Assembly (NCBI RefSeq): GCF_003073135.1
Contig: NZ_PGDQ01000002.1
Location: forward strand, 124,001 to 188,000
DNA: 64,000 bases
Source: Euzebya rosea
Lineage (GTDB): Bacteria; Actinomycetota; Nitriliruptoria; Euzebyales; Euzebyaceae
Direction: 5' to 3'
A model generated the notes under the pieces. That model saw nothing but the letters and a program-made list of their open reading frames with translations, did not search any database and was not told where the DNA came from. Positions 1 to 64,000 of this stretch are shown piece by piece. Position 1 is the first letter of the stretch; every line of letters begins with the position of its first letter. The translations under genes and the position numbers were made by a program.

Positions 1-129
1 GTGTCCACGCCCGGCCCATCGGCAGGCCCGGCCACGACTCGAGCCAGCACGCGACATCGACCGGGAGTACGTTCTCGGCGCTGACCCCGCGCGCCCGCCG
101 TGGGGCGACACCGAGGGAAAGGCACGACC

Positions 130-1077
130 ATGTCGACCGCACCGGGCTGGTACCAGGCCGAGGGCGATCCTCCAGGCACCCACCGCTACTGGGACGGCCA
201 GCAGTGGGCCTCCGACGCCCAGCCCATCGGGCAGGCACAGGGGCACCCGCCACAGGCGGCGACGCCCGCTCCGGGCGTGGGCGGCCAGTTCGGGACCCGT
301 CAGGCCGTGCAGGGCAGCCACGAGGTCGACTACGAGATCTTCGGCGACGACATGCAGTTCGTCGAGGTCGAGCTGGACCCGGGCGAGACCGTCATCGGCG
401 AGGCCGGCGCCATGATGTACATCGAGGACGGCATCAGCTTCGAGGTGAAGATGGGGGACGGCTCCGAACCCGACCAGGGGCTGTTCAAGAAGCTCGGCGG
501 GGCCGCCAAGCGTGCGGTGTCCGGCGAGAGCATCTTCCTGACCCACTTCACCAACCACGGATCGGGCAAGGCCCGGGTGGCCTTCGCCGCTCCCTACCCG
601 GGGTCGGTCCTGGCGGTCGACCTCGAGGACGTCGGCGGTCGGCTGATCGTGCAGAAGGACGGGTTCCTGGCCGCCGCCTACGGGACCCGGATCGGGGTGG
701 CGTTCAACCGCAAGCTCGGCGCGGGCCTGCTCGGGGGTGAGGGGTTCATCCTGCAGGACCTGCAGGGTGACGGGAACGTGTTCATCCACGCTGGCGGTAC
801 CGTCGTGGAACGCACGCTGAACAACTCCACGCTCCGCATCGACACGGGCTGCATCGTCGCGATGGAGTCGACGATCGCCTACAACATCGAGCGTGCCGGC
901 AACCTGAAGTCGTCGTTCTTCGGCGGCGAGGGATTGTTCCTGGCCACCCTCAGCGGCACCGGCCGGGTGTGGCTGCAGTCGCTGCCGTTCGAGCGGCTGG
1001 CCAGCCGTGTGGCGCGTTCGGTCGGGACCGGCGGCAGCGGCGGGGACCAGTCGGGCTTCAACATCAACTTCGGCTGA
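130..1077 (+). CDS. DUF2510-AIM24 family protein
   Basis: A 315-aa protein. The first ~35 residues ([21 protein letters not shown]) are a DUF2510 module, common at the N-terminus of actinobacterial membrane or surface proteins. The rest, from about residue 65, matches the AIM24 family: a beta-rich fold with repeated Gly-rich strands such as [12 protein letters not shown] and [18 protein letters not shown]. The family is widespread but its bacterial role is unclear. The ATG at 130 is chosen over a GTG at 100 because a purine-rich GAGGGAAAGG lies just upstream of it. No transmembrane segment is visible. Family assignment is solid; function is not inferred. Confidence 0.85.
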
Positions 1078-1110
1078 GCGAACGCACCGCGGTGGGGGGA
1101 TGATGGGCAG

Positions 1111-1752
1111 GTGACCGAACCGGCCCCGCATCCCTTCGCCCCGGCCCCTCCGCCGACCAGCGTCCAGCCGCTGGAGGGCCTGGCGCTCGAGCCGCTGCAG
1201 CGACGGTTCGGGGCCGTGCCCGTCCTCGGCCTCTACGCGCTCGTCAACGGCCTGGTGTCGATCGCCGTCATGACCGCCGCCGCGCTGGTGACGGGCGTGC
1301 CGCTGGTCTTCCCGTCGCTGGGCCCCACGGCCTACCTGCTGTTCAGCGACCCCCTGGGCGGCGCCGCGGCGCCGCGCAACACGATCATCGGGCACGGCAT
1401 CGGCGTCCTGGCGGGATGGGGGTCGCTGGTCGTCTTCGGGCTGCAGGACGTGGCGGCGGCCGACGCCATGGGCGCGACCCCCGGCCGGGTCGGCGCAGCC
1501 GCGGTGTCCCTCGCCCTCACCTCCGCGTTGATGGTGTGGTTGCGGCTGCCGCACCCGCCGGCCGCCGCGACCACCCTGATCGTCTCACTCGGGGTCCTGC
1601 CCCACCCGGAGGAGCTTGCCGTGCTGATGCTGGCGGTCGTCCTGCTGGCGGCGCAGGGGTGGATCATCAACCGGCTCGCCGGTGTGCCCGTACCCGTGTG
1701 GGCACCCCGCCGCGAGCCGATCTCGGTCCGGCCCGGCGGCCTGTCCGGCTGA
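1111..1752 (+). CDS. HPP family integral membrane protein
   Basis: A 213-aa protein with about five hydrophobic segments. It carries the HPP family signatures SLGPTAYLLFSDPLGGAAAPRN in its first half (two overlapping motifs) and RLPHPPAAATTLIVSLG in the second, including the name-giving His-Pro-Pro. Some HPP proteins are linked to nitrite transport or are fused to CBS domains; this one has no CBS. It starts with GTG 33 bp after the AIM24 stop and may be co-transcribed with it. A strong hairpin follows at 1782-1820. Confidence 0.85.
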   Translation: MTEPAPHPFAPAPPPTSVQPLEGLALEPLQRRFGAVPVLGLYALVNGLVSIAVMTAAALVTGVPLVFPSLGPTAYLLFSDPLGGAAAPRNTIIGHGIGVLAGWGSLVVFGLQDVAAADAMGATPGRVGAAAVSLALTSALMVWLRLPHPPAAATTLIVSLGVLPHPEELAVLMLAVVLLAAQGWIINRLAGVPVPVWAPRREPISVRPGGLSG

Positions 1753-1781
1753 GACGACCTGCGGCGCCCGGACGGGGACAG

Positions 1782-1820
1782 ACGAAGGGGCCGCTCCGTC
1801 GCCGGTGCGGCCCCTGTCGT
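1782..1820 (+). terminator. hairpin terminator after HPP gene
   Basis: AGGGGCCGC at 1786-1794 pairs with GCGGCCCCT at 1807-1815, and the stem continues outward with one bulged base to 1782/1820. It lies 30 bp after the HPP stop codon and before a gene on the opposite strand. There is no long T-tract, so it is called on stem strength and position. Confidence 0.6.
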
Positions 1821-1957
1821 GCTCCGCCCTGTGGAACACGTTCGTTGCCCAGTGTTGTACGACAGGACGACCCCCCCGCGCACCATTTTTTTACGCGGAC
1901 GCGACGCTGCCGTCACATTCCTGCCCTCGACCGGGGGTCGAAGGGCTCCGACGTCGC

Positions 1958-2782
1958 CTACCCGTCGTGCTCGGTCAGGAAGTCCAGCAGCTGCTCGACG
2001 GCCCCGATGAGCGGGGCCTCGAGGTCGGCGAAGGACTGCACGCCCCCCAACGCCCGCCGCCACACGTCGCGGTGGTCGGCCACGCCGAGGGCGGCGGCGA
2101 TGCCCTCCTTCCACGGTTGCCCCTTGGGGACCGTCGGCCATGCCCTCAGCCCGAGGACCTTCGGCCGCACCCCGGCCCACACGTCGACGAACGGGTGCCC
2201 GGTGATCAGCACGTTGGGGTCACGCACCTCCGCGGCGATCCGCGACTCCTTGGACCCGCTCACGAGGTGGTCCAGCAGCACGCCGAGCCGTCGAGTCGGA
2301 CCGGGGGAGAACGTGCGCACGGCGGCGGCGAGGTCGTCGGCACCGTGCAGCGGCTCGACGACGATCGCGAGCTCGCGCAGCTCGTCGCCCCAGACCTTCT
2401 CCAGCAGCTGGGCGTCGTGGGTCCCCTCCACCCAGATGCGTGACGCCCGCGCCACCTTCGGCGTGATCGCCTTGGCCACGACCGCCCCGCTCGCCGAGGT
2501 CAGCGTCGCGGGTCGGGTGATCGCCACACCCCCGCGGGTCACCCGCACGGGCTTGCCGTCCTGGGCGAAGCGGTCGGCCTCGAAGGGAAACGCGCGGCGA
2601 CCGCCGTCGTCGTCGGCCTCCAGGGTGATGATCCTCCCGTCGACCTCCACGACCCGGCCGGTGAACCGGGTGGAACGGTCGGTCAGGCGGATGCCCAGCC
2701 GCAGGCTGACCTCCCGGGGCGGCGGGCGCTTCTTGGACGGGACGGCCAGGACGTCGGCGACGTAGCGGGGGCGGCGGTTCAT
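1958..2782 (-). CDS. DUF3097 family protein
   Basis: A 274-aa protein matching the actinobacterial DUF3097 family; stretches such as RLGIRLTDRSTRFTGRVVEV, ASRIWVEGTHDAQLLEKVWG and LITGHPFVDVWAGVRP are characteristic. The family is conserved across Actinobacteria, is usually about this length, and has no established function. The ATG at 2782 is preferred because a TACCGT box (2791-2796 on the minus strand) sits 8 nt upstream with no Shine-Dalgarno sequence, the leaderless pattern seen repeatedly in this window. A longer reading upstream loses family similarity. Confidence 0.88.
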   Translation of the reverse strand: MNRRPRYVADVLAVPSKKRPPPREVSLRLGIRLTDRSTRFTGRVVEVDGRIITLEADDDGGRRAFPFEADRFAQDGKPVRVTRGGVAITRPATLTSASGAVVAKAITPKVARASRIWVEGTHDAQLLEKVWGDELRELAIVVEPLHGADDLAAAVRTFSPGPTRRLGVLLDHLVSGSKESRIAAEVRDPNVLITGHPFVDVWAGVRPKVLGLRAWPTVPKGQPWKEGIAAALGVADHRDVWRRALGGVQSFADLEAPLIGAVEQLLDFLTEHDG

Positions 2783-2867
2783 GGCCCAACACGGTAGGTG
2801 GGGACCTGCCCGGTCGAGGCGAACCCTCCCGCGGCGCCGCCGCCCCGACCTGCCTGACCGGTTCCTG

Positions 2868-3995
2868 CTACCCGGTCGGGACGGATGCCGGCGTCCGGGC
2901 CACGTAGTAGCTGTTGAACCAGTCGCCCTCGACGGCCTCGACCCGGCAGTCCACGAACCCCGCGTCGGTGAGCATCGCCATCGCGACTTGCTCGCCCCAC
3001 GCCGCACCGAGGCCGACGCCCCCCTGCGACAGGGACACCGCCATGCAGTGCAGGCACGACACGGTGTACAGGAACACGGGGGCCGCGAGGTCGACGTTCT
3101 CGTGCACGTGGCTGGATGCCCTCGTGTCGACCATCAGGAACGTCCCACCCGGCCGCAGCGCCCGCGCGACGTTCTCCAGCACGGCGGCCGGGTGGGCCTG
3201 GTCGTGGATGGCGTCGAAGGCGGTCACGAGGTCGAACGCGTCCTCGGCGGCCAGGTGCGCGACGTCGACCACGTCGAACCTCGCGTTGGACAGCCCCGCC
3301 GCAGCCGCCTCGGTCCGAGCCGCGTCGATCGCGTCGGGGGAGAAGTCGTAGCCCACGAACGTGCTGGCGGGAAACGCAGCCGCCAGCAGGTTGACGGCGT
3401 GCCCGCTTCCACAGCCGATGTCGGCGACGGCGATGCCCTCGGCGAGCCGGTCGGGGGCGCCGGGGACCAGCGGGACGATCGTGTCCAGCAGCAGCGCGTC
3501 GTGGACCGCCCTGCTGTCCTCTGCCATCAGCTGGTGGAAGGTCGGATAGGCGTCGTAGCCCACGCCGCCGCCGTGCCGGAACGCCTCGACGACGTCACTC
3601 TCGACGCGAGCGAGCAGCGGCACGAACTGCATGACGTGCGCCATGTTCTCCGGTCCCGCGTCACGGGTCAGGCACAGCGCGTGCTCGGCCGGGAGCCAGT
3701 AGGAGGCCGACGCGGGGTCGTGCTCGACGACGCGGGCGACGGTCATGGCGGCGAGCCATTCGCGGACGTAGCGCTCGTGCAGGCCGGTGGCCTCGGCGAT
3801 CCGTTCGCTCGTCGCCGGTGGGAGGGTTGCCATGGCGTCGAAGAGGCCGACCCGATGGCCGATGCTGGCCATCAAGGCCAAGCAGGCCTCGTCGAGCACG
3901 GTCATCATCCGCCCGGCGAACGCCTCGACACGGGCGGGGTCGACACGAGCGGGGTCGGGGAGGGTGTGGGCGGTCGCTGCGTCGACGGTGGTCAT
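2868..3995 (-). CDS. class I SAM-dependent methyltransferase
   Basis: A 375-aa protein. Residues ~15-110 form a winged-helix-like dimerisation domain. Residues ~170-290 are a Rossmann methyltransferase with motif I IADIGCGSGHAVN-type (VADIGCGSGHAVNLLA), followed by FVGYDFSPDAI and DAFDLVTAFDAIHDQ. The layout resembles the mycobacterial Rv2258c group of small-molecule methyltransferases; the substrate is unknown. The start is fixed by an AAGGAGG ribosome site 7 nt before the ATG at 3995. It lies downstream of a LuxR-type regulator on the same strand with a 134-bp gap, so co-regulation is possible. Confidence 0.85.
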   Translation of the reverse strand: MTTVDAATAHTLPDPARVDPARVEAFAGRMMTVLDEACLALMASIGHRVGLFDAMATLPPATSERIAEATGLHERYVREWLAAMTVARVVEHDPASASYWLPAEHALCLTRDAGPENMAHVMQFVPLLARVESDVVEAFRHGGGVGYDAYPTFHQLMAEDSRAVHDALLLDTIVPLVPGAPDRLAEGIAVADIGCGSGHAVNLLAAAFPASTFVGYDFSPDAIDAARTEAAAAGLSNARFDVVDVAHLAAEDAFDLVTAFDAIHDQAHPAAVLENVARALRPGGTFLMVDTRASSHVHENVDLAAPVFLYTVSCLHCMAVSLSQGGVGLGAAWGEQVAMAMLTDAGFVDCRVEAVEGDWFNSYYVARTPASVPTG

Positions 3996-4129
3996 CGCTG
4001 CCTCCTTGGGGTCGGGCCACGTGGTGGACACCGCCGACCGTCGCATCCACCGGGCCTCCCGCGCATCGGTCGAATCGTGTGACCTGTCGACCGGCTCGTG
4101 CATCGAACGATGCAGGGACCCGCTGTCGC

Positions 4130-5758
4130 TCAGCTCGCGCCGATCCCGTTGCGGTGGGCCCACGCGGCAGCGGCCGTGCGGGTGCGCAGGTCCAGCTTCA
4201 GGTAGATGTTGGCGAGGTGGCGGGCAACGGTCTTCTCGCTGATGACCAGGCGGTCGGCGACCTGCCGGTTGGTGGCGCCCTCGGCGACCAGGGCCAGGAC
4301 CTCGACCTCGCGTGCGGTCAGCCCGGCACCCGAGGCCTGCCGCACCCCGTCGGGGGGCGATGTCGAGCGCATCCGGTCCAGGGCGTCCATGGCCACGTCG
4401 GCCTCCAGGCGCGCCCCGCGCTCGTCGCCCAGCGCCGCCCGGGCACGCGACGCCAACCTCCGGATCAGCGCCGTCTGCAGGGGCGCGTCCATCGCCTGCC
4501 AGCGCGACTCCGCACCACGCAGCCAGCGGAGGGCACCGGCCGGATCATCAGCGAGCAGCAGCGCCGCACCGCGGGCCTGCTCGGCCAGGGCCTCGAAACC
4601 CGGCGTCGGCCAGGTCCGGGCGATCGTGGCCAGGTCGTCGGCCGCCCCAGCCGCGACGGCCCCGTCGCCACACGCGACCGCGAGGTCGGCCTGTGCGGCC
4701 AGGAGCCGAGCCCGCCGGAAGGGGGCCGGTCCGGCGCTCTCCAGCGACGACGTCACCGCCAACAGGCCCTCGCGGGGGCGTCCGTCGACCAGCCACAGCA
4801 TCGCCAGCCCCGGCTGCGGGTCACGCCCACGTGCCAGCGCCTCCCGGTAGCCGGCCTCGGCGACGTCGACGTCACCACGGAGCCGCGACAGCTCAGCGAG
4901 CTGGTACCAGGCCTCGCCGACGACCGCGACGTTGAGCTCGGCGAGGTCCTCGCACACCCGGCGAGCCTCGGCCTCCGCCGAACCCCAGTCGCCGGCGACG
5001 ACGAGGAGCTGGGCCCGGTGGACCCGGCAGATCCCGGTGAACATCGCCGCGCTGCTGAAGGTGTCGCACCATCGCTGGGTTGCGGTGGTCCACTCCCGTG
5101 CCCGGCGAAGGTCCATGAGGTCGTGGCACAGGGCCATCATCCGGCAGTAGATGTTGCCGGCGAACTCGGGCCGGACCTCGCCCGCCACGACGGACACCAT
5201 GGCCTCGTCCAGCAGCGCCAGCCCGTCGGCCATGTGCCCCTGCTGCACCTTGCTCGCGCCCTCCTGGACCAGCGCCAGCGCCTGGAGGGTCGGGTCGCCG
5301 TGGTCCCGGCCGAGGGCGTGCACGTCCCGGGCGGCGGTGATCGCCGCTGCGAGGTCGCCCGCGTCCGAGGCCTCCTCGATGGCCATCAGGCGCAGGTACC
5401 CGTGCTCGACCGCGGTCGGCAGGTCGTTCAGGAGGCGTCGTGCCCGGCCGAGCCACCCGGATCCGAGCGCTACCTCCCCGCGCAGGATTGCCATGAACCC
5501 GATGTCCATCGCGGCCATCGCCGCCCGGGAGCGCTCGCCCGCCTCGACGCAGCGGCGATGCACCTCCTCCGACAACGACATGGCTTCGCGCGCCAGCCCG
5601 AGCCACCAGGCGGCGTCGCCCATCGCATCCAGGTCGTGGATGGGCAGCGGTTCGTGTGATCGCGCCCGCGCGAAGGCTCGGTAGGCCGAGTCCCAGTCAT
5701 GGTGCTCGAACGCGGCCCGGGCGATCGCCAGCTGCTGGCCGGGCGAACCTGTCGACAC
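4130..5758 (-). CDS. LuxR-type transcriptional regulator with TPR-like sensor region
   Basis: A 542-aa protein. The N-terminal ~460 residues are Ala-rich paired helices resembling TPR repeats. The C-terminal ~65 residues are a LuxR helix-turn-helix (GLTAREVEVLALVAEGATNR followed by QVADRLVISEKTVARHLANI). Unlike MalT-type regulators it has no P-loop ATPase, so it belongs to the TPR-LuxR group whose ligands are mostly unknown. The start is a GTG at 5758 with no clear ribosome site. The methyltransferase gene downstream on the same strand is a candidate target or operon partner. Confidence 0.85.
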   Translation of the reverse strand: MSTGSPGQQLAIARAAFEHHDWDSAYRAFARARSHEPLPIHDLDAMGDAAWWLGLAREAMSLSEEVHRRCVEAGERSRAAMAAMDIGFMAILRGEVALGSGWLGRARRLLNDLPTAVEHGYLRLMAIEEASDAGDLAAAITAARDVHALGRDHGDPTLQALALVQEGASKVQQGHMADGLALLDEAMVSVVAGEVRPEFAGNIYCRMMALCHDLMDLRRAREWTTATQRWCDTFSSAAMFTGICRVHRAQLLVVAGDWGSAEAEARRVCEDLAELNVAVVGEAWYQLAELSRLRGDVDVAEAGYREALARGRDPQPGLAMLWLVDGRPREGLLAVTSSLESAGPAPFRRARLLAAQADLAVACGDGAVAAGAADDLATIARTWPTPGFEALAEQARGAALLLADDPAGALRWLRGAESRWQAMDAPLQTALIRRLASRARAALGDERGARLEADVAMDALDRMRSTSPPDGVRQASGAGLTAREVEVLALVAEGATNRQVADRLVISEKTVARHLANIYLKLDLRTRTAAAAWAHRNGIGAS

Positions 5759-5816
5759 GTGGATGAGTGTCCCACGGGTCGACCGGGTCGGTCACGACGG
5801 GGTTGGAAACAGCCGC

Positions 5817-5990
5817 TCAGGCCTCGGTGATACCCGAGCGAACCTGCTCCACGACCGTCTCGGGCAGGTCGTGCATGCCATGGGCCGCAGCCGCGTGGTC
5901 GGCGACCTCTCGCAGGACGTCGTCCTCGGTCTCGCCCGTGACGACCCCATCGCACCCGGCGACGACGTTGTTGCACTCGAACTTCTTCAT
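5817..5990 (-). CDS. DUF1059 small protein (second of tandem pair)
   Basis: A 57-aa protein beginning MKKFECNNVVAGCDGVVTGE, with an acidic helix (TEDDVLREVADHAAAAHGM), the typical DUF1059 pattern of two cysteines followed by an AxxHG helix. The start is fixed by AAGGAGGAACCC immediately before the ATG. It lies 11 bp downstream of a second DUF1059 gene on the same strand, so the two are almost certainly one transcript. The function of DUF1059 is unknown. Confidence 0.85.
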   Translation of the reverse strand: MKKFECNNVVAGCDGVVTGETEDDVLREVADHAAAAHGMHDLPETVVEQVRSGITEA

Positions 5991-6001
5991 GGGTTCCTCC
6001 T

Positions 6002-6154
6002 TCAGGCAGGTCGCACCATCGCCTCGGCCTGGTCTCGGGTGAGGTCCATGTCGTGGACGGTGCGGGCATGTGCCTGCGCCGCGGCGACGACCTCGTCGGT
6101 GGTGCCGCCCCGGAGGACGGCCCCGCACGGGCACTCGATGATGCGGCCTTCCAT
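6002..6154 (-). CDS. DUF1059-like small protein (first of tandem pair)
   Basis: A 50-aa protein beginning MEGRIIECPCGAVLRGGT and continuing DEVVAAAQAHARTVHDMDL. It has a CPC cysteine pair followed by the same helix pattern as its neighbour. An AGGAAC ribosome site precedes the ATG. It is divergent from a small SARP-type regulator (start 6212) across only 57 bp, which suggests that regulator could control the pair; this is an inference from position. Confidence 0.8.
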   Translation of the reverse strand: MEGRIIECPCGAVLRGGTTDEVVAAAQAHARTVHDMDLTRDQAEAMVRPA

Positions 6155-6211
6155 GTGCGTTCCTGTCACGCGACGATACGGACACGGTATTGCTGACGGG
6201 TTGGAGAAACC

Positions 6212-6976
6212 TTGCTGCGAGTGTTCCTCACGGGACGGATCACCGTCGCCGCCGGCGACTGCACCGTCGACGAGACCTCGATGCCGGGGATGCTCGGTCG
6301 TGCGACGTTCGCCGTGCTGGTGCTGGAACGACACCGGCTCGCCGTCGATGTCCTCGCCGACCGACTGTGGCCCGTGGCACCGCCGCCCGGTTGGTCCAAG
6401 TCCATCGCCCCGCTCGTGAGCCGGCTCCGAACGGCCATGCGAACCCTCCACGACGCCGACGGACTTCCGACCATCCGTGCACGCGACGGCGGGTACGAGC
6501 TCGAGCTGCCCGTCGGCGTGTGGATCGATGTCGAGGACGGGATCCGCCGCCTGGACCGCGCGGAGGGGGCCCTTCGTCGTGGGGACCTCGAGGCCGCATG
6601 GCTCGACGCGGCACCGGCGTCGGCCATCCTCCGTCGCCCGTTCCTGCCGGGTTTCGACGCGCCGTGGGTGGACATCGTCCGGGACCGGCTCGTGGACGGC
6701 AGCTACCGCTCCTGGCTGGTCCTGGCGGAGGTGTGGCGCCGGCGGGGGGAGTACGCGCTGGCGCGAACCGCCGCGCAGTCGGCGATCGGCACCGATCGTT
6801 GGCGTGAGGACGCTCACCGCCTGCTCATCCAGCTCGAGCTCGACAGCGGCAACCGGGCCAGCGCCCGCCTGGCTGCCCAGCGTTGCACCGCCGTCCTGCG
6901 CGAGGAGCTGGGGGTGGAGCCATCCACGCAGACGCTGGCGTTGATCGAGCGCACGGGCACCCATCGATCCGGCTGA
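6212..6976 (+). CDS. small SARP-type regulator with BTAD domain
   Basis: A 254-aa protein. Residues ~1-100 are an OmpR-like winged helix (LERHRLAVDVLADRLWP, RLRTAMRTLH, IRARDGGYELELP). Residues ~105-250 are a bacterial transcriptional activator (BTAD) domain of paired helices ending in the typical LREELGVEPSTQTLALIE. It has no ATPase or sensor extension, so it is a minimal SARP. The TTG start at 6212 follows GGAG by 7 nt. It is divergent from the DUF1059 pair, its most likely target by position. Confidence 0.85.
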   Translation: MLRVFLTGRITVAAGDCTVDETSMPGMLGRATFAVLVLERHRLAVDVLADRLWPVAPPPGWSKSIAPLVSRLRTAMRTLHDADGLPTIRARDGGYELELPVGVWIDVEDGIRRLDRAEGALRRGDLEAAWLDAAPASAILRRPFLPGFDAPWVDIVRDRLVDGSYRSWLVLAEVWRRRGEYALARTAAQSAIGTDRWREDAHRLLIQLELDSGNRASARLAAQRCTAVLREELGVEPSTQTLALIERTGTHRSG

Positions 6977-7037
6977 CGCGTCGGAGGGCCGGGGGACCGG
7001 GGAATGGCACGCCGGTTCGGGCTAGCCTGTTCCCACG

Positions 7038-8228
7038 ATGCTCGATGCCCTCCAGCCCCTGCCGCCCGACCCGATCCTCGGCACCACCGTCGCGTGCCGC
7101 AACGACCCCAACCCGCTGAAGGTCGACCTCGGCGTGGGCGTCTACAAGGACGACAACGGGACGACGCCGATCTTCCGCTCCGTCGTCCGGGCCGAGCAGC
7201 GCGTGCTCGCCGACCAGACGACCAAGGCGTACGTGTCGCCGCCCGGTGACGCCCGCTTCATCAGCGGGATCACCCGTGAGCTGTTCGGCGCCGACCACGC
7301 CGTCGTGACCGGCGGACGGGTCGGCGCGGTGCAGGCGCCCGGCGGCTCCGGCGCGCTCCGGCTCGGTGCCGGGCTGCTGCTTCGCGCCGAGTCCAACACC
7401 CAGCTGTGGGTGCCGTCACCGACCTGGGGCAACCACATCCCGCTGATGGGTGCAGCCGGGCTGGACATGCAGCAGTACCCCTACTACGACAAGCAGACCC
7501 ACGTCATCGAGTTCGACGCGATGGTCGAGACGCTGAAGCAGCGTGGCCCCGGCGACGTCGTGCTGCTGCACGGCTGCTGCCACAACCCCTGCGGTGCCGA
7601 CCTGACCCGCGAGCAGTGGGACGTCATCGGTGACCTGGCCGAGGAACGCGGCTTCACGCCCTACGTCGACTTCGCCTACCACGGCCTCGCCGAGGGCATG
7701 GACGCCGACGCCTACGGGGTCCGCATGCTGGCCGACCGGCTGCCCGAGCTCCTGGTCGCGTACTCGGCGTCGAAGAACTTCGGGCTGTACCGAGAACGGA
7801 CCGGGCTCGCCCTGACCATCACCGCCACCTCCGAGGGGGCGTCCACGGCGACCAGCCAGATGGCCAACATCGCCCGCGAGCTGTACTCCATGCCGCCGGC
7901 CCACGGCGCTTCCATCGTCGGGGAGATCCTCGACGACGAGGTCCTCACCGCGGACTGGAAGGCCGAGGTGGGTCAGATGCGCGAACGCATCAACGGCCTC
8001 AGGGCGATGCTGTCGGAACACCTCCGGGTCGCAACGGACTCCACCGACTTCGACTACATCGCGGGCGAACGTGGCATGTTCAGCTTCCTCGGCCTCTCGC
8101 CCGAGCAGGTCACTGCGCTGCAGCACGACCACAGCGTGTACCCCATCCCGTCGAGCCGTGTGAACATCGCCGGGGTGACCGAGGAGAACGTGGCACGTGT
8201 CGCCGCCGGCATCGCGGCGGTCCGCTGA
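7038..8228 (+). CDS. aromatic amino acid aminotransferase (class I, TyrB/AspC type)
   Basis: A 396-aa PLP-dependent transaminase close to the usual length of the TyrB/AspC group. The N-terminus DPNPLKVDLGVGVYKDDNG and the sites GGSGALRLGA, HGCCHNPCGADLTREQW, YVDFAYHGLAEG and SYSASKNFG-type AYSASKNFGLYRERTG (PLP lysine in SKN) are diagnostic. It would interconvert aromatic or acidic amino acids and 2-oxo acids with 2-oxoglutarate. HGCCHNPCG has extra cysteines where many homologues read HACCHNPTG. A TAGCCT box at 7023-7028, 9 nt before the ATG and without a ribosome site, suggests a leaderless mRNA. Substrate preference cannot be fixed from sequence. Confidence 0.9.
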   Translation: MLDALQPLPPDPILGTTVACRNDPNPLKVDLGVGVYKDDNGTTPIFRSVVRAEQRVLADQTTKAYVSPPGDARFISGITRELFGADHAVVTGGRVGAVQAPGGSGALRLGAGLLLRAESNTQLWVPSPTWGNHIPLMGAAGLDMQQYPYYDKQTHVIEFDAMVETLKQRGPGDVVLLHGCCHNPCGADLTREQWDVIGDLAEERGFTPYVDFAYHGLAEGMDADAYGVRMLADRLPELLVAYSASKNFGLYRERTGLALTITATSEGASTATSQMANIARELYSMPPAHGASIVGEILDDEVLTADWKAEVGQMRERINGLRAMLSEHLRVATDSTDFDYIAGERGMFSFLGLSPEQVTALQHDHSVYPIPSSRVNIAGVTEENVARVAAGIAAVR

Positions 8229-8395
8229 CCCGAGTCAGCCACAGCACCGCTGACACGGGGCGTTCCGGCGCAGGTCGGGTGTCGCGGACGAAACGTCCCC
8301 ATCCCAATTGTGGGCATGGCGTTTCCGCGAGACCCGGAGGTACGATTGTCGCGCCCGGATACCTTCGCGGGCTCCCAAGCAAGTGAGGCAGTGCA

Positions 8396-8599
8396 GTGGC
8401 AACAGGAACAGTGAAGTTCTTCAACTCCGAGAAGGGGTTCGGGTTCATCCAGCCCGACGACGGAGGGAAGGACATATTCGTCCATTTCTCGAACATCGCA
8501 GGGAGCGGATATCGCAACCTCGAGGAGAACCAGAAGGTCGAGTTCGAGGTCGGCCCCGGACGCAAGGGTGATGAAGCCCGCGATGTGAAGCCCCTCTAG
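8396..8599 (+). CDS. cold shock protein, CspA family
   Basis: A 67-aa single cold-shock domain with both nucleic-acid-binding motifs, GFGFIQ (RNP1-like) and DIFVHF (RNP2). It starts GTG. The preceding 167 bp is free of genes and includes a hairpin-prone GC stretch, consistent with the long leaders usual for csp genes. It is likely an RNA chaperone. The slightly extended loop [16 protein letters not shown] is typical of the actinobacterial short form. Confidence 0.95.
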
Positions 8600-8627
8600 G
8601 CTCTCGAGCGTTCAAGGTGATAGCGAC

Positions 8628-8659
8628 AGCCCGGGCCCCCGCGGCCCGGGTTGTTCTGT
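8628..8659 (+). terminator. intrinsic terminator of the cold shock gene
   Basis: AGCCCGGGCC at 8628-8637 pairs with GGCCCGGGTT at 8643-8652 (with one G-T pair) over a 5-nt loop, followed by the T-containing tail GTTCTGTG. It lies 28 bp after the csp stop codon. Confidence 0.7.
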
Positions 8660-8778
8660 GTCTGCGGTGACGGCGACGTCTCCTGCGTACCGCGACGTCT
8701 TCTGCGGGACGGCGAAACTTCCGGGACCCGACGGGGTCCAATGGGTGTACCCCCGCCCGATCGACGAAGGACGCCGCT

Positions 8779-9591
8779 GTGACCGATGCGTTGAAGACCC
8801 TCCTCCTCGGGGGTGCCCTCACCGTGGTCGGATGGGTGCTGGTCACCACCGGGGTGGTGCAGCTGTCGATGCCGGACCTCGGGCTGCCCTCCCTGCCGCG
8901 CGACGTGGTCGTGCAGGAACGGGTCCTCGGCCCCAAGCACCCGGCGACGATCACGCGGGTCGAGCCCATCGCCCTGGACTGCCGTGCACGCGTGCATGCG
9001 GCCGTCTCGGTGGAAGGCACCCGTGAGCACTCCCTCGCCGGAGTCGTCTACCGCACCGACACGGTGTCCCTCGACGCCGTCGGTGACGTGGACACCTGCG
9101 TCGACGCCGGTGCCGTCACCATCGGCCGGGGCGAGGACGGCACCCTGACCGTCACGGTGCCGGGCGAGGCCATCCGTTTCGTCCGCCCCAGGGTGGACAT
9201 GGTGGCCAGCGCCACCGGGGTCGACTGGGACAAGGGGTTCCTCGGTGAGCTCACCGACCTGCTGCCCGGCGTCGACGACGGCGACGACATGATCGCCGCT
9301 GCCTTCGCCTACGCCCAGCAGGTCGTCGGCGGCCGTGCCTGCATGGAGGAGGCCTTCGCCGTGACCAGCCAGGCGCTGGAGCAGGCCTACGCCGACCAGC
9401 TGCTCGCCCAGGGCCTGGACCCCGCCATGGTCACCGTCGAGATCGGCGAACCCGACTTCGACCAACACCTGCCCTTCGAGGGCACCAGCTCGCTGGCGCT
9501 CCGTGTGGACGACGACATCCGTTGCACGCTGTCGCCGGACGCACACGCGGGCGCCAGCCCTTCGTGGGAAGACCTCGTCCGCGAGGTCTGA
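8779..9591 (+). CDS. membrane-anchored protein of unknown function
   Basis: A 270-aa protein with one N-terminal hydrophobic segment (residues ~8-30) and an otherwise soluble, acidic body presumably outside the membrane. It has three or four cysteines in spaced pairs (DCRARVH, DTCVDAG, RACMEE, IRCTLS) that could form disulfides. The GTG start at 8779 follows GAAGGA. I do not recognise the family with confidence; the overall design (membrane anchor, beta-rich middle, helical end) loosely recalls DUF4230 proteins. Its transcription converges on the envelope-stress-like operon. Confidence 0.7.
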   Translation: MTDALKTLLLGGALTVVGWVLVTTGVVQLSMPDLGLPSLPRDVVVQERVLGPKHPATITRVEPIALDCRARVHAAVSVEGTREHSLAGVVYRTDTVSLDAVGDVDTCVDAGAVTIGRGEDGTLTVTVPGEAIRFVRPRVDMVASATGVDWDKGFLGELTDLLPGVDDGDDMIAAAFAYAQQVVGGRACMEEAFAVTSQALEQAYADQLLAQGLDPAMVTVEIGEPDFDQHLPFEGTSSLALRVDDDIRCTLSPDAHAGASPSWEDLVREV

Positions 9592-9598
9592 CACGGGG

Positions 9599-9642
9599 GG
9601 ACGGCCGCGGGTTCCTTTCCCCTGTGGGGCTCGCGGCCGTCC
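9599..9642. terminator. bidirectional hairpin between convergent genes
   Basis: GGACGGCCGCG at 9599-9609 is the exact reverse complement of CGCGGCCGTCC at 9632-9642. It sits between the stop codons of convergent genes at 9591 and 9695, so it can serve both strands. Confidence 0.6.
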
Positions 9643-9694
9643 TGCGGTCGGCACCCCTGCCCGGGTGCACGGTGCTCGAGGGCGCCCGCAGCCC

Positions 9695-10315
9695 TCAGGC
9701 GGTGCCGGCCTGTGGTGTCCCGCCCTCGTCCGGGTCGGGGGTGTCCGTCGGGTCGCGAGTCACCCAGTCCGGGGCCCAGCTGCCCCCCGAGGCCTCGCTG
9801 CCCAGTCCGTCGAGGCGCTCGAGCTCCTCCCGTGCCTGCGCGGCGAAGTGGATCCGTTCGGTGACGTCGGCCAACGCCCGGTCGGTGGCCGTGGACCCCA
9901 GCGCAACCTGGCCGATGATCGCCCCGGCCGCCTGCTCGACGGCCGTCACGGCCTGCTCGGCCTGCGCCAGCGCCGGCCCCTTCGCGGTGGCCGGCAGGTG
10001 CGACGCGGCGATCAGGCGCCGGTCGATCTCCAGGGCCTGCTGCTCCAGCTCGACACGAAGCTCCAGCAGCCGCACCTCCTCGCCGGGGGCACCCGCAACC
10101 TCGCGCAGGCCACGCATCGCGGCGCCGAGGCGCCGGTGGAGCTTGGCTTCCGGGGTGTGGGCGCCGGCCCACGACGCCGGTGCCTCGCTGGCGACGCCGG
10201 GCACGATCTGTCCCTGGGCCTCGTACTGCTGCTTGCCGCTGCGCGCCAACGCCAACGCGAACGCGCCGGCACCGAGGAGCACGAGCAGGACGAGGCCCAG
10301 GAGGACGATGCTCAC
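9695..10315 (-). CDS. single-pass membrane protein with helical cytoplasmic domain
   Basis: A 206-aa protein. Residues ~2-24 form one membrane segment (MSIVLLGLVLLVLLGAGAFA). The remainder is largely helical with heptad-like stretches (EVRLLELRVELEQQALEIDR, DRALADVTERIHFAAQAREE), loosely reminiscent of LemA-type helical bundles. It is the last gene of a three-gene operon (15-bp gap from the zinc-ribbon gene), so a role in the same membrane complex is likely. No family is assigned with confidence. Confidence 0.75.
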   Translation of the reverse strand: MSIVLLGLVLLVLLGAGAFALALARSGKQQYEAQGQIVPGVASEAPASWAGAHTPEAKLHRRLGAAMRGLREVAGAPGEEVRLLELRVELEQQALEIDRRLIAASHLPATAKGPALAQAEQAVTAVEQAAGAIIGQVALGSTATDRALADVTERIHFAAQAREELERLDGLGSEASGGSWAPDWVTRDPTDTPDPDEGGTPQAGTA

Positions 10316-10330
10316 CGGCTCACCAGCTGC

Positions 10331-11539
10331 TCATCGGCCGAGGACGATCACGAGCAGGGCGATGACCGCGATGACCGCCGCGACGGTCGCGATGATCTTG
10401 ACCTTCGAGTAGGGCCGCTCGCCGACGACCTCGCCGGTCGCCCCGTTGATCATCACCTGGTAGGTCGACCCCTCGAAGGTGACCGTCAGCAGCCAGATCG
10501 GCAGCAGCAGGTGCTTGAAGGTGAGCCCGCTCCACGTCGTGGTCTGCTGGTGGATCCGCTGGTGGTCGCCACCGATGTCGCGTTCGACGGTGCGGGTGAT
10601 CTCGCTGGTCATGACCTGCTTGGCCCGCTCGAAGCACTCCTCGACGTCGTTGTCGTAGGTGCGGCTGAGGTGACCGGCCACGTACTCGGGGCTGTAGGGC
10701 TTGACCTGCTCCATGGGCCACGGTTCGAGCTGGGCGATGTAGCCCAGGTTCAGGCCGCCCTCGTTTGCCACCACGGGCACGTCGTCGAAGGTGTTGTGCA
10801 CCCGACCCGAGGCGTGGCGCCAGCGGGTCTCGGTCTCGGTGCGCTGGTCGTCGCCCTCGCCGACGGTGACGGTGTGGTCGTCACCGCGTTCGCCGCGATA
10901 GTCGGTCTCGGCCTGCGCGTCGTAGGTGAAGTAGGCGGTGTAGACCGACTCGAACGACCCGGAGCTGGAGTAGTTCTTGAACTCCGACGGGGCGAACCAG
11001 CGGCTGCTGACCCATTCGTCGAGCTTCTCCTTGGCGGCCCGCTCGTCGACCCGGAACGGCAGCACGCCGTCGACGGGAAGGCGTGCCGGGGCGTCCTGGA
11101 TGTCGTCCCGCTGGATCGGCGTGGTGCAGTAGGGACACTTCGTCGACGTCAGCGTCCCGGTGAAGGTGGTGTGACCGCCGCAGTTCTGGCAGACGACCTC
11201 CTTCTCACCGGCCACGAGGGCCTGGGCTCCCTCCCGGTTGGTGCGCAGGTCACGCAGCGCGGTGCGAAGGTCCTTCTCCTCCACCACCCCCGTGGCCTCG
11301 CGGAACGCCTGGACGTTCCCGCAGTGGGGACAGGCCAGCTCCTGCTGCCCGATGTGGAACTGCAGCTCACCGCCGCACTGGCCGCATGGATAGGTCCGGG
11401 TTGCCTGGTGGTGCTGGAGCATGGCGTTGAGCCGCTGCGGGGTGGCGGCCGACTCGGCCTCGGGCGGGGTGGCAGCCGCCTGCTGGGGGACCGGTGGCGG
11501 CCCACCGGGTCCGGGGAGCGGCGGTGGCTGGTCGTTCAT
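10331..11539 (-). CDS. zinc-ribbon membrane protein (YdjG-like)
   Basis: A 402-aa protein. A proline-rich N-terminus (~1-45) precedes two zinc ribbons: CGQCGG with CPHCGN (residues ~52-75) and CQNCGG with CPYCTT (~118-140). A long soluble domain follows, with two hydrophobic stretches near the C-terminus (FKHLLLPIWLLTVTF and KIIATVAAVIAVIALLVIVL). The design matches the TFIIB-like zinc-ribbon proteins encoded beside SPFH/PspA-type envelope-stress genes, such as Bacillus YdjG. It lies 5 bp after the SPFH gene. Stress involvement is inferred from this gene order. Confidence 0.8.
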   Translation of the reverse strand: MNDQPPPLPGPGGPPPVPQQAAATPPEAESAATPQRLNAMLQHHQATRTYPCGQCGGELQFHIGQQELACPHCGNVQAFREATGVVEEKDLRTALRDLRTNREGAQALVAGEKEVVCQNCGGHTTFTGTLTSTKCPYCTTPIQRDDIQDAPARLPVDGVLPFRVDERAAKEKLDEWVSSRWFAPSEFKNYSSSGSFESVYTAYFTYDAQAETDYRGERGDDHTVTVGEGDDQRTETETRWRHASGRVHNTFDDVPVVANEGGLNLGYIAQLEPWPMEQVKPYSPEYVAGHLSRTYDNDVEECFERAKQVMTSEITRTVERDIGGDHQRIHQQTTTWSGLTFKHLLLPIWLLTVTFEGSTYQVMINGATGEVVGERPYSKVKIIATVAAVIAVIALLVIVLGR

Positions 11540-11544
11540 CCGGC

Positions 11545-12759
11545 TCAGCCCTCGCCGTCACCGTCGGACGCTGGAGGAGCGGGGGGTGTCGGCGGCGCCG
11601 GCGGCTGGGACGGGACCGGTGGAGGTGTCTGCGCGGTGGGCAGGGGCGGCGGGGCCGCGAACAGGGCCTGGAGCGCGGGCACCTGGGCCGCGGGAGTCCA
11701 GCCGGCCATGCCGGCCGACCAGACGAGGGTCTGCCCGGTGATCTGTCCCTGGCTGGCTGCCTGCTGCAGCTGCGGGACGGTGTAGGGGCCGGCCTGCTGT
11801 CCGCCGACGTCGACGTGGAAGGACTGGGCGGCGGGCAGGGGCGGCGGGGCCGCGGCCGGCTGGCCACCCATCTGGCCGCCGAACTGGCCGGCCATCTGGT
11901 TGGCCATCGCAAGCCCCAGGCCGAGGCCCATCGCGTCGGACGCGCCGCCGCCACCACCGGGGTTGGCTGCCGCGGCCTGCATGGCGTCGGCCGAGGCGAC
12001 CTGCTGGTAGGCGTTGATGTCGCCGATGTTGCGGACGTACCCGCCGGTCTCGACACCCTTGGCCACACCACGGGTCATCGCCTGCGTGATCTCGTCGGGC
12101 AACGAGATGTTCATCGTGATGTCGTCGATGCCGAGGCCGTACTCGTCGTCGACCTTCTCCTGCACGTACTCGCGCAACTTGCCCGACAGCTCCACCTGCT
12201 TGCCCTGCAGGTCGATGGCGCCCAGCCCGGTCTCCAGCACCATGTCGGAGAAGGCCGTGGAGATCACTCGGCGCAGCAGCTCGGAGATCTCGTCGGCCTG
12301 GACCTCGGAGTCGGTGCCGATGACCTCGCGCAGGAAGATGTCGACCTCGTCGATGGACACCACGCACAAGCCGTTGGCCCGCACCTGGACCATGCCGAAG
12401 TCGGGGTCGCGCACCGTGATCGGCTGCGGCGTGCCCCAGCGCAGGTCGGTGACCGGCCGGGTGTTGATGAAGTACACCTCGCTGCGGAAGGGGCTGTTGA
12501 AGCCGTGCTTCCAGCCCTGCAGCGTCCCCAGGATGGGCAGGTTCTCCGTCGTCAGCTGGTAGGCGCCCGGCATGAACGAGTCGGCCAGCTGGCCCCGGTA
12601 GACGAACACCGCTCGCTGGCCCTCGCGGACGATCAGCTCTGCGCCGTTCTTGATCTCGTTGTTGTACCGGGGGAAGCGCCACGCCAGCGTGGAACGCGAG
12701 TCGTCGAGCCACTCGATGATGTCAACGAGTTCGCCGCGCAGCTTGTCCATCAGGCCCAT
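11545..12759 (-). CDS. SPFH-domain protein with C-terminal GYF_2 domain (YdjI-like)
   Basis: A 404-aa protein. Residues ~1-255 match the virion-core/SPFH group (TLAWRFPRYNNEIKNGAELI, VREGQRAVFVYRGQL, SEVYFINTRPV, GLGIDDITMNISLPDEITQA). A Gly/Ala-rich linker follows, then a GYF_2 module (SFHVDVGGQQAGPYTVPQLQ) around residue 315, and a proline-rich tail that may bind partner proteins. The ATG at 12759 is supported by AGAGGGA upstream. It is the first gene of the operon with the zinc-ribbon and small membrane proteins. In Bacillus the equivalent YdjI recruits a PspA homologue; no pspA is seen here. Confidence 0.87.
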   Translation of the reverse strand: MGLMDKLRGELVDIIEWLDDSRSTLAWRFPRYNNEIKNGAELIVREGQRAVFVYRGQLADSFMPGAYQLTTENLPILGTLQGWKHGFNSPFRSEVYFINTRPVTDLRWGTPQPITVRDPDFGMVQVRANGLCVVSIDEVDIFLREVIGTDSEVQADEISELLRRVISTAFSDMVLETGLGAIDLQGKQVELSGKLREYVQEKVDDEYGLGIDDITMNISLPDEITQAMTRGVAKGVETGGYVRNIGDINAYQQVASADAMQAAAANPGGGGGASDAMGLGLGLAMANQMAGQFGGQMGGQPAAAPPPLPAAQSFHVDVGGQQAGPYTVPQLQQAASQGQITGQTLVWSAGMAGWTPAAQVPALQALFAAPPPLPTAQTPPPVPSQPPAPPTPPAPPASDGDGEG

Positions 12760-13087
12760 CGGATGTGTCCCTCTGTCGTCGAATGGGTGGGGTGTCGCAA
12801 TCCCACCAGAGCGCGGACCGTCCGTCCACTCCGTGACCAATCTGTCACACCCGGGGAAGGATCCCCCCGTCCGGTCCCGTCGCAGCCGGATCGGGACGCC
12901 TCGAGAACCTTCGTGAAGTCGGGAAGGTGCCCGGCGGTTGACACGCAACAGGGTTGGTGGACCGCCGTCGCTTGGCGTCAGCGGTCGTCCTGCTCGCTGG
13001 CCGCCGCCGCGCGATCAGCACCACCCGCCGCCGCGGGGTGTGGCCCCGTGTCACACACCTCCAACGCCGTACCGAAGGAGCATGTCC

Positions 13088-14497
13088 ATGTCCGCTCGTC
13101 TCGTCCCCGGGGCCCTGCCCCATCGTCCCGCCGCACCGCGGGCCCTGACCGTCCTGGCGGTCCTCCTGCTCGCCGCTGCCCTCGTCACCACCGGCAGCCG
13201 CGCCGCCGACGCCGGCGCCAGCGACCTGCTGGACGTCGACGTCGCCGAGGCCACCGGCGACGTGCTCGCGATCGTCCATCCCGCAGACGGGGTGTCGCTC
13301 GCCGACGCCGTCACCGGCGCCGTCGACGCCGGGCTGCTGCCCGCCGGTGAGTTCCCCCACGTCGGCGTGTTCGGTGCGAGCGGCCCCGTCAGCGCGTTCA
13401 ACGCCCTCGCCGGCACCGGCCTGATCGAGCGGGTCGAGGCCAACCACCAGCTGCGCCTGTTCACCAGCTCCTCCCACATCGCCACCCGCGGACAGGCCGT
13501 GCTCGACGGTGCCGTCAACGGCACCCCCTACGACGGCTCCGGCGTCGGCGTCGCGGTCGTGGACTCCGGCCACGACGGCACCCACCCCGACCTGTCGGCC
13601 AACACCGCGGGCAACGTCAAGATCATCTTCCCGACCACCGCAGGCGTGCCCTTCCCCGACACCGACACGATCTCCGGTGGCGGCCACGGCACGCACGTGT
13701 CCGGCATCGTCATGGGTGACGGCAGCGCGAGCAACGGCCAGTACCACGGTGCGGCCCCCGGGGCCAGCCTGTACGGCATCTCCGCAGGGACCGCCATCAG
13801 CGTGCACAGCGCCCTGGGGGGCCTCGAGTGGGTCCTGGCCAACCACGACCAGGTGACGCCCGCGATCAAGGTCGTCAACAACTCCTGGGGCTCGGCCGCC
13901 GGCAGCTACAACCCCGGTGACGCCATCTCCATCGCCGTGGGCAACCTGATCGACGAAGGCGTGACCGTGGTGTTCGCCGCGGGCAACGACGGTGGCAACG
14001 GCTCGGCCCAGGCCACCAGCCCGACCTGCATCGACCCGACCCCCGGCGTGATCTGCGTCGCGTCCTACGACGACAAGGGCACCGGCACCCGGACCGGCAC
14101 CGTCTCCACCTTCTCCTCGCGTGGTCGCAGCGGCCAGGTCAACACCTACCCCGACATCTCCGCCCCCGGCACCGACATCACGTCCACCTGCCGCCTGACC
14201 CTGCCGATCTGCGCCACCGGCAGCCAGGTCTTCTCGCCGGTCAACACCTACTCGGTGCTGTCGGGCACCTCGATGGCCGCCCCGCACATCGCCGGGATCG
14301 CCGCGCAGCTGTACCAGGCCAACCCCGGCCTGACCCCCGCGCAGGTCGAGGACATCCTCGAGGACACCGCCCTGCAGTTCACCGACGGGGCGTCCTACGA
14401 GTCCGATCCGACGAACCCGACGACCACCACCTCGGTGGACAAGGGCCACGGCCTGGTCGACGTGGTCGCCGCCGTCACCGAGGCGCTGGCCCGCTGA
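13088..14497 (+). CDS. secreted S8 subtilisin-like serine protease
   Basis: A 469-aa protein with a signal peptide (hydrophobic TVLAVLLLAAALV, cut near residue 40) and a short propeptide-like region to ~125. The S8 catalytic domain has Asp159 (VAVVDSGHDGTHPD), His200 (GGGHGTHVSG), the oxyanion Asn region VVFAAGNDGG and the nucleophile Ser in SGTSMAAPHIAG. There is no C-terminal anchor. Two ATGs occur at 13082 and 13088; the second has the better spacing (7 nt) from AAGGAG. It probably degrades external protein, feeding the carboxypeptidases encoded 6-18 kb downstream. Confidence 0.93.
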   Translation: MSARLVPGALPHRPAAPRALTVLAVLLLAAALVTTGSRAADAGASDLLDVDVAEATGDVLAIVHPADGVSLADAVTGAVDAGLLPAGEFPHVGVFGASGPVSAFNALAGTGLIERVEANHQLRLFTSSSHIATRGQAVLDGAVNGTPYDGSGVGVAVVDSGHDGTHPDLSANTAGNVKIIFPTTAGVPFPDTDTISGGGHGTHVSGIVMGDGSASNGQYHGAAPGASLYGISAGTAISVHSALGGLEWVLANHDQVTPAIKVVNNSWGSAAGSYNPGDAISIAVGNLIDEGVTVVFAAGNDGGNGSAQATSPTCIDPTPGVICVASYDDKGTGTRTGTVSTFSSRGRSGQVNTYPDISAPGTDITSTCRLTLPICATGSQVFSPVNTYSVLSGTSMAAPHIAGIAAQLYQANPGLTPAQVEDILEDTALQFTDGASYESDPTNPTTTTSVDKGHGLVDVVAAVTEALAR

Positions 14498-14521
14498 CGG
14501 GACCGAACCCGGATCACCACT

Positions 14522-14566
14522 GACGCCACGACGGGCGGGACCACGCGGTCCCGCCCGTCCGGCGTC
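14522..14566. terminator. long bidirectional hairpin
   Basis: GACGGGCGGGACC at 14530-14542 pairs perfectly with GGTCCCGCCCGTC at 14547-14559 over a 4-nt loop. GACGCC (14522-14527) and GGCGTC (14561-14566) extend the stem outward. It lies between convergent stop codons at 14497 and 14588. Confidence 0.75.
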
Positions 14567-14587
14567 CGTGGCGCCACTCCGAGTCCG

Positions 14588-15475
14588 TCACCCTCCCAGG
14601 CCGTCACCTCCGATGGCGTCGAGCTCCGCGAGCAGGTCGGGCGGTATCGACATGCCCGCACCCTCGGCGTTCTCGCGCAGGTGGGTGACCGAGGAGGTGC
14701 CCGGGATCAGCAGGATGGTGGGTGACCGGTGGAGCAACCACGCCAGCGCCACGGCGATGGGCGTGGCGGCCAGTCGTGCGGCGACCGACGACAGGACGGT
14801 GGACTGCAGCGGGCTGAAGCCGCCGAGCGGGAAGAAGGGCACGTAGGCGATGCCCTCGTCCGCGAGTCGATCGACGAGCGCGTCGTCGTGGCGGTGGGCG
14901 AGGTTGTACATGTTCTGGACGCACACGACCGGTGCGATCAGGCGTGCCTCGTCGACCTGCTGGGAGGTTGCGTTGCTCAACCCGAGGTGTCGGATCAGCC
15001 CCTTCTGCTGCAGGTCGACCAGCGCGCCGAACGGCTCGGCGATCGACTCGGCCCGCGGCCCCTCGGCATCGCCCAGCCGCAGGTTGACCAGGTCGAGCAC
15101 GTCACGGCCGAGCGACTCGAGGTTCTCGTGGACCGCCCGTCGGAGGTCGTCGGGTCGCCTGGCGGGTGGCCATCCTCCTTCCGCATCACGGGTCGCGCCG
15201 ACCTTGGTCGCGACGAGCAGGTCGTCCGGATAGGGGTGCAGGGCCTCCCGGATCAGCTCGTTGGTGATGCGTGGCCCGTAGGCGTCGCTGGTGTCGATGT
15301 GGGTGATGCCCATGTCGACGGCTGCGCGCAGCACGGCCCGCGCGCCGGCCGGATCGGCGGGTGGCCCCATGACCCAGGGGCCCGCGAGCTGCATGGCGCC
15401 GTACCCGAAACGCGTGACCTCGACGTCGCCGAGGGTCCGGGTGCCGCCGGGCAGGGTGGTGGAACGTGTGTGCAA
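14588..15475 (-). CDS. aldo/keto reductase family oxidoreductase
   Basis: A 295-aa TIM-barrel AKR protein. Seen: the catalytic Asp/Tyr in THIDTSDAYGP and Lys in LLVATKVG; the position that is His in classical AKRs reads Asn in LDLVNLRLG, a variant common in bacterial AKR oxidoreductases. It ends with the NADPH-binding-like LLIPGTSSVTHLRENAE. The start is placed at TTG 15475 because GGAAGG lies 8 nt upstream; an in-frame ATG further up lacks this. It is divergent from an HxlR regulator, its likely controller. Substrate unknown. Confidence 0.88.
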   Translation of the reverse strand: MHTRSTTLPGGTRTLGDVEVTRFGYGAMQLAGPWVMGPPADPAGARAVLRAAVDMGITHIDTSDAYGPRITNELIREALHPYPDDLLVATKVGATRDAEGGWPPARRPDDLRRAVHENLESLGRDVLDLVNLRLGDAEGPRAESIAEPFGALVDLQQKGLIRHLGLSNATSQQVDEARLIAPVVCVQNMYNLAHRHDDALVDRLADEGIAYVPFFPLGGFSPLQSTVLSSVAARLAATPIAVALAWLLHRSPTILLIPGTSSVTHLRENAEGAGMSIPPDLLAELDAIGGDGLGG

Positions 15476-15509
15476 GGGTCGTGCCTTCCGTATCGGTACT
15501 CGGGGTGGC

Positions 15510-15531
15510 GTGTGCCGACCCCGAGGCACAC
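15510..15531. promoter_or_regulatory. candidate HxlR operator palindrome
   Basis: GTGTGCC at 15510-15516 and GGCACAC at 15525-15531 form a perfect 7-bp inverted repeat with an 8-bp spacer, placed in the 145-bp gap between the divergent aldo/keto reductase and HxlR genes. HxlR-family dimers bind such palindromes; this is a positional inference. Confidence 0.4.
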
Positions 15532-15620
15532 TATGGGCAGGTCACTTCCCCAGGGGAAGAAGGCACCCAGGAGTGCGTAGGGCACCTGCAGGTGCGCGGC
15601 AACGGACGCGGAGCACAACG

Positions 15621-16061
15621 ATGGCCACGACGACAGCGGCACAGCGACGAGCACAGGCCAGGGTCGACTACGACGCCTTCCTGGCCGTGTGCCCCAGCCG
15701 GCAGCTGCTGGCGAGGATCTCCGACAAGTGGGTCGGTCTGGTGCTGTGTGCGCTCGGGGGCAGCGACCCGACGATGCACGCGGCCGAGGCCGTCGAGGGA
15801 CCACGGGCCATGCGGTACTCCGAGCTGGCCCGCCGGATCGCCGGCGTCAGCCAGAAGATGTTGACCCAGACCCTTCGTGCGCTGGAACGGGACGGTCTCG
15901 TCGTGCGCACCGTCACGCCGACCGTCCCCGTCACCGTGCACTACGAGCTGACCGACCTCGGACGGTCCCTGCACCTCGTCATGCGCGACCTGAAGGGCTG
16001 GGCCGAGGCGAACATGGAGGAGGTGTTCGCCAACCGCGACGCCCATGACGCCCGGGCCTGA
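15621..16061 (+). CDS. HxlR family transcriptional regulator
   Basis: A 146-aa winged-helix protein of HxlR type: CPSRQLLARISDKWVGLVLC with the conserved Cys near the start, recognition region MRYSELARRIAGVSQKMLTQ and wing VPVTVHYELTDLGRSL. The Cys at residue ~24 is the residue that senses aldehydes or oxidants in several family members. It is divergent from the aldo/keto reductase gene, an arrangement fitting detoxification of a reactive carbonyl; inferred from context. Confidence 0.9.
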   Translation: MATTTAAQRRAQARVDYDAFLAVCPSRQLLARISDKWVGLVLCALGGSDPTMHAAEAVEGPRAMRYSELARRIAGVSQKMLTQTLRALERDGLVVRTVTPTVPVTVHYELTDLGRSLHLVMRDLKGWAEANMEEVFANRDAHDARA

Positions 16062-16109
16062 GCGGTCGGGACGCCAGTTCCTTGGCGGTCGGGGGAACGA
16101 GGCCGGGGG

Positions 16110-16418
16110 TCAGTCGGTGAACTCCTCGAGGAGCTCCTCGGGTTCGATCAGGCCGCCGGCGGCCGCCAGGGCGCCGGACAGCTGGACCGCCCGCTCGTAG
16201 ACGGCGGAGAAGTAGTGGGTGGCGATGACCTCGTGGCCGGGCAGCGGAGGCACCCCGAGGGAGTGCACGACCGCCGCGGGCTCGGAGGTGATGCGGACGT
16301 CCTGCTTGGCGGGCGGCAGCTTGTCGACCTCGCCCCAGAAGCCGACCTGCTCCTTCTTCTTGCCGCGACGGCGGCCGCGGGAGCCGCCCTTGCCGCGACG
16401 TCGTCGTGCAGCGCTCAT
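16110..16418 (-). CDS. small basic-N-terminus protein coupled to SNF2 ATPase
   Basis: A 102-aa protein. Residues 1-22 are almost entirely Arg/Lys/Gly/Ser (a likely nucleic-acid-binding tail); residues ~24-102 form a compact domain with FWGEVDKLPPAKQDVRIT and a helical acidic end (LIEPEELLEEF). Its ATG overlaps the SNF2 stop by 4 nt (ATGA), so the two are translationally coupled. I do not recognise the family; a partner of the SNF2 ATPase is the natural inference. Confidence 0.75.
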   Translation of the reverse strand: MSAARRRRGKGGSRGRRRGKKKEQVGFWGEVDKLPPAKQDVRITSEPAAVVHSLGVPPLPGHEVIATHYFSAVYERAVQLSGALAAAGGLIEPEELLEEFTD

Positions 16419-19400
16419 GCGGACACCTTCTCCGGGGTCGTCTCTTCCAGGTCGTCCTCGGTGATGAGGGTGTCCTCGTCGATGCCGAGGACCTTCTGCA
16501 GCTGGGTCGAGTCGAGGTCACCGACCGAGCTGGACTTGGGCAGCGCCATGTCGGCGATCCGCCGCTTGCCCTGCACGACCTCCTCGACCCGCTCGTCGAC
16601 GGTGCCGGGGCAGACCAGGCGGTGGGCCACCACGGTCCTGGTCTGGCCGATGCGCCAGGCCCGGTCACGTGCCTGGTCCTCCACCGCCGGGTTCCACCAG
16701 CGGTCGTAGAGCACGACGTGGCTGGCGGCGGTCAGGTTCAGCCCCGTGCCGCCGGCCTTCAGCGACAGGACGAGGGCACCCGGGCCCTTGCCCTTCTGGA
16801 ACTCCTCGATCATCCGGTCGCGGGCACCACGGGCCAGGCCACCGTGGTAGCAGTTGATCTCCACGCCCTTGCGCTGGGTGAGGTAGTCGGCCAGCTTCTC
16901 GCCCCACGACGCGAAGTGCGTGAAGATCAGCACCCGCTCGTCGGCCTCGAAGACGTTGTCGACGATCTCGTTGAGGCGGGCCAGCTTGCCGGACCGTCCG
17001 TCGAGCGGCCGTCCGTCGTCGTTGTAGGCCGCCGGGTGGTTGCAGATCTGCTTGAGCGCCGTGATGGCCGCCAGCACCGCACCCTTCTTCTTGGGGGCAC
17101 CCTCCTCGGCCGCGGTCTCCACGACGAGGTCGTCCAGCACCGCCTGGTACAGGCCGATCTGCTCGGGGGTCATCGAGCAGTGGTCGAGGGTGTCGATGCG
17201 GTCCGGCAGCTCCGCGGCGATGGACGGTTCGGCCTTGGTCCGCCGGTAGACGAGGACCCCGTTGAGGGTGCGCAGCGCCTCCTCGGCGGTGGACCGACCG
17301 GCACCGGCGGTGCGGGACAGCTGCGCCACGAACGTCGCGCGGTCACCCAGCAGGCCCGGGTTGGTGAAGTCCAGCAGCGCCCACAGGTCGCCGAGCCCGT
17401 TCTCGATCGGCGTACCGGTCAGCACCACCCGCGAGTGGGCGTCGAGCCGTCGCAGCTGCTGCGCGGTCTCGCTGGCCGGGTTCTTGATCGTCTGGGCCTC
17501 GTCGAGCACGACCTTGCCCCACGTGGTCTCCGTCAGCGCCTCGATGTCGCGCACGGCGGTGCCGTAGGTGGTGAGGACGACGTCGGCCTTCTCCACGACG
17601 CCCTTCAGCTCGCGCTTGCCGGCGCGGCCGGGCCCGTGGTGGATGACCACCTTCAGGCCGGGGGTGAACTTGCGGGCCTCCGCGGCCCAGTTGCCCAGCA
17701 CCGCCGGGGGGAGGATGGCCAGGTGCGTGCCGGTCTCGGTGGTGAGCGCCAGGTGGGCCAGCAGGGTCGGGGTCTTGCCCAGGCCCATGTCGAGCGCAAG
17801 GCAGCCGCCCAGGCCGGCGTTGTGGAGGAACTCCAGCCAGGCCAGGGCGTCGGCCTGGTAGCCACGCAGCTCGCCGTGGAACCCCTCGGGGGTCGTGGGC
17901 GGGTGCTCGGGGATGTCCTTGGCGGACTCCAGCAGGTTGGCGGCCCAGCTGTCGCCGGCGACGGAGATGCCGCCGAGCAGCGGGGTGCCCTCCAGGCCGA
18001 GGGCGTGGCGCAGCATGTCCGCGCCGGTCAGGCGGGTCTGGTCGGCCCGCTCGGCCAGCGCCTGTGCGGCGGCCTCGAGGTCGGCCTTGTCCAGCTCCAC
18101 CCAGCGCCCGTGGGCCTTGACCAGCGGGCGTGACTCGCTGGCCAGCGCCATGATCTCCTCCGCCGACAGCTCGACGTCGCCGAACACCGCCGACCACGCG
18201 ACGGTCGTCAGCTGACGGGCGCCGACGACGCTCTCCTGGGTGTCGGTGGACGTCAGGCGCAGCCCCGGCTTGGGCTTCTTGCGCGACAGCGGCGGGACGC
18301 GCATCTCGAACCCGGCGGCCGACAGGATCGGCCCGGTCTCGGTCATCAGGTCCCACGCCTCGTCCTGGCTGAGGATGACCTCGCCACGACGTTCGGCCTT
18401 GCCGCGCTCCAGCGGCTTGTACAGGCCCTCCAGGCGGTCCAGCTCGCTCTTGATCTGCTCGCGGCGGGACGCCGGGGCGTTGGACATGGCCGCGTCGACC
18501 GGCTCGAGCTTGCGGTTGGCGCCGACGGCGAGGGTCCGCAGGTGCCATGCGTTGCCCTGGTCGGGCGGGTCGAGCTGCACGACCAGCTTGATCGTCGAGG
18601 TGCCGGTGACGTGCTTGGCCCACGTGGCCATGCCCTTCATCAGCTCCGACCCGCGCTGGGTGGGGGCGTCGAAGACGGTGCCGTCCATCAGCGCCAGCAC
18701 GGCCTCGGCGACCTCGGTGGCCGACCGCGGCTTGGGCGGCGGTGCGGGCACCTCGACGCGGGCGGCGGCGTCGGTGCAGATCGCGTCGATGACGTCGGAG
18801 ACGACCAGCTCGGTGAAGGCACGGCGGTCGTTGGACTTGGTGAGGGCCGACACGACGCCGGGCATCACCCGCGACAGCGACTGGAACTCGTCGTGGTCGA
18901 TCAGGGCCGGGGCCCAGCGGACCCGGAAGTGCGACCGGCCGTTGCCCCCCTTGGACTTGCCCTCCTTGAACCGGTGCAGCTGGGGGACCATGCGGCCCTG
19001 CGCGACCAGCCGGACGGCCAGCCCTGCGGTCAGGCCGAGCCACGTGACGGACGGCGCGACGGCCTCGTCCTCGTGGGTGGTGCGCATCGTGACCAGCCAG
19101 CCGAGGGCCTGCTTGATCGGCGCGTGGACCATCGGCACCTTGGTCCCGTCGGGCAGGACCAGCGGCTCGCGTTCCTGCCAGCCGACACCGCCAGCGCCGA
19201 CGGCCTGCAGTCGCTCGGTCAGCTGCTCGATCGACTCGGCCTCGGTCTTGTTGCCGGCGGCCCAGGCGATGACGTGGCCGTCCAGCCACGACAGCTGCAG
19301 GGCCACGGTGCCGGGCGGCTCCTCCTCGTCCTCGTCGTCGTCCTCGTCGTCGTCGTCCTCGGCGGTCCGGTCCCGGTCCGTCCCCTGGCCCTTGCCCGAC

Positions 19401-19723
19401 GTGGTGTCGGACCTGGGTTCCGGGCGGGCCGGCTCCTCCTCGCCGACGAGGTCCTTGAGGGTGACGTCGATCAGCAGGCGTTCGGCCTCGAGGTCACGCA
19501 GGACGAGCTTGCGCTCGGGACCGTCGACGCTGCTGCGGGCACGGTCGATGGCGGCGTCGGTGCGGCGCAGCAGGCGTGTGAGGGCGAGGATCCACTCGGG
19601 TTCGTGGTCCTCCAGGAAGTCGAGCTCGTCCTCGGTGGCGGTGCCGTCGATCTCGGCCATCGCGAGGCGCTGGAAGTCCTCGGGCGGGTCGACAGCGGGC
19701 CTCGAGGGGCCCGGGGTGATCAT
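16415..19723 (-). CDS. SNF2 family DNA translocase/helicase
   Basis: A 1102-aa protein. An N-terminal part with a long Asp/Glu run (~residues 125-145) precedes an SNF2-associated domain (~350-550) and the SNF2 ATPase core (~615-1060): motif I LALDMGLGKTPT, motif II KVVLDEAQTIKN (DEAQ box), motif III VVLTGTPIENGLGDLW, and the helicase C half with LSLKAGGTGLNLTAA and QARDRAWRIGQTR. No SWIM zinc finger is seen. Such bacterial Swi2/Snf2 proteins act on DNA or RNA polymerase (compare RapA) but this subgroup is uncharacterised. The start is uncertain: ATG 19723 is chosen as the first good codon before conserved sequence; an upstream ATG at 19816 is in frame. Confidence 0.88.
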   Translation of the reverse strand: MITPGPSRPAVDPPEDFQRLAMAEIDGTATEDELDFLEDHEPEWILALTRLLRRTDAAIDRARSSVDGPERKLVLRDLEAERLLIDVTLKDLVGEEEPARPEPRSDTTSGKGQGTDRDRTAEDDDDEDDDEDEEEPPGTVALQLSWLDGHVIAWAAGNKTEAESIEQLTERLQAVGAGGVGWQEREPLVLPDGTKVPMVHAPIKQALGWLVTMRTTHEDEAVAPSVTWLGLTAGLAVRLVAQGRMVPQLHRFKEGKSKGGNGRSHFRVRWAPALIDHDEFQSLSRVMPGVVSALTKSNDRRAFTELVVSDVIDAICTDAAARVEVPAPPPKPRSATEVAEAVLALMDGTVFDAPTQRGSELMKGMATWAKHVTGTSTIKLVVQLDPPDQGNAWHLRTLAVGANRKLEPVDAAMSNAPASRREQIKSELDRLEGLYKPLERGKAERRGEVILSQDEAWDLMTETGPILSAAGFEMRVPPLSRKKPKPGLRLTSTDTQESVVGARQLTTVAWSAVFGDVELSAEEIMALASESRPLVKAHGRWVELDKADLEAAAQALAERADQTRLTGADMLRHALGLEGTPLLGGISVAGDSWAANLLESAKDIPEHPPTTPEGFHGELRGYQADALAWLEFLHNAGLGGCLALDMGLGKTPTLLAHLALTTETGTHLAILPPAVLGNWAAEARKFTPGLKVVIHHGPGRAGKRELKGVVEKADVVLTTYGTAVRDIEALTETTWGKVVLDEAQTIKNPASETAQQLRRLDAHSRVVLTGTPIENGLGDLWALLDFTNPGLLGDRATFVAQLSRTAGAGRSTAEEALRTLNGVLVYRRTKAEPSIAAELPDRIDTLDHCSMTPEQIGLYQAVLDDLVVETAAEEGAPKKKGAVLAAITALKQICNHPAAYNDDGRPLDGRSGKLARLNEIVDNVFEADERVLIFTHFASWGEKLADYLTQRKGVEINCYHGGLARGARDRMIEEFQKGKGPGALVLSLKAGGTGLNLTAASHVVLYDRWWNPAVEDQARDRAWRIGQTRTVVAHRLVCPGTVDERVEEVVQGKRRIADMALPKSSSVGDLDSTQLQKVLGIDEDTLITEDDLEETTPEKVSA

Positions 19724-19963
19724 GGTGCTGATCGGGATCGCCTTCGTGTGTTCGGCAGATGGGAGCTGGCTCGGTCGGCACGACGCCCGCGGCGGGTTGG
19801 TCGTGATGCCAGCCACGCAATCGACAGCCCTCTGGGACCACCGACCCGTGTGGCGACTGGATCCCCGGGGGATCGACAGTGACCGATGGGGTCAGCATAC
19901 CTGCCACCCTGTCCGCGTCCCAGCCCGATGTCGGCTGGGACCCGCCAGCCCCCGCACCCGGGG

Positions 19964-21709
19964 TCAGACGATGACCACGTCCACCGCGAGCGCCTGCCCC
20001 CGGACGACCTCGACGTCCTGGGTGTGGCTTCCGACGGCGGTCGTGACCGTCATGCGGTAGGTCTCCACCGTGTTGCCGATCTCCGCGATCGGGCGGGTCG
20101 AGGGGTTGACGTGCCACTCCCACTCGCCGGTCGGGCCGACCGGCAGGGTCAGCTCGATCGCCTCCTCCAGCTCGCTGGCCATCGCGGTCAGCTGCCCGGT
20201 GCCCTGGTACTCCTCCAGCCCGGCGAACGGGGTGGTGAAGGCCTTGGCCAGGGTGATCGTGCCGGCCAGCGCAGCCCCGCTGGCGTCGGTGATCTTCCCC
20301 GTCAGGGTGGCGAAGCAGCGAGGGTCCCCGGCGTACTCGGCCGCGCGCAGGAACATCTCCATGACGTACGGCCACTGGGTGCCCGGCCCGTGGAAGCTGA
20401 AGTAGCCGGGGTGGAACGCCGTGGAGTGCTCGATGACGTAGCCCAGCGTCCCGGTGGCGGCGTAGGCCCAGTCGTTGGACGTGCCGAGCGTCGGGTACAG
20501 GCCCAAGCCGATCTTGGACTCGTACCCGACCAGGTCGTCGGTCTCGGTCGCCCGGCTCATCGCGTCGCCCATCTCCACCAGCAACGCCTCGTCGGGGCAG
20601 GCGTCGGTGGTGTGGCCCCACGGGCGCAGGATCAGCCGGCCGGAGGTGTGGTTGGACAGGTAGGTGATGACGTTGTTGTGCAGGAAGAAGTCGCGGTTGT
20701 TGGCGACCTCGGGCTCACTGAAGGGTTCGGTGCCGTAGTAGGTCTGGTCCGTCGGGTTGGACGACGTGGAGGCGAAGATCGGCGCGTCGACGCCGTTGAC
20801 CAGCGATCCGGTGGTGCCGCCCCACAGGTAGGCGTAGTTCCGGTTGGGGTCGACCCCGTAGAAGATGGGCGAGTCCACGCCGGTGGTGACCAGCGGGTTG
20901 TTGCGCTGGGTCTTGCGGACGTAGGCGCCCTGGCCGCCGGCCACGATGCCGAGGGTGGAGTTGTCCATGACGGTGCCGGCCCAGCTGCGGCTGTAGGCGA
21001 ACCCGTCGACGTTGATGACCGGCACGATCCGGACCTTCACGCCCGACAGCATGGAGGTGACCCGTCCGTTCCCGGCGACGGCCTCGTCGACCAGCCAGCG
21101 GGCGAAGAGGGCTGGGTACTCCGCTGCCGGCCATTCGCGGGCGTGGTGGCAGCCGTCGACGTAGGCGATGCCCCGGCCGTCGGCCTCCTCGCCCATCCAG
21201 ATCTCCACGCCCTTGATCTCTCGTCCCTCGAAGGACCTGATGGGGAGGGTGATGACCCGGGCGTGCAGCCCGGGGTGTTCGGCCGCGTCGCGTTCGAGCT
21301 GCTCGAAGACGGCGTGGAAGTCGGCGAGGTCGCGGTAGTCGGTGACCCCGCCGGGGACCGCGACGGCGGTGTCGACGGCGGCGGCCGTCGACGCCTCGGC
21401 GGCCTCGTGGGCCAGCAGGTCGGCGATGCGGACCTCGTAGGGCATGCCCGTGGCCTGCAGGCGAGCCAGGTCGCCGGGCCACAGCAGCAGCTCGACCCCG
21501 CCGTCGACGATGGCGTGGGTGTCGTCGAAGTTGGCCAGTGCCGCCCGCTGGCGGTCGGTGCGCGGGAACGCGACGACGACCTGCAGGACGTCCTTCAGGG
21601 TCGAGGGCAGCGCCGTGACGGCCGAGGCGGAGGCGGTGGTGGCACCCATGCTGATCGCGCCCATGGAGAGGGCGGCAGCACGGAGGAACGAGCGGCGGGA
21701 CAGGGCCAT
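19964..21709 (-). CDS. Tat-exported M14 zinc carboxypeptidase
   Basis: A 581-aa protein with a twin-arginine signal (SRRSFLRAAA, residues 4-13). The M14 domain spans ~110-460: zinc ligands His/Glu in DGCHHAREWPAAEYP, substrate-binding RNYAYLWGG, third ligand His in ITYLSNHTSG, and the catalytic Glu region LGYVIEHSTAFHPG. The last ~100 residues are a carboxypeptidase-regulatory-like beta domain (GKITDASGAALAGTITLAKA). It would trim C-terminal residues of peptides outside the cell. The start ATG is preceded by the 17/18-bp tandem-repeat region that separates it from kynA. Confidence 0.9.
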   Translation of the reverse strand: MALSRRSFLRAAALSMGAISMGATTASASAVTALPSTLKDVLQVVVAFPRTDRQRAALANFDDTHAIVDGGVELLLWPGDLARLQATGMPYEVRIADLLAHEAAEASTAAAVDTAVAVPGGVTDYRDLADFHAVFEQLERDAAEHPGLHARVITLPIRSFEGREIKGVEIWMGEEADGRGIAYVDGCHHAREWPAAEYPALFARWLVDEAVAGNGRVTSMLSGVKVRIVPVINVDGFAYSRSWAGTVMDNSTLGIVAGGQGAYVRKTQRNNPLVTTGVDSPIFYGVDPNRNYAYLWGGTTGSLVNGVDAPIFASTSSNPTDQTYYGTEPFSEPEVANNRDFFLHNNVITYLSNHTSGRLILRPWGHTTDACPDEALLVEMGDAMSRATETDDLVGYESKIGLGLYPTLGTSNDWAYAATGTLGYVIEHSTAFHPGYFSFHGPGTQWPYVMEMFLRAAEYAGDPRCFATLTGKITDASGAALAGTITLAKAFTTPFAGLEEYQGTGQLTAMASELEEAIELTLPVGPTGEWEWHVNPSTRPIAEIGNTVETYRMTVTTAVGSHTQDVEVVRGQALAVDVVIV

Positions 21710-21780
21710 GGCGTGGATCCTCGAACTCTGGACGGGACGGGTGTCGCCGTGTGATTCGCCACCGAGGTGCCCTTTTCCTC

Positions 21781-21886
21781 CTGGAGGATGCCGCCTTCTG
21801 GAGGATGCCGCCTTCTGGAGGATGCCGCCCTCCTGGAGGATGCCGCCCTCCTGGAAGATGCCGCCCTCCTGGAGGATGGCGCCCTG
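21781..21886. repeat. tandem 17/18-bp minisatellite between kynA and M14 gene
   Basis: Six adjacent copies of CTGGAGGATGCCGCC plus 2-3 bases start at 21781, 21798, 21815, 21833, 21851 and 21869; a seventh, degenerate copy begins at 21887. The first two copies are 17 bp, the rest 18 bp. The minus strand of most junctions reads CCTCCAGGAGG, a palindrome containing a perfect ribosome-binding motif. The array lies in the 194-bp untranslated gap between kynA (stop 21904) and the M14 gene (start 21709), both on the minus strand. Confidence 0.9.
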
Positions 21887-21903
21887 CTGGATTTCCGGCC
21901 CGG

Positions 21904-22749
21904 TCAGAGGCTGGTGCGGACGTCCCACAGCTCGGGGAACAGCACCACGTCGAGCATGCGGCGCAGGTAGCCGGTGCCCGAGGTGCCGCCGGTGCCCCGC
22001 TTGGACCCGATGATCCGCTCGACGGTGGTCACGTGGTTGAAGCGCCAGCGCCGGAAGTAGTCCTCGAGGTCGACCAGCTTCTCGGCCAGCTCGTAGGCCG
22101 ACCAGTGGGCCTCGGGGTCGCGGTAGATCGTCTCCCACGCGGCCCGCACCGACTCGTGCGGCTGGTAGGGCTGCGTCCAGTCGCGGTCGAGCACCGACGG
22201 GTGGATGTCGACGCCGTGGTCGGCCAGCAGGATCAGCACCTCGTCGTAGAGGCTGGGGGTTTCCAGGTGGACCTGCAGCAGCTCGACGACCTCGGGGACG
22301 TGGCTGTGGGGCTGCAGCATCGCCGCGTTCTTGTTGCCGACGAGGAACTCGATGGCGCGGTACTGCCAGCTCTGGAAGCCCGACGACTCGCCGAGGTCCT
22401 CACGGAAGGTCGTGTACTCGCTGGGCGTCATCGTGCGCAGGACGTCCCAGGCCCCGTTGAGCTGCTCGAAGATCCGCGCGACGCGGGTCAACATCTTGAA
22501 GCTGGGCCGCATGCGGCCGTCCTTGATCGCCTCGCGGGCCGCGACGATCTCGTGGATCGCCAGCTTCATCCACAGCTCGCTGGTCTGGTGCTGGATGATG
22601 AACAGCAGCTCGTCATGGGCGTCGGACAGCGGCGCCTGGGCGTGCAGGACCTCGTCGAGGTGCAGGTAGTCGATGTAGCTCATCCGCCCCTCGAAGCGCA
22701 TGCGGGCGCCCTCGGTGGACGGGTCGTAGGCCTTCGGTGCGTCGCTCAT
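21904..22749 (-). CDS. kynA: tryptophan 2,3-dioxygenase
   Basis: A 281-aa heme dioxygenase, the usual bacterial TDO length. It opens L-tryptophan to N-formylkynurenine, the first step of the kynurenine route. Seen: [34 protein letters not shown] and the heme-ligand/active-site block [20 protein letters not shown] followed by SGTGYL. The ATG at 22749 has no ribosome site but a TAGCCT box (22758-22763, minus strand) 8 nt upstream, suggesting a leaderless mRNA. Kynureninase and formamidase genes are not in the window; the flanking genes are peptidases, which could supply tryptophan. Confidence 0.96.
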
Positions 22750-22838
22750 CGAGGCGAAGGCTACGCCGCGACGGCGCCGGCCTGTCGCCAGGCCGGCCCA
22801 CCACCCGGCCAACCCCGACAGGGCGGCCGGTCGCTGGG

Positions 22839-25145
22839 TCAGCCGATCAGCTGCTGTCCTTCCGCGGCGTTGCCGGCGGGGTCCACCGCCAGCCACCGGA
22901 CCGTGGTGCCCGCCGGGAAGTCCAGCGTCTCGCCGCGCTCACGGATGCCCGAGGCCATCCACGCGGTCGACTGCTCGGTCGGCGTCGACCCATCGGTCGT
23001 GTAGTACACGTGGGTCGGCTCGGAGGTGGTGAACGTCCAGCCGTCGCCGTCGCCCTCGAGGGTGACCACGGGGGCGGTGGTGTCCCGGCCGTGGTCGGCG
23101 GCGATCCGCCACATCTCGGTCACGCCGCTGGCGTACTCCATGTACTCCCCGCGGGCCTGCGCCCACGACGGCTGGAACGAGCCGGACGACCAGGTCCGGG
23201 TCGTGGTGTCCCAGACGGCCCCACCGACCTCCCAGCCGAAGGCGTAGACGCCGTGGTTGACGTAGAGCTCCTCGCGGACGTTGCCCGCGGAGGAGTACAG
23301 GACGTCGGAGGATCCACCCACCTTGTCGGGACGCACCACCGTGTCCTGGTAGGCCTTGACCTGGGAGAGGATGCGTCGGGCCATCGACCAGTAGTACGTC
23401 TCGTCGCCCAGCGGCGGCCTGGTCGGGGTCAGCCGACCCTCGGCGATGTAGGCGCCCGGCTGCCAGAACAGCTGCCCACCGTTTGAGTGGATGGTCATGA
23501 AGAACCGGATGTTGTCGTTGGCCTCGACGAGCTCCACGACGTTGCGGGCCTCCGGCTCGCTGAGCTCGTCGTGCCCGGAGAAGGTGCTGGCCGTGCAGGT
23601 GCCCGAGGCGCCCGCGAAGCCATCGTGGCGGCTGGCCACGGAGTAGCCGCGGTTGAGGTCAACACCCCAGCTGTCGCGGTAGCCGGGGTCGCTGCGGGTG
23701 GGGTCGCAGTGGTTGGTCATGTTCTTGCGCTGCAGGTCGTAGTCGTACATCGAGTAGTGGCTGCCATCGGGGTTGTTGGACGGGATCACCCAGATGTCGA
23801 CGTTCTCGATGATGTCGGCGCTCGTCGGATCGGTGTCGCGGTTGGCCAGCAGGCGCTCGACGGCCTCGAGGGCGACCAGCGGCGGCACCCACTCGCGGGC
23901 GTGGTCCTGGGCGATGATCAGCACGCCGGGCTTGCTGCCGTCGCGGTGGCGGCCGATGCGGATCGCCCGGACGTCGAAGGGGCCGGGGTCGATCGGGGCC
24001 GACAGGTCGTCGGTCAGGCCGACCGGGCCGGCTGTCGGCGTGACGGTGCCGCCGTCCCCGGAGGTGCGGTAGGCATGCGCCTCGACCAGGTCGCCGGCTC
24101 CGTCGTTGAGCGCGTCGATGACCTCTGCGGCGGTCGCGGTGGCCGAGGCGTGGACGGTGATGTCGGTGCCGTCGACGGTCACGGCGGCGGGGGAGGGGCC
24201 GTCGCCCTCGATGGAGACGGTGATGCCGTTGCCGCCCTCGTGTCCCCAGGCGACGGAGCTGACGACGACCGCGGCGCTGCCCGACCCGATGGTGGCCTGT
24301 GCCCGACGCTGGTAGCCGTTGGTCGCGTTGGGCAGGTGCACGATCTCCGCCACATCGGGATGTGCCGCGGCGAGCGCGTCGATCCGGTCGTACAGCTCCG
24401 TCGGGTCCATGTAGCCGTCGATGAACCCGGTCCGGTAGTCGGGGTCGTCCATGGGGCTGTCGATGTCGTCCTCCAGCCAGCCCACGGCCGGGGCCGACGC
24501 GGTGCCGCCGAGGGCGCTGAGGACCGTGACGGTGCTCGGCTCGACCTCCACCGTGGTGACGACGCGGTGGTACATGTACTCGCCCGAGTCGGTGAACGCC
24601 GTCATGACCTGGGCCCCTGCGGGGGCGCCGGTGCCGTCGTCCCAGGTCAGCAGCAGCGCGGCGCTGGCGTCCTCCAGCGACGACTTGGCCTCCACCGACA
24701 GGAACCCCTGCCCCTTGGTGGTGAAGTAGTCGACCCGACCGATGGCCACGCTGTCGAGGACCATCGCCTGACCCAAGCCGCTGCGACGGGGGAAGTCCGT
24801 TGCCGCCTCGCGCATGGCGACCGCCTCGCGGTCCCACGAGAACCGCGTGTCGTCGGGCAGTGGCACCGCACCGAGCGTCGCGAGCTCGGGCAGGTCGGCG
24901 TCGGCGGCGATGATCTCGGCCTCGAACCCGGTGGGCGTCCGCTCCACGTCGTGGGTGACGTCGTGGCCGGCGTCGGTGATCGCGTCCAGCGCCGCCCGGC
25001 CGTCCACGTGGAACGTCCTCGGCTGGCGTTCCTCGGTGGCCTCCAGCGGGTTGCGGGTGCCGTCGACGGTACCGGCGGTGGCCGAGAGGGCCAGGACCGG
25101 GACGAGGAGGGCGGTGAGCAGGGACAGCAGCAGGGTGCGGTTCAT
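22839..25145 (-). CDS. secreted M14 carboxypeptidase with inserted domain
   Basis: A 768-aa protein with an N-terminal signal peptide ([20 protein letters not shown]). The M14 domain starts near residue 240 ([20 protein letters not shown]), is interrupted at ~280-385 by a beta domain ([33 protein letters not shown]), then resumes with zinc site [18 protein letters not shown], third ligand [10 protein letters not shown] and Glu in [11 protein letters not shown]. The C-terminal ~75 residues ([18 protein letters not shown]) are a chitobiase/FN3-like beta domain. It is unusually long for M14 enzymes because of the insertion. Confidence 0.88.
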
Positions 25146-25201
25146 CCCGGCGGGGATTCGTCGTCGACCCGACGGTCTCCTGCTCCGGTCACGGAAACAG
25201 C

Positions 25202-25234
25202 GATGCCCGCCCCGAGGTGGTCGGGGCGGGCATC
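25202..25234 (-). terminator. perfect 14-bp hairpin
   Basis: GATGCCCGCCCCGA at 25202-25215 pairs exactly with TCGGGGCGGGCATC at 25221-25234 over a 5-nt loop. It lies 13 bp after the stop of the frameshifted exported-protein gene on the minus strand and before the start of the next minus-strand gene, so it would end that transcript. Confidence 0.7.
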
Positions 25235-25246
25235 AGACGTCGTGGA

Positions 25247-25773
25247 CTAGCTGGTCCTGAGGCTGCTCAGGGTGACGTCCATGGTGATGTCGCCGGGGGT
25301 GGAGATGTAGTTGCGGATGTGGACCTCGAAGGTCTCGCAGTGCTTCACCTTGCCGGCGGAGGCGTTCTCGCCGTTGCCGTCCTGCGGGTTGAAGCTGTGG
25401 GACTCGCCGACGACCTGGCCGTTCTTGTGGATGTCCATGTCGATGTCACCGGTGTGCTCCCACATCAGGGACACGGTGGGGGTGGCGGCGACGTGGTCGG
25501 GGTTGACGTCCAGCAGGATCGTGTAGACGTCGGTCGCGGCCTCCTGGAAGCCGAGCGGGTCGGGCTCGCCGCCGAGGCCCAGCGGGTAGGGCGACATCGC
25601 CGTCGGGGTCGGGACGACCTCCGTCAGGCCGTCGGTCGTCAGGACGTAGTCAGCGGCCTCGACCTGGTCCTGGGTGCAGGGCTGGGAGACCGGGGCGGGC
25701 GGGATGGGTCGGCGCCGGCCGGGATGGCGGTCAGCAGCATGGCGACGGCGGCGAGGGACACGAGGGTACGCAC
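25247..25773 (-). pseudogene. frameshifted small exported protein
   Basis: A GTG at 25773 opens a clear signal peptide (RTLVSLAAVAMLLTAIPAGA) preceded by AAAGG. Right after the signal peptide the frame runs into Arg/Pro-rich nonsense and a stop, while a neighbouring frame continues without a stop as PIPPAPVSQPCTQDQVEAAD and on to a beta-rich domain ending at 25247 (SLMWEHTGDIDMDIHKNGQV, VHIRNYISTPGDITMDVTL). One missing C in the C-run of GACCCATC, about 60 bases downstream of the GTG, restores one continuous reading frame. The repaired product, about 175 aa, would be an exported beta-sandwich (PPC-like) protein. It is either a true null allele or a sequencing error in a C-run. Confidence 0.7.
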
Positions 25774-25880
25774 GTGGGAACCTTTCGAGAGGAACTGTGG
25801 TCGATGGGGACGTGTGGTCGATCGGGACGTGTGCCCCGGGAGTTCGCCGTTCCCCGGCCGTGTTCCTGCCGTATCGGTCG

Positions 25881-25922
25881 AGAAAACGACGACGACCCCA
25901 CCGGGTGGCGGGGCCGTCGTCA
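25881..25922 (-). terminator. intrinsic terminator with T-run
   Basis: On the minus strand GACGACGGCCCC and GGGGTCGTCGTC form a stem around an 8-10-nt loop, directly followed by GTTTTCTC. It lies 18-58 bp after the stop of the M14 gene ending at 25940. Confidence 0.7.
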
Positions 25923-25939
25923 CGCGTCGTGAACGGAAG

Positions 25940-28159
25940 TCAGCAGACCGTGTTCAGGTCAACGGTCTCGCCACGGTCGACCAGGACCCGGGTGACCTCG
26001 ACGCCATCGCAGGAGACGGTCCACATCTCGGGGGTGCGGGTGGTGACGGGCGCCACGACGTCCTGGGCGTAGGCCTCGAGGTCGTACTGCGAGGTCACCG
26101 CCAGGGAGTTGCTGACCCGCAGCGTGTAGGTCCCGGCCGGCAGCTTCTTGCCCTCGGGGTCGCTGTACAGCAGGGAGTTGGTCGGACCGAACTCGGTCGC
26201 AGAGGCCAGCGGCTGGCCGTTGGGGCCCAGCAGCTGAAGGTGCATCTCGTTGTACCGAACGGCCTGGCCGTCGACGGGGAACGAGGTGCTGACGGTGGCG
26301 CGGATCAGGTCGACCGGGGTGTCGATGACCAGCGTCTGGGTCGAGCTGCGCAGCGGCGGCGCGGTGCCGGTGGCCTGCAGCTCGGCGACGGGTTCGCCGA
26401 GCTGGGAGGCCTTGCGGGAGTCCACGAACGGACGGGTCGAGGGGTTGACGTGGTAGGTGAACTCGCCGGTCTCGTCGACGGTCATCGAGGTGGTCACGGT
26501 GTCCTCGAACGGGGTGCCGTCCCACAGCGGGAAGGTGCCGGTCCGGCTGACGGTGATCTCGGCGCCCGCGGGGGCGGTCCCGGTCAGGACGGCGTGGGTC
26601 GCGCTGTTCACGGCGTTCTCGAAGGCGATCAGGTAGGCCTCGCGGTTGCCGCCGCCGACGGTCTCGTCGGTGTGGGTCGGGGCGGCGCCCTCGCAGGCGT
26701 CGCCGGCGGCCGTGGTCAGCTCGGCGGCGTTGTCGCCGTCGACGTTCGTGGCGTGGGAGGTCGTGCCCAGGTACTCGGCGATGACCTCCTCGTAGGGCGG
26801 GTGGAACTCGTGGGCGCCGATCTCGAAGGTGTAGCCGTACCCACCGGTGGCGTTGTAGCTGTAGTCCTCCGTCGTGCCGGTCGTGTCGTAGAGCTCCCAG
26901 CCGAACTGGTTGGAGTAGCCGTTCTGGGCGGCCATCCGCTCACCGAGGGCCTGCATGCCGTGGTCGTGGCCGTCGGCGGCCGTGAAGCACTCGTCGGGGG
27001 CGAAGCCGATGGGGCTGCCGTCGGGGCCGACCGTCGCGGGGTTCACGCCGACCGGCCGCAGGATCAGGTTGGAGAACGTGTGGTTGGAGATCAGCGTGGT
27101 GACCTGCCGGGTGGAGATCAGGTTGCGGATCGCCTGGGTCTCCGGCTCGGAGAACGGGGCCGGCCCGCGGTAGGTGGCCGACGTGGACTCACCGGAGGCG
27201 CCGGGGCCGCCCCAGAGGCCACCGTAGTTGCGGTTCAGGTCGACGCCGATGCCGAGGCCACCGGGAGAGGCGGCGAGGACACAGGTACCGGCGGGCTGGG
27301 ACTGGCCGTCGACGTAGCGGCAGTTCTTGCGCTTGTAGGCGTTGCCGGGCGTGCCGAGGATCGTGACCGGGTTGTAGAGGCTCTGGGGAACGACGGTGTT
27401 GAGGTCCACCGCGCCGGAGGTGCGGGAGGCGTCGTAGCCGTCGGGGTTGGAGACGGGGACGATGATCGCGCGTCCGCGGGTCAGCAGGTCGACCACACGG
27501 GCGTGGTCGGGGTGGGTGCTGTCGGTGAAGGCGTCGATGAGGTCGTGGGCGAACTCCATTGGGAGCTCGGCCGACGGCCACTCGCGGGCGTGGTGTGCAC
27601 CGAACATCAGGAAGACCGGGCGGCCGTCCTCGGGTTCGTTGACGTCGACGCCGATCTCGATGCCGGTCAGGTCCCGGCCCTCCACGGAGGTGCCGATGGT
27701 GATGCGCTTGGCGAGGTCGGGGTTGTCGGCCGCCAGCTGGTCGATCTCGTTGCCGAAGTCGGCCAGCACGCGGTAGGCGTTGCGGCCCGACGGCAGGTCG
27801 GTCACCGGGTTGGCGGCGGCGAACGCGGCGTCGAGCTCGATGCGCTCCATCTCGCGGGCGATCAGGTCGCCGATGCGGACGTCCCAGGTGAAGCCGTTGG
27901 CGGCCAGCAGCGCCTCGTCGGCGGCGGAGTGCAGGACGACCTCGACGTAGTCGTGGCCCGCGTGTTCGGTGACGTCCAGGCCGAGGTCGGCGATGGCGTT
28001 GCGGTGGGCGCGGGTGGGGGCATCGACGGTGACGAGCTGCGGCGCGAAGGCCTGCTCGGTGGTGGTGACCAGCGGCAGGGCACCGGCAGGCACCAACGAC
28101 AGTCCGAGCGCGGCGACGGCCAGCAGCGCCACGACGGTGGAACGGGGGCGGAACGACAT
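25940..28159 (-). CDS. secreted M14 zinc carboxypeptidase
   Basis: A 739-aa protein with a signal peptide (STVVALLAVAALGLSLVPAG). A prodomain-like region runs to ~125; the M14 domain follows (~130-500) with zinc site FGAHHAREWPSAELP, cysteine-containing loop KRKNCRYVDGQSQPAG, GVDLNRNYGGLWGG, third ligand LISNHTFSNL and Glu in YGYTFEIGAHEFHPP. The C-terminal third is beta-rich (carboxypeptidase-regulatory-like and PPC-like). The ATG at 28159 follows AAGAGGA. Long stretches match the divergent gene at 28367, so the two are paralogues; this one lacks the wall-binding repeats. Confidence 0.9.
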   Translation of the reverse strand: MSFRPRSTVVALLAVAALGLSLVPAGALPLVTTTEQAFAPQLVTVDAPTRAHRNAIADLGLDVTEHAGHDYVEVVLHSAADEALLAANGFTWDVRIGDLIAREMERIELDAAFAAANPVTDLPSGRNAYRVLADFGNEIDQLAADNPDLAKRITIGTSVEGRDLTGIEIGVDVNEPEDGRPVFLMFGAHHAREWPSAELPMEFAHDLIDAFTDSTHPDHARVVDLLTRGRAIIVPVSNPDGYDASRTSGAVDLNTVVPQSLYNPVTILGTPGNAYKRKNCRYVDGQSQPAGTCVLAASPGGLGIGVDLNRNYGGLWGGPGASGESTSATYRGPAPFSEPETQAIRNLISTRQVTTLISNHTFSNLILRPVGVNPATVGPDGSPIGFAPDECFTAADGHDHGMQALGERMAAQNGYSNQFGWELYDTTGTTEDYSYNATGGYGYTFEIGAHEFHPPYEEVIAEYLGTTSHATNVDGDNAAELTTAAGDACEGAAPTHTDETVGGGNREAYLIAFENAVNSATHAVLTGTAPAGAEITVSRTGTFPLWDGTPFEDTVTTSMTVDETGEFTYHVNPSTRPFVDSRKASQLGEPVAELQATGTAPPLRSSTQTLVIDTPVDLIRATVSTSFPVDGQAVRYNEMHLQLLGPNGQPLASATEFGPTNSLLYSDPEGKKLPAGTYTLRVSNSLAVTSQYDLEAYAQDVVAPVTTRTPEMWTVSCDGVEVTRVLVDRGETVDLNTVC

Positions 28160-28366
28160 GGGATCCTCTTCCGGGGGTGAGTGCGCGGCCGTGGATGTCC
28201 TGCGGCGGCGCGGGGCTCGATCCCTGCTCAGTTCGCCGTCGGCGGAGTGGATTCCTCCCGACGCCGGGTTCCTGCCCCGTCGGCGCCGTAAGGGCCCCAT
28301 GTGTCTGGGCGTAGTCGGAGGTCGTACGCTCATTGCTTCGCCGTATACCCCCGTGAAGGACCATCC

Positions 28367-31300
28367 GTGCACTCATCTCGCGTCACCATGCTCGTGCTGG
28401 GAGTTCTCCTGCTCCCACTCCTCCTGCTGCAGGCCCCACCGGCGGCGACCGAGGAGTCCTCCGCGGAGCGTGGGCTCCTCGAGGACATCGTCACCGCCGC
28501 CCAGCTGCCCGACGAGCTGCTGGCCCTGCTGCCCGCCAACGCCGCCGAGGCCGGGCTGTCCTACGCGCCGCGCCTGGTCCAGGTCGAGGTGCCCACCCGC
28601 GCGGACCGCAGCCGCCTCGTCAAGTCCGGGCTGGACGTGACCGAGCACGCCGGTGACGACTTCATCGAGGTCGTCCTGACCGACCCCTCGCACGAGCAGG
28701 TCATCGAGGACCTCGGCCTGTCCTTCACCGTGGTCACCCCCGACCTGATCACGCAGGAACGCGACCGCATCCTGGCCGACGCCGAGTACTACCAGCAGAC
28801 CGACGAGAGCCCCCTGCCCAGCGGCCGCACCACCTACCGGGTCCTTGCCGACTACGGCAACGAGATCGACCAGCTTGCGGCCGACAACCCCGACCTGGTC
28901 AAGCGCATCTCCGTCGGGGAGTCCGTCGAGGGCCGCGACCTGACCGGGGTCGAGATCGGTGTCGACGTCAACGAACCCGAGGACGGCCGCCCGGTCCTGC
29001 TGATGTTCGGTGCGCACCACGCCCGCGAGTGGCCGTCGGCGGAGGCGCCGATGGAGTTCGCCCACGACCTGGTCAACGGCTTCAACGCAGGCGACGCACG
29101 TGCCGTGGACCTGCTGAACCGGGCCCGTGTCATCATCGTCCCCGTCTCCAACCCCGACGGCTATGACGCCTCCCGCACCTCCGGTGACCTGATCGACCTC
29201 AACGGCATCGAGGGCGGCGGCACCGTGACCATCCTGGCCACGCCCGGCAACGCCTACAAGCGCAAGAACTGCCGCTACGTCGACGGCCAGACCCAGCCGG
29301 CCGGCAGCTGCGTGCTCGTGTCCTCGCCCGGTGGTTACGGCATCGGGATCGACCTGAACCGCAACTACGGCGCCCTGTGGGGCGGCCCCGGCGCCGAGGG
29401 CTTCCCGAACACGGCCAGCCCGATCTACCGCGGGCCGGAACCGTTCTCCGAACCGGAGACCCAGGCGATCCGCACCCTGATCTCCACCCGGCAGGTCACC
29501 ACGCTGATCTCCAACCACACGTTCAGCAACCTCCTGCTGCGGCCCGTCGGGGTCGACCCGTCCACCATCGGGCCCGACGGCCTGCCGGTCGGCTTCGCGC
29601 CCGACGAGTGCTTCACGCAGGCCGACGGCATGGACAACGGCATGCAGGCCCTGGGTGAGCGCATGACCGCCCAGACCGGCTACTCCAACCAGTTCGGCTG
29701 GGAGCTCTACGACACCACCGGCACGACGGAGGACTACAGCTACAACGCCACCGGCGGGTACGGCTACACCTTCGAGATCGGTCCCGACCAGTTCCACCCG
29801 CCGTACGAGGAGTACGTGGCGGAGTACACGGGCACCGCTGCCGCCGCGCAGGCCGTGACCCTGGACAACATGTCCTCGTTGACCACCGCCGTCGGTCGCA
29901 ACTGCGGTGACAAGGTCGCTGCGGACTCCGTCGGTGGGGGCCTCCGCGAGGCGTACTGGCTGGCGCTGGAGAACGCCGCCGACAGCCGGACGCACGCGGT
30001 CCTCGAGGGCACGGCGCCCGAGGGCGCCCAGATCGGCGTCAGCCGGACCGGCACCTTCCCGCTGTGGGACGGCACCCCGTTCGAGGACACCGTGACCACC
30101 ACGATGACCGTCGACGAGACCGGCGAGTTCACCTACCACGTCAACCCCTCCACCCGTCCGTTCGTGGACTCCCGTCCGTACCTCCCGGAGGGCGAGGTCG
30201 TCGCTCCCGAGGTCACGGTCGTCAGCGAGGAGCAGCGGACCGGCAACACCCCCGGCCCCCAGGTCGGCAGCGAGGACGTGCCGATCGACGTCCCCGAGGA
30301 CGTCGACGCCCTCATCGTCCACGTCACCGCCGAGGCGCCCAACGACTACGACATCGAGCTGATCAACCCGGAGGCCATCGTCGTGGACTCCTCGGGCAAC
30401 GAGGACACCGACGAGACGGTCGAGGCCATCAGCCCGTCCGGCATCCAGGCCGGCCAGTGGGTGGTGCGGGTCAACAACTTCGCCGCCGCCGGTGACTGGA
30501 CGATGGACATCACCATCGGCACCGTGCCGGAGGAGGCCACCAGCGAGGACGCCCTGCTGTTCTCGCCGCGGACCGAAGAGCTGTGGACCGTCACGTGCAC
30601 CATCGACGGTGCGGTCGTGGCCAGCGGTGACGTCGCGGTGGACCGTGGCGAGTCCGCGGACCTGGGTGACGTCTGCGGTGACGGTGTCGTCACCGGCCCA
30701 TCGGTCGTCCGCCTGTCGGGCGACAGCCGCTTCACCACCGCCATCGACGTGTCCCAGGACCGGTTCGCGGCGGACGACTCCGCGGACGCGGTGGTCCTGG
30801 CACGCGGTGACGAGCCCTCCGGGTTCGCCGACGCCCTGGCCGGCGGCCCCCTGGCCGTGAACGTCAACGGTCCGCTGCTCATCACCAACCCCGACAGCCT
30901 GCTGGACATCGTCGCCGACGAGATCGACCGCGTCCTGGCCGAGGGGTCGACGGTGTACCTGCTCGGTGGCGAGGCCGCCCTGGACCCGTCCATCGAGTCG
31001 GAGCTCCAGGCGGCCGGCTACGAGACGGTCCGCATCTCCGGCGTCGGGCGCCACGAGACGGCGGTGGAGATCGCCGACGCGCTCGGCAACCCCGACCTGG
31101 TCCTGGTCGCCACCGGCGGGACGTTCCCCGATGCCCTGGCCGCAAGCGCTGCAGCCGGCGCCAACGACGGTGCCGTGCTGCTGACCGGCAGCGGTGAGCC
31201 CCACCCGGCCACCACCGCCTACCTGGACGAGCACGACCCGGCCGAGGCCATCGCCGTCGGTGGCCCTGCAGCGGCGGCCTACCCGGACCTCGAGTCGGTG

Positions 31301-31606
31301 GCCGGTGCCGACCGTCACGCCACGTCGGTGGCGGTGGCCGAGCGCCTGTTCGACCAGCCGACGGTGGCCGGTGTGGCCCGCGGTGACGCGTTCCCCGACG
31401 CCCTGTCGGGTGGCGCCCACATCGGTGCGCTCGGTGGCCCCATGCTGCTGAGCCAGACCGACGCGCTGAACCAGGGCGTCGAGGCCTACCTCTGCGGCCT
31501 GGACAGCGCCGAGACGGTGTACCTCTACGGCGGCACGGCGGCCCTGTCGGCCAACGTGCTGAGCGGCATCCAGACCGCCCTCGGCGAGACCGGCTGCACC
31601 AGCTAG
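28367..31606 (+). CDS. M14 carboxypeptidase with CWB2 cell-wall-binding repeats
   Basis: A 1079-aa protein. Signal peptide (MLVLGVLLLPLLLLQAPPA), prodomain to ~150, and M14 domain ~155-520 with FGAHHAREWPSAEAP, IDLNRNYGALWGG, LISNHTFSNL and YGYTFEIGPDQFHPP. Beta domains cover ~560-770, including a proprotein-convertase-like segment. Three CWB2 repeats end the protein (~785-1075), recognised by VVLARGDEPSGFADALAGGP, LVATGGTFPDALAAS and GVARGDAFPDALSGG. CWB2 repeats hold proteins to anionic wall polymers, so this is a wall-attached peptidase. GTG 28367 is chosen for the GAAGGA 7 nt upstream. Confidence 0.92.
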   Translation: MHSSRVTMLVLGVLLLPLLLLQAPPAATEESSAERGLLEDIVTAAQLPDELLALLPANAAEAGLSYAPRLVQVEVPTRADRSRLVKSGLDVTEHAGDDFIEVVLTDPSHEQVIEDLGLSFTVVTPDLITQERDRILADAEYYQQTDESPLPSGRTTYRVLADYGNEIDQLAADNPDLVKRISVGESVEGRDLTGVEIGVDVNEPEDGRPVLLMFGAHHAREWPSAEAPMEFAHDLVNGFNAGDARAVDLLNRARVIIVPVSNPDGYDASRTSGDLIDLNGIEGGGTVTILATPGNAYKRKNCRYVDGQTQPAGSCVLVSSPGGYGIGIDLNRNYGALWGGPGAEGFPNTASPIYRGPEPFSEPETQAIRTLISTRQVTTLISNHTFSNLLLRPVGVDPSTIGPDGLPVGFAPDECFTQADGMDNGMQALGERMTAQTGYSNQFGWELYDTTGTTEDYSYNATGGYGYTFEIGPDQFHPPYEEYVAEYTGTAAAAQAVTLDNMSSLTTAVGRNCGDKVAADSVGGGLREAYWLALENAADSRTHAVLEGTAPEGAQIGVSRTGTFPLWDGTPFEDTVTTTMTVDETGEFTYHVNPSTRPFVDSRPYLPEGEVVAPEVTVVSEEQRTGNTPGPQVGSEDVPIDVPEDVDALIVHVTAEAPNDYDIELINPEAIVVDSSGNEDTDETVEAISPSGIQAGQWVVRVNNFAAAGDWTMDITIGTVPEEATSEDALLFSPRTEELWTVTCTIDGAVVASGDVAVDRGESADLGDVCGDGVVTGPSVVRLSGDSRFTTAIDVSQDRFAADDSADAVVLARGDEPSGFADALAGGPLAVNVNGPLLITNPDSLLDIVADEIDRVLAEGSTVYLLGGEAALDPSIESELQAAGYETVRISGVGRHETAVEIADALGNPDLVLVATGGTFPDALAASAAAGANDGAVLLTGSGEPHPATTAYLDEHDPAEAIAVGGPAAAAYPDLESVAGADRHATSVAVAERLFDQPTVAGVARGDAFPDALSGGAHIGALGGPMLLSQTDALNQGVEAYLCGLDSAETVYLYGGTAALSANVLSGIQTALGETGCTS

Positions 31607-31626
31607 GCCGGCCGCTCCGGACATCC

Positions 31627-31660
31627 CGACGCCCCGTCGACCTCGGTCGGCGGGGCGTCG
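31627..31660. terminator. bidirectional hairpin
   Basis: CGACGCCCCG at 31627-31636 is the reverse complement of CGGGGCGTCG at 31651-31660, with further pairing in the loop (TCGACC/GGTCG). It lies between convergent stop codons at 31606 and 31685. Confidence 0.65.
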
Positions 31661-31684
31661 TCGTGAGCAGCCGGGGAGCCGCCG

Positions 31685-32269
31685 TCACCCCTCCTCTGCG
31701 GTCGGCGTCCATTCCTCGCGCAGCAGGGCGTAGTCCATCCCGTCGAGCCACTCGCCGGACCGATGGAGGGACTCCTTGACGGTGTGGGCCTCGCGCCGCA
31801 TGCCGACTCGCTCCATCAGCCGCCACGACGCGGTGTTGGCGGCGAAGCAGCTGGCCGTGACCCGGCGCAGGCCGAGGTCGACGATGCAGATCCGGATCAT
31901 CTCGCGAATGGCCTCGGTGGCGTAGCCGTGGCCGGCGTGGTCGGGATGCAGCGCCCAGCCGAGCTCCGCCTGCACGCCGACGGCCCGGTCGGCAACCTCG
32001 GCCTGCGCCCACGCGTCCTCCACCCGCAGCATCAGGTCACCGATCACCCGACCGTCGAGCTCGATGACCAGGGTTGCGACCAGGCGGTCGGGGTCGAGGA
32101 AGGCGTCGCGGTACGCCTCGATCGTCGTGGGGGCCCGGGTCAGCCACTGGCTGACCTCGTCGATCCGTCGGAACGCCCATGTGGCCTCGACGTCCTCGGC
32201 GGTGGCTCGCCTGATCGACAGCCGTTCGGTGCGGCAGGGCCACGACACGGCCACGAGCGGATCGTCCAT
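31685..32269 (-). CDS. GNAT family N-acetyltransferase (RimJ/RimL type)
   Basis: A 194-aa acetyltransferase: RTERLSIRRATAEDVEATWA at the start, acetyl-CoA pyrophosphate loop region ALHPDHAGHGYATEAIREMI and the C-terminal NTASWRLMERVGMRRE typical of the RimJ/RimL-like group. The substrate could be a protein N-terminus, a polyamine or a drug; sequence does not decide. It lies 19 bp downstream of the TRIC-type gene and is probably co-transcribed with it. Confidence 0.88.
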   Translation of the reverse strand: MDDPLVAVSWPCRTERLSIRRATAEDVEATWAFRRIDEVSQWLTRAPTTIEAYRDAFLDPDRLVATLVIELDGRVIGDLMLRVEDAWAQAEVADRAVGVQAELGWALHPDHAGHGYATEAIREMIRICIVDLGLRRVTASCFAANTASWRLMERVGMRREAHTVKESLHRSGEWLDGMDYALLREEWTPTAEEG

Positions 32270-32288
32270 GCCGCCATGATGCGCCCGC

Positions 32289-32921
32289 TCAGCCCCGGGC
32301 CGTCGGAGCCTTCCACCCGAACCGGGCCGACAGGACCCGGATGCCGAAGACGGCAGCGACCACGACCGCGGCCGACGTGGCGTTGAGAGCGTCGTTGGGC
32401 CACAGCACGACGACGGCGACCGCCCCGAGCGTGGCGGGGATCGCGTACAGGGTGCTGTCGGGCCGGAACACCCACGGGACGTCCCGTGCCAGGGTGTCGC
32501 GGATCACGCCGCCACCCACCGCGGTGATCACGCCGAGCAGCACGGCCGGGACCGCGCCGAGCCCGTGGTCGAGGGCCTTGGCCGTGCCGACCACGCAGAA
32601 CAGCCCCAGGCCCATCGCGTCGAACACGAGCACCGGTCGGCTGATGCGTTCGACCGCCCGGTGGCCGACCAGCACCATGGCCGTCGCGACCAGCGGCACG
32701 ATCAGGAACATCTGATCCCGTAGCGCGGCGGGTGGCGTGTCGCCGAGGAGGACGTCGCGGGTCATGCCGCCCCCGAGCGCGGTGGCCGTGGCGAGCGCCG
32801 CGATGCCGACGGTGTCGAAGCGCTTCTGCGCGCCCAGCTGGGCGCCCGACAGCGCGAAGACGAGCACCCCGGCCAGGTCCAGGACGCGTTCGACCATCGG
32901 ATCCAGCCCGGCAAACGTCAT
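32289..32921 (-). CDS. TRIC/UPF0126 family cation channel
   Basis: A 210-aa membrane protein with about seven hydrophobic segments made of two repeated units, each with the family signature: ATALGGGMTRDVLLGDTPPA and GVITAVGGGVIRDTLARDVP. TRIC-family channels are trimeric K+/Na+ channels. The ATG at 32921 has a TAGCGT box 6 nt upstream and no ribosome site, so it is probably leaderless. Confidence 0.9.
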   Translation of the reverse strand: MTFAGLDPMVERVLDLAGVLVFALSGAQLGAQKRFDTVGIAALATATALGGGMTRDVLLGDTPPAALRDQMFLIVPLVATAMVLVGHRAVERISRPVLVFDAMGLGLFCVVGTAKALDHGLGAVPAVLLGVITAVGGGVIRDTLARDVPWVFRPDSTLYAIPATLGAVAVVVLWPNDALNATSAAVVVAAVFGIRVLSARFGWKAPTARG

Positions 32922-33046
32922 GCCGGAACGCTACTTGCCGGCGGCGCTGTCGCGGTCGGGTTCGGGCGGGACGGCAGGAATGTGGGCACCCGACGTCGAA
33001 CCCCGTCACAGCGACACCTCGTCCCACCTCCGGAGCCACGAACCAC

Positions 33047-34552
33047 ATGACTGCCGCTGTACGCGTCCACGCCTTCGCTGCCCTGTGCCTGACCCTCGGG
33101 CTGCTGGCCGTCACCGTCCCGGCGGGCGCGTTGCCGCTGTTGCCGGCCGACGTGCCGACGGAGGTGCCGTGGCTGATCAAGAGCGACAACGTCGCCTGGC
33201 ACGGCAACGTCCCGGTGGACTACGCCGGTGTCGGCGGCCGCGTGGTGCACCACGAGAACGGCGGGACGTACTTCTACCTCAACGGTGGTCGCGGGGTGAC
33301 GGTGTACGACATCGCCGACCCCCTGACGCCGATCCCGGTCGGCGTGCTGGAGTTCGCCTCCTCCCAGGGCGAGAACTTCGTCGTCTCCGAGGACGGCACC
33401 CGCGGGGTGCTGGCGGCCGACGGCTTCCTGCCGTTCCTGCCCAACTACGCCACCACCGGCGTCCACGTCATCGACTTCTCCGACCCGACCGACCCGAACC
33501 TGATCGCCACGACCAACAACCTGGTCGCCGGCCGGGGTACCGGACTCGGGACCAGCGAGCACACGGTGATGTGCCCCGACGTGGAGTGCATGTACGCCTA
33601 CGGCTCGTCCACCGGCAACATCTACGACCTGACCAACGCCGACGACGGCGTCATCACGGTCCTCGAGAAGAAGTGGAACGTCGGCCTGAACGGCACCGCG
33701 GTCGGTGGCCGGCACGCCCTCAACCGGGACGCCTCGGGCCTCGTGATCGCCGACTCCAAGCCCCGTGTCGTGCTCGCGGTGTCGCCCGACTGGCACCCCA
33801 ACGCCAGCCCCGCCAACCCGATCCCGCTCGCGCAGGGCGCTGCCGCAGAGAGGGACGCCGGCAACGTCAGCCACAACAACATGCGGACCCTCGCCGATCA
33901 GTGGGCGGCCCGCGACGCCGGCGACCCCGCCGACGCCATCGTCACGCAGACCGTGGCGACCATCGACGACCGCTCCACGAGCCTGGTCGACGACCGTCCC
34001 GTCATGCGTCCCGGCGAGCTGATGATCGGCACGTCGGAGTCCAACATCAACCCGCGCTGCAGCGGGTCCAACGGTGGCCTCTCCACCTGGTCCATCGCCA
34101 ACTTCGACCAGGGCCAGGACGTGCAGCAGCTGGAGTACTTCGCCCCCTTCAACGGCACCTACGTCGACAACGGAGCCCCGGCGGCGCAGTGGGCCGGCTG
34201 CTCGGCGCACTGGTTCGACGTGACCGACGACCTGTACGTGGCGGCGGCGTGGTACGAGCACGGCACCCGGTTCTTCAAGGTCGGTGCCGAGACCGGCACG
34301 ATCGAGGAGGTCGGCTACTTCCAGTCCGTCAACGGCATCTCGGCCTCCAGCTACTGGGTCACCGACGACATCGTCTACACAGTCGACGGCGTCCGCGGTC
34401 TCGACATCCTCGTGTTCGATCGCGACGCCGAGGCCCGCCCGTCCACAGCCGACCTGGCCAACAGCTGGATCGTCACCTCCGGCGCCGCCGGCGAGACCTT
34501 CGAGCTGGCCCAGCAGTGGCGGACCTACTGCCGCCTGGCCGTCACCGACTGA
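33047..34552 (+). CDS. secreted LVIVD-repeat protein
   Basis: A 501-aa exported protein with signal peptide (FAALCLTLGLLAVTVPAGAL). The body contains LVIVD/beta-propeller-like blades such as FYLNGGRGVTVYDIADPLTP, TTGVHVIDFSDPTDPNLIAT and VDGVRGLDILVFDRDAE, and a cysteine pair in MCPDVECMYAYGSS. LVIVD proteins are thought to form surface beta-propellers, but their function is unknown. No wall anchor is seen. The start ATG at 33047 follows GGAG at a slightly long spacing. Confidence 0.83.
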   Translation: MTAAVRVHAFAALCLTLGLLAVTVPAGALPLLPADVPTEVPWLIKSDNVAWHGNVPVDYAGVGGRVVHHENGGTYFYLNGGRGVTVYDIADPLTPIPVGVLEFASSQGENFVVSEDGTRGVLAADGFLPFLPNYATTGVHVIDFSDPTDPNLIATTNNLVAGRGTGLGTSEHTVMCPDVECMYAYGSSTGNIYDLTNADDGVITVLEKKWNVGLNGTAVGGRHALNRDASGLVIADSKPRVVLAVSPDWHPNASPANPIPLAQGAAAERDAGNVSHNNMRTLADQWAARDAGDPADAIVTQTVATIDDRSTSLVDDRPVMRPGELMIGTSESNINPRCSGSNGGLSTWSIANFDQGQDVQQLEYFAPFNGTYVDNGAPAAQWAGCSAHWFDVTDDLYVAAAWYEHGTRFFKVGAETGTIEEVGYFQSVNGISASSYWVTDDIVYTVDGVRGLDILVFDRDAEARPSTADLANSWIVTSGAAGETFELAQQWRTYCRLAVTD

Positions 34553-34593
34553 CCAGCGGGTCCGCCCTCCGTCGGCCCCGGCGTCGACCACAT

Positions 34594-34656
34594 GCAACTA
34601 GTGGTTGCGTGTTGAGTCGGACACGCGTACCGTGTCGTGCAACTACAGGTTGCACG
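34594..34656. promoter_or_regulatory. pair of ArsR-type operator palindromes
   Basis: Two related inverted repeats precede the SRPBCC-ArsR unit. The first, at 34594-34608, is GCAACTAGTGGTTGC. The second, at 34636-34656, has arms CGTGCAAC and GTTGCACG around TACAG and is the stronger. Their centres are about 45 bp apart, near four helical turns. The spacing and autoregulatory habit of ArsR repressors suggest the product of the gene at 35129 binds here. Confidence 0.6.
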
Positions 34657-34670
34657 ATACGGAGGGCATG

Positions 34671-35132
34671 ATGGAGTTCGCGAGCATCGAGCGGGAGATC
34701 CACGTCGACGCCTCGCCGGCCACGGTCTACGAGGTGGTCAGCAGCCCGGCGCACGTCCGGGAGTGGTGGCCCGACGAGGCTCGGTACGAACCCGTCCCCG
34801 GTGGGGCCGGCGAGATCGTCTTCGGCGACCCGTCGGACGGTGGGTCGGTCGTGTCGATCACCGTCGTCGACGCCAGGCCGCCGGAGCTGTTCTCCTTCCG
34901 CTGGACCCACCCGGCGGGAGCGCCAGCCACCGAGGGCAACTCCCTCCTGGTCACCTTCACGATCACCCCCGCCGGGACCGGCACGCGACTGCGCATGGTC
35001 GAGACCGGCTTCCGGGAGCAGGGCTGGGACGACGCCCGGGTCGCGGCCGAACACGCCGACCACGCCAGCGCGTGGGACCACTTCCTGCCTCGCCTGGTCG
35101 CCCGCGCCACGTCGATCGGGGTCGCGCCGTGA
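34671..35132 (+). CDS. SRPBCC (AHSA1-type) ligand-binding protein
   Basis: A 153-aa START-like domain: IEREIHVDASPATVYEVVSS, WWPDEARYEP, and the C-terminal helix HASAWDHFLPRLVARAT. These folds hold hydrophobic ligands or assist Hsp90-like proteins; in gene pairs with ArsR they are often co-regulated. The ATG at 34671 has the better distance from GGAGGG than the one at 34668. It overlaps the ArsR gene by 4 nt, so the two are translationally coupled. Confidence 0.88.
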   Translation: MEFASIEREIHVDASPATVYEVVSSPAHVREWWPDEARYEPVPGGAGEIVFGDPSDGGSVVSITVVDARPPELFSFRWTHPAGAPATEGNSLLVTFTITPAGTGTRLRMVETGFREQGWDDARVAAEHADHASAWDHFLPRLVARATSIGVAP

Positions 35133-35479
35133 CCGCCGTCGTGGACGGGGCCGTCGACGACGACCTCTGGCTGGCGATCGGCGATCCCACGCGGCGGCGC
35201 ATCATCGACCTGCTGCTGGCCGAGGGCGAGGGGACGGCCACCTCGCTCAGCCAGCAGCTGCCCGTCACCCGGCAGGCGGTGGCCAAGCACCTGACCGTGC
35301 TGGACCGGGCCGACCTGGTCGAGGGGTACCAGCAGGGTCGCGAGAAGCGCTACCGGCTGGACGACGTCCAGCTGGCCCGGGCCGCCGCCCAGCTCACCGA
35401 GGTCGGGGACGCGTGGGACGCCCGGCTGCAGCGCATCACGCGGATCGCCGAGGCGATCGAGCAGCGCGGGGACGGCTGA
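35129..35479 (+). CDS. ArsR family transcriptional repressor
   Basis: A 116-aa winged-helix regulator: DDLWLAIGDPTRRRIIDLLL, recognition helix QQLPVTRQAVAKHLTVLDRA and wing VEGYQQGREKRYRL. No metal-site cysteines are present, so it belongs to the metal-independent ArsR group that usually accompanies SRPBCC proteins. The GTG start overlaps the stop of the preceding gene. It probably represses its own operon at the two upstream palindromes. Confidence 0.92.
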   Translation: MTAVVDGAVDDDLWLAIGDPTRRRIIDLLLAEGEGTATSLSQQLPVTRQAVAKHLTVLDRADLVEGYQQGREKRYRLDDVQLARAAAQLTEVGDAWDARLQRITRIAEAIEQRGDG

Positions 35480-35587
35480 CCCAGCCCTCGTCCAGACCTG
35501 CCGGGACTGGGTCCCGGCACCCCTCGGCGACTGCCTGTTCGGATGGGTCAGCCGCCGCATGCCCACAGACACGAGAGGAACAACGCA

Positions 35588-36031
35588 ATGGTTGACATCC
35601 TGCACCGCGTCGGCATCGCCGACACCGCTCCGGAGGCCGTCCACGAGGCCCTCACCACGATCGACGGCCTGGCCGGGTGGTGGACGACCGACACCACCGG
35701 CGATCCCACACCCGGTGGCACGATCGCCTTCCGCTTCCCACCCGGCGGGTTCGACATGAAGGTCCTGTCGTCCCAGCCGGGCGAGGAGGTGACGTGGGAG
35801 GTCGTCGACGGGCCGCCCGAATGGATCGGGACGACCGTCGAATGGCGGCTCCGTCGCGACGACGGCTGGACGACCGTGCTGTTCGCCCATCGCGGCTGGG
35901 CCGAGCCGGTGGAGTTCATGCACCACTGCAGCACGAAGTGGGCCACGTTCCTGCTGAGCCTGAAGTCGCTGCTGGAGACGGGGAAGGGTTCGCCGTCGCC
36001 CCACGACGTCCACATCGCGTACCCGGACTGA
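35588..36031 (+). CDS. SRPBCC domain protein
   Basis: A 147-aa second START-like protein (VDILHRVGIADTAPEAVHEA, DGLAGWWTTDTTGDPTPGG, FMHHCSTKWATFLLSLKSLL), only loosely similar to the one at 34671. AGAGGA precedes the ATG. It lies 108 bp after arsR and could share its transcript. The ligand is unknown. Confidence 0.87.
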   Translation: MVDILHRVGIADTAPEAVHEALTTIDGLAGWWTTDTTGDPTPGGTIAFRFPPGGFDMKVLSSQPGEEVTWEVVDGPPEWIGTTVEWRLRRDDGWTTVLFAHRGWAEPVEFMHHCSTKWATFLLSLKSLLETGKGSPSPHDVHIAYPD

Positions 36032-36046
36032 CCGGTCCCGCCCCGG

Positions 36047-36075
36047 ATGGCTGGTTCCGCCTCGGAACCAGCCAT
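36047..36075 (+). terminator. 13-bp perfect hairpin
   Basis: ATGGCTGGTTCCG at 36047-36059 pairs exactly with CGGAACCAGCCAT at 36063-36075 over a 3-nt loop, 15 bp after the SRPBCC stop. Its GGTTCCG/CGGAACC core resembles the palindrome that follows at 36089, so part of it may belong to a repeat family rather than only a terminator. Confidence 0.55.
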
Positions 36076-36088
36076 TCGTCGGCGCGGG

Positions 36089-36104
36089 TGTTTCCGCGGA
36101 AACA
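36089..36104. repeat. 16-bp palindrome, left copy flanking DUF222 gene
   Basis: TGTTTCCGCGGAAACA is a perfect palindrome. Its 14-bp core recurs at 37812-37825 near the 3' end of the DUF222-HNH gene, so the gene lies between two copies. Confidence 0.85.
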
Positions 36105-36245
36105 GGCTGACGCCCAGCAGACGGTCGCCCGGGTCGTTGCCGCACTCGTCTCGACGACGCTCCGGGGGCCTGGATTTCGATGTCACACCCTTCCTGTTGG
36201 ATGGCCTGTGAAGGTCGATCGAATCAGCGGCAAGGGGTGGTTGTG

Positions 36246-37847
36246 ATGGGTCAGGCAGCTGTTGGTGGGGCGGTGGTGGTGGCGGGGTCGGTGCGGGCCG
36301 AGCTGGTGGCGGGGGTGAGCGAGGAGGTGGCTGCGTACGAGGCTCGGGTGGAGGGGTTGGTGGAGGAGCTGACGGGGTTGTTCTCAACGTTGTCGGCGGG
36401 TGAGGCGCGGTTCGTGGCGTTGGTGGGGGAGTTCGACGAGCTGGGTGGGTGGGCTGACGGGCGGACGCGGACGTGTGCGCATTGGTTGAACTGGAAGCTG
36501 GGGATCGCGATGCCGGCGGCGCGTGAGCGGGTGCGGGTGGCGCGGGCGTTGCGGGAGCTGCCGCGGTTGGCGGGGGCGTTCGGGGAGGGCCGGTTGTCGT
36601 ACTCCAAGGTGCGGGCGATCACCCGTGTGGCGACGCCGGCGACGGAGGAGACGTTGCTGGGGTTCGGGCTGTACGCGACGGCGGCGCAGATGGAGCGGAT
36701 CTGTCGGACGTGGCGGCAGGTGCGGGCGGCGAGTGAACCCGATGCCGAGGTGCGGCAGCGGGCCACGCAGCGGTTCGACGTGTTCCTCACCGATGACGGG
36801 ATGATGGACGTGGCGGCGTCGTTGCCGACCGATGTGGGGGTGGTGGTGGCTCGGGCGTTGGCGAAGGCGTCGACGCAGCTGTTCGCTGACAGGGGTGCGG
36901 CGGGTGAGGGGGAGGACCGTCGGATCGAGGCGTTGCGGGTGATCTGCGAGTCATTCCTGGCCAACGAGTCGTCGTCGGGGCCGTCGTCGGCTGATATCTG
37001 GCAGGTGGTGGTGTCCACCAGCGCCGAGTCGCTTGCTCGGGCGGCCGGGCAGGACGGGGTGGCTGTGCAGGCGCAGCCGACCGACAGGGCACAGCCGACC
37101 GACAGGGCACAGCCGACCGACAGGGCACAGCCGACCGACAGGGCACAGCCGACCGACAGGGCACAGCCGGGCGATGGGATGCAGTCGGATGGTGGGACGC
37201 GGCCGGGTGACGGGGACCGCGTGGATGTCGTTGGCCCGTTCGACACCGTCGTGGGCAGCGGGGTCGATCATGGGCTGGGGCAGGTCGAGGACGGGCCGGT
37301 GCTGGCGGGGTCGGTGCTGTCCCGGTTGGCGTGTGACGCGGTCCTGGTCGGGATGGTGACGGCAGGGCACGGTGACGGGCAGCCGGTGGGTGTCGGCCGG
37401 CGTCGGCGGACGATTCCCGGGTGGCTTCGTCGGCTGGTGCACCAGCGTGATCCGGGGTGTCGGTTCCCGGGGTGTCCCAACAGCCGCTGGACCGATGTGC
37501 ATCACATCATCCACTGGGCGGCCGGGGGGAGGACCGATCTGGACAACCTGGTGCGGTTGTGTCGGTTCCACCACACCAGCGTGCATCGGCTGGGGATCGG
37601 GATCGGCCGGTCGGTGGCGGATCGGTCGTGGGCCTTCACCACGGCCGACGGGCACCTGATCGAGCCGCCCCGGCTTCCCGGATCGATCGGGACGCTGGCG
37701 GCCGGTCGTGGGCTGGGCATGTGGGAGGGCGACCCGGCGCGGATGGACCACATCATCGATGCGCTGGTCCTCGCCTCGGCCACCCACGACCGCGCCGGCA
37801 CCGGGCCCGACGTTTCCGCGGAAACACCCGGATTGCTGAACCGGTAG
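36246..37847 (+). CDS. DUF222-HNH endonuclease-like protein
   Basis: A 533-aa protein. The DUF222 region spans ~20-260 (LGGWADGRTRTCAHWLNWKL, AFGEGRLSYSKVRAITRVAT). A low-complexity linker at ~276-305 is AQPTDR repeated five times. The C-terminal HNH nuclease (~385-440) is RLVHQRDPGCRFPGCPNSRW plus TDVHHIIHWAAGGRTDLDNL and CRFHHTSVH, with all metal residues present. Such genes are multicopy in many Actinobacteria and suspected mobile, but no activity is established. Codon use differs from neighbours (many TTG, GTG, GCG, CGG). AAGGGG supports ATG 36246. Confidence 0.88.
   Translation: MGQAAVGGAVVVAGSVRAELVAGVSEEVAAYEARVEGLVEELTGLFSTLSAGEARFVALVGEFDELGGWADGRTRTCAHWLNWKLGIAMPAARERVRVARALRELPRLAGAFGEGRLSYSKVRAITRVATPATEETLLGFGLYATAAQMERICRTWRQVRAASEPDAEVRQRATQRFDVFLTDDGMMDVAASLPTDVGVVVARALAKASTQLFADRGAAGEGEDRRIEALRVICESFLANESSSGPSSADIWQVVVSTSAESLARAAGQDGVAVQAQPTDRAQPTDRAQPTDRAQPTDRAQPTDRAQPGDGMQSDGGTRPGDGDRVDVVGPFDTVVGSGVDHGLGQVEDGPVLAGSVLSRLACDAVLVGMVTAGHGDGQPVGVGRRRRTIPGWLRRLVHQRDPGCRFPGCPNSRWTDVHHIIHWAAGGRTDLDNLVRLCRFHHTSVHRLGIGIGRSVADRSWAFTTADGHLIEPPRLPGSIGTLAAGRGLGMWEGDPARMDHIIDALVLASATHDRAGTGPDVSAETPGLLNR
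37071..37160 (+). repeat. in-frame 18-bp tandem repeat (AQPTDR x5)
   Basis: Five consecutive 18-bp units, GCACAGCCGACCGACAGG with the first reading GCGCAG, run from 37071 to 37160. A degenerate sixth starts at 37161. All keep the DUF222-HNH frame and lengthen its linker, so copy number could vary without breaking the gene. Confidence 0.95.
37812..37825. repeat. 14-bp palindrome, right copy in DUF222 gene 3' end
   Basis: GTTTCCGCGGAAAC, identical to the core of the palindrome at 36089-36104, lies inside the last 12 codons of the DUF222-HNH gene. The two copies are 1,722 bp apart. Confidence 0.85.
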
Positions 37848-37972
37848 GGAGTTCCGGGCGTCGCACCAGGCTGAGGTCGCCGGAGGGCAACCACACGGTC
37901 TCAGCGGCCCAGAGGGCGGGTGGACGTCGGGGCGAGCTGCCCCGGACCCGTCGTCGCCGTCGAGCGACGCAG

Positions 37973-38728
37973 CTAGCCCAGCGGGTGGCGGACCCACACG
38001 TTGGGTTCGATGTAGACCGCCCTGATGCCGTCGGAGGTGACCGGGGCGAGGGCCAGCGGGACCTCGTGGTTGCCGGGTGCAGCCAGGTCGGCCTCGGTCC
38101 ACTCGGCCCACTCCTGCACCGTGCCGCCGATCGTCATCGACCGGTTGCACGGCGCGACGACCTGGCCGCCCGCTCGGACGTGCACGCGCAGCCACGGGTC
38201 GCCGGGCAACCCGTCGGGACGCAGGCGGCGCAGGTAGGTGGCCATGTCGTCGTGCGGGTGGGTGTGCTTGGCGTTGGGCCGCACCGGCGCGAAGAGGCTG
38301 TGATGCCCGTCGGCGGCCACGGCAGCTCGCATGTGGCCGAGGAGGATCCCGCTGAGGCCCCCTCCCCGGAGGTTCGGGTGGATGCCGATCTCCAGGGCCG
38401 ACGCCGCGCTGCAGGCGGTGCCGTTGCGGCGGGCCGCGATACCGCGTTCGATCACCCAGTCCCACCCCTCGTCGGCCAACCAGCCGTCGAAGGGGAACGG
38501 GATCCAGAGCACGCGTGCCACGACCTGCCCGCCGCCGTCGGTGACGACGATGGCGCAGTCGGCGAAGGTGTCGTGGAGGTGCCCGTAGTACTCGCCGCCA
38601 CCCGCGGAGTGGCGCATGAACTCGGGCCACACCTCCGCACCCAGGCGGTGCACCTCGTCGACCAAGTCGAGGCGATCCGCCAGCCGGTGGGCGACCAGTC
38701 CCGGTGGAAGCGGGGGAGAAGTGATCAT
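37973..38728 (-). CDS. GNAT-like acetyltransferase
   Basis: A 251-aa protein with a GNAT core: ALEIGIHPNLRGGGLSGILL is the acetyl-CoA loop region, and DCAIVVTDGGGQVVARVLWI the central strands. It is longer than minimal GNATs, with a ~70-residue beta-rich extension (VPLALAPVTSDGIRAVYIEP). The ATG at 38728 has a TAGCAT box 7 nt upstream and no ribosome site, fitting a leaderless mRNA; an in-frame ATG at 38737 lies inside that box. Substrate unknown. Confidence 0.78.
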   Translation of the reverse strand: MITSPPLPPGLVAHRLADRLDLVDEVHRLGAEVWPEFMRHSAGGGEYYGHLHDTFADCAIVVTDGGGQVVARVLWIPFPFDGWLADEGWDWVIERGIAARRNGTACSAASALEIGIHPNLRGGGLSGILLGHMRAAVAADGHHSLFAPVRPNAKHTHPHDDMATYLRRLRPDGLPGDPWLRVHVRAGGQVVAPCNRSMTIGGTVQEWAEWTEADLAAPGNHEVPLALAPVTSDGIRAVYIEPNVWVRHPLG

Positions 38729-38805
38729 CGACGGCATGCTACGGCTGCCGGGTGCCTCGCCGCTCGGGGGTGTCCCGTGGACGTCGTCGACCCCCGGCGG
38801 CGAGC

Positions 38806-39198
38806 TCATCCCGGTTGGATGATCGAGCAGTAGCCCTCGCACGCGGCAGGGTCCTGCGCGGCGGCGCGGTCGGCGAGGGACTGCAGGTGACGGCGGGTCG
38901 CCCGGAGCTCGGCGATCCGGGCGTCGACCTCCGCGAGGCGTTCGGCGACCGCGTCGGTCACGTGGGCACACGGCGGCGTGCCGTCGTCGGCCACGTCGAG
39001 GATCTGACGGATCTGGGCGAGGGTCAGCCCGGCGGTCTGGGACTGCCGGATGAAGGCGATGCGGTCGGCGGCGTGGTCGTCGTAGTCCCGGTAGCCCGAG
39101 GCGGTTCGCGCCGGCGCCGACAGGAGGCCCTCGCCCTCCCAGAAGCGAATCGTCCTGGTCGGGACGTCGGTACGCGATGCGAGCTCGCCGATCTTCAT
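38806..39198 (-). CDS. MerR family metal-responsive regulator
   Basis: A 130-aa MerR protein: MKIGELASRTDVPTRTIRFW is the helix-turn-helix, followed by the wing SGYRDYD and a dimerisation helix. Cys77, Cys120 and Cys124 (PPCAHV, AACEGYC) sit where metal-sensing MerR proteins bind Hg, Zn or Cd. The divergent organomercurial lyase points to mercury, although the 43/4 Cys spacing differs from classical MerR (35/9). A GTG at 39201 is an alternative start. It would act on the promoter at 39210-39241. Confidence 0.9.
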   Translation of the reverse strand: MKIGELASRTDVPTRTIRFWEGEGLLSAPARTASGYRDYDDHAADRIAFIRQSQTAGLTLAQIRQILDVADDGTPPCAHVTDAVAERLAEVDARIAELRATRRHLQSLADRAAAQDPAACEGYCSIIQPG

Positions 39199-39209
39199 CA
39201 CTCGATCCC

Positions 39210-39241
39210 TTGACCTTCCATCCGACTGGAAGGTTTACGGT
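39210..39241 (+). promoter_or_regulatory. MerR-type promoter/operator of the merB-like operon
   Basis: TTGACC at 39210-39215 and TACGGT at 39236-39241 are -35 and -10 elements separated by 20 bp, longer than the normal 17, the hallmark of MerR-activated promoters. The spacer holds the inverted repeat ACCTTCCA (39213-39220) and TGGAAGGT (39227-39234). It reads toward the MerB-like gene and lies 12 bp from the merR start codon, so the regulator also controls itself. Confidence 0.8.
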
Positions 39242-39295
39242 AGGCCGCGAGGCTCCAGCGGACAAGGCGTCACCACCAACAGGAGGCCACAGAAC

Positions 39296-40276
39296 ATGTG
39301 GATCGAGCTGCTCTACTTCGACGACTGCCCGAGCTGGGCGACGGCTGACGAACGCCTCGAACAGGTCGCCGGGACCCTTGGCCTTCGGATCGAGCGCCGG
39401 CTGATCACCACGCCCGAAGAAGCGGAGGAGGCGGGGTTCCGCGGCTCGCCGACCATCCTCATCGACGGCGACGACCCGTTCGCGGCAGGTGAACCGTTCG
39501 GGCTGGCGTGCCGGATCTACCAGACGCCCGACGGGCCGGCCGGGTCGCCCACGGTGGAGCAGCTGACGGCCGTCATCGAGGATCGACAGGAGCGGCTCGA
39601 GGGGTCGGCCGACGCCCTCGTGGACGCCCTCCGGGTCGCCGGTGGGCGCCTCGACGCCGACCAACGCCGGACGGCCCTCGCCACCTACCGGCTGCTCGCC
39701 GAGGGCGGACCGGTCACCCACAGGGCGATCGCCGAGGTCACCGGACTGGCCGAGGACACCATCGTTGGCCACTTCACGGACTGGCCCGGGGTGTTCCGCG
39801 ACGCCAACGGCGCCATCGTCGGGTTCTGGGGGCTCGCGCTGGGTCCGCTCGATCCCCGCTACGCCTTGGTCGACCACGACACCGGGGAACCGGTGGGATA
39901 CGCCTGGTGTGCGTGGGACACGTTGTTCCTGCCGGCCCTGCTCGGCCGCACCCTCGACATCACCGCCGCCGACGGGCACTCGGGCCAGCCGATCACCCTC
40001 ACCGCCGGCCCCGACGGCGTTCGCGACGTGACCCCGGCCGCAACCCTGGTCAGCTTCCTCGCACCCCTCGAGCCGTGGGGGCCCGACATCCTGACGACGT
40101 TCTGCCACGAGGTCCTGTTCTTCACCGACGTCACCGCCGCTGACGCCTGGATGGACGATCGTGACCGGGAGCTGTTCGCGCTGTCGGTCCAGGAGGCGTT
40201 CGACGTGGGGCGTCGATGGACATCGGAGCGCTACGGCGACGCGTTGCTCCCGTCATTCGCGAACCCCGACGTTTAG
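39296..40276 (+). CDS. merB: thioredoxin-like/organomercurial lyase (MerB) fusion
   Basis: A 326-aa two-part protein. Residues 1-92 are a thioredoxin-like module, IELLYFDDCPSW with Cys11 and GSPTILIDGDDPF, of the kind NCBI calls DF-family (seleno)proteins. Residues ~100-326 are MerB: catalytic Cys205 and Asp208 in YAWCAWDTLF and Cys270 in TFCHEVLFF, matching Cys96, Asp99 and Cys159 of classical MerB. It would cleave the C-Hg bond of organomercurials. AGGAGG precedes the ATG. It is the first gene after the MerR-type promoter. The fused domain may pass thiols or metal to the lyase; inferred. Confidence 0.9.
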   Translation: MWIELLYFDDCPSWATADERLEQVAGTLGLRIERRLITTPEEAEEAGFRGSPTILIDGDDPFAAGEPFGLACRIYQTPDGPAGSPTVEQLTAVIEDRQERLEGSADALVDALRVAGGRLDADQRRTALATYRLLAEGGPVTHRAIAEVTGLAEDTIVGHFTDWPGVFRDANGAIVGFWGLALGPLDPRYALVDHDTGEPVGYAWCAWDTLFLPALLGRTLDITAADGHSGQPITLTAGPDGVRDVTPAATLVSFLAPLEPWGPDILTTFCHEVLFFTDVTAADAWMDDRDRELFALSVQEAFDVGRRWTSERYGDALLPSFANPDV

Positions 40277-40386
40277 CCGCCCTGACGGTGTGTAGCCGCC
40301 CTGATGGTGGGGCACGACGGGGTGGGCGGCCGTCCGATCCGGCTCGGGGCCAGCTCGAGGACCAACCACGCGCGACCGGAGGAGCG

Positions 40387-41745
40387 ATGGCAGACGACAC
40401 CTACGACCTGATCGTGGTCGGCGCGGGCATGGCCGGCGTCAACGCGGCCAACAAGTGCGGGGCCGCCGGCTGGCGGGTCGCGATCGTGGACGAGCTGCCC
40501 TACGGCGGCACGTGCGCCCTGCGGGGGTGCGACCCCAAGAAGATCCTGCGCCGGGCCGCCGAGGTCGTCGATGCCGCCCGCCTGATGGAAGGCAAGGGCA
40601 TCAGTCCCGGTGGACTGGCCATCGACTGGGCCGACCTGATGGGACACCGGCGGGGGTTCACCGACCCCGTGCCGGACAACATGGAGCGCGGCCTGCGCCG
40701 CAACGACGTGGAGACGCTCCACGGCACCGCCACCTTCACCGGACCAGATGTGCTCGAGATCGATGGGCGGGCCGTCGTCGGCGAGCGGTTCCTGGTCGCC
40801 ACCGGCGCCACGCCGCGTCCGCTGGACATCCCCGGGTCGGAACACCTCGTCGACAGCACCGACTTCCTCCACCTCGACGCGCTGCCCGAACGGCTGCTGT
40901 TCGTCGGCGGCGGGTTCGTGTCGATGGAGTTCGCCCACATCGCTGTGCGTGCTGGTTCCGCGGTGACGGTGGTCGACCGCGGTGAACGGCCCCTGAAGGG
41001 GTTCGACCCGGATCTTGTCGACATGCTGGTCGAGCGCAGCCGCGACGTCGGCATCACCGTGCGGACCCGGACCAGCGTCCGGTCCGTCGAGCCGGACGAC
41101 GGCGGATTCGTGGTCGAGCTGGACGCCGGGGGTGGTGTCGACCGGGTCGAGGTCGACATGGTCGTGCACGGTGCCGGTCGTGTGCCTGCACTGGACCGCC
41201 TCGGACTGGAGGCAGCCGGTGTGGCATACGGTCCGGATGGCGTCAAGGTGCACCCCCACCTTCAGAGCCCCACCAACCCGAGGGTCTGGGCGACCGGGGA
41301 TGCCGCGGACACGCCCGGTCTGCCGCTGACGCCCGTTGCCGTGTTCGAGGGCAAGGTCGCCGCGTCCAACATGCTCAAGGGCACCACGGCCGTGCCGGAC
41401 TACGACGCCGTGGCGACCGGTGTGTTCACCATCCCCGAGCTGACCCGCGTCGGCATGGCCGAGGCCGGCGCCCGCGAGCGCTACGGCGACCGCCTCGCCG
41501 TGCGCATGTCGGACACCAGCGGCTGGTACTCCAGCTACCGGATTGGTGAGACGCACTCCGCCGCGAAGGTCCTGATCGACACCGAGACCGACACGGTCGT
41601 CGGCGCCCATCTGCTGGGTCCCGAGTACGGCGAGATCACCGCCGTCTTCGCCCTCGCGATCAGCCAGGGGTTGACCACTCGGCAGCTCAAGTCGATGACC
41701 CCGGTCTACCCGACGGTGGCGTTCGACATCGGGTCGATGCTCTGA
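40387..41745 (+). CDS. class I pyridine nucleotide-disulfide oxidoreductase (MerA-like position)
   Basis: A 452-aa flavoenzyme with FAD motif DLIVVGAGMAGVNAA, redox pair Cys43/Cys48 in YGGTCALRGCDPKK, NAD(P) motif RLLFVGGGFVSMEFA and FAD motif VWATGDAAD. The C-terminal active-site His of glutathione reductase (HPT) is replaced by Tyr (PVYPTVAF), as in MerA, but the MerA vicinal C-terminal Cys-Cys and the NmerA domain are absent. GGAGG precedes the ATG. It lies 110 bp after the MerB fusion and likely in its operon. It may reduce Hg(II), glutathione-like thiols or the fused thioredoxin domain; mercuric reductase is not proven. Confidence 0.85.
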   Translation: MADDTYDLIVVGAGMAGVNAANKCGAAGWRVAIVDELPYGGTCALRGCDPKKILRRAAEVVDAARLMEGKGISPGGLAIDWADLMGHRRGFTDPVPDNMERGLRRNDVETLHGTATFTGPDVLEIDGRAVVGERFLVATGATPRPLDIPGSEHLVDSTDFLHLDALPERLLFVGGGFVSMEFAHIAVRAGSAVTVVDRGERPLKGFDPDLVDMLVERSRDVGITVRTRTSVRSVEPDDGGFVVELDAGGGVDRVEVDMVVHGAGRVPALDRLGLEAAGVAYGPDGVKVHPHLQSPTNPRVWATGDAADTPGLPLTPVAVFEGKVAASNMLKGTTAVPDYDAVATGVFTIPELTRVGMAEAGARERYGDRLAVRMSDTSGWYSSYRIGETHSAAKVLIDTETDTVVGAHLLGPEYGEITAVFALAISQGLTTRQLKSMTPVYPTVAFDIGSML

Positions 41746-41817
41746 GCGGAGGGGGTCCTCGCCGCTCCGGAGCACGCCCCCGGTTCGCGGAACCGGGGGG
41801 TCGTGGAGACGCCGCGG

Positions 41818-42621
41818 TCACACGACGGCCGGGGCGTCGTCGCGGGGCGAGTTGGCCCGGGGACGGTCGTCGGTCGGCAGCGCCAGGCCCTTGACCAGCA
41901 GCCAGAGGAGGAACGCGGTCTCGGCGATCGCTGAGGGGGTGGTGAACAGCTGGGTCAGGCCGTGGGAGAGGTCCGGGGAGAGGAACGTCGCGGTGACGTT
42001 GGCGAGGTAGCCGACGGTCCCGACCATCAGCAGGCCGGCGAGGGGACGCGGCACGGCTCGGGTCCGCCACAGCATCCAGCCGAGGGGGAACAGCCAGAGG
42101 CCGAAGAAGACCTCCGCGATGGAGAACCCGACGCCGTGCAGCTCGAGGAAGGACATGGCCAGGCCGTCGGCGGTGGTTGCGCCGACCGCGGCGCGGGCGC
42201 CCTCCTGGGTGGCGAACCACCAGGCGCCGAGGTGGTTGACGGTGTTCAGCGCCATGACGGCGACGGAGACGGCGTTGAACGCCAGCATCGCCCGGGCCGC
42301 GCCGGCGTGGACCCGCCGCAGCAGGCCGTACAGGACCAGCGCCACGCCGAGGAACGCCACGATGTTGACGAGGTCGCTGAAGGCGGCGAGCCGGAACAGG
42401 GTCTCGCCGTCGCGAATGGCGGCGCTGATCGCGGCGGCACCCTCCTCGGCGGCGATCGGAACCCGCACCAGCAGCTCCGGTGGGGCGCCGGTCACCAGCA
42501 CCACGAGGTAGAGCAGCCCGGCGAGACCGGCCAGCCGCCGGGTTCGTGTCGGGGGCACGGTGCCATCGTCGGCAGGTCGGAGGTCGACGGCCCGGACGTC
42601 GGTGGTGGTGGCTGTGGTCAT
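41818..42621 (-). CDS. DUF4386 family integral membrane protein
   Basis: A 267-aa protein with about six membrane segments and the DUF4386 pattern: RRLAGLAGLLYLVVLVTGAP, the second-helix motif FSDLVNIVAFLGVALVLYGL, HGVGFSIAEVFFGLWLFPLG and AVPRPLAGLLMVGTVGYLAN. Function is unknown. AGGAG precedes the ATG at 42621. It is divergent from the AfsR-like regulator at 42770, whose binding boxes lie in between. Confidence 0.87.
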   Translation of the reverse strand: MTTATTTDVRAVDLRPADDGTVPPTRTRRLAGLAGLLYLVVLVTGAPPELLVRVPIAAEEGAAAISAAIRDGETLFRLAAFSDLVNIVAFLGVALVLYGLLRRVHAGAARAMLAFNAVSVAVMALNTVNHLGAWWFATQEGARAAVGATTADGLAMSFLELHGVGFSIAEVFFGLWLFPLGWMLWRTRAVPRPLAGLLMVGTVGYLANVTATFLSPDLSHGLTQLFTTPSAIAETAFLLWLLVKGLALPTDDRPRANSPRDDAPAVV

Positions 42622-42698
42622 GGCAGGACTCCTCGTCGGGTGGCCGGGGAAGCCCGGCCGCGGCGGTCTGGGTGACTGCCGGCACCGTGCCGGGAGCC

Positions 42699-42726
42699 GG
42701 TGCAGGTCGGGTGCACGACCGGTGCA
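42699..42726. promoter_or_regulatory. three GGTGCA direct repeats at 11-bp spacing (SARP boxes)
   Basis: GGTGCA occurs at 42699, 42710 and 42721, each start exactly 11 bp from the next, on one DNA face. The repeats lie in the 148-bp gap between the divergent DUF4386 and AfsR-like genes. SARP/AfsR proteins bind direct repeats spaced by one helical turn, so these are probable binding sites for the adjacent regulator. Confidence 0.65.
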
Positions 42727-42769
42727 CGGCGGTCCACGCCTCGCCGGCGTGGAAGACTGCCGGGACACG

Positions 42770-45595
42770 ATGTCGAGGGAACACGAGGTGGCGCAGGTGG
42801 TCGAGGTGGCGCTGCTGGGCGGTGTGCGGGCCCACGAGGAGGGCGGGACCCCCCTCGACCTCGGTCCTCCCAAGTGCCGGTTGGTGCTGGCGGCCCTGGC
42901 GCTCCGCCACGGCGAACCGGTGCCGGTCACGCGGCTGATCGACTGCGTCTGGGGCGATGACCCGCCCGGCACCGCGCCCAAGATCCTGCAGGGTTACGTG
43001 TCCCGCCTCCGCAAGGCACTCGGGGCAGCGGCGATCAGCACGGTCGGCACCGCCTACCGTCTGGAGCGCAGCATCACCGTCGACACCACCCGCTTCGGGC
43101 GCCTCGTCGACGACGGCGACGTCGAGGGGGCGCTGGCGCTGTGGGCAGGCCCGCCGCTGGCCGGGCTCGACCCGGCCGGCCTGCAGCCCGCCGTCGACGG
43201 GCTGGTGGAACGCTGGCTGGACGCCACCGAGCAGCGGCTTGCCCGGCTCGTCGACGATGACCCCGGTGCGGCCGTCGCCCGCCTGACCGAGCTCGTGAGC
43301 GCCCATCCGTTCCGCGAGGGACTGTGGGCCTCGCTCGTGCTCGCGCTCGCCCGGACCGACCGGCAGGCCGACGCCCTGGCAGCCGTCCAGCGGGCCCGCC
43401 GTCACCTGGTGGACGAGCTCGGGATCGATCCCGGCGAGCGGCTGCAGGCACTCGAGGGTCGGATCCTCGCCGGCGAGGTCGGCCCCACGCCCGCATTGCC
43501 CCGCCGGGTGGATCCCGACAACCCGCTTCCCCGGCCGGTGGCGCTGCCCGCCGTGCCGGACCTCGTCGGCCGGGATGCCGACGTCGCGGTGGTGCTGGCG
43601 GCGCTGCGCACCGCGTCGCTGGTCACGCTCCTCGGCCCCGGCGGGATCGGCAAGACGAGCCTGGCCGTCACGGTCGCCCGCGCCTGGCACGAACGGTCGG
43701 GCGGCCGGGTCGTCCTGGCCGAGCTGGACGAGGTCACGGACGGGGTCGGCGTCGTGGACGCCGTCGCGGAGGTGCTCGGGGTGGCGGAGCCGCCCGACGG
43801 GGACCTGCGCCGGGCCATCGTCGCGGCCACCGCTGCGCAGCCCACGCTGCTCGTGCTGGACAACTGCGAGCACGTGCTGCCGGCGGTCGCGACGCTGGTC
43901 GGCGCGTTCGGAGCGGGACCATCGACCACCCGCCTGCTGGCCACCTCACGCGAGCGGCTGGGGGCCGTGCGCGAGCACCTGCATCCGGTCGAGCCGCTCG
44001 ACCCCGCCGACGAGGGTGCCGAGCTGTTCCTCCGGCGTGCCAGTGCGGTGATGCCGGGGCTCGACCTCCGACCGGAGCGGGAGGTCGTGGAGGAGCTGTG
44101 CCGACAGCTGGACGGCGTGCCCCTCGCGATCGAGCTCGCGGCGGCCCGAACCCGGAGCCTGACGCCGACCCAGCTGCTCGAGCGGCTGGGGGACCGGTTC
44201 CGGCTGCTGGCCGACCGCAGCGCAGGCTCGGCTCGGCAGGCGACCCTGGAGGGTGCCGTCGCCTGGTCGCACGACCTGCTCGGTCCGGACGAGCAGCAGC
44301 TGTTCGCCAGGTTGTCGGTCTTCTCCGGCTCCTTCGACCTCGAGGCTGCCGAGGTGGTCGGGGCCGGGGACGGGTTGGACGCGATCGACGTCGACCGGGT
44401 GCTGGGCGACCTCGTCGAGCGCTCGATGGTCACGTCGGTCGGTGGGGCCGGGGGACGGCGTTTCCGCCTGCTCGAGACGTTGCGACAGTTCGCCGCCACG
44501 CGATTGGCAGAGGCAGGGGCGACCGCCGCGGTGGAGACGCGGCACGCCGGCTGGGTCCGCGGCGAGACGGCCGCGATCGGCGTGCTGCTGACCGGCCCGC
44601 GGGAGGCCGACGGCGTGCGTCGCCTCGACCTGCTCTGGCCGAACCTGCGAGCAGCCGTGGAGCGGGCGGTCGGCAGGCGTGACGTCGCCCTTGCGGACGC
44701 GCTCCTGCGGCCGGTCGTCACCGAGGTGAGCACGCGTCGGCGGGGTGAGCTCGGCGTGTGGGCCGAGCGAATGCTCGGGACCGGCGCGGCCGACGGAGAC
44801 ACCGTGCTGTTCTGGCTGCTGTGGGCGCTGCACCGCCACATGCAGTCGGGGAACCGGGCCGGGTTCGAGGCGCTCGTGGAGCGGTACGGCCACGCCGATC
44901 ACCCGCTCGTCCAGGTCTGTCGGTGGTACCTGTACGAGGACGGTGTGGCGATCCTGGCTGTCGGGCGGGAGGCGATCGCGTGGCTGCGGGCGCACGGCCA
45001 CGACCATGCGGCTGACCACATGGAGATGACCGCGATCGGGTCGGGCCTGATGACGACCGGACGGTTGGAGGAGGCGGTGGAGCGCTTCCGGGGCTGGGTG
45101 GACCGCTACGCGACGGCGGGGCCGCCGACGTTCCACTACTTCGCGCTGGGCTTCCTCGGCTACACCCTCCAGCTGCAGGGTGATCTCGAGGCTGCGCGGA
45201 CGGCCTTCCTCGCCGCGGCCGACGTGGCGATCCCGCCGGGTACCTACGCGGCCGCCCGCCCTGCCGAGGTCGAGGCCGTGTTCGCCGGTGGTGAGCACGA
45301 CCGGGCCCGACGCCTCCTGCTCGAGCACGTCGACGACGTACTGGCCATGGGGACGGTGGACGTGGCACGCCTCGTCGCCGTGACCTTCGTCAAGGTGATG
45401 GTGGGGCTCGGCCGGGTCGACGACGCCGCCCCCGCCCTGGCCTACCTCGGCACCACCGGGGAGTTCGGTGAGATGGCCCGGGCCGCCCTGGTCGCCGACG
45501 AAGCTGCCGTCATCGGCGAGGTCGGGCCGCACGACGGTGACGGGGTGGCCGCGCTGCGACAGATGCGAACCGCTCTCGCCGCACTGCAGACGTGA
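42770..45595 (+). CDS. AfsR-like SARP regulator with NB-ARC-type ATPase and helical repeats
   Basis: A 941-aa regulator. Residues ~10-100 are the OmpR-like DNA-binding domain (ALLGGVRAHEEGGTPLDLGP, GYVSRLRKALG). Residues ~105-245 are BTAD, ending VDELGIDPGERLQALE. The STAND ATPase spans ~270-540 with Walker A LLGPGGIGKTSLAV and Walker B TLLVLDNCEHVLP. TPR-like helices run to the C-terminus. It resembles CHAD/AfsR regulators that use nucleotide binding to gate activation. The signal is unknown. It is divergent from the DUF4386 gene over the GGTGCA boxes. Confidence 0.9.
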   Translation: MSREHEVAQVVEVALLGGVRAHEEGGTPLDLGPPKCRLVLAALALRHGEPVPVTRLIDCVWGDDPPGTAPKILQGYVSRLRKALGAAAISTVGTAYRLERSITVDTTRFGRLVDDGDVEGALALWAGPPLAGLDPAGLQPAVDGLVERWLDATEQRLARLVDDDPGAAVARLTELVSAHPFREGLWASLVLALARTDRQADALAAVQRARRHLVDELGIDPGERLQALEGRILAGEVGPTPALPRRVDPDNPLPRPVALPAVPDLVGRDADVAVVLAALRTASLVTLLGPGGIGKTSLAVTVARAWHERSGGRVVLAELDEVTDGVGVVDAVAEVLGVAEPPDGDLRRAIVAATAAQPTLLVLDNCEHVLPAVATLVGAFGAGPSTTRLLATSRERLGAVREHLHPVEPLDPADEGAELFLRRASAVMPGLDLRPEREVVEELCRQLDGVPLAIELAAARTRSLTPTQLLERLGDRFRLLADRSAGSARQATLEGAVAWSHDLLGPDEQQLFARLSVFSGSFDLEAAEVVGAGDGLDAIDVDRVLGDLVERSMVTSVGGAGGRRFRLLETLRQFAATRLAEAGATAAVETRHAGWVRGETAAIGVLLTGPREADGVRRLDLLWPNLRAAVERAVGRRDVALADALLRPVVTEVSTRRRGELGVWAERMLGTGAADGDTVLFWLLWALHRHMQSGNRAGFEALVERYGHADHPLVQVCRWYLYEDGVAILAVGREAIAWLRAHGHDHAADHMEMTAIGSGLMTTGRLEEAVERFRGWVDRYATAGPPTFHYFALGFLGYTLQLQGDLEAARTAFLAAADVAIPPGTYAAARPAEVEAVFAGGEHDRARRLLLEHVDDVLAMGTVDVARLVAVTFVKVMVGLGRVDDAAPALAYLGTTGEFGEMARAALVADEAAVIGEVGPHDGDGVAALRQMRTALAALQT

Positions 45596-45664
45596 CCGCT
45601 GCGGATCGGCAACGCGGGTACGCCTGGGAGATGGGCGTCGATGGCGGTCGGTACTCTCGCCCCT

Positions 45665-46825
45665 GTGACCATCTCTCTTGCCGCTGCAGCCGTGTCCGCC
45701 GACGGGGGCGGCTCTGGATCCCTCGCGCTCCTGGTCGTCTACGTCACCCTGGCGATCGGCGTGTCGTTCCTCTGCTCGATCATGGAGGCGGTGCTGCTCA
45801 GCGTCACACCCGCCTACATCGGCGCACTGGAGCCGACGAAGCCCACGGTCGCGGCGCGGCTGCGCGAGCTGAAGGACGACGTGGACCGGCCGCTCGCGGC
45901 GATCCTGACGCTCAACACCGTCGCCCACACCATCGGCGCCGCCGGCGCTGGCGCCGAGGCTGCTGCCTACTTCGGAAGCGACGCGATCGGCGTGTTCTCC
46001 GCCGTCCTGACGTTGGGCATCCTCGTCCTCAGCGAGATCATCCCGAAGACCGTCGGGGCGGTGTACTGGAGGGGCCTCGCGCCATTGGTGAGCCAGCTGC
46101 TGAAGCCGCTCATCTACCTGCTGTACCCGCTGGTCCTCATGTCGCAGTGGTTCGCCAAGCTGCTGACCCGTGGGCAGAAGCAGAGCGACGTCAGCCGTGA
46201 GGAGCTGGCCGCGCTGGCCGACATCGGTGCGGAGGAGGGTGTCTTCGGTGCCCGCGAGGCCGGGCTGTTCAAGAGCCTCCTCCGCTTCGAGAGCCTTGTC
46301 GCCTCCGACGTCATGACGCCGCGAACCGTGGTGGTGGCGTTCCCCGAGGACGCGACGGTCGAGGACGTGATGGAGGCCAACCGTCCGTTCTCCCGGTACC
46401 CCGTCTACTCCGAGAGCCGAGACGACATCACCGGCTACGTCCTGCTCAGCGACGCGCTGACGAGGGTTGCCGACGATGCCCACGGCACGCCGCTGTCGGG
46501 CCTGCGACGCGACCTGCTCCACGTGCCCCAGGACGAGTCGGTCCTCGAGGTGTTCGAGCACCTCGTGGAGGGCGGCGAACACATCGCGCTGGTCGTCGAC
46601 GAGTACGGCGGGACGGCCGGCGTCGTCACCATGGAGGACATCATCGAGACGCTCCTGGGACTCGAGATCACCGACGAGACCGACGAGACCGAGGACATGC
46701 AGGTCCTGGCCCGAAGCCAGTGGCTCGCCCGCGCGTCACGACTGGGACTGGTCGACGATGACGAACGAGCCGCGACGATCCGCCTCGGCCTCACCGGCGG
46801 CGAGCCGCCCCGCAACGACACCTGA
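45665..46825 (+). CDS. CNNM/DUF21-CBS membrane protein
   Basis: A 386-aa protein. Residues ~10-170 are DUF21 with four membrane segments (AIGVSFLCSIMEAVLLSVTP, VLTLGILVLSEIIPKTVGAV). Two CBS domains follow (~205-325: VASDVMTPRTVVVAFPEDAT, LVVDEYGGTAGVVTMEDIIE). The CorC/HlyC C-terminal domain of longer relatives is missing. The family includes Mg2+/Co2+ exporters. GTG 45665 is preferred over an ATG at 45641 because TACTCT lies 7 nt upstream, the leaderless pattern; the ATG would read through that box. Confidence 0.87.
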   Translation: MTISLAAAAVSADGGGSGSLALLVVYVTLAIGVSFLCSIMEAVLLSVTPAYIGALEPTKPTVAARLRELKDDVDRPLAAILTLNTVAHTIGAAGAGAEAAAYFGSDAIGVFSAVLTLGILVLSEIIPKTVGAVYWRGLAPLVSQLLKPLIYLLYPLVLMSQWFAKLLTRGQKQSDVSREELAALADIGAEEGVFGAREAGLFKSLLRFESLVASDVMTPRTVVVAFPEDATVEDVMEANRPFSRYPVYSESRDDITGYVLLSDALTRVADDAHGTPLSGLRRDLLHVPQDESVLEVFEHLVEGGEHIALVVDEYGGTAGVVTMEDIIETLLGLEITDETDETEDMQVLARSQWLARASRLGLVDDDERAATIRLGLTGGEPPRNDT

Positions 46826-46909
46826 GCGCCACTCGCCGCCGGCGGCGTCGCCGCTGTCACGAGGTGTCCCTGGACAGGTCGCCACGGTCGCTGCTCGGAC
46901 CGGCGCTGA

Positions 46910-47641
46910 TCACCGAAGCGGCGTGAGCTCGTCCACGGGCGTCTTCCGGTCGCGTCCGGTGTGGACTCCCGGACCAGACGTTGGCGGCTGCGCTGCGGCC
47001 TGACGGATGACGGAGCGCGCGACGTCGCGCGTGGTCAGCGTGAAGTAGGTCGTCATCGCGAGGATCCCGAGGAACTTGGGCGCGTCCTCGAGCACCACCC
47101 CGAGCTCGGCCGTGGGGTCGGCCACCACGTCGATGACCACGGAGAGCCCGAGCGCTGCGAACGCGGCGGCGAGCACCTGCCAGCGCGTGCGCAGGACCTC
47201 GGCCCGGCTCCGCAGCAGCCACGTGACTGTCGCCACGCCGTAGGCGGCGACCACCAGCCGCTTGTCGACTCCGATGTAGCGCGGGAACACGGCGGCGTGC
47301 AGCGTGAGCACCGTGTCGGTGAGCATCATCAGGCAGACGAGCGAACCGCCGCGCAAGAAGCTCGCGGCGGCCGGGCGACCGGCCTCGCGCGTCAGCATCC
47401 AGCCGAACGCCGCAGCAGTGGCCGACACCGCCCACAGCGCGGCACCGATCTCGGCGTAGGTGCCGACGTACCACGGCAGGCTCCCGACGTGGGTTGGGTC
47501 GAGGAACATCACCGCCCGGTCGCCCGCGCCCTGGAGCAGCATGAGCCCGAGCGCGCCGATGCCCAGGGCCCAGACGACGAGCAGCGGTGCGAGGGCCGTC
47601 AGCTGCTCGCGCGTCGAGAAGCCACGCCGGCGATCGGTCAT
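46910..47641 (-). CDS. multi-pass membrane protein of unknown function
   Basis: A 243-aa protein with about six hydrophobic helices (APLLVVWALGIGALGLMLLQ, IGAALWAVSATAAAFGWML, WQVLAAAFAALGLSVVIDVV) and a charged C-terminal tail. It is not recognised as a named family. A GATAGT box lies 6 nt before the ATG, consistent with a leaderless mRNA. It converges with the CNNM gene and abuts the left end of the tRNA-Leu element. Confidence 0.72.
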   Translation of the reverse strand: MTDRRRGFSTREQLTALAPLLVVWALGIGALGLMLLQGAGDRAVMFLDPTHVGSLPWYVGTYAEIGAALWAVSATAAAFGWMLTREAGRPAAASFLRGGSLVCLMMLTDTVLTLHAAVFPRYIGVDKRLVVAAYGVATVTWLLRSRAEVLRTRWQVLAAAFAALGLSVVIDVVADPTAELGVVLEDAPKFLGILAMTTYFTLTTRDVARSVIRQAAAQPPTSGPGVHTGRDRKTPVDELTPLR

Positions 47642-47789
47642 GGGTCAACTATCGGCAAGTCGCCGCGACATCTGCACGAGTTGGTGCACAGCGTCTCCGA
47701 CGAGGTGCGGGCTGATCAGCACCGTGGCGTGGCTTCCCGCGGGAGGACGCGTTCGGAAACCCGTGTCCTGGTCCCGCAGGTCAGATGGT

Positions 47790-47845
47790 GTGCGCGAGAC
47801 AGGACTTGAACCTGCACACCCGTGAGGGCACTGGGACCTAAACCC
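47790..47845. repeat. distal attachment-site copy: tRNA-Leu 3' fragment
   Basis: These 56 bp are identical to 52400-52455, the 3' part of the tRNA-Leu(UAG) gene from the anticodon stem to the discriminator base and one base beyond. At 47846 the match stops abruptly. The fragment lacks the 5' half and cannot make a tRNA. It is the scar left when the element inserted. The homology extends a further ~16 bp leftward with two mismatches (shared CCGCAGGTCAG). Confidence 0.93.
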
Positions 47846-47946
47846 CGTCCGAGGAGTGCCGCGGGGTTGCGTTGCGTGCCGGGACGTGCCGCTGACCTGC
47901 GGTTTCGTGGATCCGATTTGCCAGTGGTGACGCCGAGATTCCTTCG

Positions 47947-47978
47947 CTGTCACATTTCTCGTGACAGATCCGTGACAG
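47947..47978. repeat. arm-type repeats, left end of element
   Basis: GTGACAG occurs at 47961-47967 and 47972-47978 (11-bp step), with an inverted copy CTGTCAC at 47947-47953. The 23 bp at 47956-47978 are identical to 52315-52337 at the other end. Lambda-type integrases bind such arm sites beside the core. The 345-bp gap 47642-47987 holds this, the attachment fragment and no gene. Confidence 0.7.
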
Positions 47979-47987
47979 GAAACGCGG

Positions 47988-48395
47988 TCAGCGGGGCTCG
48001 GCCAGGAAGCGGGCGGTGATATGGGACATGGCCAGCGAGTCGCCCAGCCCGACCAGCATGGCGTCGTCGTCCAGGTGCAGGTGGTCACGGCCGATGTCGG
48101 GGTGATGGTCGTTGCGGCAGTACCTCCACAGCCATCGACGATCACGCATGAAGTGCGCCGACACCAGCAGGGGTTCTGCGAGTCGATCCGGCGCGGTGTC
48201 CACGACCATGTGCAGATGCAGGCTTGCGGTCGGCGTCCATCGCACAGCGAGCGGCCCGATCTCCAGGAGTTCACCCGTCATGTCCGTGCAGTCAGGGGCG
48301 CCGTCCGGGGCCGTGTCGGCCCCGAGTTCGTCGAGCCAACGACGGATGAAGCCTTCAACCTCGTCGGGACCGACAAGGTGGTAGGGGAAGAACAT
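47988..48395 (-). CDS. unknown protein, second gene of element two-gene unit
   Basis: A 135-aa soluble protein without membrane segments. It has an acidic first half (FIRRWLDELGADTAPDGAPD) and a basic, His-rich second half (RRWLWRYCRNDHHPDIGRDH, then LHLDDDAM) that could bind metal or nucleic acid. Its ATG directly follows the TAG of the upstream 62-aa gene, so the two are translationally coupled. The small-first, larger-second layout recalls toxin-antitoxin pairs, but no known family is recognised. Confidence 0.7.
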   Translation of the reverse strand: MFFPYHLVGPDEVEGFIRRWLDELGADTAPDGAPDCTDMTGELLEIGPLAVRWTPTASLHLHMVVDTAPDRLAEPLLVSAHFMRDRRWLWRYCRNDHHPDIGRDHLHLDDDAMLVGLGDSLAMSHITARFLAEPR

Positions 48396-48584
48396 CTACG
48401 ACGCGTGAGCGGCCGCGCGGTCTCGGACCAGGACGAGGGCGTCCCAGCGACGCAGGTCATCATTGGCGCACGGTTCACCGGCACCGATAATCGAGCGCCG
48501 CTCCTCCGAGGGCACGCCATAGCGCGCCTCGAATTCCGCGATCGCCTCGAGGATCTGGTCCAAGCTCATGTACGGCCTTGCCAT
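48396..48584 (-). CDS. unknown 62-aa protein, first gene of element two-gene unit
   Basis: A 62-aa helical, acidic protein (MSLDQILEAIAEFEARYGVP, SEERRSIIGAGEPCANDDLR, RWDALVLVRDRAA). Its stop codon abuts the start of the 135-aa gene. The helical, charged profile fits an antitoxin or partner protein; this is only a structural impression. A shorter start (MSLDQI) is possible. The 131 bp upstream (48585-48715) hold no other gene. Confidence 0.62.
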   Translation of the reverse strand: MARPYMSLDQILEAIAEFEARYGVPSEERRSIIGAGEPCANDDLRRWDALVLVRDRAAAHAS

Positions 48585-48715
48585 GCCACCAGAGTACTTC
48601 CACCACCAGCGATCGGGTCGAGCACGTCCACGTCGGCCGCACCTCGTTGGGCCGCACGGCGTCAGGTCGTGGCCCCGTTGATCTGTCCCTCCAGCCACCT
48701 GTGAGAGCCGTCCGT

Positions 48716-49195
48716 TCAGCTCCCGGCCACTGAGATGGTTCCGTGCATCCCCGCTTGTCGATGCCCGCCCACGTCGCACCAGTAGACGTAGGTCCCCGCC
48801 TCCAAGGTCAACTCGTTGAGATAGCGGCCCGGATTCCGGGCTTGGAGCACTGGACGTTCCCCGTTGAAACCCTCGATCACCACGTTGTGGATCAGGTCGT
48901 CGACGAGGACCTCCAGGGCGACCGTGTGCGTGCCGGGCTCCATGCGCGACGGCGCCGAAATGAACGACAGCCCTTCGGTGACCCAGACGTAGTCGGCATC
49001 ACCGGTCATGTCCAGCACACCGACGGAGTTGGCGTAGGGGCTCCCGACGGCGCCAAGTCCCCCACCGTTGACAAACCAGACGCCTGCTGCCGCGGCGGCA
49101 ACAAGCATGATCACGCCTTGCACGATCCGACGTGGCGTCCGGGTAGTCGACGCGTCACCAGTGGACGTATCTGGCCCTCCCCAAGATCCCGTCAT
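48716..49195 (-). CDS. membrane-anchored cupredoxin
   Basis: A 159-aa protein. A polar N-terminus precedes one membrane anchor (IVQGVIMLVAAAAAGVWFV, ~25-43). The rest is a type-I copper fold: ligand His in DLIHNVVIEGFNG, and Cys-His-Met in the closing loop YWCDVGGHRQAGMHG (C-x4-H-x4-M). It should carry one blue-copper centre outside the membrane, for electron transfer or copper handling. It is divergent from the ECF sigma gene across 268 bp and could be its target. Confidence 0.85.
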   Translation of the reverse strand: MTGSWGGPDTSTGDASTTRTPRRIVQGVIMLVAAAAAGVWFVNGGGLGAVGSPYANSVGVLDMTGDADYVWVTEGLSFISAPSRMEPGTHTVALEVLVDDLIHNVVIEGFNGERPVLQARNPGRYLNELTLEAGTYVYWCDVGGHRQAGMHGTISVAGS

Positions 49196-49418
49196 AGAAG
49201 CCAAGGGTACCGGCCGGGCTGAGGTCGTTGCCTCGGCGCCCCTGGGACCACGGCAGATCTGGGCGGCACGAACGGGGGTTCACTTACCCGCGGCTAGATC
49301 TCCACCGACAGCACACAGACTTGCATTCTGATGCCGGGGCCGGTGGATTGACCTATTTGAAGACTGGCGCAAGCCGGGTCGGGCCGCTGTAGCGGGGCAA
49401 CTTTCTTTCAAGTATGGA

Positions 49419-49444
49419 GCAACCGTTTGACCGGGCTGTGCGTT
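49419..49444 (+). promoter_or_regulatory. candidate ECF-type autoregulatory promoter
   Basis: GCAACC at 49419-49424 and CGTT at 49441-49444 are separated by 16 bp, the usual layout of ECF sigma promoters. It would start transcription about 10-15 bp before the sigma factor ATG. A similar GCAAC block occurs 22 bp upstream (49397). The 49196-49463 gap contains no gene. Confidence 0.4.
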
Positions 49445-49463
49445 GTTGAGGGTGATGTCAAGC

Positions 49464-49979
49464 ATGGATGAGCAGCAATCGGCAGCCGAGTCATTCGGGG
49501 CCGTGTACTCGCGGGAGCACGACGGAATGGTCAGGTTGGCGTTCCTGTTGACCGCGGACAGGGAGGCTGCAGCGGATTTGAGCCATGACGCGTGGGTTGC
49601 GGCGTATCGCCGTCATGAGCGACGGCCGCTGACCAACATCGGGGCCTACGTGCGTACGTCGTTGATCAACGGGGCCCGGAGCCGCGGGCGTCGGCAGAGC
49701 TTGGAGCGTGTGGTGGGGAGGGCGCGCCCGGTTGCGCCGCCAGACGTCGACCCAACCGCGGGTGTCACGGAGCGGAGCGCCTTGCTGGCTGCCCTCGAGG
49801 TTCTACCCGTCCGCATGCGGACCGCGGTAGTGCTCCGGCACTACGCCGACCTGTCGGTCGCACAAGCGGCGAGGGAGATGGGAATTTCGGAGGGTGCGGT
49901 CAAGTCGGCCACGGCACGGGGCCTTGAACGCCTGCGCGAGGCCATGAACGAGGAGGAGAACGCCGATGCAACAGCCTGA
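49464..49979 (+). CDS. ECF-type sigma-70 factor (SigE-like group)
   Basis: A 171-aa sigma factor with regions 2 and 4 only: SFGAVYSREHDGMVRLAFLL and LSHDAWVAAYRRH (region 2), LPVRMRTAVVLRHYADLSVA and MGISEGAVKSATARGLERLR (region 4 helix-turn-helix). It matches the actinobacterial SigE/SigM-like ECF group. Two ATGs exist; 49464 has the more plausible distance from GAGGG, 49455 is too close. It overlaps the next gene by 14 bp, so sigma and partner are made together. Confidence 0.88.
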   Translation: MDEQQSAAESFGAVYSREHDGMVRLAFLLTADREAAADLSHDAWVAAYRRHERRPLTNIGAYVRTSLINGARSRGRRQSLERVVGRARPVAPPDVDPTAGVTERSALLAALEVLPVRMRTAVVLRHYADLSVAQAAREMGISEGAVKSATARGLERLREAMNEEENADATA

Positions 49980-50943
49980 CCTGGACCGTCAGCTGCACGA
50001 CCTCGCGTCGTCGCTTGACCCACCCCGCCCGGACTTCGGCCGCGTCGTGGCTGACAGTCGGCCCATGCGGCCGGTGCGCTTCGTGCAGCTGGCTGCAGCG
50101 GTGTCGATCGCTGCTCTGGTTGTGACTGCTGGGGCGTTGCTCTTGCCTGGGTCGAATCAGACGGAGGTGGTTCTGGACTCGGGAGGAGTCGAAACCACGG
50201 CACCGACGCCGACGTTGCTGGCTTCGACCGAGAACATGTCGGTTGACTTGGACTACCCCGACGCCACGATCGCCGCGGACGCGGCGGCGTATGCGGCCGA
50301 GTGGGTCCGATACGGCTTCAATGAGCCGCTGCCCGACGTGGACCTGTCGGACACCTTCGTGCTCTTCGTGAACATCGGGAGGTCCAGCACGTGCGTCCCC
50401 CAGTTCCAGGGCCTCGACGTCAGCGGCGGCCGATGGGTACTCGATACCACGACCCGAGGCGATGAAGGTGCCGACGAACTTGGCGATGGCCTCCTCATGT
50501 GCACGGCCGATGAGCGGCCGCTTGCGTGGGTAATCGCCGTGCCCCGCCAGCACCTGCCAAGCACCACCGTGCTGCTACACGCAGATGAATGGGCCCGGGA
50601 CGTCGCACTCCAGCCGGTGCCCCCACACGATGAGGGAGCGACCTGTGAGCAGGTCGTGGAGGCGCTGGTCAACGAGCTCCGTGAGGCTGCTGCCGGCGCC
50701 TTGGCGACCGGCGGCACCTTGGAGGTCGAGGGCCGCGTCCCGGATCAGTTGGGGCCTGGGTCGGACTGCACGGAGAGCGAATTGCGAGGGTTGCTTCGGG
50801 ACCGGGTGCTGACGCTGGTTGAGGAGGTGTATGCCTCAGACGAGTTCGCTGAGGCCGACGAGCTGGTGCAGAGGGATGTCGGCAACCAGCTGTCAGTTCT
50901 TGTGCTCTTGCTGGAGGACGCTCCGACTCCGCAGCCCACGTAG
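49966..50943 (+). CDS. single-pass membrane protein, putative anti-sigma factor
   Basis: A 325-aa protein. Residues 1-37 are cytoplasmic, 38-60 a membrane helix (FVQLAAAVSIAALVVTAGAL), and the rest (~265 residues) extracytoplasmic and acidic with four spaced cysteines (SSTCVPQ, LLMCTAD, GATCEQV, GSDCTES). It overlaps the sigma gene, the usual anti-sigma position, although no zinc-binding anti-sigma motif (HxxxCxxC) is visible. The large outer domain would be the sensor. No domain name is recognised. Confidence 0.75.
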   Translation: MQQPDLDRQLHDLASSLDPPRPDFGRVVADSRPMRPVRFVQLAAAVSIAALVVTAGALLLPGSNQTEVVLDSGGVETTAPTPTLLASTENMSVDLDYPDATIAADAAAYAAEWVRYGFNEPLPDVDLSDTFVLFVNIGRSSTCVPQFQGLDVSGGRWVLDTTTRGDEGADELGDGLLMCTADERPLAWVIAVPRQHLPSTTVLLHADEWARDVALQPVPPHDEGATCEQVVEALVNELREAAAGALATGGTLEVEGRVPDQLGPGSDCTESELRGLLRDRVLTLVEEVYASDEFAEADELVQRDVGNQLSVLVLLLEDAPTPQPT

Positions 50944-51039
50944 TAGCCGCCCGGAACCAGAGCGTGCGGCGGGCCAGATCGCTCGGCCGAGGGTCTGCAC
51001 TCGGACTTGAGGAGCTGGAGGGGCGACTCGGGTGGACGG

Positions 51040-52299
51040 CTACTCGCCCAGCAGCAGGCGGGCGAGGGTGTCGGCCTGCTCGCGGTCGTCGGCGGGGAGG
51101 GCGTGGGCGTAGGTGTCGAGGGTCATGCCGACGCTCGCGTGGCCAAGGCGGCGGGACAGGGTCTTCACCTCGTGCCAGCCCGTGGCCTGCCGCAGCGCCG
51201 TCGTGGCGTAAGAGTGGCGCACGTCGTGCAGCCGGATCTTGGGCAGGCCCGCCAGCCGGACGTGGCGCTCGAACCACTTCGATACCCGCTCTGGATTGAT
51301 CAGCGTTCCGTCGGGCCAGGTGAACACGACGTCGGCGCGGGCGACGCCGCGGGAGTCCTGCGGCTCGCGGGGCCACCGCGGGCCGGCCATCAGCTTGAGC
51401 TCTTGCTGCTGCTTGCGATGGGCCTTCAGCGCTCGGACCGTCAACGGGTCCAGCGCCAGCGTCCGGGCTGACGCTTCGGACTTCGGGCGGGGCTTCTAGA
51501 CCGGCTTGCTGCCGATCGCCCCGAGCGTCTGGTTGACCGTGGCCAGGCCGTTGGTCAGGTCGAGGTCGGGCCAGCACAGACCCAGCGCCTCGCCCCGACG
51601 TAGCCCGGTCGTGGCGTACAGCAGCCACAGGGCGTACAGCTCGTCGTCCTCGACGTGGCGGATGAACGTCCGCAGCTCCTCAAGCGTCCACACCTCCGTC
51701 CTCGGCTTGGCCGCCCGCGGCGGGTCCACCAGGTCGGCGACGTTGCGCACCACCCGATCCCAGCGCACCGCGTGAGCCAACGCCTTGTGGAGGATCCCGT
51801 GGACGTTCGCGAGCGTCTTGGCCGACACGCCCTGCCCGCGCCGCCCACCGGACCGCTCCAGCTCGGTGTAGGCCCGCTCCAAGTGCGAGGCGGTCAGGTC
51901 CTGCAGCTTCACCCCGCCGATCTGCGGGACGATGTAGGCGCGGACGTAGTCCGCGTACTGCTGCCACGTCGCCACCCCAACCCGGCCCCGCGACCGCCGG
52001 CCGTCCTCCGCCGACGACGGCGCCTTCGACGGCAGCTACTCGTCCACCAAGAACTGCGCCACGGTCACCGTGTCCCGCGGCACGACGACGCCACCGTCGG
52101 CCTGGACCATCAGGTCGCGCAGCGCCCTGGCCGCATCGCGCTCGAACTCGAAGCCCTGCTTGCGCTGCTGCCGACGGCCGCCAGTCACCGGATCAGGCGG
52201 CAGATCGCACACGTAACCCCAACGCCGCGCCCCACGCGACGTCCGGTACGCGTACACCGAACCCTGCACGTCTCGCACCCTACGCCCGGGGTGCGACAC
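51040..52299 (-). pseudogene. tyrosine recombinase (integrase) with two in-frame amber codons
   Basis: One frame of 420 codons encodes a complete phage-type integrase: N-terminal DNA-binding part, core-binding domain (ATWQQYADYVRAYIVPQIGG) and catalytic domain with Arg in TGLRRGEALGLCWPD, HDVRHSYAT and LGHASVGMTLDTYAH (His and Tyr). TAG stops interrupt it at 52038-52036 (after QFLVDE) and 51498-51496 (after GSKPV), with no frameshift. Both lie where relatives often carry Trp (EWLP and W-x-P), so each may be one TGG-to-TAG change. As read, no active integrase can be made. GTG 52299 or a later GTG could be the start. Confidence 0.85.
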
Positions 52300-52314
52300 C
52301 GGTCACGCCCCAGA

Positions 52315-52337
52315 TTCTCGTGACAGATCCGTGACAG
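52315..52337. repeat. arm-type repeat, tRNA end of element
   Basis: 23 bp identical to 47956-47978, containing GTGACAG twice (52320-52326, 52331-52337) at an 11-bp step. It lies between the integrase start and the intact tRNA-Leu, 63 bp from the core repeat, in the same orientation as the left copy. Confidence 0.72.
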
Positions 52338-52400
52338 CGAACCCGGAACTACGACACTGCCTCCACTACCGAAATCGGCAAATCCGCAGGTCAGGTGGAG

Positions 52401-52484
52401 TGCGCGAGACAGGACTTGAACCTGCACACCCGTGAGGGCACTGGGACCTAAACCCAGCGCGTCTGCCAATTCCGCCACTCGCGC
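52401..52484 (-). tRNA. tRNA-Leu (anticodon UAG)
   Basis: An 84-nt type II tRNA. Acceptor stem GCGCGAG/CTCGCGC with A discriminator, D-arm GCGGAATTGGCAGAC, anticodon arm CTGGG-TTTAGGT-CCCAG (anticodon UAG, reading CUA), long variable arm TGCCCTCACGGGTG and T-loop GGTTCAAGTCC. CCA is not encoded. Its 3' 55 nt are repeated at 47790-47845, marking it as the integration target; the gene is intact. Confidence 0.96.
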
Positions 52485-52540
52485 GTGCGCGCCACGGTAC
52501 CGCCGGACCGACCCGTCGGCCCAGCTGCGGAGCTCCCGCG

Positions 52541-55048
52541 TCAGGGGCCCAGCAGCAGCCGGTAGGGGCCCGCTTCGTCGGGCGCCGACACCACCAGGTA
52601 GTACCTGCCTTCGCCCAACCCGAGGAGGGGGAGGGGCGGGTTGCCGCCGCCGTTGGTCGAGGCCAGGACGGCCCCGTCACCGGCGATGACGCGCAGCAGA
52701 CCCTCCACGTCGGAGCCCAGGCGGACGGTGTCCGGCGGCGGGTTGCCCGGTCCCACGTCGATCTGGAACACGTCCGGCAGGTCGGGGGCACGCAGCTCGC
52801 CGGCGACCGGCCCGAACCCGACCGGCTGCACAAGGTCGATCAGCACCTCAACCCGTCCGGGCGAGTCGCTGCCGAGGTCGCTGGTGACCACCACGTACTC
52901 GCCGGGCACCACGGGCACGTCCATCAGCGCGTCCTGCCCGCCCGCACCGTCACCCTCGTCGTCGCTGGCCGCCAGCAACGACCCGTCGGCCGTCCACAGG
53001 CTGGCCATCGGATCCACCGCCCCGTCGGTGCTGCGCACGAGCACCCGCAGCACGCCCGCCCGGTCGGCGACGACCGGGATCCCGACGGCCTCGCCCACCT
53101 CGAGGTCCACCGCACCGACACCAGCGTCGACGGTCCGCGACACCGACCCCGGGTCGACGATGTCGGCAGGATCGAGCGCCGCGGACACCGGGGGTTGCGG
53201 CCGCTGCTGGCCGAAGGCCAGCGGGCTGACCGTGTAGGACAGCTGCTCTGGCCCCGCCGACCCCACGGTGACCCAGAACACCCCCGGCCCGCTGGTGGAC
53301 AGGTCCATCTCGATGCCGCCCCCGCCGGAGTTGCTGTCGACGAACTCCCCGTCCGGGCCGACCGCCCGCAGGGTGATCTCGGACTCGGTGTCCACACGCA
53401 ACCCGCGTGCCTGACCCGGCTGCACCGCCACCCGGTAGACGTCGATGTCGTGCACGTCCCCGAGCGTCCCCTCCAGCGGTCCGTCGGGCAGCTCCTGGAC
53501 CTCCACGACCTGCAGCGACACCCCCAGCGGACCGGGCTCGTCCATCAACCCGGCGAGCCGCAGCTCGTAGCTGCCCCGCAGCGCCTCGGGAAGGTCCATC
53601 AGCACGTCGAGCCCACCCGAGCCGTCGTCGTCGGCCAGCAGCAGCTCGCCGTCGCGGTACAGCCCCGCGACCGGGTCCACGTCGCCCGTCCCCGCCGTCG
53701 ACACTCGGATCGCCCGCCCCTCCTCCTCGATGTCGAACAGCAGCGCCGTCGACGACCGCGCCGGCAGTCCGATCTCGATGACGCTGCCGGGGGAGATGTC
53801 GGCAGCCTCGGCGGGCGAGGACAGGTAGGTCAGCTCCTCGGCGTCCACGCCGCCCAGCAGCTCGGGCGGCAGCCCGCCGGGCACAGGGACGTTTGGCTCG
53901 CCGTCGGCGACCTGCTCGGTTGCCGCATCGCCGGCCGTGTCCCCCGCACCGACGACGCCCCCGTCTTCGCCGCGGTCGCCACGCAGCAGGACGAAGGCGC
54001 CCACCACGCCGAGCACGACGACCAGCCCGACGACGAGGCCGAGCAGGCGCGGGTCACGGCCAGCCCGTTCCGGGACCGCCGACGACGGCATGGCCGGCGG
54101 CGGCGCTAATCGGGTCACCTCGGCAGGGACGGCCGAGGGGACGGGAGAGGACGGGGCACCGGCGGGGGCAGGGGCCGACTCGACGGGCAGCGGTGCGGCG
54201 GGCGCCAGGGCTGCCAGCTCCTCGCCACGACCTTCCCGCACCGCAGCGAGCGCCGCCTCCATGTCGCTCGCCGACGCGAACCGTGCAGCGGGGTCCTTGG
54301 CCATCGATCGCGCCAGCACCGCACACAGCCCGCTTCCGCCGTCATCGAAGGTCGGCACCGGCTCGGCCACGATCCGGCGGATCAGCGGCACCACTGACTG
54401 GTCGGTGTCGGAGGCGAACGGCGGCCGACCGGTGACCAACGTGTGGATCGTCGATCCGAGCGCGTAGACGTCGGACGCGACCGAGGGCGGATCACCGTCC
54501 AGCAGCTCGGGGGCCGCATGGTTCAGCGTCGCCGTGACCACGCCCGTGGTGGTCTGCTGGCCCCCGGCGATCCTGGCGATGCCGAAGTCGACCAGGCGCG
54601 GGTCGCCGTACCGGCCGACCATCACGTTGGCCGGCTTGACGTCGCGGTGCAGGATCCCCTCCGCATGGGCTGCCTCCAGCGCGTCGGCCAGGGCCATGCC
54701 GATGCGCGTTGCCTCCTCGACCGTGAACTGCCGCCCCTCCGCCAGCGCGTCCTGCAACGAGCCGCCGGAGAAGAAGGGCATCAGCAGGTACGGCCGCCCG
54801 TCGCCGGTGGTCCCGGCGTCCAGCACCGTCGCGATCGCCGGATGTTCGCTGAGCGCTCCCATCGCGCGGATCTCGCGCTCGAACCTGGCCAGCGCCGTCT
54901 CGTCCGGACGCGCGTCGAGCACCTTGACCGCCACGGTCCGGTCGAACGCCGGCTGCCGCGCCCGGTAGACCACCGCGAAGCCGCCACGGCCGACCTCCTC
55001 GGCGTCGACGACACCGTCGATCCCGAGCTCGCGCCGACCGTCGTCCAT
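52541..55048 (-). CDS. transmembrane Ser/Thr protein kinase with PPC-like sensor domains
   Basis: An 835-aa protein. Kinase domain ~10-270: GRGGFAVVYRARQPAFDRTV (P-loop and Lys strand VAVKVLD), catalytic ILHRDVKPANVMV, VDFGIARIAGG and APELLDG. A proline-rich juxtamembrane segment leads to one membrane helix (LLGLVVGLVVVLGVVGAFVL, ~345). The outer ~460 residues contain about four beta-rich units with the pattern of bacterial pre-peptidase C-terminal (PPC) domains (AGLYRDGELLLADDDGSGGL, ASLWTADGSLLAASDDEGDG). PknB-type kinases usually carry PASTA domains; the PPC-like array is different. It is divergent from the coiled-coil/EcsC genes. Confidence 0.9.
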   Translation of the reverse strand: MDDGRRELGIDGVVDAEEVGRGGFAVVYRARQPAFDRTVAVKVLDARPDETALARFEREIRAMGALSEHPAIATVLDAGTTGDGRPYLLMPFFSGGSLQDALAEGRQFTVEEATRIGMALADALEAAHAEGILHRDVKPANVMVGRYGDPRLVDFGIARIAGGQQTTTGVVTATLNHAAPELLDGDPPSVASDVYALGSTIHTLVTGRPPFASDTDQSVVPLIRRIVAEPVPTFDDGGSGLCAVLARSMAKDPAARFASASDMEAALAAVREGRGEELAALAPAAPLPVESAPAPAGAPSSPVPSAVPAEVTRLAPPPAMPSSAVPERAGRDPRLLGLVVGLVVVLGVVGAFVLLRGDRGEDGGVVGAGDTAGDAATEQVADGEPNVPVPGGLPPELLGGVDAEELTYLSSPAEAADISPGSVIEIGLPARSSTALLFDIEEEGRAIRVSTAGTGDVDPVAGLYRDGELLLADDDGSGGLDVLMDLPEALRGSYELRLAGLMDEPGPLGVSLQVVEVQELPDGPLEGTLGDVHDIDVYRVAVQPGQARGLRVDTESEITLRAVGPDGEFVDSNSGGGGIEMDLSTSGPGVFWVTVGSAGPEQLSYTVSPLAFGQQRPQPPVSAALDPADIVDPGSVSRTVDAGVGAVDLEVGEAVGIPVVADRAGVLRVLVRSTDGAVDPMASLWTADGSLLAASDDEGDGAGGQDALMDVPVVPGEYVVVTSDLGSDSPGRVEVLIDLVQPVGFGPVAGELRAPDLPDVFQIDVGPGNPPPDTVRLGSDVEGLLRVIAGDGAVLASTNGGGNPPLPLLGLGEGRYYLVVSAPDEAGPYRLLLGP

Positions 55049-55180
55049 GGCCGGCAGTCTCGCACGTTGCCGTCCCTCACGGGCGTCGGTCCACAGCCCC
55101 GTAACCGACCCGTCGGATGTTCGCGCTATCGTCCTCGGCGGGGAGCCGGCGCTCGCCGGCACGGATCGAGGAGGCAGGTC

Positions 55181-56758
55181 GTGGGGGTCGAGTTCGACGC
55201 AGCGGGGTGGCTGCCCGTCCTGCTCGCGGCCGCCACGGGCAGCCTTGCGGTCACCCGCTTCCTGCCGTGGAACCGCAAGCAGCTCGAGGCGGCCCGCGAC
55301 GCCGTCCAGGACACCCGCAGCCGTGTCCGCAGCGACTACCACGACCTCGACGAGCGCTGGACCCGACTCCGAAGCGAAGCCCTCGTGGCCGTGGCCGACC
55401 TCGCCGACGGGGACGGCTTCGCCCAGCGACTCGACGCCGAGACCGACATGGCGCAGCGGTGGGTCGACTGGTCGACCGAGGGCCTGCTCGCCCTCGACAC
55501 CCGCTGGGACCCGGCCACCCTGGAGGACGTCGACGCGCTCAACGACGCCGGCCGGCGATGGCAGGAGCTGGCCCGCGGCACCCGCTCGGCGTTGACCCGA
55601 CTCGACGAGCTGCAGCAGACGCTGGAGGAGGTGGCCGCCGCACGGGACAGCTGCGCGCGGATCCTCGGCGACATCGACGACCGCCTGACGCAGGCCCGCC
55701 ACGCCGTGGAGATCACCCGCACCAACGGCTACGAGGTCGCCGAGCTGCACCTGGTCCTCGACCGCGCCACCGCCGACGTCGACCGTGGACGGGTGGAGCT
55801 CGAGGCCCGCCGGCTGGCCGAGTCCACCCGTGCGCTGGAACGTGCCGCCGACGCCGTCCACCGAGCCACCGCGACGGCCCGACGGATGCCCGAGCTGCAC
55901 CACACGCTCCTGAAGCGACTCGGCGACCTGCGCCGACGGGTGGGGGAGGCGGACCGGACCGTCCAGCGGATCGTCGACACCGTCGAGGCGCACGCCCGAC
56001 GGTTCGTCCCCGACGTCTGGGACGCGGTCGCCGACGCCCCCGCCCAGGCGCGCGAACGCCGCGACGCCGCCCGAGCCGACCTGGCCGCCGCCGAGGCCGC
56101 GATGGCCGACGACACCCAGCGGTTCCTCGACGCCGAGCAGTCCATGGACGCGGCGGACGCCGACCTCGAGCAGCTCGAGTGGGTCCGGGCCGGCGTCGCC
56201 GCGTTCGAGTCCGACCTGCAGGCGGTCATCGCCGAGTACCCGCAGGCCCATGCCGCCGCCCGCGACAGCATCGCCCGGGCCCGCGCGTTCATGGACGCCC
56301 GCCGGGGCGACGTGAACCCGGGCCGCCGTGCCAACCTCGACCGGGCTGGGCAGGTGCTGGCCGACGCCGAACGCATCGCCGCCGACGGTCGCGGCGACCC
56401 GCAGGACGTCATCGACCGGCTCGGCGAGGTCATCCGCTTCACCGATCAGGTGCTGCACGGCGCCCGCAGCGACGCCCAGCAACGCGACGCCTACCGCACC
56501 CACGTCGGCCGGCTCCTCCGGGACGCCCACCGCAGCGTCCGCCGTGCTCGCTCCGCGGCCGGGTTCGGGCTGATCGGCTGGGGTGCACGGGCCAAGGTGT
56601 CGCTGACGACTGCCGAGGACGCGCTGCACGAGGCCAACGCGGTGCTCGGCAGCGACCCCGGGCGCGCCGAGTACCTCGCCCTGCAGGCCGCCGACATCGC
56701 CGCACAGATCCTCCACGAGCACCGTCGGCGCACCAACGGCCCGGCGATCTTCGGGTGA
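55181..56758 (+). CDS. membrane-anchored coiled-coil protein
   Basis: A 525-aa protein. A short hydrophobic segment near the start (GWLPVLLAAATGSLAVTRFL, ~8-27) is followed by ~490 residues of Ala/Arg/Glu/Asp-rich long helices, probably coiled coil (LDELQQTLEEVAAARDSCAR, RRDAARADLAAAEAAMADDT). GTG 55181 follows GAGGAGG. The family is not recognised; its shape suggests a cytoplasmic scaffold at the membrane. It is divergent from the kinase and could be a substrate; inferred from position only. Confidence 0.78.
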   Translation: MGVEFDAAGWLPVLLAAATGSLAVTRFLPWNRKQLEAARDAVQDTRSRVRSDYHDLDERWTRLRSEALVAVADLADGDGFAQRLDAETDMAQRWVDWSTEGLLALDTRWDPATLEDVDALNDAGRRWQELARGTRSALTRLDELQQTLEEVAAARDSCARILGDIDDRLTQARHAVEITRTNGYEVAELHLVLDRATADVDRGRVELEARRLAESTRALERAADAVHRATATARRMPELHHTLLKRLGDLRRRVGEADRTVQRIVDTVEAHARRFVPDVWDAVADAPAQARERRDAARADLAAAEAAMADDTQRFLDAEQSMDAADADLEQLEWVRAGVAAFESDLQAVIAEYPQAHAAARDSIARARAFMDARRGDVNPGRRANLDRAGQVLADAERIAADGRGDPQDVIDRLGEVIRFTDQVLHGARSDAQQRDAYRTHVGRLLRDAHRSVRRARSAAGFGLIGWGARAKVSLTTAEDALHEANAVLGSDPGRAEYLALQAADIAAQILHEHRRRTNGPAIFG

Positions 56759-56830
56759 CGCGACCGGTCGCCGCGGATCCGACCGGATCGTGTTCACCGT
56801 CGGTTCAACGAGAGGACCTAGGGTGGCAGG

Positions 56831-57724
56831 GTGACACTGCGAGACCTCGACCACTACGAGCGACGAGCGGTCCACGACATCCGGGCATGGGCCGCGGGTG
56901 ATCGCGGCCGGCTCGACGGTGTCGCGCGCACGCTGGGCATGGCGTCCGGACGGGTCAACAAACCCGTCGAGTGGCTCGTCGATCGTGTGATGGACGACCC
57001 CAAGGTCGGCGAGGCGCTGCGGGCGGCGCTGGAGCGGGCCAACGAGAGCCTGTCGCGCTACATGGCGGCCACGACGCCCACCGCCCCGGCAGCCGACGCC
57101 TACGGGCTCGACGACGTCGCCGACATCGCCGACCTGCACCTGCGCGTCATCGACGAGCAGCTGGCGGCCGTCCGTCGCAACCACCGCAACGTCTTCCTCG
57201 CCATGGGTGCCGCCGAGGGTGCCGCGGGGTTCGCCGGCACGCCTGCGGCCGTCGCGGCGTTCGTGGCCAGCATCCCCGCGATGCAGGCCGCGTCCCTGCG
57301 GGCGGTCTCCGACATCTCCCGGCACACTGGCTTCGACCCCAGCGACTTCGCCGAGCGGCAGTTCGTGGCCGAGGTCGCGCTGCGCTCCATGGAGCTCGGC
57401 GGTCGTGGCACCGAGGAGACCGTCAACCGCCTGGTCGGCCTCGGCGAGCAGATCGCCACCCGCCAGACCCTGGACCAGCTGCAGCAGTACGCCATCGTCG
57501 GCGCGCTGCGCGACCGCGCCCAGAAGATGGGCATCGCCCTGACCAAGCGCCGTGCCGCCGCGATGTTGCCCGTCGTCGGCGCGGCCGTCGGCGCAGGGTT
57601 CAACGCCGTGCACGCCGACCGCCTGCTCGGCGGCGCGTCGGTGCTGTTCCGTGCCCGACACCTGTCCCGACGCCACGGGCTGGACCTCGGCGACCTCATC
57701 GGTCCCGTCGAGTCCGCCGCGTAG
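56831..57724 (+). CDS. EcsC family protein
   Basis: A 297-aa protein of the EcsC family: VNKPVEWLVDRVMDDPKVGE, VFLAMGAAEGAAGFAGTPAA and the C-terminal RRAAAMLPVVGAAVGAGFNA. It has two or three moderately hydrophobic helices. Despite the name, function is poorly known; members are linked to membrane processes. GTG 56831 has TAGGGT 6 nt upstream (56819-56824) and no ribosome site, so it is probably leaderless. Confidence 0.87.
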   Translation: MTLRDLDHYERRAVHDIRAWAAGDRGRLDGVARTLGMASGRVNKPVEWLVDRVMDDPKVGEALRAALERANESLSRYMAATTPTAPAADAYGLDDVADIADLHLRVIDEQLAAVRRNHRNVFLAMGAAEGAAGFAGTPAAVAAFVASIPAMQAASLRAVSDISRHTGFDPSDFAERQFVAEVALRSMELGGRGTEETVNRLVGLGEQIATRQTLDQLQQYAIVGALRDRAQKMGIALTKRRAAAMLPVVGAAVGAGFNAVHADRLLGGASVLFRARHLSRRHGLDLGDLIGPVESAA

Positions 57725-57762
57725 CACCCCGCAGTCCCTCCCTCCCGAAGAGGTCCACTCCA

Positions 57763-60222
57763 GTGACATCCGTATCCCGGCGCGCCTTCCTCCGAGGCTC
57801 GGCCGCCGCAGTCAGCGTTGCCACCGTCAGCCCCGCAGCCCTCGCCGCAGCCGGCCTGGCCCCGCCCGCACTCGCCCAGTCGACGACCGATGCCGGTGAG
57901 GACTGGGTCCGCGTGTACGTCGTCGTGATCGACGGCCTGCGGCCCGACGAGGTCGCGCAGATGCCGACCCTCAACGCGCTGGCGACCGACGGCTGGTACT
58001 ACCCGCACAGCCGCGCGCAGATGATCGCCGAGACCACCCCCAACCACGTGTCGATGCTCACCGGCATGCGGGTCGACCGGCACGGCATGCCCGGCAACGA
58101 CGTCGCCTACCTCGACGACAACATCGGGATGTCACCCAGGTACCTGCAGACCGACACGCTGTTCTCACTGATCGCCCGTCAGGCGCCCGACATGGTCGCG
58201 ACCGCCGCCACCTCCAAGACCTACATCGTGCAGATGAGCAAGCACATGCGGGTCGACCGGGGCACCGAGGACGCCGACGCCACCAACGACCCGTTCATCG
58301 TGCCCGGCTCGGGACACGCCATCGACGCCGAGGTCGGGCCGGATGCGCTGGAGCAGTCGCGGACCCTCGACCCCGACTTCGGCTGGATGTCCCTCGGCGA
58401 CGTCGATCGGGTCGGCCACACCGACCTGTCGGGCGCCACCGGCCTGCCGCCGCTGGCCCGCACCGCGTCGCTGCAGAGCGCCGACCTGCACGTCGGCCGG
58501 CTGGTCAGCCACCTGCAGGACTCCGGCTGGTGGGACAACACGGTGATGATCGTCACCGCCGACCACTCCATGGACTGGTCGACGCCCGACTCCGTCGTGT
58601 CGCTGTCCGCGACGTTCGACGAGGATCCCGAGCTGGTCGGCCGGTACGAGGCCGCGCAGAACGGCGGCGCTGGCATCTACTGGCTGCGCTCGCCCGACGC
58701 GCCACGGGCCGGTGCACGCCTCAAGGCCATGCGCGACGCCGCGATCGCCACCGACGGGGTGACCGAGGCCTGGTACACCCGGCCCAACCCGGCCGACGGC
58801 GGGACGGCGTTCTGGGTCGGCACGACCCGCCCTGACTGGGGGCTGACCGGGGACCGGATCGGGGACCTGGTCGTCTTCGTCGCCGACGGCTACCGGCTGA
58901 CCGAACCCACCCCGGCGTCCAACCCGATCCCGGGCAACCACGGGCACGTGGCGACCCTGCCGATCCCGCAGATCATCGCCGGCGGCTGGGACGGCCTGAA
59001 CACCAACGACGACGTGCCGGGCGGCGAGGCCGAGGACGTGCCCGCCGACGTGCGGCTGGAGGGACAGGGCGAGAACATCGACATCGCCCCGACGGTCGCG
59101 TGGCTGCTGAACCTCAACCCGCCCCCCGGCGGCTACGACGGCCGGGTCCTGTCCGAGGCGTTCGCCCGACGGCCCGAGCCCCGCGTCCCGGTCGTGGACG
59201 TCCCCAACGTGCCGGCCTACCGCGAGGCGGCCGGCGAGACCCGGCAGGCCACCAGCGTCGCCCTGTCGCGCATGGCGTTCCCCGAGGCAACCGACGCAGA
59301 CGGCAACCCGGTCGTGTCCACGGTCGTGCTGGCGTCGGGCGACACGTTCCCCGACGCGCTGGCTGCCACCCCGCTGGCGGTGGCCAGCGCCGGGCCGTTG
59401 CTGCTGACGTCGTCCTCGACGCTCGACGGCGACGTCGCCGCGGAGATCACGAGGCTGTCGCCGGAGACCGTCTACCTGGTGGGCGGCGAGTCGGCGCTGT
59501 CCCCCGCGGTCGCCTCGGCGGTGGCCGACCTGGGCGTGGCGACCGTGACGCGCCTGGCAGGGGCGTCCCGCTACGGGACCGCCGCCGCGATCGCGGCCGA
59601 GCTGGTCGGAGCGTCCGACGGGCCGGGCCTGCCCGGGTTCGGCCAGGCCAGCAGCGGCGAGGGCCCCGACGTCATCATCGCGTCCGGCGAGACCTTCCCC
59701 GACGCGCTGGCGGCGGGTCCGCTCGCGGCCATCGGCGGCAGGGTCATCCTGCTGACCCGTCGCGACGAGCTTCCCGAGGCGACGGCGACGGCGCTGGCGT
59801 CGTTGTCCCCGGCGCGGATCATCGTGGCCGGCGGTTCGGCTGCCGTGTCCGACGCGGTCGTGGAGGCGCTGGAGGCCAACAGCGACGTCGAGCGCCTCGG
59901 CGGCGACGGGCGGTTCGACACCGCGGCGTTGCTGATGGAGCGGACGGTCCGGGAGGGCGGGCTGACCGACCTGGCGTTCGTCGTCAGCGGGACCGGGTTC
60001 GCCGACGCGCTGGCGGCCGGGGCGACGGCCGGGCTGATGGGCGGGATGCTCGTCCCGCTGTCACCCGACGGGCTGCGCAGCTCCGGCGGAGCGGGGGAGG
60101 TGCTGCTGCGACGGGCTGACGGGCTGGTCGAGGTGATCTGGGTCGGCGGGACGGCGACGTTGCCGACGGACCTGCGTGACCAGGTGGAGGCGCGGATCCT
60201 GCTGACCCGCAGCCGGTCCTAG
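57763..60222 (+). CDS. Tat-exported phosphodiesterase/phosphatase with CWB2 wall-binding repeats
   Basis: An 819-aa protein. Twin-arginine signal SRRAFLRGSAAAVSVA (residues ~5-20), then a type I phosphodiesterase/alkaline-phosphatase-superfamily domain (~48-470): first metal Asp in VVIDGLRPDEV, nucleophile Thr in ETTPNHVSMLTGMR, TADHSMDW and GNHGH. The C-terminal ~330 residues contain three CWB2 repeats (VLASGDTFPDALAATPLAVA, IIASGETFPDALAAGPLAAI, FVVSGTGFADALAAGATAGL). It would act on phosphate esters at the cell wall; the substrate is unknown. GTG 57763 follows GAAGAGG. Confidence 0.9.
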   Translation: MTSVSRRAFLRGSAAAVSVATVSPAALAAAGLAPPALAQSTTDAGEDWVRVYVVVIDGLRPDEVAQMPTLNALATDGWYYPHSRAQMIAETTPNHVSMLTGMRVDRHGMPGNDVAYLDDNIGMSPRYLQTDTLFSLIARQAPDMVATAATSKTYIVQMSKHMRVDRGTEDADATNDPFIVPGSGHAIDAEVGPDALEQSRTLDPDFGWMSLGDVDRVGHTDLSGATGLPPLARTASLQSADLHVGRLVSHLQDSGWWDNTVMIVTADHSMDWSTPDSVVSLSATFDEDPELVGRYEAAQNGGAGIYWLRSPDAPRAGARLKAMRDAAIATDGVTEAWYTRPNPADGGTAFWVGTTRPDWGLTGDRIGDLVVFVADGYRLTEPTPASNPIPGNHGHVATLPIPQIIAGGWDGLNTNDDVPGGEAEDVPADVRLEGQGENIDIAPTVAWLLNLNPPPGGYDGRVLSEAFARRPEPRVPVVDVPNVPAYREAAGETRQATSVALSRMAFPEATDADGNPVVSTVVLASGDTFPDALAATPLAVASAGPLLLTSSSTLDGDVAAEITRLSPETVYLVGGESALSPAVASAVADLGVATVTRLAGASRYGTAAAIAAELVGASDGPGLPGFGQASSGEGPDVIIASGETFPDALAAGPLAAIGGRVILLTRRDELPEATATALASLSPARIIVAGGSAAVSDAVVEALEANSDVERLGGDGRFDTAALLMERTVREGGLTDLAFVVSGTGFADALAAGATAGLMGGMLVPLSPDGLRSSGGAGEVLLRRADGLVEVIWVGGTATLPTDLRDQVEARILLTRSRS

Positions 60223-60455
60223 CTGTCGCCGGCGTCCTCGAGGGCGTCGGCGTCCTTGAAGGTCTCGGTCGCCAGCGCGATCCACATGGCCCGGTGGGCC
60301 TTGGTGTCGGTGGTGATCAGCGACAGGGCGGTGAAGACGCGGTCGAAGCCGAACTCGGCCAGCAGGACGTCCACGGCGTGTTCGACGTCGAGCGCGTGCT
60401 TGACCACGACGGCGACGGTGCGGTTGATGCTCTCGGTGCGAAGTGTGTTGTTCAT
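60219..60455 (-). CDS. conserved-looking 78-aa protein of unknown function
   Basis: A 78-aa protein beginning MNNTLRTESINRTVAVVVKH, with helical segments (ALDVEHAVDVLLAEFGFDRV) and an acidic end. Its stop codon shares the palindrome CTAG with the stop of the convergent phosphatase gene (60219-60222). It has no membrane segment and no recognised domain. The codon use matches neighbours, so it is probably real. Confidence 0.6.
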   Translation of the reverse strand: MNNTLRTESINRTVAVVVKHALDVEHAVDVLLAEFGFDRVFTALSLITTDTKAHRAMWIALATETFKDADALEDAGDS

Positions 60456-60515
60456 CACCCCGCCCAACGACGGTCGTGCCCCTGCGTGACGGTCGCGTGA
60501 CAGAATTGTCGGTCG

Positions 60516-61472
60516 ATGTCCCGGTCCCCTCGCCGTCATGCCCTCGCGGCCGTCCTCGCGGTGCTGGCCGTGGCCTGCGGCGACGGGGGCACGACCGTGA
60601 CCACCGCCCCGGTCCCGGTGGCCGTCGAGCCATCGTCGACGGTGCCTGCCGATGCGGCGCCACGGCCGTCTGCGGTCGTCCCCGACCGATCCCGTCCGCT
60701 CGTGCCGCCCGTGGATCCGGGCACACCGGTCCTGGCCGCGCCACCGCCCCCGGTCGGCGCCGACGGGTCGACCGGGTCGCCGGAGCCGACGGAGTCCGCG
60801 TCGGATGAGGTCGCACGGGTCCAGCAACGCCTGACCGAGCTGCGCTACTACGACGGTCCCGTGGACGGGGTGGTCGGGCGTGCGACCACGACGGCGCTGC
60901 AGGCGTTCCAGAAGGTCCAGGGGTTGCCCGTCGACGGGGCCATCGGGCCCGAGACGCTCACCGCGCTGGACGACCCGGTCCTGCCGGAGGTCCACGCGGG
61001 TGCAGCCACCCAGATCAACATCGACCTCGACGCCCAGGTCATGGTCGCCGTGGTCGGGGGCCGAGTGGCGCGGATCATGCCGATCTCCAGCGGCAACGGT
61101 GCCCCCTACTCGCTCCCCGGCGGGATCCGGGCCGAGTCGTTGACGCCAGTCGGGACGTTCACGATCGAGCGGCGGATCCAGGGCACCGTCAACGCCCACT
61201 TCGGCACGCTCTACGACCCCATGTACTTCCACCAGGGCTGGGCGATCCACGGGTCCAACAACGTGCCGGCGACGCCGGCGTCCCACGGGTGCGTCCGCCT
61301 GCCGCGCGCCGACGCCGAGTGGCTGTTCTCCCAGGTGGAGGTGGGGACGCCGGTGACGGTGGTCGGGGCGCTGAACGCGTTCGACCCGGCTGCAGGGGAG
61401 ACCGCCGGGACGACGGTGCCCGCAGGGGACCCCGGCCCGCCGCCCGAGCCGCCGTCGGACAACGACTTCTAG
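60516..61472 (+). CDS. L,D-transpeptidase lipoprotein with peptidoglycan-binding domain
   Basis: A 318-aa lipoprotein: signal with lipobox (LAVLAVACGDGG, Cys21), a Pro/Ser/Thr-rich linker to ~95, a PG_binding_1 domain (VQQRLTELRYYDGPVDGVVG, TTTALQAFQKVQGLPVDG) and a YkuD catalytic domain (~165-280) with WAIHGSNN and nucleophile Cys in ASHGCVRLPRADA. It forms 3-3 cross-links in peptidoglycan or attaches proteins to it. The proline-rich tail is disordered. Confidence 0.95.
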   Translation: MSRSPRRHALAAVLAVLAVACGDGGTTVTTAPVPVAVEPSSTVPADAAPRPSAVVPDRSRPLVPPVDPGTPVLAAPPPPVGADGSTGSPEPTESASDEVARVQQRLTELRYYDGPVDGVVGRATTTALQAFQKVQGLPVDGAIGPETLTALDDPVLPEVHAGAATQINIDLDAQVMVAVVGGRVARIMPISSGNGAPYSLPGGIRAESLTPVGTFTIERRIQGTVNAHFGTLYDPMYFHQGWAIHGSNNVPATPASHGCVRLPRADAEWLFSQVEVGTPVTVVGALNAFDPAAGETAGTTVPAGDPGPPPEPPSDNDF

Positions 61473-61482
61473 CCGAGCTGCC

Positions 61483-62259
61483 TCAGAAGAGGGAGGTCTG
61501 CTCGGCGTCGGCCGCCTCGTCGTCGGTGTCGACGATGGTGACGAGGCTGGCCGGCAGGTCCTGGTCGTCCTCGGCGAGGGGCTCCAGCAGCTCGGGGGAG
61601 TTGTTGGCGACGCTGTTGACGCGGGTGGACACGCGGTAGCGCTCGACGGCGTCGTCGGGGGCCGGGGCCAGCAGCTCGCGGACGTCGCCCATGTCAGCCT
61701 GCGGGTCCAGCCAGGTCTCCCACTGGTCGCGGTCGAGGATGACTGGCATGCGGTCGTGGATGGGGGAGAGGACCTCGTTGGCGGACGTCGTCAGGACCGA
61801 GCAGGTCAGCAGCCGGGAGCCGTCGCCGGACCGGTCGCGCCACGACGACCAGATGCCGGCGTAGACCATCGGGTTGCCGTCGGTGCGGCGGACGAACCAC
61901 GGCAGGCGTCGCCCCCGCGTGGTGCCGTCGTTGACCTTCTCCCACTCGTAGAACCCGTCGGCCGGCAGCAGGCAGCGGCGCTGCTCGACGCTCTCGGCGA
62001 ACGCCTTCTTCTCCGTCACCGTCTCGGACCGGGCGTTGATCATCCGCGCGCCGATGCTTCGGTCCTTGGCCCAGAACGGGACCAGCCCCCAGCGGAACTC
62101 GGTGAGGACCATCTGGCCGTCGTAGCGCACGACGGCGGGCACGGGGTCGGTGGGGGCGACGTTGTAGCTGGGTGGCACGTCGTCGACCTGCCGGTCGTCG
62201 ATCACGAAGAACTTGACCAGCCCCTCGGCCGTCGTCGTGGCCACGTACCGTCCGCACAT
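61483..62259 (-). CDS. SRAP/YedK family DNA-protein crosslink protease
   Basis: A 258-aa SRAP domain protein (HMCES/YedK). Catalytic Cys2 directly after the initiator Met (MCGRYVATT), NVAPTDPVPAV, INARSETV, LLPADGFYEWEK and active-site His in SPIHDRMPVIL. It caps abasic sites in single-stranded DNA and protects them from breakage. TACGGT 6 nt before the ATG suggests a leaderless mRNA. The Asp/Glu-rich C-terminus (~225-258) is an extension. Confidence 0.95.
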   Translation of the reverse strand: MCGRYVATTTAEGLVKFFVIDDRQVDDVPPSYNVAPTDPVPAVVRYDGQMVLTEFRWGLVPFWAKDRSIGARMINARSETVTEKKAFAESVEQRRCLLPADGFYEWEKVNDGTTRGRRLPWFVRRTDGNPMVYAGIWSSWRDRSGDGSRLLTCSVLTTSANEVLSPIHDRMPVILDRDQWETWLDPQADMGDVRELLAPAPDDAVERYRVSTRVNSVANNSPELLEPLAEDDQDLPASLVTIVDTDDEAADAEQTSLF

Positions 62260-62318
62260 GCGCCCACCGTACCCAGCCGACGGGACGCGATGTCACAGGG
62301 TCGTGGGATGGTGATGTC

Positions 62319-62759
62319 ATGGCCGATCGGGGTGATGCGGCACCGGAGAGGCGGTGCACGGGATGCGGCAGGGTCCTGCCGCTCGAGGCGTTCGCGTGGA
62401 AGGACCGCGCCCGCGGCCAACGGCAGCCGCGATGTCGGTCGTGCACGTCGGCGGCGTTCCGTGGCTGGTACGAGGAGAACGCCGACTCCCAGCGGGCCCG
62501 AACACGCCGCGATCGCGCCGTACGGCACCGGGTCAACGATCAGCTCATCCAGCAGGCCAAGGACGTGCCCTGCGCGGATTGCGGTGGGCGGTTCCGCACC
62601 GAGGAGATGGACTTCGACCACGTGCGTGGGGACAAGTCGTTCGACATCGCCAATGGGCGGTGGCAGGTGTCGGTCGAGACGCTCGAGCAGGAGATGGCCA
62701 AGTGCGAGGTCGTCTGCGCTGTGTGCCATCGGCTGCGGACCCGGGACCGACGCCGATGA
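62319..62759 (+). CDS. small HNH/zinc-finger protein, first of tandem pair
   Basis: A 146-aa protein: an N-terminal zinc ribbon (CTGCGRVLPLEAF with CRSC) and a C-terminal HNH-like treble clef (KDVPCADCGGRFRTEEMDFD, then HVRGDKS and CEVVCAVCHRLRT). Such proteins occur in phages and Actinobacteria and may be nucleases. It is paralogous to the following gene and overlaps it by 4 nt (ATGA). Confidence 0.8.
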   Translation: MADRGDAAPERRCTGCGRVLPLEAFAWKDRARGQRQPRCRSCTSAAFRGWYEENADSQRARTRRDRAVRHRVNDQLIQQAKDVPCADCGGRFRTEEMDFDHVRGDKSFDIANGRWQVSVETLEQEMAKCEVVCAVCHRLRTRDRRR

Positions 62760-63199
62760 AGCGCTGCACACGCTGCAAGGTCAGCCGGCCGCTCGAGGAT
62801 TTCCACCGCCGAGCCGCCAGTCGCGACGGACATCAGAACGTCTGCAAGCCGTGCAAGCAGGAGTACAACCAGACGTACTACCGTGCGACCGCTGACCAGT
62901 ACGCGGAGGCCCGTCGCACGCAGGTCGACGCGCTTCGCGTCGCCGTCAACGACGTCATCCTGCAGGCCAAGGACGTGCCGTGCACGGACTGCGGGCGTCG
63001 ACTGCCGCCTGACGCCATGGACCTGGATCACGTTCGCGGCCGCAAACGAACGACTGCCAGCGGCATGAGGCGACTGGGGCTCAGCGGTGTCCTGGCCGAG
63101 CTGGCCAAGTGCGACGTGGTGTGCGTGATCTGCCACCGTCGTCGCACACGTCACCGGCGTCTGCGCGCGGCGCGCCTGTCGGTGGCTGGGTGGTGGTAG
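62756..63199 (+). CDS. small HNH/zinc-finger protein, second of tandem pair
   Basis: A 147-aa paralogue of the preceding gene: zinc ribbon CTRCKVSRPLEDF with CKPCKQ, then the HNH-like KDVPCTDCGRRLPPDAMDLD, HVRGRK and CDVVCVICHRRRTRHRR. It is translationally coupled to the first copy and ends beside the tRNA-Lys gene. No function is established. Confidence 0.8.
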   Translation: MKRCTRCKVSRPLEDFHRRAASRDGHQNVCKPCKQEYNQTYYRATADQYAEARRTQVDALRVAVNDVILQAKDVPCTDCGRRLPPDAMDLDHVRGRKRTTASGMRRLGLSGVLAELAKCDVVCVICHRRRTRHRRLRAARLSVAGWW

Positions 63200-63269
63200 G
63201 CCCCCGGGGAATCGAACCCCGAACCTGCGGATTAAGAGTCCGATGCTCTGCCAATTGAGCTAGAGGCCC
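63194..63269 (-). tRNA. tRNA-Lys (anticodon CUU)
   Basis: A type I tRNA: acceptor GGGCCTC paired with GGGGCCT (one G-U at the end), U8-A9, D-arm GCTCAATTGGCAGAGC, anticodon arm GGACTCTTAATCC (CUU) and T-arm CGGGGTTCGATTCCCCG. The 3' CCA is encoded (63194-63196). Confidence 0.96.
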
Positions 63270-63341
63270 GTGAACGGATCGAGGAGTGTAGCGTCTCGAT
63301 TCGATTCGTCCCAACCGAGGGGGAACTCGGGTGGGGAGAAG

Positions 63342-63385
63342 GGTGATCGACGGGATTCGAACCCGCGGCCTCCGCGACCACAACC
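63342..63385 (-). tRNA. 3' fragment of a tRNA-His gene (integration scar)
   Basis: The minus strand reads, toward the 3' end, anticodon-loop TTGTGGT, stem half CGCGG, T-arm GCGGGTTCGAATCCCGT and acceptor CGATCAC with a C discriminator, the mark of tRNA-His. Upstream of the anticodon loop the sequence (CCTTGG) cannot pair with the CGCGG stem half, so the 5' half is absent. It is not a working tRNA and is best read as the attachment-site copy of a second integrated element. Confidence 0.75.
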
Positions 63386-64000
63386 AAGGCAACGATGGCG
63401 TAGCCCAAGCTAGCATATGCTGTCAAACACCCATTGACCTGCCGTTTTGGCACGGCAGCTATCAGGGCGGAAGCGTCACTGACAGGCCCTGTTGTCATTG
63501 GAAGTGTCACTTTCGGTGTCACGGTCGACGGCAAAGTTTTCCGAGCCCCAACGGCCGTGCAAGGCTGCCCCTGAGGGCTCAAGCTGAGCTCGGGCGAGTC
63601 CGGCAGCCAACGCTGGGTGAAGGAGGTGCGACCGTCGCGCACGCCGGAGCTCAGCCGGGAGATGTAGGCGCCTGAGGCCTTGCCCGCTCGCCGAGTTCGA
63701 CCTGGGGCTTAGCCACGCTGCAATAGCTGTCGGTGCAGCCAGCCGCTAACCCCATAAAGGGAAGGGCCGTCGGGGCGCGGGCTCGCCCTGAGGTCTTCCG
63801 CCAGCTCCCTCTTGGTCGGCCTAGGCGTATGCTGAACCGAAAGTCTGAATTATTGATCGCCGTTCAAGCTATTCCACAGAAGGCGGGCAGTCCCGACGTA
63901 AGTACGGAGAAGGCAAGGTCCAGCAAGGTCGAGAGGGTCCAAAGTTGAATAATTTACCCAGTCGTCCAAGATCGCACCAGTTGGAGGATCACTCCCGCCG
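63386..64000. other. gene-poor, AT-richer end; probable start of a second integrated element
   Basis: About 615 bp with no convincing gene on either strand. It is visibly richer in A/T than the rest, especially 63840-64000. GTGTCAC occurs twice at 63504 and 63516, a possible integrase arm-site pair beside the tRNA-His fragment. The last 25 bp (TTGGAGGATCACTCCCG) contain GGAGGATCAC, which could be the ribosome site of a gene starting beyond the window. Confidence 0.5.

Follow-up and report, generated by a model that had tools for sequence, protein, structure and literature searches.

The 64-kb window (by which we mean the whole stretch of Euzebya rosea DNA that was analysed) contains a 4.6-kb island enclosed by two copies of the 3' part of a tRNA-Leu(UAG) gene (Table 1). 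The copies form an exact direct repeat of 56 bp with a spacing of 4610 bp, and the similarity extends leftward to positions 47774 and 52384 with 2 mismatches (72 nt at 97%). Both ARAGORN and Rfam recognised an intact tRNA-Leu at the right boundary (anticodon TAG in DNA), the only tRNA with a UAG anticodon found in the genome. While the right copy of the repeat is the 3' part of this intact gene, the left one consists of the 3' part only; since it lacks the 5' part of the tRNA, it represents the att duplication expected of integration and a tandem tRNA duplication is ruled out. No further att-like copy and no tandem element were found within the window, and the GC content of the island (67.4%) is below that of the window (71.1%). 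The sequence-only reading had thus correctly described the repeat and the intact tRNA at one boundary, although its edges ‘defined to the base’ have to be given up, as the crossover may fall anywhere within the identical 56 bp.

Both ends of the island carry arm-like repeats, one direct (GTGACAGATCCGTGACAG) and one inverted (CTGACCTGCGGTTT). They are common to the islands found at the same tRNA in two congeners, G003 and G001 (in the latter only the left copy of the inverted arm lies within one mismatch), and the direct repeat is absent from the unoccupied locus of a third, G002. The arms suspected in the sequence-only reading are real, and two congeneric islands have kept them.

Table 1. Features of the tRNA-Leu(UAG) island (positions in the window)
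Feature	Position	Strand	Remarks
attL core, 3' part of tRNA-Leu(UAG)	47790..47845	.	identical to 56 bp of the intact tRNA
Left inverted arm repeat, CTGACCTGCGGTTT	47892..47905	+	exact copy at the corresponding place of the G003 island; left end of the G001 island, 1 mismatch
Left direct arm repeat, TTCTCGTGACAGATCCGTGACAG...	47956..47987	+	both ends in each of the three congeneric islands
135-aa protein, second gene of the small pair	47988..48395	-	no family assigned
62-aa protein, first gene of the small pair	48396..48584	-	FE.RYGVPSE motif also in G006
Predicted membrane-anchored cupredoxin-like protein	48716..49204	-	below Pfam cut-off
Motif CGACAGCACACAGACTTGCATTC, 23 bp	49306..49328	+	
ECF sigma factor, SigE family	49458..49979	+	TIGR02983
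325-aa predicted single-span membrane protein, putative anti-sigma factor	49966..50943	+	
Tyrosine integrase, probable pseudogene	51040..52299	-	TAG stops at 52036-52038 and 51496-51498
Right direct arm repeat	52315..52346	+	
Right inverted arm repeat, AAACCGCAGGTCAG-like	52381..52394	-	one mismatch
Intact tRNA-Leu, anticodon UAG	52400..52484	-	contains attR, 52400-52455

The cargo agrees in outline with the genes first proposed from the letters: a cupredoxin, a gene pair without family, an ECF sigma/anti-sigma pair and nothing recognisable as a replication or transfer family (no relaxase among them). The sigma factor is borne out by TIGR02983 (E=5e-40; 137.1 bits, slightly under the cut-off of 141.55), while its partner is a putative anti-sigma factor, judged by its place after the sigma gene and by a membrane segment predicted in it; no family model matched the 325-aa protein. 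The two genes overlap by 14 bp, as those of ECF sigma/anti-sigma pairs usually do; we infer that this pair would regulate the cupredoxin-like gene, whose product displays a type-1 copper ligand pattern (H, C-x4-H-x4-M, read from the sequence). Relatives of the cupredoxin-like protein are common (the best in G001, 46%), and neither the 325-aa membrane protein nor the 135-aa protein was found in any congener. For the small pair, the search for a function gave no family, PDB or plasmid match, and the only convincing homologous pair is that of G006, where the same gene order recurs beside PIN/Phd-type and AbiEii-like genes; these neighbours, toxin-antitoxin-type as judged from their sequences, hint that the pair may be toxin-antitoxin-like. 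The structure models were too poor for searching (mean pLDDT 38.5 for the 135-aa and 45.9 for the 325-aa protein), and our literature searches found no report of ECF genes carried by small tRNA islands.

The tyrosine integrase gene adjoins the att site, roughly 100 bp from the tRNA. Its translation gives a full-length frame in which codons 88 and 268 are TAG, and the three resulting pieces match arm-binding, SAM-like and catalytic domains. The sequence-only reading had recognised the integrase and missed the two in-frame stops, and its description of the island as ‘self-contained’ is misleading, because the integrase is broken. When four related stop-free integrases are aligned, both stops fall on invariant tryptophans, numbered W78 and W258 in G003. 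Considering that the product shares 93% amino acid identity with that of G003, at a dN/dS of 0.107, the function was probably lost recently. The two stops could also be assembly or base-calling errors.

The same tRNA site was located in three congeners, where the genes of the right flank (60516, 61483 and 62319) come after the tRNA, indicating that the loci are orthologous. In G002 the site is unoccupied (a single tRNA, with no repeat, arms or integrase, and a left flank that is not orthologous). In G003 it is taken up by a 5.1-kb island whose integrase is intact; the exact att repeat measures 55 nt, with a spacing of 5092 bp, and the cargo belongs to the PIN, Phd, ParE and AbiEii (toxin-antitoxin) families. 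In G001 a 10.9-kb island lies between the att copies, with a related integrase (81% identity), a TrwC/MobF relaxase with helicase and other genes that differ from those of the other islands. The ends and the integrase are therefore common to the three islands and the cargo differs between them; when the window is compared with G003, the conserved stretch on the left breaks off next to the first cargo gene, and that on the right at the end of the integrase. These loci uphold the proposal of an island integrated in tRNA-Leu(UAG). As to the uninterrupted locus that the sequence-only reading had wished to see, an unoccupied orthologous tRNA exists in G002, while the exact join of 47.79 and 52.46 kb with both native flanks was not found in G001, G002 or G003, since the left flanks differ in all three. 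No older nested att copies were found to the left of the G003 island. The integrase has diverged from that of G003 about as much as chromosomal genes have (a comparison in which the automatic ortholog picks for gene 58221 are unreliable), so that long residence with cargo replacement is indistinguishable from separate arrivals, and this measure failed to discriminate between vertical and horizontal histories.

From these observations we conclude, with considerable confidence, that the window holds a small integrative element belonging to a family resident at tRNA-Leu(UAG) in the genus, and that the interruption of its integrase has probably left it stranded here (in the manner of a cis-mobilizable element). 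An alternative is that the integrase still functions through UAG readthrough or recoding and that the element has stayed mobile. Each stop is a TAG in place of a tryptophan codon, and conservation is good over the remainder of the protein, including its catalytic region, as this alternative would have it; however, TGG becomes TAG by one transition, so that two such changes by chance are unremarkable, and the natural stop of the integrase is TAG too. Moreover, no suppressor (CTA-anticodon) tRNA was found among the typed tRNAs of the genome (one weak match, on C31, is untypable), and none of the 13 further integrase-domain matches in the genome has an internal stop, which together make it most likely that the gene is dead. 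UAG recoding was rejected on the lack of a suppressor among these tRNAs, and we rate the chance of a functional integrase as very slight.

An origin as a phage satellite or prophage remnant was suggested by the ‘satellite-type’ label of the sequence-only reading, and a tyrosine integrase at a tRNA site is indeed also typical of prophages and satellites. Against it, the only matches among phage families were the integrase, a generic sigma factor and a plastocyanin-like protein, the integrase shares only ~30% identity with phage integrases and has no relative in the viral contigs, no packaging, capsid-interference or replication genes were found in the island, and the sister island of G001 bears a relaxase instead. 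The label was consequently dropped, as the comparisons with phage families, phage integrases and viral contigs lend no support to such an origin, which we hold to be extremely improbable. Mobility in trans, with a helper supplying integrase and transfer functions, agrees with the intact appearance of the att sites and arms and with the relaxase of the G001 relative; yet among the other integrases found in this genome even the nearest shares about 39% identity, so that no helper of matching specificity suggests itself, and we consider this option unlikely.

The island belongs to a known kind, the tRNA-integrated islands. The solved integrase closest in sequence (chains 6emy/6en0, ‘Int protein’) is one that we take to be Tn1549 Int. 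Tn1549 is a conjugative transposon with a loose choice of targets, unlike the family described here, which occupies the same tRNA gene in each of three species. Integrative and mobilizable elements (IMEs) and mobile genomic islands (PMC5704250) are alike in their tyrosine integrase, tRNA 3'-end target, direct repeats and variable cargo (toxin-antitoxin genes included), and in the G001 relative a relaxase is present while no T4SS was recognised. The window element differs from them in having no relaxase, no recognised excisionase and a broken integrase; its two nonsense codons set it apart from IMEs, which are defined by an intact integration/excision module. With the cis-mobilizable elements (CIMEs) defined in the same review it shares kept att sites, a predicted loss of the integration function and the lack of transfer genes, although its integrase gene is still there, interrupted by two stops rather than deleted.

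Several other loci deserve mention. The TrwC/MobF relaxase gene of the 10.9-kb G001 island (L080:9816-13325, on G001:C3) stands without recognised T4SS genes, and a 2017 review knew of no canonical IME with a MobF relaxase (PMC5704250). On G001:C28, a tRNA-Val is directly followed by the arm sequence AAACCGCAGGTCAG (L189:5882-5975) and a second relaxase-like gene lies nearby (L189:9631-12783); this locus is probably another island of the same type at another tRNA. In the genome under study, a weak and a strong tRNA-Glu(ttc) on the same strand enclose an integrase (G000:C7:149712-158132), possibly a second tRNA island of ~8.3 kb, and two adjacent tRNA-Pro(tgg), one of them weak, lie ~1 kb from an integrase gene (G000:C2:207693-209423).

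The otherwise unrelated cargos of the window and G003 islands have one rare motif in common. The first 20 bp of it, CGACAGCACACAGACTTGCA (49306-49325), recur exactly and in the same orientation in the G003 island (L078+L079 joined, 25492-25511), whereas the longest other words common to the two cargos measure 13-16 nt. The 23-bp version occurs once elsewhere in this genome, on C28 (L176:3911-3933), and with up to 2 mismatches the window, the G003 island and C28 are its only places in 101 genomes. It lies upstream of a plus-strand cargo operon in both islands and may thus be a promoter or operator, or else a remnant of common ancestry. One may further imagine the family as a cargo-swapping platform, in which the integrase and ~150 bp of the left end stay fixed at one tRNA, the intervening genes are exchanged at sharp boundaries and the 20-bp motif is where incoming cargo recombines or is regulated; we regard this as a rather improbable scenario.

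In the history that we favour for the stranded element, a circular form bearing the tRNA 3' part between arm sites would have entered the chromosome as its tyrosine integrase recombined this 3' stretch with that of the resident tRNA. The outcome would have been a complete tRNA next to the integrase and, at the opposite edge, a second copy of the 3' part. Relatives have retained the integrase and both ends with other genes in between, and two later nonsense mutations would have interrupted the integrase in this genome, so that the element probably cannot move by itself. The cargo that it retains would comprise an ECF sigma/anti-sigma switch, a copper protein anchored in the membrane and the small, maybe toxin-antitoxin-like, pair. 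Of this history, the site, the ends, the common integrase, the exchanged cargo and the nonsense codons are visible in the sequence comparisons, and the mechanism of recombination, the loss of function and the roles of the cargo are deduced from them. In four genomes of a poorly studied actinobacterial class, one tRNA site is thus seen unoccupied, holding a small island with an intact integrase, a relaxase-bearing relative or a stranded island, and the loss of the integrase could fix regulatory cargo in the chromosome.
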